The translations under genes and the position numbers were made by a program. From IMG/VR virus record IMGVR_UViG_3300025083_000282, positions 1-20,588 of that record: 20,588 bases of DNA. One strand, given 5' to 3'. Within the stretch, counting starts at the first letter, position 1. Every line of letters begins with the position of its first letter. Origin of the DNA: a virus. Shown in pieces: positions 1 through 20,588 of the stretch. The notes below the pieces were generated by a model, which made no database searches, was not told where the DNA came from, and was given only the letters and a program-made list of their open reading frames with translations.

Positions 1-1
1 A

Positions 2-124
2 AAGATTAGCGAATCAACGAAAATAAGTGAAAGATCAATTTGGAATACTTTAGACAATGGCAGAAAAAAAATACAAGAAAGCAAGAAACAAGCCTACAAA
101 AAATACAAAGACTCAAAAAAGTAA
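2..124 (+). CDS. C-terminal end of a helix-turn-helix-like protein (5' partial)
   Basis: An open frame enters from the left edge and stops at TAA 122-124, leaving about 40 residues. The visible part contains STKISERSIWNTLDNGRKKI followed by a lysine-rich tail. This resembles the recognition end of a sigma-like or transposase-like helix-turn-helix, in which an S-E-R-S/T-I-W-N segment precedes a basic R-K-K-I. It may therefore be the end of a phage transcription regulator, but the rest is outside the window. It overlaps the next gene by 68 bases, which is unusually long here. Either both are real, or this frame is a chance extension. Confidence 0.45.
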   Translation, partial: KISESTKISERSIWNTLDNGRKKIQESKKQAYKKYKDSKK

Positions 125-470
125 AGGCTTAGGCGATACAGTAGAGAAGATAACCAAAGCAACAGGAATCAAAAAAGCTGTTGATTGGTTTGTAGAGGCT
201 ACAGGAGTCGATTGTGGCTGTGATGCAAGAAAGGAGAAGCTAAACAAGTTATTCCCTTACAAACAACCTGAATGCCTTACAAGAGACGAATACGACTTTA
301 TTGGAACAATAATAAATAGATCCGTTCTAAATGTCAAGCAACAGGTGGAGCTTAATGGCATATACAATAGAGTCTTTCACCAGAGCGTAGAGATGACGAA
401 CTGCGGTTCTTGTCTAAAAGAAAGGATCGTACAACTTCAAGCGATATATAATTCTTATGAGGGAGATTGA
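57..470 (+). CDS. Conserved small phage protein, function unknown (137 aa)
   Basis: The protein has a lysine-rich N-terminus (about residues 1-24), then GLGDTVEKITKATGIKKAVD, then the cysteine pair CGC with DARKEKLNKLFPYKQPECL. I recall this core from unassigned proteins of Bacteroidota phages and know of no assigned function. Five cysteines (C52, C54 and C73, plus a C-x-x-C near residue 118) could bind a metal, which is inference only. No ATG lies between residue 1 and the conserved core, so the start at 57 is the only obvious one even though it overlaps the preceding frame. The upstream bases show no Shine-Dalgarno sequence. The end overlaps the next gene by 14 bases. Confidence 0.75.
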   Translation: MAEKKYKKARNKPTKNTKTQKSKGLGDTVEKITKATGIKKAVDWFVEATGVDCGCDARKEKLNKLFPYKQPECLTRDEYDFIGTIINRSVLNVKQQVELNGIYNRVFHQSVEMTNCGSCLKERIVQLQAIYNSYEGD

Positions 471-846
471 ATTATTTGAATTTCTTCGAGAGAAGATACC
501 TGACCTTAAATTGTCGGAGTTCAAATATTCAAAATATGATTGCTATTCAGAAAAGTATAATCTTGACATTGAGCTTAAATGTCGCAGGACTCATTACGAT
601 GACCTGTTAATTGAGAAGGCAAAATACGATGCGTTGATAAAGCGTTCTAAGAGTTTCAACACAACACCCTATTATATCAATTCAACACCTGAGGGAATCT
701 GGGCATTTGATCTTAGTAAATTTAATCCTAAGTGGGAAGAAAGAAGGATGCCGCGCACAACAGACTTCTCAAATAATAATAAAATAAACAAGGAGGTCGG
801 ATACTTAAATATCAACGAAGGAAAAAAAATTGATTTAAATAGTTGA
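457..846 (+). CDS. Small PD-(D/E)XK nuclease-like protein (129 aa)
   Basis: Residues 28-60 carry a nuclease-like signature: D28, then LDIELKCR with D37 and E39-x-K41, then a helix containing IEKAKYDAL. In the PD-(D/E)XK superfamily an acidic residue followed by E-x-K on the next strand forms the metal site, and a lysine- or tyrosine-bearing helix often follows. The C-terminal third is polar and asparagine-rich. Its length suits a minimal nuclease fold. Possible roles are recombination, host DNA degradation or resolution of branched DNA, and the sequence does not decide among them. It overlaps the upstream gene by 14 bases. The next gene has its own promoter, so this gene ends a transcription unit or lies within read-through. 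Confidence 0.55.
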   Translation: MREIELFEFLREKIPDLKLSEFKYSKYDCYSEKYNLDIELKCRRTHYDDLLIEKAKYDALIKRSKSFNTTPYYINSTPEGIWAFDLSKFNPKWEERRMPRTTDFSNNNKINKEVGYLNINEGKKIDLNS

Positions 847-872
847 TAATTGTAAAAGTTTTACTATATTAG
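843..872 (+). promoter_or_regulatory. Bacteroidota-type promoter (TTG, 19 bp, TATATTAG)
   Basis: TTG at 843-845 is followed after 19 bases by TATATTAG at 865-872, one mismatch from the Bacteroidota consensus TAnnTTTG. It overlaps the last bases of the preceding gene and lies about 30 bases before the ATG at 903. It resembles the element at 17894-17924: both begin TTGATA and both contain TTGTAAA. Confidence 0.6.
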
Positions 873-880
873 CTAAATAA

Positions 881-902
881 TAATTAAAACACACAATAAA
901 AA
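881..902 (+). promoter_or_regulatory. A-rich leader with AAAACACA core, copy 1
   Basis: TAATTAAAACACACAATAAA lies directly before the ATG at 903 and nearly repeats the sequence before the GTG at 1155. It has no Shine-Dalgarno sequence. It may be a Bacteroidota translation-start leader or an operator shared by the two units. Confidence 0.4.
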
Positions 903-1097
903 ATGCAAGCAATTATTTTTAAAGACGGAACAATAACTTATCAAAAAGGTGATTCAATCTACACAGATAAGATAGTATTAGAAAATAAAGAATACTATAC
1001 AGTTGTAGAAATAGGTTCAGGAGAAGAACTTTGGAACGCAGGATACGCAGTTGGTAGTCGAGTTTACAAAAACACAATAGACTTAACAACAATCTAA
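903..1097 (+). CDS. Small unknown protein as its own transcription unit (64 aa)
   Basis: The protein is short and soluble, apparently beta-rich, with no cysteine, signal peptide or membrane segment. It contains FKDGTITYQKGDSIYTDKIV near the N-terminus. I do not recognise a family. It is unusual here in standing alone: a promoter lies directly upstream and a strong hairpin terminator begins within 10 bases after the stop. The start is preceded by an A-rich leader without a Shine-Dalgarno sequence, as is common in Bacteroidota. A separately transcribed small phage protein of this kind is often an early or host-takeover factor, but that is inference from layout only. Confidence 0.7.
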   Translation: MQAIIFKDGTITYQKGDSIYTDKIVLENKEYYTVVEIGSGEELWNAGYAVGSRVYKNTIDLTTI

Positions 1098-1104
1098 AAA
1101 AAAT

Positions 1105-1131
1105 AGAGGGAGGGTAACACCTCCCTTTTTT
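1105..1131 (+). terminator. Rho-independent terminator
   Basis: GGGAGG at 1108-1113 pairs perfectly with CCTCCC at 1120-1125 around a six-base loop. The A before the stem pairs with the first T after it, and a run of seven T begins at 1126. It follows the stop of the 64-residue protein by 7 bases and separates it from the operon that starts at 1155. Confidence 0.85.
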
Positions 1132-1132
1132 A

Positions 1133-1154
1133 TTAATTTTAAAACACAATAACA
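1133..1154 (+). promoter_or_regulatory. A-rich leader with AAAACACA core, copy 2
   Basis: TTAATTTTAAAACACAATAA lies directly before the GTG at 1155. Relative to copy 1 it differs by a few bases within the same TTAAAACACA ... AATAA frame, and it follows the terminator closely. No promoter elements for the 1155 operon are visible between the terminator and this start. Confidence 0.4.
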
Positions 1155-1475
1155 GTGAAACAAGAATCAATAAATTCAATAAAAGAAGAGTTAACGCAAC
1201 ACGTTGAAGACGCGAGAAACGACTTTGACTTTGAAAGGGAAGACCTTCACGACCTCATATTCAACGAAGATTACTACATTATAGGTTACCACAAGGCCTC
1301 TGAATGGTTAAAGAAACACAACGTAGACGCCTTTGAAGGAATCGCTTTTGTACAGGATTACGAAAACTTTAACTTTGGTGAAGCGAGGACTTACGACAAC
1401 GCTGAAACGCTTGTAAATATGATCGTTTATATAATCGGGGAAGATGTTGTAAATTTAATTCAGGAGGAAGTATGA
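1155..1475 (+). CDS. Acidic unknown phage protein, GTG start (106 aa)
   Basis: The N-terminus is acidic and helical. A middle segment reads FNEDYYIIGYHKASEWLKKH and is followed by an aromatic and acidic stretch ending in the helical MIVYIIGEDVV. I recall similar short proteins in phages, with a conserved F-N-x-D-Y-Y-I-I-G segment, but no function for them. The GTG at 1155 is chosen because the conserved region needs an upstream helix and the leader before it resembles the leader before the 903 gene. It appears to open the long overlapping gene series that runs to the terminase. The stop overlaps the next start as ATGA. Confidence 0.7.
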   Translation: MKQESINSIKEELTQHVEDARNDFDFEREDLHDLIFNEDYYIIGYHKASEWLKKHNVDAFEGIAFVQDYENFNFGEARTYDNAETLVNMIVYIIGEDVVNLIQEEV

Positions 1476-1738
1476 CACAGAAAGAAAAGATAGCAGATTT
1501 GCAACAGAAGTTAATCCAAGCGAAAAAACATACTTATGTTTATGACACCCATACAATGTGGACAGAAAACAACGAGTTGCATATTCAATATGGAAGTGAC
1601 GACAAATTAATTGTTTTCGATATAACAAACCTTTATTCAGATTTATCACACCTTATTTATTTGGTTCACAAAGAAAATAGTAGGTGGCAAGATTATCTTG
1701 AAGACGAATTGATACAAACCATTGATAAGATAAAATGA
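1472..1738 (+). CDS. Unknown small phage protein (88 aa)
   Basis: The N-terminal 20 residues form a basic, glutamine- and lysine-rich helix, the middle appears beta-rich (residues about 22-55), and the C-terminus is helical. No known motif is visible. The start is preceded by AGGAGG at 1461-1466, one of the few clear Shine-Dalgarno sequences in the window. It overlaps both neighbours by four bases, which suggests translational coupling with the upstream acidic protein and the downstream exonuclease. A role in recombination or replication is possible from position only. Confidence 0.7.
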   Translation: MTQKEKIADLQQKLIQAKKHTYVYDTHTMWTENNELHIQYGSDDKLIVFDITNLYSDLSHLIYLVHKENSRWQDYLEDELIQTIDKIK

Positions 1739-2520
1739 TAACATTACTAAATGGCGACACTTGGGAGAAAAAAGCCATCCTAAAAAAAATGGTTGATGAT
1801 GATTTCTATTATGGTCATCTGGGAAGTAGAGCAATGAGTTCTTCTAACATTAAGCTACTAAACAAAAGTCCTAAGCATTATAAGTTCGTAACCCAATACG
1901 GACAGAACAACGATTCAACAGCTTTACAGGTAGGCAACTTTATTCATACAATGATATTAGAGCCTCATATGTTTGACGAAAGGTTTCACATTGTAGATGT
2001 TCAGAGTCGTAACGCGAAGGCGTACAAGGAAGCAAAGGCAAAATCAAATAAGATCGTCTTAACAGCCAAAGAACACGATGACAATATGAGAGTCGTTGAC
2101 GCTACCTTACGCAACGAACACGTTTTATCTTTGATAGGAGGTTGTGAATTTGAAGTACCTGCAATAGAGATGTTGGAGGGTTATGCTTTCAGAGGCAAGG
2201 CGGATATCTATGACGCTAAGCATTCGTTTATTGCAGACCTTAAAACGACTCAAGACATCCGAGCCTTCCAATACTCAGCCGAGAAATATGGTTATGACGT
2301 TCAAGCATTTATTTACACGAAACTCTTTAATGTACCAATCAGCAACTTTAAGTTTATTGCTTTGGATAAAAATTCTCTGGACATAGGCATATTCAGTATG
2401 ACCGATTCGTTTGTAAACAAGGGATACAAAAAGCTCAAAGAGGCCCTAGAGAATTACAAGCAGTTTTTTATCAATCATAACGACTTAGATTCATACACAA
2501 TTAAAGGCGTATTACAATGA
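1735..2520 (+). CDS. RecE/ExoVIII-like PD-(D/E)XK exonuclease (261 aa)
   Basis: This looks like a phage 5'-3' double-strand exonuclease for recombination. Motifs appear in family order: an S-S-S-N-I-K-L-L-N-K-S-P segment at about residues 35-46, G67-N-F-I-H71-T-M-I-L-E-P, then G-K-A-D157, then F-I-A-D168-L-K170-T-T, then Y-D-V-Q190-A-F-I-Y. In RecE and related nucleases D157, D168 and K170 would bind metal and catalyse, and Q190 lies in the QxxxY motif; Y194 completes it. Length fits the single-domain phage form rather than the long E. coli RecE. No single-strand annealing protein is recognisable in the window. It overlaps both neighbours by four bases. Confidence 0.8.
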   Translation: MITLLNGDTWEKKAILKKMVDDDFYYGHLGSRAMSSSNIKLLNKSPKHYKFVTQYGQNNDSTALQVGNFIHTMILEPHMFDERFHIVDVQSRNAKAYKEAKAKSNKIVLTAKEHDDNMRVVDATLRNEHVLSLIGGCEFEVPAIEMLEGYAFRGKADIYDAKHSFIADLKTTQDIRAFQYSAEKYGYDVQAFIYTKLFNVPISNFKFIALDKNSLDIGIFSMTDSFVNKGYKKLKEALENYKQFFINHNDLDSYTIKGVLQ

Positions 2521-2642
2521 GAGAGGACTTTATCAGGATCGCAATGGCTCAACTAAGAGGCAAATACAAATACAAACCTCAGAGACTAGCAACGGCCGCT
2601 TTTATGTATCGTAAGTGGATAGAGCGACAATCCAATAAATGA
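2517..2642 (+). CDS. Very small basic protein, 41 aa
   Basis: This 41-residue frame begins MREDFIRIAMAQLRG and ends WIERQSNK. It is strongly basic and predicted helical, with no recognised family. Support comes from junctions: its ATG overlaps the exonuclease stop as ATGA and its own stop overlaps the HNH start as ATGA, the same coupling used along this operon, and it exactly fills the gap between them. It could be a small DNA-binding accessory protein. Confidence 0.65.
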   Translation: MREDFIRIAMAQLRGKYKYKPQRLATAAFMYRKWIERQSNK

Positions 2643-2893
2643 AGAAACACACCAAGCTCTACTTAAAAGAGATGGGATACGATGAAACAGACTTTATCCC
2701 CTGTGAGGTATGTGGAGGTAAAGCAATAGACATTCACCACATAGAAGCTCGAGGGATGGGTGGAACTAAGAAAAAAGACACTATTGAGAACCTTATGGCA
2801 TTGTGTAGAAATTGTCACTATATTTATGGTGATAAGAAAGACCTGAAAGAATGGTTGCAAGAAATACACAATTGTAAATTACTTAATATATGA
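2639..2893 (+). CDS. HNH endonuclease, minimal (84 aa)
   Basis: The sequence has the compact HNH layout with two zinc-ligand pairs: C22-x-x-C25, then D31-I-H33-H34, then N51, then C56-x-x-C59-H60. In the HNH family the first histidine pair and the asparagine form the metal-dependent nick site, while the cysteines hold a structural zinc. The gene overlaps both neighbours as ATGA. Many phages carry an HNH protein that aids terminase cutting, usually next to the terminase. This one lies 3.7 kb upstream beside recombination and modification genes, so a role in recombination or host DNA breakdown is as likely. No intron or self-splicing context suggests homing. Confidence 0.85.
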   Translation: MKKHTKLYLKEMGYDETDFIPCEVCGGKAIDIHHIEARGMGGTKKKDTIENLMALCRNCHYIYGDKKDLKEWLQEIHNCKLLNI

Positions 2894-3474
2894 AAGTTAA
2901 AATAAATAAAATCTTTTCAAACGAAAATAATCCTAGAGTCATAAAGGATTATAAATTCAATCAATTAGTTAAAAGCATTAAGGAATTTCCTGAGATGTTA
3001 GAGAAACGCCCTATTGTTGTCGATGAAGATATGACGGTACTAGGAGGCAATATGAGATTAAAGGCTTGCAGAGAGGCAGGACTTAAAGAAGTTTATATTG
3101 ACATCGCAAAGGGTTGGTCAGACACCCAAAAACAACAATTCATAATCAAAGACAACGTAGGCTTTGGAGAATGGGATTGGGATTTGTTAGCGAATGAATG
3201 GGACACCGATTCGTTAAAAAGTTGGGGTATGAATATACCTAAATGGGAAGACGCAGATGATTTTAATACACAAATTGAGGATACAGGTGATTATAACTTC
3301 CCTGAAGATCAATTAGAAAACTCTCACGTTAAAATGGTTCAACTTTATTTAACAACAAGTACTGAACCCGAATTTAAAAAATGGGAATTGGACTTGAGGA
3401 AACATTTAAAAACAGATAATCTAACTGATACTGTTTTTAAGGTTATGAAGGATGCGTATGAAAGAATCAGTTGA
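2890..3474 (+). CDS. Stand-alone ParB/sulfiredoxin-fold domain protein (194 aa)
   Basis: Residues 1-100 resemble the ParB N-terminal (ParB/Srx) domain: NENNPR at 11-16, a helix, then KRPIVVDEDMTVLGGNMRLK with G52-G53-N-M-R56, and later FIIKDNVGFGEWDWDLLANE. In phages this domain is often fused to a DNA methylase, and I recall the F-I-I-K-D-N-x-G-x-G-E-W-D-W-D segment from that context. Here no methylase follows. The remaining about 90 residues are acidic, then a lysine-rich helical tail. The domain can bind or hydrolyse nucleotides in other families; its activity here is unknown. It overlaps the HNH stop as ATGA and the following dioxygenase by 23 bases, so it may guide or assist DNA modification. 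Confidence 0.75.
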   Translation: MKVKINKIFSNENNPRVIKDYKFNQLVKSIKEFPEMLEKRPIVVDEDMTVLGGNMRLKACREAGLKEVYIDIAKGWSDTQKQQFIIKDNVGFGEWDWDLLANEWDTDSLKSWGMNIPKWEDADDFNTQIEDTGDYNFPEDQLENSHVKMVQLYLTTSTEPEFKKWELDLRKHLKTDNLTDTVFKVMKDAYERIS

Positions 3475-4363
3475 AATAATAAAATTAAAGCCGAACTTGT
3501 CGGATAATCAGGTTGACAAGCTCAAAGGCACATTACTTAGCGAAAAGGATTATAACACACTTGTAACATATAACGCAGATGTATATTGTGAAGAAACAGG
3601 ACAATGTGTAGCCAAATTTCGTAAAAAAGTAATTCCTTCTAACATTGCTTCAAACGCATACAACGCACTGAAGTCAGTTGCAATATCTTCATCAAACAGG
3701 GGTATTAGCGGAGGATCAATGAATGATAAAGGGACTTTCTCAGAACAAAGAATAAAGAAAGACGGTACAAAGTCAAACACAGCTTTGGTTGATGCTGTTG
3801 CAAGTGGTATTATAGGATACTTTGACAGGAATCCAAGAACGCCTTATTGTAGACAAACAGCTTTTAATGAAAAACAATTTAACAAGTTCAAAAAAGCCTA
3901 TCCAATAATAAAGTTTGTTGACAGAGCGTATGCTCAATTAATGCCAGAGCAATATAAATTACAAAGAGATGAAGCAGATAAAACTGCACAAGACTTTGTT
4001 ATAAATGACACAGCGTTTACAACTGTTACTGTTAATAAGAATTGGCAGACGGCCGTTCACACCGACGCAGGAGATTTTGAAAAAGGGTTTGGTAATTTAG
4101 TTGCGTTACGCAAAGGTCGTTATGTTGGAGGTTATTTTGTAGTTCCAAAATGGGGAGTTGCTTTTGATTTACAAAACTCTGATTTATTATTAGTAGACGT
4201 TCATCAATGGCACGGCAATACACCTATTAAAATTTTAGATGAAGATGCAAAAAGAATTAGCCTTGTAATGTATTATAGAAAGAATATGATTCATTGTGGA
4301 ACTTCTGAGCAAGAAACAGACCGAGCAAAACACAGAAAAGAAGGAGACAAGCTAAATGGATAA
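3452..4363 (+). CDS. TET/JBP-family 2-oxoglutarate/Fe(II) dioxygenase, base hydroxylase (303 aa)
   Basis: This is a predicted oxidase of the 5-methyl group of thymine or 5-methylcytosine in DNA. The double-stranded beta-helix core lies at about residues 185-280: H203-T-D205 (HxD iron ligands), G226-G227, a V-x-x-x-x-x-D-L-L-L-V-D strand, H254 in H-Q-W-H-G (distal iron ligand), and R268 in K-R-I-S (probable 2-oxoglutarate ligand). An N-R-G segment at 82-84 also fits phage TET/JBP proteins. All expected iron ligands are present. Start choices are ATG 3452 or 3458, both within the end of the ParB-like gene. The stop overlaps the transferase gene by 8 bases. Substrate (T or 5mC) cannot be read from sequence. 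Confidence 0.75.
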   Translation: MRMKESVEIIKLKPNLSDNQVDKLKGTLLSEKDYNTLVTYNADVYCEETGQCVAKFRKKVIPSNIASNAYNALKSVAISSSNRGISGGSMNDKGTFSEQRIKKDGTKSNTALVDAVASGIIGYFDRNPRTPYCRQTAFNEKQFNKFKKAYPIIKFVDRAYAQLMPEQYKLQRDEADKTAQDFVINDTAFTTVTVNKNWQTAVHTDAGDFEKGFGNLVALRKGRYVGGYFVVPKWGVAFDLQNSDLLLVDVHQWHGNTPIKILDEDAKRISLVMYYRKNMIHCGTSEQETDRAKHRKEGDKLNG

Positions 4364-5081
4364 GCAAACTTTTTATGACTTTTCTAAATCCCTTTTAATT
4401 ACGGGGGACATTGATCCAGATTATATACTTATAAGAGAGAAGAGCAAGGAATTAGGATTTAATAAAAAACAAGTATTTAATTGGATATTACACAAGCTCG
4501 TTATCTATGACAGTTATTCGGAGTTAGAAGTAATAACAAAACAAAAGAAAATAGAAGATGTTAAATATGGCAACGAAAGGCGAAAGAGTAAGAATAAAGC
4601 AAGAGAATACTTGAACAATATTCAAAAGGCTTTTATGGATGTAGATGTTGAGAGATTTTTTTCAATGAACGGTAATAAAATTTTTAATAAAATAAAAACA
4701 ATTAATGGATTTGGATCGTGGTCAGCTTGGAAATTTATGGATTTGATCGACTGTTGTTATGGAATTAAGGTTGACTTTGATTCAATAGATTTCAGAAAGG
4801 CTTACACTTTCCCATTAAAAGGATTATTACTTGTAAATAACCTTCCAGAAGACCTTAAAATACTAAACGACACAAAGACATACAAAAGGCTTTTAGAAAA
4901 CGCTTACAGTATCTTAAAAGACCTTAAAAACTGCGATACGCCTCACAACGGGGGCAAGGGGTTAAGATTAAATGAATTAGAAACGCTTTTGTGCAAATAT
5001 CATTCTCATATGCATAATAAATATCAATCGGGCCAAGACATACTTCACTTAAAAAAAAGAGCGAAAGAATGTATAATATAA
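4356..5081 (+). CDS. HhH-fold amino acid:DNA transferase, aGPT-PPlase-like (241 aa)
   Basis: The protein appears all-helical. A helix-hairpin-helix-like turn lies at G118-F-G120-S-W-S-A-W, followed by D129, a C-C-Y-G-I-K segment and a P at 153. The C-terminus has C193-D-T-P, then NELETLLCKYHSHMHNKY (206-223) and S-G-Q-D-I. The predicted alpha-glutamyl/putrescinyl-thymine pyrophosphorylase and related amino acid:DNA transferase clades are DNA-glycosylase-like HhH proteins with a comparable E-x-L-C-x-Y end. In characterised hypermodified phages such proteins replace the phosphate on 5-phosphomethyl-uracil in DNA with an amine or amino acid. The call leans on this layout and on the neighbours. 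An unrelated HhH DNA-binding protein is the main alternative. It overlaps the genes on both sides (8 and 13 bases). Confidence 0.6.
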   Translation: MDKQTFYDFSKSLLITGDIDPDYILIREKSKELGFNKKQVFNWILHKLVIYDSYSELEVITKQKKIEDVKYGNERRKSKNKAREYLNNIQKAFMDVDVERFFSMNGNKIFNKIKTINGFGSWSAWKFMDLIDCCYGIKVDFDSIDFRKAYTFPLKGLLLVNNLPEDLKILNDTKTYKRLLENAYSILKDLKNCDTPHNGGKGLRLNELETLLCKYHSHMHNKYQSGQDILHLKKRAKECII

Positions 5082-5857
5082 TTGGAGCGGGACTTTGCGG
5101 AAGTATGGTCGCAAAAGACTTTGATAACAAAGGAATACCTTACAGGATATTTGATGCAAAACTATCTTTTGCCGCATCAATTATAAGTGAAAATCTATTT
5201 AGTGATACTTGGTTAAAAGATGTAAGCTACATAAAAGATTCGCTTGATTTTATTCATAATAATTATTTAGTAGAGAAAAGAACTTTTGAGGGCAAATTCA
5301 TAAAAAAAGAATTATATCATTTACCTATACCTGAAGTTCTTGTGAAGGAATATATTAATGAAAAGGTTATTGATTGTGATGAAGAGGGATGCAAAACAAA
5401 AACAAAATACTACAAAGGAATAAATATTGTTTGTGCAGGATTCTTAGCAAAGGCCCTTTTTAAACTTCCTAACTTAGATGCATTAACAGGTCACGGATTT
5501 TTCTTTAATAATTTTCATACTCCAGATAGAATAAATACTTACAGACCATACACGCACGAGAAAATAATGAATTGGCACGATGGCCTTATATGGTATGGAG
5601 ACAGCACGGCAATAAGGCATAAAAATTATATGAGTAAAAGAGACTCTTATATTGCTAAAAGTCTACAAAGGCTAAAAGATTATGGGATGACAAAATATAA
5701 AAAGATTGTATTTGGTTCTCGACCTATTAATGTTAAAAATCCAAGAGAGGGAATGTTTATTAGAATAAATAAGAACAACATAATAATTAATGGAGGTTGG
5801 AAAGACGGGTTAGTTATTTACCCTTATCTTATAAAAAAACTAGAAAAATGGTTATAG
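5069..5857 (+). CDS. Compact FAD-dependent amine/glycine oxidase-like protein (262 aa)
   Basis: The N-terminus is a Rossmann dinucleotide-binding site, NIIGAGLCGSMVA (G6-A-G8-L-C-G11), with D29 ending the second strand. A later strand GINIVCAG (117-124) matches the second flavin-contacting strand, G216-S-R-P fits D-amino-acid-oxidase-like enzymes, and N241-G-G-W-K-D-G with P-Y-L resembles their C-terminal flavin loop. At 262 residues it is shorter than typical 350-400 residue members, so the substrate cap must be reduced. In phage M6-type pathways an FAD enzyme of this class acts on an amino-acid-thymidine intermediate in DNA. Its place between transferase and kinase genes supports the same role here; the substrate is inferred. 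Confidence 0.65.
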   Translation: MYNIIGAGLCGSMVAKDFDNKGIPYRIFDAKLSFAASIISENLFSDTWLKDVSYIKDSLDFIHNNYLVEKRTFEGKFIKKELYHLPIPEVLVKEYINEKVIDCDEEGCKTKTKYYKGINIVCAGFLAKALFKLPNLDALTGHGFFFNNFHTPDRINTYRPYTHEKIMNWHDGLIWYGDSTAIRHKNYMSKRDSYIAKSLQRLKDYGMTKYKKIVFGSRPINVKNPREGMFIRINKNNIIINGGWKDGLVIYPYLIKKLEKWL

Positions 5858-6354
5858 CAATAGGAGGTATTCCCGCAAGTGGCAAATCAACTTTAATGAA
5901 AAAAGTATTAAGGGAGTATGAGCCATTAAAGAGTTTTAAGTATGGTTTACTTAGGGGTGTTTATTCCGAAGCTCTGAACATATACTTTTTAGGTATTTAT
6001 GACAACTCTGTTTTTTGTGGTACAGATAAATTGAGTATGGCTGTTCAGCCTCATTTTATAAAGATGATAGATAAGTTGCCTAACGCTAAATTTGTATTTG
6101 AAGGCGACAGGCTTTTTAATCAAAGTCTATTCAATAAACAAGAATGCGAAATAATTGTAATAAAGGCAAACCAAGAAACAATAGAAAAAAGGCATAATCT
6201 TAGAGGGGATAACCAAACACCTAGATTCTTAAAAGCCAAACAGACGAAAATAAATAATATATTAAGCAAGAACCAAGTCACCGTATTAGATAACAATACA
6301 GAAAAAGAGGCTCAAGAGTTATTTAAGTATATAATTAACCGAATTAACAAATGA
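5848..6354 (+). CDS. P-loop kinase, 5-hydroxymethyluracil DNA kinase-like (168 aa)
   Basis: The Walker A motif lies at the extreme N-terminus: G7-I-P-A-S-G12-K13-S14-T. Further motifs are G58-T-D-K-L-S, F84-E85-G-D-R-L-F, and an arginine-rich lid K-R-H-N-L-R-G-D-N-Q-T-P-R. This combination, especially the E-G-D-R segment, resembles the 5-hydroxymethyl-deoxyuridine DNA kinases of hypermodified phages, which phosphorylate the hydroxymethyl group in polymeric DNA. I chose ATG 5848 because it puts the P-loop just after the first strand and overlaps the FAD gene by only 10 bases; an in-frame start at 5797 would add 17 residues and a longer overlap. Another nucleotide or nucleic-acid kinase of the same fold cannot be excluded. 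It overlaps the small terminase gene as ATGA. Confidence 0.7.
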   Translation: MVIAIGGIPASGKSTLMKKVLREYEPLKSFKYGLLRGVYSEALNIYFLGIYDNSVFCGTDKLSMAVQPHFIKMIDKLPNAKFVFEGDRLFNQSLFNKQECEIIVIKANQETIEKRHNLRGDNQTPRFLKAKQTKINNILSKNQVTVLDNNTEKEAQELFKYIINRINK

Positions 6355-6701
6355 ACAAAACCGAACAACATAAAAAAGCAATAATAGAGGCGTTGGAGAA
6401 ATCTCTGGGTGTTGTAACGACAGCTTGTAAGAATGTCGGCATAGGCAGAACACAATTTTATAATTGGTTAAAAAACGACAAGCAATTTGCAAAGGAAGTT
6501 GACGAGATAAAAAACATAGCCTTAGACTTTGCAGAAAGCCAACTCCATAAACAGATAGGAGAGGGATCAACAGCCGCAACAATATTCTACCTAAAGACCA
6601 AAGGCAAACAAAGAGGTTATGTTGAGAGACAGGAAGTTCATCAAATGGGTGATAATCTCTTTGAGGTTGAAATACTAGGCGGTGAAGATTCAGACGAATA
6701 A
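6351..6701 (+). CDS. Terminase small subunit (116 aa)
   Basis: A helix-turn-helix covers about residues 8-43: V-V-T-T-A-C-K-N-V-G-I-G-R-T-Q-F-Y-N-W-L, typical of small terminase DNA-recognition domains. The middle (50-85) is helical with TAATIFYLKTKG, which I recall from small terminases of this type, and the end is acidic. The small subunit binds packaging-initiation sites and stimulates the large subunit. It overlaps the kinase gene by four bases and the large terminase gene by 20. This places packaging under the same translation-coupled operon as DNA modification. Confidence 0.8.
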   Translation: MNKTEQHKKAIIEALEKSLGVVTTACKNVGIGRTQFYNWLKNDKQFAKEVDEIKNIALDFAESQLHKQIGEGSTAATIFYLKTKGKQRGYVERQEVHQMGDNLFEVEILGGEDSDE

Positions 6702-7833
6702 AGTCTACAAACACCTCCTCAATTCTAACAAGAAGATTGTTGTTGAGCAGGGAGGAACGAGATCAGGTAAAACGTATAACATCCTGTTGTGGATTATCCT
6801 GAACTATTCAACACGCAATAAAGGAAAAGTAATAACCATATGTAGAAAGTCATTCCCATCTCTTAGAGCTTCTGTAATGAGAGATTTCTTTGAGATACTA
6901 AGAAACAATGGAGCATACTTTGAAGAGCTTCACAACCGATCTAATCACGAATACAACCTAAACGGAAACGTAGTTGAGTTCATCTCATTAGACCAACCAC
7001 AAAAGATCAGAGGTCGTAAAAGAAATTTACTATATATAAACGAGGCTAACGAATTATTCTTTGAGGATTGGCAACAGTTAATCTTCAGGACAGATGGAAG
7101 GATAATATTAGACTACAACCCGTCAGACTCTTTCCATTGGATTTATGATAAGGTAATACCCAGAGAGGATTGCGACTTCTTTCAAACAACATACAAAGAC
7201 AACCCTTTCCTTGATCAGGGCATAAGGTCAGAGATAGAAAGGTTAAGAGGTACTGATGAGGATTATTGGAGGATATACGGACTAGGAGAAAGGGGAGCAA
7301 GCAGAGCAACGATCTTTCAATTCAATATAGTTGATGAACCTAAAGGTGAGGTTGTCTCGTTAGGGTTGGACTTTGGATTTACAAACGATCCGACAGCACT
7401 TGTAAAAGTTTACAAACACGAAGGGGATTTATACATTGAAGAAATGCTATATCACACAAGGCTAACCAATTCTGACATAAGCCAAAAACTAAAGGAATTA
7501 GGATTGACCAGATACGATGAGATATGGGCAGATTCCGCAGAGCCTAAAAGCATAGAGGAGCTTCACAGGTTTGGATGGAATATAAAACCAACAGCCAAAG
7601 GACAAGACAGCATAATGGCAGGAATCGACATATTAAAACGTCATAGAATCTTTGTAACAAAAAGCAGTACGAACCTAATCAAAGAAATGCAAAACTATTC
7701 TTGGCAAGAGGATAAGAACGGAAACCTACTCAACAGGCCCGTTGATAAATGGAATCACGCAATAGATGCTATTCGATACGCTACCTTTAACAGGATGAGC
7801 CGACCTAATTACGGAAGGTATGCAATAAGATAA
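6682..7833 (+). CDS. Terminase large subunit, PBSX-type, GTG start (383 aa)
   Basis: This is the ATP-driven packaging motor and nuclease. Walker A is G24-G-T-R-S-G-K30-T31 and Walker B is L-L-Y-I-N-E121-A. The C-terminal RNase H-like nuclease has acidic residues at D230 (GLDFGF), D284 (WADSAEP) and D362 (NHAIDAIRY). D230, D284 and D362 would coordinate the two metals. The layout and length match the PBSX/Terminase_3 group. The start is the GTG at 6682, which gives a short lead before the first strand and a 20-base overlap with the small subunit. Substrate DNA may be hypermodified by the upstream cassette. Confidence 0.95.
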   Translation: MKIQTNKVYKHLLNSNKKIVVEQGGTRSGKTYNILLWIILNYSTRNKGKVITICRKSFPSLRASVMRDFFEILRNNGAYFEELHNRSNHEYNLNGNVVEFISLDQPQKIRGRKRNLLYINEANELFFEDWQQLIFRTDGRIILDYNPSDSFHWIYDKVIPREDCDFFQTTYKDNPFLDQGIRSEIERLRGTDEDYWRIYGLGERGASRATIFQFNIVDEPKGEVVSLGLDFGFTNDPTALVKVYKHEGDLYIEEMLYHTRLTNSDISQKLKELGLTRYDEIWADSAEPKSIEELHRFGWNIKPTAKGQDSIMAGIDILKRHRIFVTKSSTNLIKEMQNYSWQEDKNGNLLNRPVDKWNHAIDAIRYATFNRMSRPNYGRYAIR

Positions 7834-7854
7834 AAACAAAAAGTTATTTAAGAG

Positions 7855-8601
7855 ATGGAATTGAAAGTAATTGTACCAACATCATTGGATGAAATCACCC
7901 TAGCGCAATATCAAAGGTTTGCGAAGATAGAAGGTGACGAAGAGTTTCTTACAAAGAAAATGTTGGAGATATTTTGTAATGTCCCAATGGAGAGATTACC
8001 AAGCATTCGATTTAAAGACGTTTCTAAGGTGTTTAAGCGCATATCTACAATGATGAATGGTAAGCCTAAGCTGAAACAAAGATTTAATCTAGGAGACAAA
8101 GAATTTGGATTCATTCCTTCACTTGATGATATTTCGTATGGTGAGTTTGTTGATCTGGATACATATCTAACCGACATACAAAACCTCCATAAAACAATGG
8201 CAATACTATATCGACCTGTAACGGGTAAGGTAGGAAAGCATTATGTAGTTGAGCCTTATGAATCTTCTGATAAGTATTGCGACCTAATGAAGGATGCTCC
8301 AATGGATGTTGTAATGGGTGCTGTGGTTTTTTTTTGGACTTTAGGAAAAGAGTTGTTGATGGCTACCCTGAACTCTTTGGAGAAAGAGACGAACAAGACT
8401 ACTCGCAAGAATCTCAATTCTCAAATACTTGGGGATGGTATAACACCATCTATACCCTTGCTAAAGGCGATGTTAGAAGATTTGACGAGGTTGCAGGATT
8501 ATCCCTTCACAAGTGCCTCACTTTCCTTGATTATGAAAAGCAAAAAAACCAAGTCGAAAAAAACCTTATCAAAACAAACATTAAATGAGACAGTTTTATA
8601 A
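7855..8601 (+). CDS. Tail assembly chaperone-like protein, unshifted frame (248 aa)
   Basis: The first 160 residues look like a real domain, with FGFIPSLDDISYGEFVDLDT near residue 90 followed by MAILYRPVTGK, as I recall from Bacteroidota phage tail-chaperone-like proteins. The reading frame then enters a run of nine T at 8327-8335. Without slippage it continues as W-T-L-G-K-E-L-L for 88 more residues, ending in a lysine-, serine- and threonine-rich tail at TAA 8599-8601. That tail overlaps the next gene by 17 bases, out of keeping with the four-base junctions elsewhere. The -1 frame product is listed separately. No Shine-Dalgarno sequence is present; TTATTTAA at 7844-7851 precedes the ATG. 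Confidence 0.7.
   Translation: MELKVIVPTSLDEITLAQYQRFAKIEGDEEFLTKKMLEIFCNVPMERLPSIRFKDVSKVFKRISTMMNGKPKLKQRFNLGDKEFGFIPSLDDISYGEFVDLDTYLTDIQNLHKTMAILYRPVTGKVGKHYVVEPYESSDKYCDLMKDAPMDVVMGAVVFFWTLGKELLMATLNSLEKETNKTTRKNLNSQILGDGITPSIPLLKAMLEDLTRLQDYPFTSASLSLIMKSKKTKSKKTLSKQTLNETVL
8328..8378 (+). promoter_or_regulatory. Probable -1 ribosomal frameshift site with downstream hairpin
   Basis: The zero-frame codons GTT TTT TTT TGG give a T-TTT-TTT slippery heptamer at 8328-8334. Twelve bases later AAAGAGTT (8347-8354) pairs perfectly with AACTCTTT (8371-8378) around a 16-base loop, a possible stimulatory stem. A -1 slip joins residue 160 to the conserved downstream frame. A homopolymer length error is the alternative explanation. 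Confidence 0.55.
8334..8588 (+). CDS. -1 frame extension of the tail assembly chaperone (84 aa after the slip)
   Basis: Read from 8334 in the -1 frame, the protein continues LDFRKRVVDGYPELFGER, an acidic linker, then NTWGWYNTIYTLAKGD with R-R-F-D-E-V and L-H-K-C-L-T-F-L. The W-G-W-Y-x-x-I-Y-x-L-A-x-G-D segment is one I recall from Bacteroidota phages next to the tail genes, and it looks more protein-like than the zero-frame tail. Its TGA (8586-8588) overlaps the next ATG as ATGA, the junction used throughout this operon, which argues strongly that ribosomes reach this stop. The full frameshifted product would be 244 residues, close in length to the unshifted one, unlike the usual short and long pair. 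Confidence 0.65.
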   Translation: MDFRKRVVDGYPELFGERDEQDYSQESQFSNTWGWYNTIYTLAKGDVRRFDEVAGLSLHKCLTFLDYEKQKNQVEKNLIKTNIK

Positions 8602-9052
8602 CATAACAAAAACCATAAAGGACACACTTGAAGCTAACAGCCAAGTGAACGTCGTAACCTTTGGCGACATCTTTGACGTAGACCTAAACAAGCAAACGAT
8701 CTTTCCCTTATCTCATATAATGGTAAACCAAGCAACGATAGAAGGTCAGGTTGTAAGGGTTAGTCTATCGGTTATGTGTATGGATGTAATTGACGAGCTT
8801 AAAGAGGATTTAAGAGACCAGACAGAACCCTTTTACAATAACAACAACGAGCAAGATATTCTAAACACTCAATTGCAAGTTATTAATGACCTTGTAATGA
8901 AGCTCAGAAAAGGACAACTATACACCGACCTTTATCAGCTTGATGGTAACCCTGTTTGTACACCTTTTAACGAGAGGTTTGAAAACTTGCTTACAGGATG
9001 GACAGCGACGTTTGATGTGCTATTACCTAACACCGAAATCTCTGTTTGCTAA
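8585..9052 (+). CDS. Putative tail completion/terminator protein (155 aa)
   Basis: The protein contains NVVTFGDIFDVDLNKQTIFP at about residues 22-41, then a strand S-V-M-C-M-D, an N-E-Q-D-I-L-N-T-Q-L segment, and R-F-E-N-L-L-T-G-W-T-A-T-F-D-V at the end. I recall this pattern from unassigned structural proteins of Bacteroidota phages near the tail genes. Size, mixed alpha/beta character and place just before a gp10-like protein fit a tail terminator or joining protein. It does not show catalytic motifs. The start overlaps the -1 frame stop of the preceding gene as ATGA, and the stop shares one base with the next ATG. Confidence 0.6.
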   Translation: MRQFYNITKTIKDTLEANSQVNVVTFGDIFDVDLNKQTIFPLSHIMVNQATIEGQVVRVSLSVMCMDVIDELKEDLRDQTEPFYNNNNEQDILNTQLQVINDLVMKLRKGQLYTDLYQLDGNPVCTPFNERFENLLTGWTATFDVLLPNTEISVC

Positions 9053-9585
9053 TGAGTCGTCAAGACAACATAGAGATGGCATTAGATAAGTTTGGTAAAT
9101 CTGTTATCAAGCAAGCGAGAAGCAACCTAACAAAAAAGAAAAGGAACGTATCAAGCAAATTGTACAACTCTTTAGATTATAAGGTTGATGTATCTAAAAA
9201 AGGCACATCCTTTTCCTTTGCTTTTGAGATGGAAGATTATGGCGAATACTTAGACAAAGGAGTAAAGGGTAAAAACTCATCAGCTAAAGCACCTGACAGT
9301 CCTTATCGTTTTGGAACAGGATCAGGAAGAAGGGGAGGCTTGAGAGATTCAATACCAGAATGGGTAAGGAGAAAAAGGTTTCAATTTCAAGATAGAAAGA
9401 CGGGTAAGTTTATGAGCTATGACAGCACAGCCTTTTTGATTGCTCGTTCTATCTATCAAACAGGATTACCAACAACTAACTTTTTTACAAGACCTTTCAA
9501 CCTAGCATTTAACAAACTCCCAATCGAGATAACAAAGGCATTTCAACTAACCCAAGAAGAGTTTAAAAAATTTACTGAAAAATGA
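9052..9585 (+). CDS. HK97 gp10-like head-tail/tail completion protein (177 aa)
   Basis: The N-terminal half is basic and helical, then EMEDYGEYLDKGVKGK, then a basic, proline-bearing region and IARSIYQTGLPTTNFF. The Y-x-x-Y-L-D/E-x-G-V motif followed by a conserved terminal F-F-T-R-P resembles gp10-family proteins that join heads or complete tails. I take ATG 9052, which shares one base with the preceding TAA, instead of an in-frame TTG at 9046 that would add two residues. The end overlaps the next gene as ATGA. Function is assigned from motif and position. Confidence 0.6.
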   Translation: MSRQDNIEMALDKFGKSVIKQARSNLTKKKRNVSSKLYNSLDYKVDVSKKGTSFSFAFEMEDYGEYLDKGVKGKNSSAKAPDSPYRFGTGSGRRGGLRDSIPEWVRRKRFQFQDRKTGKFMSYDSTAFLIARSIYQTGLPTTNFFTRPFNLAFNKLPIEITKAFQLTQEEFKKFTEK

Positions 9586-10847
9586 GTACACCAACATCAG
9601 CAATTCCCGTAAGCGTAAGAATGTCGCGAAGCCCGATTTTTTTAACGGGTAAAAATAACGCATTAGCAAACGACGCTTTAAACTCGATGGACTGCGCTGT
9701 GCAAATATACACAGGAGCAAAAACAGCAACAACAACAGCCAAGTACAATCTCTCAAAATCCGTATCAGTAAACGAGATAATAAACTTTGAATTAAGCAAT
9801 CTAATCAGAGAGGAATTTGTACACGGTATGGGTAAATTTAATATAACGTCTCCGAGTGCTTCTGAAGTGGGTGAGGTGTTATGGGTTAATCTTACGGGAG
9901 GTTGGAACTACGATGATGCAGGTAGCCCTACTATTGGAAACTGGGCAACAGGAACGTCAGGTGCGTTTTTAGTAACGGATGGATGGACAAAAAGATTAGA
10001 AGCTCAAAACAGACAAACAACAGATGCTCGATTAACGATTGACAGAACGCATCAAGTATATTCAGCAAATAGAGAAGCGTTAGCCGCTTTGTATTTAGCA
10101 GGCAATGGTCTTAACGCTTTATCCTACGAAATAGATGGTACGGAATATTGGTATGTCCTTGAGGATGAATTAGGATTCGCAAACAACTCTAACGAAAGCC
10201 AGAATAAGGTGATATACATTCCTAGTGGTGTGTTGAGCGTAGGCGATTATGTAGGAGTAACACCAACAAGCACTTACAAAATAAACCTCATAACAAATAG
10301 CGAGGGAGCTGACTACAAAGGAAGAGTCGAAACAGATGGTGGAACGGTTGAGGCTTGGGGATGTCTTATGAACGAGATTGACGATCTAGGAGGCCACGAC
10401 AAAATCACCCACAATTACGAAGTTATCTGTGAGCCTAAATTTACTCCTGAGATTATTCAGTATGTTAACAGATACGGGGTAAGTGATTATGTAACCTTCT
10501 TTAAGAAAAGCACAGAGCAAGGCAATTTTACAAACGAGCAATACAACCGAAGTATTTACGCTGATGGATTTACCGAGCCATCTTTTACAACAGCCAAATA
10601 CCAAGATTACAATATCAATTCAAGAAACAGCATAACCCTAAACACAGGATGGGTTGAGGAGGCTTACAAAGACATCATTGAGGAGATTCTTATGAGTGAA
10701 GATGTCAGGATATTAGAAAACGGAACATATCGAAATCTAAGTCCTGTGAGAGGATCGGTTGAGTACCAAAAGGGAGTCAACGACAAGACTATCAATTACA
10801 CAATGAGTTTCAATTTAGGACACGATCAGAGAAACGACATAAAATGA
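9582..10847 (+). CDS. Tail structural protein, unknown role (421 aa)
   Basis: The protein is beta-rich and polar, with many threonine, asparagine and glycine residues, no signal peptide and no enzymatic motif. It opens with PVSVRMSRSPIFLTGKNN and has aromatic-glycine strands at about 100-130 and NSITLNTGWVEEAYKDIIEE near 350. The character fits a virion tail-tip or baseplate protein. It lies between the tail completion genes and a 674-residue tail protein, with four-base overlaps on both sides, so the two large products are probably made in similar amounts and may form one complex. I do not recognise a named family. Confidence 0.65.
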   Translation: MSTPTSAIPVSVRMSRSPIFLTGKNNALANDALNSMDCAVQIYTGAKTATTTAKYNLSKSVSVNEIINFELSNLIREEFVHGMGKFNITSPSASEVGEVLWVNLTGGWNYDDAGSPTIGNWATGTSGAFLVTDGWTKRLEAQNRQTTDARLTIDRTHQVYSANREALAALYLAGNGLNALSYEIDGTEYWYVLEDELGFANNSNESQNKVIYIPSGVLSVGDYVGVTPTSTYKINLITNSEGADYKGRVETDGGTVEAWGCLMNEIDDLGGHDKITHNYEVICEPKFTPEIIQYVNRYGVSDYVTFFKKSTEQGNFTNEQYNRSIYADGFTEPSFTTAKYQDYNINSRNSITLNTGWVEEAYKDIIEEILMSEDVRILENGTYRNLSPVRGSVEYQKGVNDKTINYTMSFNLGHDQRNDIK

Positions 10848-12868
10848 ATCAAGTTGACGTTTATATAAACAACGAACGCTTAGACCTTTTCCAAGACGAA
10901 CAGATAAGCATAAATGTATCAGTTCAAAACATAAAGGACTTAGCAACAATCTTCACAGATTTCACGCAGTCGTTTACCGTTCCCGCCTCCACTACAAACA
11001 ACAAAATCTTTTCACATTACTATCGTTTTGACGTTACAGGAGGTGTTGATGGTAGGGTAAGACAATCGGCAAGAATAGAAATAAACTCTTTAACATTTAG
11101 AGAGGGAGTGATTGAGCTTGAAAGTGTATCAAACAAGAACAACGAACCGAGTGCATACACAATGACGTTTTATGGTCAGCTTGTTAATTTAAAGGATTTG
11201 TTTGGCGATGATTATTTGTATGACTTAGACCTTAGCGCATACGATCACGATTACGATGGCGCAACGATATTATCAGGATTTAATCAAGACGCTTTGGGAG
11301 GTGGTGATATCTTTTACCCTTTGATGAGTCCTAAAAATAATTGGTTTTACGATTCATCCGCTTCTGGTCATTCTACTGCAAACATAGCGTATCACAGCAC
11401 GCACAATCACGGTGTTTCTTATGCTCACTTAAAACCTGCGGTAAAAGTCGTTAAGTTGTTTGAAGCAATAGAATCTAAATACGGGATTGACTTTACAGGT
11501 AATTTTATGAGCGACACCCAATTCAATAAATTATTCCTTTGGGCGCATAGAAGAGAAGGTTATATGTACGAGGATCAACCTAACGCAATGACCTATGATA
11601 AAATTAATTTTAATTCAAGTACAGGAACATATTTTGATCTTACAAATGACACTTTTGACATCCCTTCAGACTTTGGTTCATCGTCAGGAGATTTTACGTT
11701 AAGTTTCACATTAGGAACATTAAGCCAAACAGGAAATTTTGCTGTCTATGTAAACGGAGCTTATAGCACGAGTCAAGTCATATCTTCAACGGGTTCTTAT
11801 TCTTTTGGATTATCAAATATTCAAGATGGTGACAGAATTAGTTTAAGAGTAAAGAATCAAGACAATAGTACAGCGTTAACATATCAAGTAACAACAATGC
11901 AGTTGGTTTTTGATATTCCCCCGTCTACTACTATAAATCTAGGAACAGCTTCAATGACAGGAACAGCAACAGTTACTGTTACGGTAAGAGTTAGCGAGTT
12001 GTTACCAGAGATGAAAGTTTATGACTTTATTCAGGGGATTATACGAGCACATAATCTAGTCATAACGCCTAACAGTTCAACCCAATTTAATCTACAAACG
12101 CTTGACGATTGGTATGCGACAGGATCAGACAAAGACTTTCAAGAGTTTATAGACGTTACCGAAGTGTCTATCAATAGACCGAGCTTATACAATAGGATAG
12201 CGTACAAATACCAAGACACAGATCAAATACTAGGTCAAGAATATGCAAGAACAAACCCGTCAGCATTTGGAAATTTAGACAGCGACTTTCCGTTTGATGG
12301 GGAAGAGTTTGAAGTACAATTACCTTTTGAATGTCCTTTGTTTGAGAAGTTAACAGACGTAACAGGAAGTGCGGCAACAAACATATTAGCCTATAAAAGC
12401 ATAACAAGAGAAGCCGACTCAGATGGAAACCTAAACCCTTATTTGGGCGCACCTGTTTTAATTTACGGAGAGTTCAATCTTGATATAAGCGCAAACCCTT
12501 TAGGATTCTATGACGAAACAAATACACAACAAGGGCCAATCGACGAGATATGGTACGCAAATGTATCGTCTACTTCAACAGGAGTGGGAGCGGCTTTTTC
12601 TCTTTGTTGGGGTGGTGATATTAATCCTTTCTTTTTAGCAACTGTACCAAACAGCCTTTACAATACTTATTGGTCAGATTACATAACAGACCTATACAAC
12701 CAGAATCGAAGGGTTGTGCAAGTTGATGCTGTTTTGCCTATTGGTAAGATAATCGACCTAGACCTTAAAAATAAAATCTTGTGGAACAACCAAAAGTGGA
12801 TTGTCAATAATGCTGATATAAATATCACGACAGGCAAGGTGCGATTGGAATTATTAAATGATGTATGA
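10844..12868 (+). CDS. Large tail-tip/baseplate-like structural protein (674 aa)
   Basis: The N-terminal domain begins VDVYINNERLDLFQDEQISI and contains FTQSFTVPAS, a segment I recall from Bacteroidota phage structural proteins. A serine-, threonine- and glycine-rich beta region at about 255-390 looks like an inserted beta-sandwich, possibly carbohydrate-binding. The C-terminal half has an E-M-K-V-Y-D-F-I-Q-G-I-I-R-A-H-N-L segment followed by aromatic strands, reminiscent of tail-hub domains. Residues near 390-560 may therefore be the hub and the rest adornment. No peptidase or glycosidase motif is visible. Its size and place before the tape measure gene suit the tail tip that contacts the host. 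Confidence 0.6.
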   Translation: MNQVDVYINNERLDLFQDEQISINVSVQNIKDLATIFTDFTQSFTVPASTTNNKIFSHYYRFDVTGGVDGRVRQSARIEINSLTFREGVIELESVSNKNNEPSAYTMTFYGQLVNLKDLFGDDYLYDLDLSAYDHDYDGATILSGFNQDALGGGDIFYPLMSPKNNWFYDSSASGHSTANIAYHSTHNHGVSYAHLKPAVKVVKLFEAIESKYGIDFTGNFMSDTQFNKLFLWAHRREGYMYEDQPNAMTYDKINFNSSTGTYFDLTNDTFDIPSDFGSSSGDFTLSFTLGTLSQTGNFAVYVNGAYSTSQVISSTGSYSFGLSNIQDGDRISLRVKNQDNSTALTYQVTTMQLVFDIPPSTTINLGTASMTGTATVTVTVRVSELLPEMKVYDFIQGIIRAHNLVITPNSSTQFNLQTLDDWYATGSDKDFQEFIDVTEVSINRPSLYNRIAYKYQDTDQILGQEYARTNPSAFGNLDSDFPFDGEEFEVQLPFECPLFEKLTDVTGSAATNILAYKSITREADSDGNLNPYLGAPVLIYGEFNLDISANPLGFYDETNTQQGPIDEIWYANVSSTSTGVGAAFSLCWGGDINPFFLATVPNSLYNTYWSDYITDLYNQNRRVVQVDAVLPIGKIIDLDLKNKILWNNQKWIVNNADINITTGKVRLELLNDV

Positions 12869-13002
12869 AAAAGAGTTATTTAAGTTACTTAATAGAATTA
12901 CTTCAAGCCGATGAATGGAGAGGGGAAAGTGAGAATATTGAAATAGCAAAAGGCAAATACAGAATCCCTAATAATTGGTCAGAGTTTTTAAAACGTAGAT
13001 AA
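12865..13002 (+). CDS. 45-aa protein before the tape measure gene
   Basis: The frame encodes 45 residues beginning KKSYLSYLIELLQADEWRG and ending NNWSEFLKRR. It has a helical first half and a basic end. The ATG overlaps the preceding stop as ATGA and its TAA shares a base with the tape measure ATG (TAATG). These junctions, and the exact fit in the gap, are the main support. A small tail assembly helper is possible; there is no recognisable domain. Confidence 0.65.
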   Translation: MKKSYLSYLIELLQADEWRGESENIEIAKGKYRIPNNWSEFLKRR

Positions 13003-14528
13003 TGCCCGTAGTTGAGAAAATTATAATTGAAGGAGATAGCAAGAGCGCAGTCAATGCGTATGACAACGTAACCGATGCCGCAGAACAAACACAAGAAGCA
13101 TCAAGTGACGTTAACGAATCGATCAGTTCAGGCTTTGATGCAATAGACGCTAAATCAGGAGGTGCTGTGTCAGCATTCAGAAGTTTACGAAGTGGTCTTA
13201 AATCGGTTGTAGGAGGCTTTAAAACACTCAAGGGTGCTATCATAGCAACAGGGATTGGAGCTTTATTAATTGCTGTAACCTCATTAGTATCATATTTCAC
13301 AAGGACAGAGAGAGGCGCACAAAAGTTGCGTGTAATTGTTGCAGGCCTACAAGCGGGTATGGATTCGTTAGCGGATGTTGTTACGTCTTTGGGAGAGGGT
13401 TTGTTTAAATTGTTTACAGGCGATTTTAAAGGTGCTATTAAGACCGTAAAAGATGGATTCACAGGAATAGGTGAAGAGATTAAAAATGATGTACGGTTAG
13501 CAACAGAACTAGAGCGAGCAATGAATGGTGTCGTTGTAGCAGAAAGAGAATTAATATCAGAAAGAGCAAGAGCTAATAAAGAAGCCGCAGAAGCAAAATT
13601 AATTGCTGAAGATATAAACAGGTCTATTGAAGAGAGGCGAGACGCTATTATCAAGGTCGGTCAAATTGAGCAAAAAGTAACAGACAAGGAATTAGAAACT
13701 GCACAAGAGAGATTAAGGGTATTAGAGGCACAGGGTAACCTTGCAGAATCTGATGAAGAATTTTTACAGACAGTCGAAGAAGCTCGTGCTAGGGTTTTTG
13801 ATTTAGAGACAGCCAACTTTGCTAAGAGAACAGAATTTCAGGCAAAGTTAATCTCATTAAAAAATGAAGAGATTGCCAAAGAAAAAGAACTTTCAGACAT
13901 AAGGCGTGAGAACCTTAAAGAGATGGAAACGAAGGTTGGTGAGTCTATGCAAAAAATTGCAGACTCTCAAAGCGAACTTTCTGGAATGGTACAAAGACAA
14001 TCTACAATTGCAATAGATACAACAACCGACACAGTAGAAAAGCAATCCGCTACCGTAGGTGATTATGTCAACTTTACAATTGCAAACGCTGATGTCTTAA
14101 AGGATGCTATGGCAAACGTAGCTTACGCATTAGGTAGAGAGAACAAACTTGGTAAAGCAATAATGATAGCCAGAGCAGTTATTGACACATATGGTGCAGC
14201 AACAACAGCATTAGCAGGTTCTCCTCCTCCTTTTAACTTTATAGCGGCCGCAGGAGTAACAGCGGCAGGTATTGCAAATGTTAATGCAATGCGAAGCACT
14301 AGAGTACCAACGACTCCTGATCAATCTGTACCTACACCAACGCAAACGATATCAACGCCTTCATTACCTCCTCAATTTAATATAGTAGGTGGAAGTGGAA
14401 TAAATCAGTTAGCGCAATCGATCGGTTCTCAATTTGATAAGCCATTAAGAGCTTATGTGGTAGGAGGCGATGTATCAAGCTCACAAGAATTACAACGTAG
14501 AAGAATAAGAACAGCAACATTTGGATAA
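13002..14528 (+). CDS. Tail tape measure protein (508 aa)
   Basis: The protein has features of a tape measure: a long alanine-, lysine- and glutamate-rich helical region (about 165-330), a hydrophobic segment GAIIATGIGALLIAVTSLVS at about 78-97 that could insert in membrane, and a C-terminal LGKAIMIARAVIDTYGAATT at about 385-405 followed by a proline- and threonine-rich stretch. Tape measure length scales with tail length at roughly 0.15 nm per residue, which would suggest a tail of about 75 nm; this is an estimate. It shares one base with both neighbouring genes. No muramidase or peptidase domain is visible. Confidence 0.75.
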   Translation: MPVVEKIIIEGDSKSAVNAYDNVTDAAEQTQEASSDVNESISSGFDAIDAKSGGAVSAFRSLRSGLKSVVGGFKTLKGAIIATGIGALLIAVTSLVSYFTRTERGAQKLRVIVAGLQAGMDSLADVVTSLGEGLFKLFTGDFKGAIKTVKDGFTGIGEEIKNDVRLATELERAMNGVVVAERELISERARANKEAAEAKLIAEDINRSIEERRDAIIKVGQIEQKVTDKELETAQERLRVLEAQGNLAESDEEFLQTVEEARARVFDLETANFAKRTEFQAKLISLKNEEIAKEKELSDIRRENLKEMETKVGESMQKIADSQSELSGMVQRQSTIAIDTTTDTVEKQSATVGDYVNFTIANADVLKDAMANVAYALGRENKLGKAIMIARAVIDTYGAATTALAGSPPPFNFIAAAGVTAAGIANVNAMRSTRVPTTPDQSVPTPTQTISTPSLPPQFNIVGGSGINQLAQSIGSQFDKPLRAYVVGGDVSSSQELQRRRIRTATFG

Positions 14529-15460
14529 TGAATATAATTGAATTAGTATTAGACGAGATGCAAGAATTGATGGGCATCCAAGCAATAAGCATCGTAGAGA
14601 ATCCCGCAATAGAGGAGGACTTTGTAGCACTTAAAACCCAAAAGATTGAGTTTGCTACACAAGACCAAGAAAAGAGAATCTTAATGGGTGCGGCCCTTGT
14701 TCCTAATAAACCTATTTACAGGAAGAACGGTGAGGAGGAGTTTTATGTGTATTTCTCAAAGGACACAATCCGCAAGGCTAGTGAGTTGTTTTTTCAAAAC
14801 GGAAATCAAAACAAATCTACCCTAGAACACGAAGCCGAATTACAAGGTCTTAGCGTTGTTGAGTCTTGGATTGTAGAAGACGAAGTAAAAGACAAATCAA
14901 ACGTATACGATCTAAATATGCCTGTTGGTACTTGGATGGTTTCTATGAAGGTCAACAACGATGACATCTGGGAGAACTATGTTAAAACAAACAAGGTAAA
15001 AGGATTTAGCATTGAAGGGTATTTTGTAGACAAGGTGAATTTTGCAAAGCAAGAGATGCTTTCTATCGAAGAGGAAGAGGCTAAACTTATACTATCCCAG
15101 ATTAACGCAGTCATCAAAAAAGACAAAAGGGTAAAAAGCGGTAAGCGTACCGAATTAGAATCTTTCTCAGACTATCCAAAGGCAGTTTCTAATAACGCAC
15201 AAAGAGGGATAAACCTAAACGAGAAGGTAAACAATAAATGCGCTACACAAGTCGGTAAGGTAAGAGCGCAACAGTTAGCTCAAGGTAAACCTATAAGCGT
15301 AGAGACAATCAAAAGAATGTATTCGTACTTATCAAGAGCCGAAGAATACTACAACCCAAGCGATAAGGAAGCCTGTGGCACTATATCGTTTTTACTCTGG
15401 GGAGGATTAGCGGCAAAGCGATGGTCAGAAAGCAAACTAAAAAAATTAGACTTACTATGA
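14528..15460 (+). CDS. XkdF-like prohead maturation protease with C-terminal DNA-phage domain (310 aa)
   Basis: The N-terminal part fits the XkdF/S78-like prohead protease: A-L-V-P-N-K-P-I-Y at about 56-64, T-L-E-H101-E as candidate catalytic histidine, a V-V-E-S-W-I-V strand, and G-F-S161-I-E-G-Y-F as candidate serine. The last about 90 residues form a separate domain with N-N-K-C-A-T-Q-V-G-K-V-R-A-Q-Q-L, R-M-Y-S-Y-L-S-R-A, and A-C-G-T-I-S-F-L-L-W-G-G, which I recall fused to prohead proteases and other phage structural proteins. It would cleave scaffold or capsid during maturation. It shares one base with the tape measure gene. Confidence 0.75.
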   Translation: MNIIELVLDEMQELMGIQAISIVENPAIEEDFVALKTQKIEFATQDQEKRILMGAALVPNKPIYRKNGEEEFYVYFSKDTIRKASELFFQNGNQNKSTLEHEAELQGLSVVESWIVEDEVKDKSNVYDLNMPVGTWMVSMKVNNDDIWENYVKTNKVKGFSIEGYFVDKVNFAKQEMLSIEEEEAKLILSQINAVIKKDKRVKSGKRTELESFSDYPKAVSNNAQRGINLNEKVNNKCATQVGKVRAQQLAQGKPISVETIKRMYSYLSRAEEYYNPSDKEACGTISFLLWGGLAAKRWSESKLKKLDLL

Positions 15461-15606
15461 AAGGTGATGTGAAGATACCCTCAAGAACTTCTCCCAAAGG
15501 TTCAAAAAGAGGCTGTTTGTGTAAAGACAAACAAACCTATTCTCGCAAGTGTTGCGATGGTAGTTTGTGGGCGCAAGGCATTGGGCCAACAACGGGAAAC
15601 AATTAA
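15457..15606 (+). CDS. 49-aa cysteine-containing phage protein
   Basis: The protein has SPKGSKRGCLCKDKQTYSRK followed by C-C-D-G-S-L-W-A-Q-G-I-G. I recall this C-x-C ... C-C-x-G-x-x-x-x-Q-G-I-G pattern from small proteins of Bacteroidota phages, with no known function; four cysteines could hold a zinc. I chose ATG 15457 because it overlaps the protease stop as ATGA; an in-frame ATG at 15421 would add 12 basic residues inside the protease end. Its place before the scaffold-like gene suggests a capsid-associated or assembly role, which is inference. Confidence 0.7.
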   Translation: MKGDVKIPSRTSPKGSKRGCLCKDKQTYSRKCCDGSLWAQGIGPTTGNN

Positions 15607-15646
15607 AAATGTAATTTCTTTATTCTAATCAATTATTTAAATAGTT

Positions 15647-16351
15647 ATGAAAGCAACTGACGTATTAAAACGAATAATGACTGAATTGTCATCTGTAAAA
15701 TCAGAGGCCGTTGAAGTCAAACTTGAGCAAATGTCGCTTGAGAATGGAACTGTCTTAGAGGCAGACGCTTTTGAAGCGGGAAACGAGGTATTTATTGTCA
15801 ATGAAGAAGAGCGTATTGCGCTTCCTGTTGGTGAGTACCCTATCGGAGACGACAGAATCTTAGTCGTAAGCGAAGAAGGCATCATTGGAGAGATTAAGCC
15901 AATGGAGCAAGAAGAGGTGGAAGCTGAAGTTGAAGAAGTCGAGGCTTCTGAATCTGAGGTTAAAGCTGAACCTAAAAAAGTTGTCGAGACTCAAACAAAA
16001 GAAACTCACTTCGAGGAGGAGGTTAAAGAATCTTCCGAAGAAGTTGCAGACGAAGAGGTTGAGCTTGCAGAAGAAAGCCCAATAAAAGAGCAAGTTATTG
16101 AAGTTGTTTCTCCTTTGATTGATGAGATCAAGGCAGAGCTTTCAGCAATTCGTGAAGAAATGGGTTCATACAAAGAGAAGATGAGCGAAGTTGAGAATGA
16201 AAATTCAGACTTAAAGAAAGAGCTTTCCTCTCAATCGGCCGCAAAGCCAATCAAACACAATCCCCAAACAACTCAGAAAGAAGAAGTGAAAATGGCGAAC
16301 AATCGTCGTAGATCTTCTTTGGACAGGGTTTTCTCTAATTTTAATAAATAA
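15647..16351 (+). CDS. Acidic scaffold-like protein (234 aa)
   Basis: Residues 1-85 form a compact domain with LEADAFEAGNEVFIVNEEER and ALPVGEYPIGDDRILVVSEE. Residues about 90-155 are a glutamate- and valine-rich acidic linker. Residues 155-195 look like a coiled coil, and the end is basic (N-N-R-R-R-S-S-L-D-R-V-F-S-N-F). Capsid scaffolds commonly combine a coiled coil with a basic, capsid-binding C-terminus, and this gene lies between protease and major capsid, the expected place. A decoration protein is an alternative. It has a 40-base leader and TTATTTAA at 15633-15640 before the start. Confidence 0.65.
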   Translation: MKATDVLKRIMTELSSVKSEAVEVKLEQMSLENGTVLEADAFEAGNEVFIVNEEERIALPVGEYPIGDDRILVVSEEGIIGEIKPMEQEEVEAEVEEVEASESEVKAEPKKVVETQTKETHFEEEVKESSEEVADEEVELAEESPIKEQVIEVVSPLIDEIKAELSAIREEMGSYKEKMSEVENENSDLKKELSSQSAAKPIKHNPQTTQKEEVKMANNRRRSSLDRVFSNFNK

Positions 16352-16360
16352 AAATAGCAA

Positions 16361-17287
16361 ATGGCTACTACTACATCTATCACTACTACCTATGCGGGAG
16401 AGTTCGCAGGGAAATACATCTCTAGTGCGTTGCTTTCAGCGGACACTTTAGATAAAGGTCTTGTCGAAATCAAGCCTAATATCAAATATAAAGAAGTTGT
16501 TAAAAAGGTCGGTACTAACGACATCGTTGCTGACGCAACTTGTGACTTTTCAGCAACGTCAACAGTAACATTGACTGAGAGAATCCTTCAGCCTGAAGAG
16601 TTCCAAGTTAATTTACAACTTTGTAAGAAAGACTTCCGATCTGATTGGGAGGCTGTACAAATGGGTTATTCAGCTTATGATAATCTACCTGCAAATTTCT
16701 CTGACTTTATTATCGGTCACGTTGCCGCTAAGGTTGCACAAAAGACTGAGCAGACTATCTGGTCAGGTGCTAACGCAACAGCAGGAGAGTTTGATGGCTT
16801 TACAGCTTTGATGACAGCAGACGGAGACGTTAACGACGTTACAGGAACAACTGTTGACGCGGCTAACGTAATCGCAGAACTAGGAAAAGTTGCAGACGCT
16901 ATCCCAAGTGCTGTTTATGGTAAGGAAGACTTAACAATCTACGTTCCTTCAAATGTTGCTCGTGCTTATGTTCGTGCTTTAGGAGGATTCGGAGCTTCTG
17001 GTCTTGGTGCTAATGGTACAGACAACAAAGGAACTCAATGGTACGGAAACGAGCCATTATTCTTTGACGGAATCAGAGTTGCTCTAGTTGGTGGTTTAGC
17101 CGCTAACACAATGGTTGCCGCTCAAGCGTCCAACCTCTACTTCGGCACAGGTTTATTATCAGACCATAACGAAGTGAAGTTGTTGGATATGGGTGACCTT
17201 GACGGATCACAGAACGTGAGAGTTATTATGAGATATACAGCAGGTGTTCAGTACGGAATTGGTTCTGACTGCGTATTGTACTCGTAA
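16361..17287 (+). CDS. Major capsid protein (308 aa)
   Basis: The protein has the character of an HK97-fold capsid subunit: a flexible threonine-rich N-terminus, RILQPEEFQVNLQLCKKDFR at about 75-94, helix-rich F-I-I-G-H-V-A-A-K-V-A-Q-K-T-E-Q-T-I-W-S-G, E-D-L-T-I-Y-V-P-S-N-V-A-R-A-Y, and a final Q-N-V-R-V-I-M-R-Y-T-A-G-V-Q-Y-G. It follows the scaffold-like gene by 9 bases and ends at a strong terminator. By eye, its codons use more C-ending forms (AAC, GAC, TTC) than neighbours, as expected for a highly expressed gene. Its length is normal for a small capsid subunit. Confidence 0.8.
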   Translation: MATTTSITTTYAGEFAGKYISSALLSADTLDKGLVEIKPNIKYKEVVKKVGTNDIVADATCDFSATSTVTLTERILQPEEFQVNLQLCKKDFRSDWEAVQMGYSAYDNLPANFSDFIIGHVAAKVAQKTEQTIWSGANATAGEFDGFTALMTADGDVNDVTGTTVDAANVIAELGKVADAIPSAVYGKEDLTIYVPSNVARAYVRALGGFGASGLGANGTDNKGTQWYGNEPLFFDGIRVALVGGLAANTMVAAQASNLYFGTGLLSDHNEVKLLDMGDLDGSQNVRVIMRYTAGVQYGIGSDCVLYS

Positions 17288-17307
17288 AAATTAATTATTA
17301 ACATAAA

Positions 17308-17345
17308 AGAGGGTAGGTGGGTTTTACTACCTGCCCTTTTTTTTT
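17308..17345 (+). terminator. Rho-independent terminator after the major capsid gene
   Basis: GGGTAGGT (17311-17318) pairs with ACCTGCCC (17329-17336), including one G-T wobble, around a 10-base loop and is followed by nine T. It lies about 20 bases after the capsid stop. Partial termination here would raise capsid mRNA relative to the genes downstream. Confidence 0.85.
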
Positions 17346-17360
17346 AAACTTAAATAAAAA

Positions 17361-17897
17361 ATGGCTTGTGATTTAACAATAGGAAGAGCAGTACCTTGTA
17401 AAGATGTGGTTGGCGGGATCAAGTCCGTTTACTTTGTTGATTTCGGGGACTTCGGCGCAATCGGTTATGATTCAACAAACACAGACGCAATCGAGACAAT
17501 TGCGGGAACGCCCACAGCGTTTCAATATGACGTAAAAGGTAATTCTTCATTCACTCAAAATGTTAACTCCTCTCGTGAGAATGGGACAACATTTTATGAG
17601 CAGGTTTTGGAGCTTACTTTCACGAAACTAGATAAGCAATCTCATAAGGAATTAAAGTTGATGGCTTATGGCAGACCTCACGTATTTGTAGAGGACTACA
17701 ATGGCAACATCTTTTTGATGGGATTAGAATTTGGAGCAGAGATTACAGGAGGCACGATTGTAACAGGTGCGGCTATGGGAGATTTAAGCGGATATACTTT
17801 GAGCTTAACAGCGCAAGAGAAAAAGCCTGCGAACTTCTTAGACGATACTTTAGCAACTGTTGGTATTACTGTAAGTGGAACTCAAATTGAGCCTTGA
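17361..17897 (+). CDS. Tail-tube-like structural protein (178 aa)
   Basis: The protein starts MACDLTIGRAVPCKDVVGGI, a segment I recall from abundant structural proteins of Bacteroidota phages. The middle has S-S-F-T-Q-N-V-N-S-S-R-E-N-G-T-T-F-Y and the end G-D-L-S-G-Y-T-L-S-L-T-A-Q-E-K-K-P-A-N-F-L. The length, beta-rich character and duplicated strand pattern fit a major tail tube protein, which would be made in many copies. A capsid-decoration role is the alternative because it lies directly after the major capsid gene. The start follows the terminator by 15 bases with an A-rich leader. Cysteines C3 and C13 could pair or bind metal. Confidence 0.6.
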   Translation: MACDLTIGRAVPCKDVVGGIKSVYFVDFGDFGAIGYDSTNTDAIETIAGTPTAFQYDVKGNSSFTQNVNSSRENGTTFYEQVLELTFTKLDKQSHKELKLMAYGRPHVFVEDYNGNIFLMGLEFGAEITGGTIVTGAAMGDLSGYTLSLTAQEKKPANFLDDTLATVGITVSGTQIEP

Positions 17898-17924
17898 TAG
17901 TTTGTAAATAAAGTTCTATCTTTG
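17894..17924 (+). promoter_or_regulatory. Bacteroidota-type promoter (TTG, 20 bp, TATCTTTG)
   Basis: TTG (17894-17896) is followed after 20 bases by TATCTTTG (17917-17924), a perfect match to TAnnTTTG. It starts inside the last codons of the preceding gene. A second TTTG at 17901 is too close to the downstream element. A start site near 17931 would be expected. Confidence 0.7.
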
Positions 17925-17930
17925 TATTTC

Positions 17931-17998
17931 GTATCAGCGTATATTCGCTAGGTATGTTATTGTGTGTAGAAGGGGGGATTATTTCCCCCTTTCTTTTT
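17931..17998 (+). ncRNA. Candidate short transcript or attenuated leader
   Basis: The interval between a strong promoter and a G/C-rich hairpin with a T-rich end is only about 70 bases and holds no gene with a plausible start. It contains a second small hairpin, AGCG (17936-17939) with CGCT (17946-17949). It may be a small RNA or the regulated 5' leader of the 18034-20381 genes. No known RNA family is recognised. Confidence 0.3.
17969..17998 (+). terminator. Terminator-like hairpin in the leader before the 18034 gene
   Basis: AGGGGG (17971-17976) pairs with CCCCCT (17985-17990) around an eight-base loop and is followed by TTCTTTTT. It lies after the promoter at 17894 and before the start at 18034, so it either ends the upstream transcript or attenuates the new one. 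Confidence 0.65.
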
Positions 17999-18033
17999 GG
18001 AATAAACTTTCACTTTTTAGTTATTTAAGTACG

Positions 18034-18369
18034 ATGCACATTTTACAAGTATCCGACTCTAATCAATCCCTTGTGATTATTCCACGTTCACACCCTGTGA
18101 GTGTGACTATGAAATTAATTGACGAGTCTAAAAATACAACAGCAACACCTTCTGTAAGTGTATCCTCCTCGAATGGTTTTATGACTCTTACAGGCACTTT
18201 CTCTCTGGTAAACAACAGATACTATACCTTAAAGATTTTAGACGGTTTTAACGTAATATATCAAGACCGAGTTTTTGTAACTTCACAAACAGAATTAGAC
18301 AAGTACACGGTGAACGAAGGTGTTTACACAAAGGAAACGTCTTATAATAATGAATATGTAATCATATGA
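18034..18369 (+). CDS. Small unknown phage protein before the portal gene (111 aa)
   Basis: The protein is beta-rich, with HILQVSDSNQSLVIIPRS at the start, a serine- and threonine-rich middle and Y-N-N-E-Y-V-I-I at the end. I recall this ending from small proteins next to portal genes in Bacteroidota phages, but no function. An earlier in-frame GTG at 17962 would place the start inside the hairpin stem and add a non-conserved peptide, so ATG 18034 is preferred; TTATTTAA at 18021-18028 precedes it. The stop overlaps the portal start as ATGA. A head or neck structural role is plausible. Confidence 0.65.
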   Translation: MHILQVSDSNQSLVIIPRSHPVSVTMKLIDESKNTTATPSVSVSSSNGFMTLTGTFSLVNNRYYTLKILDGFNVIYQDRVFVTSQTELDKYTVNEGVYTKETSYNNEYVII

Positions 18370-20381
18370 GCAACATTAGATTTGTAAATCTCTCGTCATA
18401 CACAACACCCGAAGTAAAGGAATATAAGAATGTGGAATGGGTGAGTTATGGCGACAACAACGACTACTTCCAATATCTTATTGACAGGTATAACGGATCA
18501 GCATCCAACTCAGCTATTATAAATGGCATTAGCGAGCTTATCTACGGTAAAGGGTTAGATGCTACCGACTCAGCAAGAAGACCTCTACAATACGCTCAAA
18601 TGAAGTCTTTATTTTCTAAAGATTGTATGCGTAAGGTGTCGGCAGATTTAAAGATGATGGGCCAATGTGCTTTTCAGATTATTTATTCAAAGGATCACTC
18701 AAAGGTTACTGAAGTTCATCATATGCCTATCGAAAGCCTGAGAGCCGAAAGGTGTAATGACGAGGGAGATGTTGAGGCTTATTACTACGCCAAAGATTGG
18801 GACGCAGTAGGAAACAAAAAAGAAACACCTTTACGAATACCCTCTTTTGGACAAAGCAACGAAGGAATTGAGATTCTATATGTAAGACCTTATCGACCAT
18901 CATTCTATTATTATTCGCCTGTTGACTATCAGGGAGGCTTACCTTATGCGGAGCTTGAAGAGGAGGTTTCTAACTATCACCTAAACAACATCAAGAACGG
19001 GATGAGTCCTTCAATGCTGATTAACTTCAACAACGGAGTACCAACGGAGGAAGAGAGATACACAATAGAAAACAGGATTGCAGAAAAGTATTCAGGAACG
19101 AGCAACTCTGGTAAGTTTATATTGAGCTTCAACGACAATAAAGAGATGGCCGCAGATATTACGCCTGTACAATTGTCAGACGCTTCAGATCAATATCAGT
19201 TCCTAGCTGATGAGTCAATGAGAAAGTTAATGGTATCTCACAGGGTTACTTCGCCAATGCTTTTAGGTATTAAAGACCAGAGTGGACTAGGAAACAACGC
19301 AGAGGAGCTTAAAACAGCTTCAGCGTTATTTGACAACACAGTCATAAGAGTATTCCAAGAGCTTTTACTTGATGCGGTTGATAAGATACTTGCTTACAAC
19401 GATATTTCGTTAAATGTATATTTTAAGACCTTACAGCCTTTAGAATTTAAGGATGATATAATCACAGATAAGGAAACAAAAGAAGAAGAGACAGGAGTCA
19501 AGTTGGGTTCTGTGGATTTGAAAAAGCCTTGTCAAGCGGGTTACGAGCAATATGGGATGAAAACGAAGAACGGAAAGAAAGTTCCTAATTGCATACCAAT
19601 AAAAAATAGCGAAGATGTAAGACTAAAAGAGATTGATGGTCAAAAGGTTTACAATACAATAGAAGAGGCAGAGGAGGCCGCATTAGCAAAAGGTTGCAAA
19701 GGACATCACGAACACGAAGAGGATGGAGTCATTTGGTATATGCCTTGCGAGTCTCACGACGAGGTTATTAATATGTCATCAGATATTGACGACGAACACC
19801 TTGACGAAGTCTTTGCAGAGCTTGAGGACTTGGGAGAAGTGATTAACGAAGACGAGTGGGAGCTTATCGAGGAAGCACCTGTTGATTATGATGCAGAAGC
19901 ACAGATGGATAAGTTCTTTGCTTTCGCCTCAACAGGAGTAGCTAAGACAAACGCTAAATCTTCACAAGATGGCGTAACACCTGAAGGCAGACCTTACAAG
20001 ATTCGTTATGGTTATGCTCCAAAAAGAAACAATCCAAACTCCAGAGAATTTTGTAAAAAGATGGAGAAGGCTAACAAGGTCTATCGTAAAGAAGATATTC
20101 TTGCAATGGGATCAAGACGAGTGAACGCAGGTTTTGGGCCTAGAGGCGCAGACACTTACGACATATGGCTTTACAAAGGAGGAGCTAGGTGTCATCACTT
20201 CTGGATGCGTAAGGTATTTATGGCGAAAGAAGACGCACGAGCAGTTGACGCCAAAAACCCAAGAGCAGAGATAAGCGTAAACAAAGCCAAAAGAGAAGGC
20301 GCAGACGTTGAGGTAAATGATAGAAAGGTAGCTACAAGGCCCGTAGATATGCCTAATCAAGGATTTTTAAACCCAAGATAA
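18366..20381 (+). CDS. Portal protein with three C-terminal extra modules (671 aa)
   Basis: The first about 360 residues are portal-like: W-V-S-Y-G-D-N-N-D-Y near the start, A-I-I-N-G-I-S-E-L-I-Y-G-K-G, then N-Y-H-L-N-N-I-K-N-G-M-S-P-S, then S-H-R-V-T-S-P-M-L-L-G-I-K-D and a long helix. The portal forms the dodecameric DNA gate. Beyond it are a C389-Q-A-G-Y-E-Q-Y-G-M-K ... P-N-C409 module, a K-G-C444-K-G-H-H-x-H ... W-Y-M-P-C461 module, and a C-terminal domain (about 543-620) with Y-G-Y-A-P-K-R, C563 and G-G-A-R-C609-H-H-F-W. The C/H clusters may bind metal. Portals of this class are typically near 450 residues, so about 200 are extra. Confidence 0.8.
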   Translation: MSNIRFVNLSSYTTPEVKEYKNVEWVSYGDNNDYFQYLIDRYNGSASNSAIINGISELIYGKGLDATDSARRPLQYAQMKSLFSKDCMRKVSADLKMMGQCAFQIIYSKDHSKVTEVHHMPIESLRAERCNDEGDVEAYYYAKDWDAVGNKKETPLRIPSFGQSNEGIEILYVRPYRPSFYYYSPVDYQGGLPYAELEEEVSNYHLNNIKNGMSPSMLINFNNGVPTEEERYTIENRIAEKYSGTSNSGKFILSFNDNKEMAADITPVQLSDASDQYQFLADESMRKLMVSHRVTSPMLLGIKDQSGLGNNAEELKTASALFDNTVIRVFQELLLDAVDKILAYNDISLNVYFKTLQPLEFKDDIITDKETKEEETGVKLGSVDLKKPCQAGYEQYGMKTKNGKKVPNCIPIKNSEDVRLKEIDGQKVYNTIEEAEEAALAKGCKGHHEHEEDGVIWYMPCESHDEVINMSSDIDDEHLDEVFAELEDLGEVINEDEWELIEEAPVDYDAEAQMDKFFAFASTGVAKTNAKSSQDGVTPEGRPYKIRYGYAPKRNNPNSREFCKKMEKANKVYRKEDILAMGSRRVNAGFGPRGADTYDIWLYKGGARCHHFWMRKVFMAKEDARAVDAKNPRAEISVNKAKREGADVEVNDRKVATRPVDMPNQGFLNPR

Positions 20382-20383
20382 AA

Positions 20384-20588
20384 ATGGCAACAGCATTATT
20401 TATAAAGAGAGAGGATTTAGTTAGATCAACAGCGTTAGGCGGTTCGATTGATACGGATAAGTTCATACAATGGATTAAGGTAGCTCAGGAGATACATATC
20501 ACCAACTATTTAGGAAGCGATCTATATAACAAAATATCGGCAGATATAATTGCAGGAACTCTCGCAGGTAATTATCTTTCATTGGTTA
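20384..20588 (+). CDS. Head-tail connector-like protein, 3' end outside window
   Basis: The frame opens at ATG 20384, two bases after the portal stop, and remains open to the window edge, giving 68 residues. It begins with T-A-L-F-I-K-R-E-D-L-V-R and continues as F-I-Q-W-I-K-V-A-Q-E-I-H-I-T-N-Y-L-G-S-D-L-Y. The helical pattern with Q-x-x-x-I-x-x-Y-L-G-x-D-L-Y resembles small head-tail connectors (gp6-like, DUF6712-like) that usually follow a portal or capsid. The call is provisional because the end is missing. Confidence 0.65.
   Translation, partial: MATALFIKREDLVRSTALGGSIDTDKFIQWIKVAQEIHITNYLGSDLYNKISADIIAGTLAGNYLSLV

Follow-up and report, generated by a model that had tools for sequence, protein, structure and literature searches.

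A TET/JBP-containing phage gene cassette predicted to convert thymine to 5-aminomethyl-dU within DNA, with an exchangeable middle module

A cassette of overlapping genes in a DNA record from IMG/VR encodes a TET/JBP dioxygenase, an amino acid:DNA transferase, an FAD-dependent enzyme and a P-loop kinase, and we consider it probable, at roughly 70%, that the cassette serves a post-replicative thymidine hypermodification in which thymine is converted to 5-aminomethyl-dU. This reading draws on the protein families, motifs, folds and gene context that we observed, and on the exchange of the middle part of the cassette in a near-twin of the phage.

The DNA that we analysed, called the window below, is the whole 20,588-base record IMGVR_UViG_3300025083_000282, which is classed as linear and is probably a phage fragment. 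Its plus strand carries recombination genes, an HNH gene, a ParB-like gene, the four cassette genes, the terminase subunits and head/tail genes. The phage is marine and, as judged from its proteins, its host is likely to be flavobacterial, since Nonlabens phage P12024L has the nearest counterpart of the major-capsid-like protein and Flavobacterium phages give good matches to the large terminase. A preliminary description of this DNA had noted four consecutive overlapping genes at 3452–6354. We found four successive plus-strand ORFs exactly there, with mutual overlaps of 7–13 bases, and the families that it had assigned to them (a TET/JBP dioxygenase from an HxD...H motif, an HhH transferase, an FAD oxidase and a P-loop kinase) all held up when the proteins were compared by profile, by sequence or by fold. 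The characteristic motifs were retained in 50 of 52 unique TET homologues, 52 of 54 transferases, 25 of 25 FAD enzymes and 55 of 55 kinases, so that the four-gene finding is not a matter of chance; one of the two TET homologues without the standard motif is a fragment and the other has a longer insert. NCBIfam profiles yielded no informative hit to any of the four.

The gene set of four was nevertheless incomplete. A ParB-like gene (2890–3474, plus strand), missed in the preliminary description, precedes TET in nearly all relatives. Its product matches Pfam ParB_N with an E value of 1.6e-4, below the cut-off, and phrog_620 with 2e-23. Where a TET locus has sufficient flank, the gene almost always lies immediately upstream of TET, as it also does in the actinophages CaiB and Tonitrus; it belongs to the cassette as a fifth gene, the first in order. 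The protein possibly has a DNA binding or targeting role, and we picture it as probably helping the enzymes to engage or choose DNA sites. A small HNH protein is encoded immediately upstream of it (2639–2893) and is found in some, not all, related cassettes. Directly downstream of the cassette, the small and large terminase subunits (6351–7833, plus strand) are its constant neighbours, and this position just upstream of the terminase suggests that modification takes place around packaging.

The TET/JBP gene (3452–4363, plus strand) encodes an Fe(II)/2-oxoglutarate dioxygenase. Residues 120–277 match Pfam Tet_JBP (PF12851) with an E value of 9e-28 and a score of 97 bits against a curated cut-off of 34.9. 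In its catalytic core (4058–4255, plus strand), the iron triad, arranged as H203-x-D205 and H254, and the 2-oxoglutarate arginine, R268, were invariant in an alignment of 17 diverse homologues. A phrog_6059 label for this protein, 'queuine tRNA-ribosyltransferase', was dropped, as the Tet_JBP assignment is far stronger. From the gene context, the enzyme is predicted to hydroxylate the methyl group of thymine in DNA; a structure search found no solved thymine-specific TET/JBP structure.

The next gene (4356–5081, plus strand) encodes an amino acid:DNA transferase of the ADDT or aGPT-PPlase2 type. The protein matches Pfam ADDT (PF18724, E 2.4e-9), has a helix-hairpin-helix glycosylase-like fold and contains an invariant E-T-x-L-C segment. 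By phmmer it matched the solved structure of the PaMx11 glycinyltransferase (8z2m, E 9.6e-9) and the entry 25qc (E 1.4e-11), and its AF2 model (pLDDT 93.9) aligned with 8z2n at a VIA Z of 20.9 and an rmsd of 3.0 over 231 residues, the next-best fold, mostly helix-hairpin-helix DNA glycosylases, reaching Z 8.8. By sequence and modelled structure, the transferase is thus a homologue of PaMx11 gp46, a glycinyltransferase. When it was used as a single protein to scan IMG/VR, only the window's own phage was found.

The FAD-dependent lyase/oxidase (5069–5857, plus strand) has no Pfam match of its own. In tblastn searches it matched FAD oxidoreductases of Pseudomonas and Stenotrophomonas phages (E 4e-7 to 5e-5), which in the Pseudomonas phages adjoin a transferase gene. 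Its AF2 model (pLDDT 89.4) gave Foldseek E values of about 1e-20 to 8z79 and 8z2o, both of PaMx11 gp47, and aligned with gp47 at a VIA Z of 30.2 and an rmsd of 2.1 over 258 of 262 residues, compared with Z 21.3 for the next family. The protein alone also detected 8z2o by phmmer (E 9.6e-4); where PaMx11 itself was part of the alignment, the profile matches to 8z2o and 8z2m were circular and were discarded. On these sequence and model comparisons, the flavoenzyme is a homologue of PaMx11 gp47, the N-alpha-glycinylthymidine FAD lyase. The FAD family proposed earlier stands, with the PaMx11 lyase as the best match in place of the M6 route that had been cited. PaMx11 gp47 also resembles the ThiO and MnmC profiles, and MnmC makes the same removal in tRNA, from 5-carboxymethylaminomethyl-U to 5-aminomethyl-U.

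The last gene (5848–6354, plus strand) encodes a P-loop kinase, proposed to be a 5-hydroxymethyl-dU DNA kinase. Its ORF opens with a TTG at 5797, and the homologues begin at the ATG at 5848, which makes an overlap of 10 bases with the FAD stop. The protein has the Walker A motif GIPASGKS and an EGDR motif, and is homologous to the kinase of Microbacterium phage Kozie (E 1e-15), itself a Ploopntkinase3 (PF18751, E 4e-18). Kinase homologues accompany TET in other phages. The similarity to PaMx11 gp49 is weak and local (E 0.02), and a profile search of the PDB with the kinase returned generic P-loop NTPases only. A phrog_800 label, 'terminase small subunit', was dropped because the small terminase subunit is encoded by the following gene. 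Public labels of the homologues include 'terminase small subunit' or 'adenylate kinase' for kinases, 'SNF2 DNA repair protein' for TETs and, for the FAD lyase of PAKlein3, 'VFDB virulence factor protein'.

We propose that the TET/JBP enzyme would hydroxylate the thymine methyl group within phage DNA to give 5-hydroxymethyl-dU, and that the P-loop kinase would phosphorylate the hydroxyl to give 5-phosphomethyl-dU. The ADDT-family transferase would displace the phosphate with the amine of glycine, forming 5-N-alpha-glycinyl-thymidine, from which the FAD enzyme, by oxidising the glycine C-N bond, would release glyoxylate and leave 5-aminomethyl-dU. The modified base would protect the progeny DNA against host nucleases. 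5-aminomethyl-uracil, the end product that the preliminary description had thought possible, is also what PaMx11 gp46 and gp47, the nearest homologues to have been characterised, are reported to yield.

The middle of the cassette varies among relatives. The common architecture in IMG/VR is ParB-TET-variable part-kinase-terS-terL, in which the variable part consists of transferase-FAD in 15 contigs, of the transferase alone in 3, and of a glutamine amidotransferase, with or without a GNAT gene, plus a divergent transferase in about 36. The four-gene order of the window occurs in 15 IMG/VR contigs, and the order differs in L077–L082 and L096. The last of these (L096:3717–7960; QZIP01000028.1, from a MAG labelled Parcubacteria) has a ParB-transferase-FAD-kinase-TET cassette and is possibly a phage contig in that MAG, its host assignment being uncertain. 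Comparison by blastn with the near-twin L024 matched window positions 2664–4362 at 89.7% and 5852–6473 at 95.8%, with no match in between. The stretch swapped as a unit (4363–5851, plus strand) spans the TET stop to the kinase start, transferase-FAD being replaced by GATase-GNAT-transferase; this extent makes TET and the kinase look like common steps and the middle interchangeable. The two exchanged window genes have the lowest G+C among the genes compared (0.302–0.306, versus 0.374 for the window). These two common steps are naturally linked in L104 (PLET01000113.1, a Gammaproteobacteria MAG), where a single ORF of 1006 aa (6569–9589) comprises TET at residues 10–337, a middle region without a Pfam match and the cassette kinase at residues 817–993, with an ADDT gene about 5 kb upstream.

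In L024 (1699–3561) and about 35 similar contigs, the protein encoded between TET and the kinase is a class-II glutamine amidotransferase (GATase_7, E 1e-8; PurF-like, E 5.5e-13), and the module also has a GNAT protein similar to PaMx11 gp48 and a divergent ADDT protein (E 1.9e-19). With a class-II amidotransferase and an acetyltransferase side by side, the alternative module may also install an amine, taken from glutamine-derived ammonia. A similar argument has been made for the amidase-bearing CmoY proteins in phage cytosine modification (PMC12783734). A wider proposal, whose chances we put a little short of even, is a JBP-like route in which thymine is hydroxylated in DNA by TET, phosphorylated, and converted to 5-aminomethyl-dU through one of two modules that can stand in for each other: glycine and the FAD lyase, as in the window, or glutamine-derived ammonia via the class-II amidotransferase and the divergent transferase, optionally followed by acetylation, as in L024 and about 35 further contigs. 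We found no description of the amidotransferase swap in the literature searched, the limited coverage of which makes this weak evidence of absence.

The same thymine pathway might end in another product, through a different amino acid or through extra tailoring outside the fragment, for example acetylation to 5-acetylaminomethyl-dU. The window transferase and flavoenzyme share just about 20–24% identity (about 22%) with PaMx11 gp46 and gp47, so the amino acid used could differ. The record being a fragment, genes for a methyltransferase, an acetyltransferase or a hydroxymethylase could be present outside it; PaMx11 has an acetyltransferase adjoining its FAD gene, and a GNAT gene is usual in relatives with the alternative module. 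However, the FAD enzyme specifically matches the glycinyl-thymidine lyase in structure, and an acetyltransferase was present in the cassette in none of the 15 contigs with the same architecture. We regard a different end product as unlikely, and 5-aminomethyl-dU as the probable one.

The distribution of hydroxymethylating enzymes bears on the base that is modified. Records with the flavoenzyme contained either TET or a thymidylate-synthase-like (TS-like) hydroxymethylase, never both. Searches of whole records found no TS-like hydroxymethylase in any of 17 window-type relatives (17–34 kb) or of 5 further flavoenzyme records of the TET type, whereas PaMx11-type flavoenzyme records had it in 8/9 and TET in 0/9. 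In all, 21 flavoenzyme loci were TET-only and 9 TS-only (Fisher p 7e-8, a value that overstates independence as the records are related). TETs of differing clades (window-like, P12024L-like and actinophage-like) co-occur with the flavoenzyme. No TS-like gene was seen in the window, itself a fragment; Kozie, CaiB, Tonitrus and P12024L, deposited as complete genomes, have neither TS-type nor C5-methyltransferase genes. No C5 methyltransferase was found in 13 of the 15 near relatives, the profile giving a weak partial match in the other 2, or in HTVC112P. The positive controls in these searches, PaMx11 and Melnitz, were both detected.

These results also bear on a cytosine pathway, in which TET would oxidise 5-methylcytosine made by a methyltransferase of the host or an unseen one of the phage, and the kinase, transferase and FAD enzyme would build an aminomethyl-type cytosine. 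Experimentally studied phage TETs reportedly act on 5-methylcytosine (Burke 2021), and in Melnitz a C5 methyltransferase, TET and a kinase of the window-kinase family lie close together. The C5 methyltransferase is nonetheless missing from most near relatives and from Kozie, CaiB, Tonitrus, P12024L and HTVC112P, TET replaces a uracil-specific hydroxymethylase in the flavoenzyme records, and the nearest transferase and lyase structures act on uracil-derived bases, all of which make a cytosine pathway quite unlikely. In view of the displacement of the TS-like enzyme by TET, of relatives without TS and mostly without a C5 methyltransferase, and of tailoring enzymes that match structures with uracil substrates, we favour thymine as the starting base. 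To our knowledge, TET/JBP enzymes all act on nucleic acid, which argues against a TET acting on free thymidine nucleotides, with the polymerase inserting hmU as in M6-type phages. Although 5hmdU is believed to enter the DNA of M6, ViI and phiW-14 as a nucleotide (PMC6449724), the window gene is not adjoined by a set of nucleotide kinase or pyrophosphatase genes and the neighbouring steps are predicted to act on DNA, which leaves this last reading highly improbable.

Same-clade TETs also occur elsewhere with a different partner. In L002 (6007–8272), L068 (5980–7708) and L071 (5863–8751), a TET-associated glycosyltransferase comes after TET (PF20691 in L002 and L071, a similar protein in L068), with no C5 methyltransferase in the record; L071 also encodes a radical SAM protein. 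Such pairs could possibly produce a base-J-like glycosylated hmU in phages.

If the conversion of thymine to 5-aminomethyl-dU within DNA is as we propose, phages can build amine-bearing thymines without an altered nucleotide pool, by editing thymine already in DNA. For this they would use the class of enzyme behind human 5hmC and trypanosome base J, in the form of a phage TET that works on thymine. Compact enzyme sets that place a primary amine at DNA thymines would be a labelling and sequencing tool, and near-identical phages would clearly have traded tailoring modules, suggesting selection for changing the decoration.

The 5-NmdU pathway of Pseudomonas phage PaMx11, with gp46 as glycinyltransferase and gp47 as FAD lyase, was reportedly described by Lee in 2021 and Wen in 2024. 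PDB titles name gp46 a 5-PmdU glycinyltransferase and gp47 an N-alpha-GlyT FAD-dependent lyase, and PMC11946847 cites the paper on these enzymes (Wen 2024, gkae784). The PaMx11 transferase and flavoenzyme have homologues in the window, as judged by both sequence and fold; each phage also has a kinase, and the predicted intermediates are the same. PaMx11, however, obtains hmU via a thymidylate-synthase-like enzyme and has an acetyltransferase; in the window, where no TS-like gene was found, TET/JBP is proposed instead. The cassette has a precedent in genes 1–4 of Microbacterium phage Kozie, which encode TET, transferase, FAD enzyme and kinase in the same order directly before the terminase. The Kozie genes differ in being annotated as hypothetical, their proteins are about 21–32% identical to those of the window, and no ParB gene lies upstream in the record. 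Rhodococcus phage Tonitrus (PMC11955845) and Gordonia DR-cluster phages such as CaiB (PMC9302106), described in terms of thymidine hypermodification or nucleotide modification, likewise have ParB, TET, aGPT-PPlase2 and a kinase upstream of the terminase, but their last gene is an oxidoreductase not tied to the gp47-type lyase. CaiB gene 5 and Tonitrus gene 8 reached an hhalign probability of 54.5% over 46 columns only, and we do not claim them as flavoenzyme homologues. In base J synthesis (JBP1/2 and a glucosyltransferase, in kinetoplastids), a TET/JBP enzyme begins by hydroxylating thymine in situ (PMC6449724). Hydroxylation in DNA is also the first step proposed here, but base J is glucosylated, whereas the hydroxyl in the window phage is predicted to be phosphorylated and then aminated. 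Iyer et al. are said to have predicted, in 2013, hypermodification operons fed by TET/JBP enzymes, with TET-made hydroxymethyl pyrimidines as starting points for further chemistry, as in the window. Their paper is cited in PMC6449724. The combination of TET with a gp47-type lyase was not described in the literature searched, which given its limited coverage is weak evidence of absence. The idea that TET feeds hypermodification, the Kozie gene order and the actinophage cassettes are thus known already; what very probably differs here is a first step by TET, as opposed to a nucleotide made beforehand in the phages with characterised pathways.

Follow-up and report, generated by a model that had tools for sequence, protein, structure and literature searches.

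Thymidine hypermodification that begins with a TET/JBP dioxygenase has already been proposed in outline for phages. Roles of phage TET/JBP proteins in complex base modification were reportedly predicted by Iyer et al. in 2013, a phage TET is said to have been found active in cytosine hypermodification by Burke et al. in 2021, and glycine-derived thymidine marks and flavin lyases were reportedly described by Lee et al. in 2022. An excerpt of PMC11955845 credits Tonitrus with a possible system for thymidine hypermodification, made up of ParB, a tet-like protein, aGPT-Pplase2 and a kinase, and a kinase-phosphorylated 5hmdU intermediate is stated in an excerpt of another (PMC6449724).

In the thymidine-hypermodifying Pseudomonas phages PaMx11 and Ab18, an ADDT (amino acid:DNA transferase) gene is followed by genes for a flavin protein, an acetyltransferase and a kinase, the last of which is annotated as terminase small subunit, and then by an unknown gene and thymidylate synthase; the order in Sonora is similar. 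PaMx11 gp46 is PDB 8z2m, named 'Glycinyltransferase' (match 3.9e-206), and the gene that it precedes, gp47, is PDB 8z2o (end-to-end match 3.6e-191). PaMx11, Ab18, Epa5, Sonora and M6 all contain PF00303 (ThyA; 5/5) and none contains Tet_JBP (0/5). In each of the four ThyA-type phages annotated in this region, ThyA and ADDT are no more than ~6 kb apart.

Here, we analysed a window of 20588 bases, which is the entire virus record IMGVR_UViG_3300025083_000282. We propose that the genes at 2890 to 6354 form a thymidine-hypermodification cassette, in which a TET would generate 5-hydroxymethyl-dU (5-hmdU), and a kinase, an ADDT and a flavin lyase would carry it to 5-aminomethyl-dU; homology and gene neighbourhood lead us to give this reading a probability of approximately 0.72. 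The TET would replace the ThyA-like dUMP hydroxymethylase in this cassette.

Gene content of the cassette

The record is linear, comes from an uncultivated marine phage, and is probably a fragment; therefore, the absence of a gene from the window alone is little proof. Its large terminase is ~38% identical to Flavobacterium phage terminases, a likeness that only hints at a Bacteroidota host.

Five genes on the plus strand overlap or abut one another in the order ParB-like, TET/JBP, ADDT, flavin protein and P-loop kinase, and the terminase genes follow directly (Table 1). The first-pass annotation had placed the TET at the head of the cassette; that place belongs to the ParB-like gene, which overlaps the TET start by 23 bases, and two more pathway genes, the ADDT and the flavin lyase homologue, separate the TET from the kinase. 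The helix-turn-helix protein at the cassette end belongs to a cluster (c4) present in 40 loci. Just upstream of the cassette are an HNH endonuclease gene (2639-2893) and a DUF3799 exonuclease-like gene (1735-2520).

Table 1. Genes of the proposed cassette and the adjoining terminase genes, with their matches.
Product	Coordinates	Strand	Matches
ParB-like protein, 194 aa, cassette gene 1	2890..3474	+	PF02195 ParB_N 1.6e-4 (below cut-off); phrog_498, phrog_620
TET/JBP 2-oxoglutarate/Fe(II) dioxygenase, 303 aa, proposed thymine hydroxylase	3452..4363	+	PF12851 9e-28
ADDT, 241 aa, proposed glycinyltransferase	4356..5081	+	PF18724 2.4e-9; PaMx11 gp46 3.9e-10 (family profile)
Flavin-dependent lyase homologue, 262 aa	5069..5857	+	PDB 8z2o 3.3e-6 (family profile A2); PaMx11 gp47 1.3e-8 (family profile)
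P-loop kinase, 168 aa counted from ATG 5848, proposed 5-hmdU DNA kinase	5848..6354	+	phrog_800 3.3e-12
Helix-turn-helix protein, probable small terminase, marks cassette end	6351..6701	+	HTH_8 7.1e-6; weak Sf6_terminase 0.028
Large terminase	6682..7833	+	PF17288 2.7e-22; PF04466 1e-20

The TET/JBP protein had been described as apparently intact, and this was borne out by its Pfam match (PF12851, score 97 bits, cut-off 34.9, covering profile positions 2-164 of 164). It has an HxD...H iron triad and a 2OG-binding arginine (H203, D205, H254 and R268), and these four residues were invariant in 16/16 aligned relatives. Among 84 distinct full-length TET rows, a few of which are start variants of one record, H203 and D205 were kept in all 84; for H254 and R268 the number was 83, the remaining row having a gap. 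Translation could equally well begin at an in-frame ATG at 3458. Against PDB sequences, the TET profile gave only weak matches to TET2 (E 0.27), with which its motifs align weakly, and the predicted structure, in which a double-stranded beta-helix fold would be expected, was a poor model (pLDDT 46). Position D208, three residues after the HxD aspartate, was tried as a marker of thymine versus 5-methylcytosine (5mC) and rejected, as the contexts were not separated: actinophages have N at this position, and Melnitz-3, in which TET and C5-methylase genes are neighbours, has D like the window; therefore, D208 does not tell the two substrates apart. A trap in annotation is that many phage TET/JBP proteins bear the name queuine tRNA-ribosyltransferase or SNF2 DNA repair protein (phrog_6059).

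The window ADDT scored 37.7 bits with PF18724 (cut-off 26.2), and its family profile matched PaMx11 gp46. The flavin protein had no Pfam match; profile A2, built on eight relatives, matched PDB 8z2o over positions 4-253, nearly its full length, and PDB 8z79 at 1.6e-5, both of which are named 'Flavin-dependent lyase'. A tblastn search for relatives of the flavin protein gave 16 phage records, PaMx11 among them; 15 belong to Pseudomonas phages and the other to a Stenotrophomonas phage. The family matched PaMx11 gp47; its predicted structure was a poor model (pLDDT 35). Taken together, the matches to gp46 and gp47 equate the central part of the window cassette with the PaMx11 pair.

The kinase reached no curated family in the Pfam scan. 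The profile phrog_800 takes both the window kinase and M6 gp54 (2e-39), and the window kinase profile matched M6 gp54 at 7.9e-6 and the actinophage kinases (PF18751) at 8.8e-15. Only the P-loop aligned with the PaMx11 kinase, and matches in PDB were weak and to other P-loop proteins. At least 597 stretches contain the kinase family, and among the 80 retained, most of those with enough flank also carry a TET. Modification kinases are another annotation trap, being labelled terminase small subunit (phrog_800).

Source of the hydroxymethyl base

The first-pass annotation had seen neither a hydroxymethylase nor a C5-methylase in the window, and our searches agreed: ThyA (PF00303), ThyX (PF02511), PF00145, phrog_757 and phrog_363 were unmatched there. 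As a positive control, the same PF00303 search found the diverged hydroxymethylase of M6 (5.5e-20). Extended to the records of relatives, the absence held for ThyA and not throughout for C5-methylases, homologues of which occur in 4/64. PF00303 was found in 0/42 and 0/22 cassette-family virus records (0/64 together), most of which are fragments, so that this absence is pooled and does not apply genome by genome. PF00145 matched in two of the 42 records (one under the cut-off) and two of the 22, and ADDT was present in 40/42; these counts for the first 42, like that for PF00303, exclude loci on the shortest contigs. A TET is present in 62/64 records, namely all 42 of the first set, which were chosen by TET, and 20/22 of the second; the two others are L153, which is cut upstream, and L144. 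The latter carries at 1079-5411 a ParB gene, a PLP-like enzyme (by eye), a radical SAM gene, an ADDT and a window-family kinase, resembling the M6 set, and neither TET nor ThyA was found in its 26 kb record.

Cultured phages were also compared. ThyA was not found in the complete genomes of Wooper, Tonitrus, LilMcDreamy and Reprobate, which are ParB-TET-ADDT-kinase phages, and neither were C5-methylase and ThyX where these were searched for. Across 20 cultured TET phages, ThyA was found in one (Cr30), C5-methylase in one (Melnitz-3) and ThyX in three (DLP_6, S-CBWM1 and Melnitz-3). Cr30 has a TET, an ADDT and a window-family kinase together with an ordinary ThyA, and it counts against our model. 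The earlier suggestion that thymine is oxidized without a nucleotide-level enzyme and then feeds a kinase was supported by this comparison, as ThyA is absent from all 64 records and the downstream enzymes are of the 5-hmdU pathway; that the TET acts on DNA and not on a nucleotide is predicted from its family.

A hydroxymethyl-dUMP synthase could instead lie in the missing part of the genome, with the TET oxidizing hmU further to formyl- or carboxy-dU. The fragmentary window and the joint presence of TET and ThyA in Cr30 would allow this, and stepwise oxidation is possible for TETs according to an excerpt of PMC11065753. However, ThyA was absent from all cassette-family records and from the four complete cultured genomes, ThyA-type phages keep the gene close to ADDT, and the kinase would need an alcohol rather than an aldehyde or acid. 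We consider this alternative very unlikely.

The TET may also act on 5mC supplied by the host or by a distant phage methylase, in which case the kinase, ADDT and lyase would decorate 5-hydroxymethylcytosine. Such an origin would fit the C5-methylase homologues in four records, the presence of a full C5-methylase together with a TET in Melnitz-3, the activity reportedly seen by Burke et al. and the failure of D208 to discriminate. The homologues in G029 and G031 (loci L062 and L063) were considered as a hidden source of 5mC and rejected, being short and well away from the cassette; their best matches are different PHROG families, and homologues of this type were not found in the other 27 of the 29 virus records tested. 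A further match, of 231 aa, is in G048. In L133 (3774-5505) and L135 (2520-4251), a CmoA homologue and a full-length C5-methylase homologue stand directly after TET-ADDT-kinase. The gene that precedes the C5-methylase homologue in L133 matches CmoA at 4.5e-34, under the NCBI equivalog cut-off, and the C5-methylase homologue itself carries an SPPC motif. According to an excerpt of PMC12783734, 5-carboxymethylcytosine is made in phage S-B43 by CmoA together with CmoX, a carboxymethyltransferase with an SPPC motif. The CmoA neighbour and the SPPC motif together indicate that the L133 enzyme is probably not one that makes 5mC; it was therefore dropped as a counter-example, its neighbour suggesting carboxymethylcytosine instead. 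These pairs probably represent a second, separate cytosine modification beside the thymine-marking cassette. Given also that 60/64 cassette-family records and 19/20 cultured TET phages had no C5-methylase match, and that the downstream enzymes are homologous to those of thymidine-hypermodifying phages, 5mC is disfavoured as the TET substrate, and an origin from it is unlikely.

Proposed pathway and exchange of its middle segment

The analysis establishes gene order, family membership, conserved catalytic residues, the absence of ThyA and co-conservation; from these we infer what each enzyme of the thymidine pathway does, that thymine in DNA is the substrate, in which order the steps run, what they yield and whether they are targeted, as follows. 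The TET, perhaps guided by the ParB-like protein, would oxidize the 5-methyl group of thymine in finished phage DNA to give 5-hydroxymethyl-dU, and the P-loop kinase would phosphorylate its hydroxyl. The ADDT would then swap the phosphate for an amino acid, most likely glycine, and the flavin lyase would strip the carboxymethyl part to leave 5-aminomethyl-dU. As the cassette has no acetyltransferase, the amine would be the end product. The purpose of the modification is likely restriction evasion.

We mapped 58 loci, namely the window, four cultured phages and 53 virus loci that had been picked up through their TET. The order ParB-TET-GAT-GNAT-ADDT-kinase was found in 21/58, where GAT denotes a class II glutamine amidotransferase domain and GNAT a domain resembling acetyltransferases; 13/58, including the window, had ParB-TET-ADDT-flavin-kinase, 8/58 had ParB-TET-GAT-ADDT-kinase, and the remaining 16/58 were cut or different. 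The alternative module, seen at 1699-3561 of L004 and in cluster c5 (36 loci), consists of the class II glutamine amidotransferase, an optional GNAT and a longer ADDT. L004 is the closest distinct relative of the window by TET, yet it carries the GAT-GNAT-ADDT module: its DNA matched the window at 2664-4362 (89.9%) and 5852-6473 (95.8%), with no match in between. The same pattern of matched flanks and unmatched middle was found in L013 and L017, at 93-96%. On a TET tree of 45 rows, in which L009 (short ADDT, no flavin gene) was scored as flavin type, module type required seven changes, at least five of which were forced by well-supported branches. Related phages have thus swapped the segment between TET and kinase on at least five occasions, a finding that is new to the extent that the tools used can tell. 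TET and kinase thus form a constant frame for a replaceable middle, and such a frame would fit a common phosphorylated hydroxymethyl intermediate.

Gene order and TET lineage also vary around the same partners. L100 has TET, kinase, flavin lyase and ADDT in a different order. L130, L132, L140, L141 and L142 fell on the actinophage TET side of an 82-row tree, apart from the window clade, although the long branches make deep placements unsure; despite the separate TET clade, the ParB, GAT, GNAT, ADDT and kinase genes of L130, L132 and L140 belong to the same families. These observations bear on the idea that the substrate of the TET is RNA, protein or free nucleotides and that it lies in the cassette by chance. 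Its activity in the window is predicted from sequence, and an excerpt of PMC4787775 describes a 2OG enzyme, thymine-7-hydroxylase, with free thymine as substrate, both of which would suit that idea. However, in spite of at least five middle-segment exchanges, the TET has kept its position between ParB and the modification genes, and it keeps its partners in the other gene order of L100 and across two TET clades, which makes an incidental position highly improbable.

Other TET loci carry other genes. In L075 (phage Acadian, a cultured Mycobacterium smegmatis phage), positions 1-3588 hold a ParB-like gene, a TET, a TET-associated glycosyltransferase, a PIG-L deacetylase-like gene and a kinase, a set that suggests a different decoration chemistry. 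Close TET relatives in L055 (P12024L, 16409-18674), L050 and L053 are followed by TET-associated glycosyltransferases, in L053 also by a radical SAM gene; no C5-methylase match was found in these three, and a base J-like glycosylated hmU is possible there.

A ParB-like gene adjoins the TET in 53/69 TETs with room upstream. Six of the 16 TETs without a detected neighbour are from actinophages, whose ParB-like genes were missed by the marine profile; the window ParB profile matches actinophage ParB genes at 9.7e-11. ParB-TET fusions were sought in the TET survey and none was found. ParB-domain neighbours of CmoX are mentioned, with function unknown, in an excerpt of PMC12783734. We propose, on the hint from neighbourhood only, that the ParB-like protein is a DNA-targeting or loading partner of the TET. 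A more specific version, which would be a bacterial-virus counterpart of JBP action and which we hold as tentative, is that it loads the TET at chosen sites, that only selected thymines of completed DNA are oxidized and phosphorylated, and that swappable middle modules (glycinyltransferase and flavin lyase, or glutamine amidotransferase, acetyltransferase and longer ADDT) set the side chain. If so, a virus could alter the chemistry of its mark by a swap of one segment, with TET and kinase unchanged.

Comparison with described systems

If the thymidine pathway is correct, two routes to 5-hydroxymethyl-dU converge on one amino-thymine pathway, one through a ThyA homologue before replication and the other through a TET after it. 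The post-replicative route could in principle mark chosen sites with the dNTP pool unaltered. The link to a known amino-thymine pathway and to cultured relatives makes the substrate of thymine-acting phage TETs directly testable, and the exchangeable TET-kinase segment offers a natural series for discovering new DNA-decorating enzymes.

Melnitz-3, with its TET and C5-methylase, is like the window in having a TET/JBP dioxygenase in a phage DNA-modification context; systems of this type differ in that the window, whose record may be a fragment, has no C5-methylase and no TET-associated glycosyltransferase among the scanned cassette genes. Kinetoplastid JBP1/JBP2 resemble the path proposed here in that a TET/JBP-family enzyme hydroxylates thymine in DNA and the hydroxyl is then modified (excerpt of PMC11065753). 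Base J arises by glucosylation, whereas the window would use a kinase, amino acid transfer and a flavin lyase; the Pfam scan of the window TET gave the Tet_JBP domain only, and no base J-type glycosyltransferase was found among the scanned window cassette genes. The actinophages Wooper, Tonitrus, LilMcDreamy and Reprobate share the ParB, TET, aGPT/ADDT and kinase families with the window and likewise lack ThyA, in complete genomes. However, their TETs form a different, deeply separate clade, and no flavin lyase was identified in their sets, unlike in the window; Wooper gene 5 had no Pfam match over the cut-off.

PaMx11, as well as Ab18 and Epa5, is like the window in having an ADDT/glycinyltransferase followed by a flavin-dependent lyase, with a P-loop kinase, in one cluster. 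PaMx11 has a ThyA homologue and an acetyltransferase without a TET, whereas the window has a TET and a ParB-like gene with neither ThyA nor acetyltransferase. As ThyA was not found, we liken the window to the PaMx11 pathway from hmU onward and do not class it as a member. The literature searched, outside which key papers lie, yielded no report of a flavin lyase together with a TET. Within the reach of the tools used, the combination of a TET and a PaMx11-type ADDT and flavin lyase is new here.
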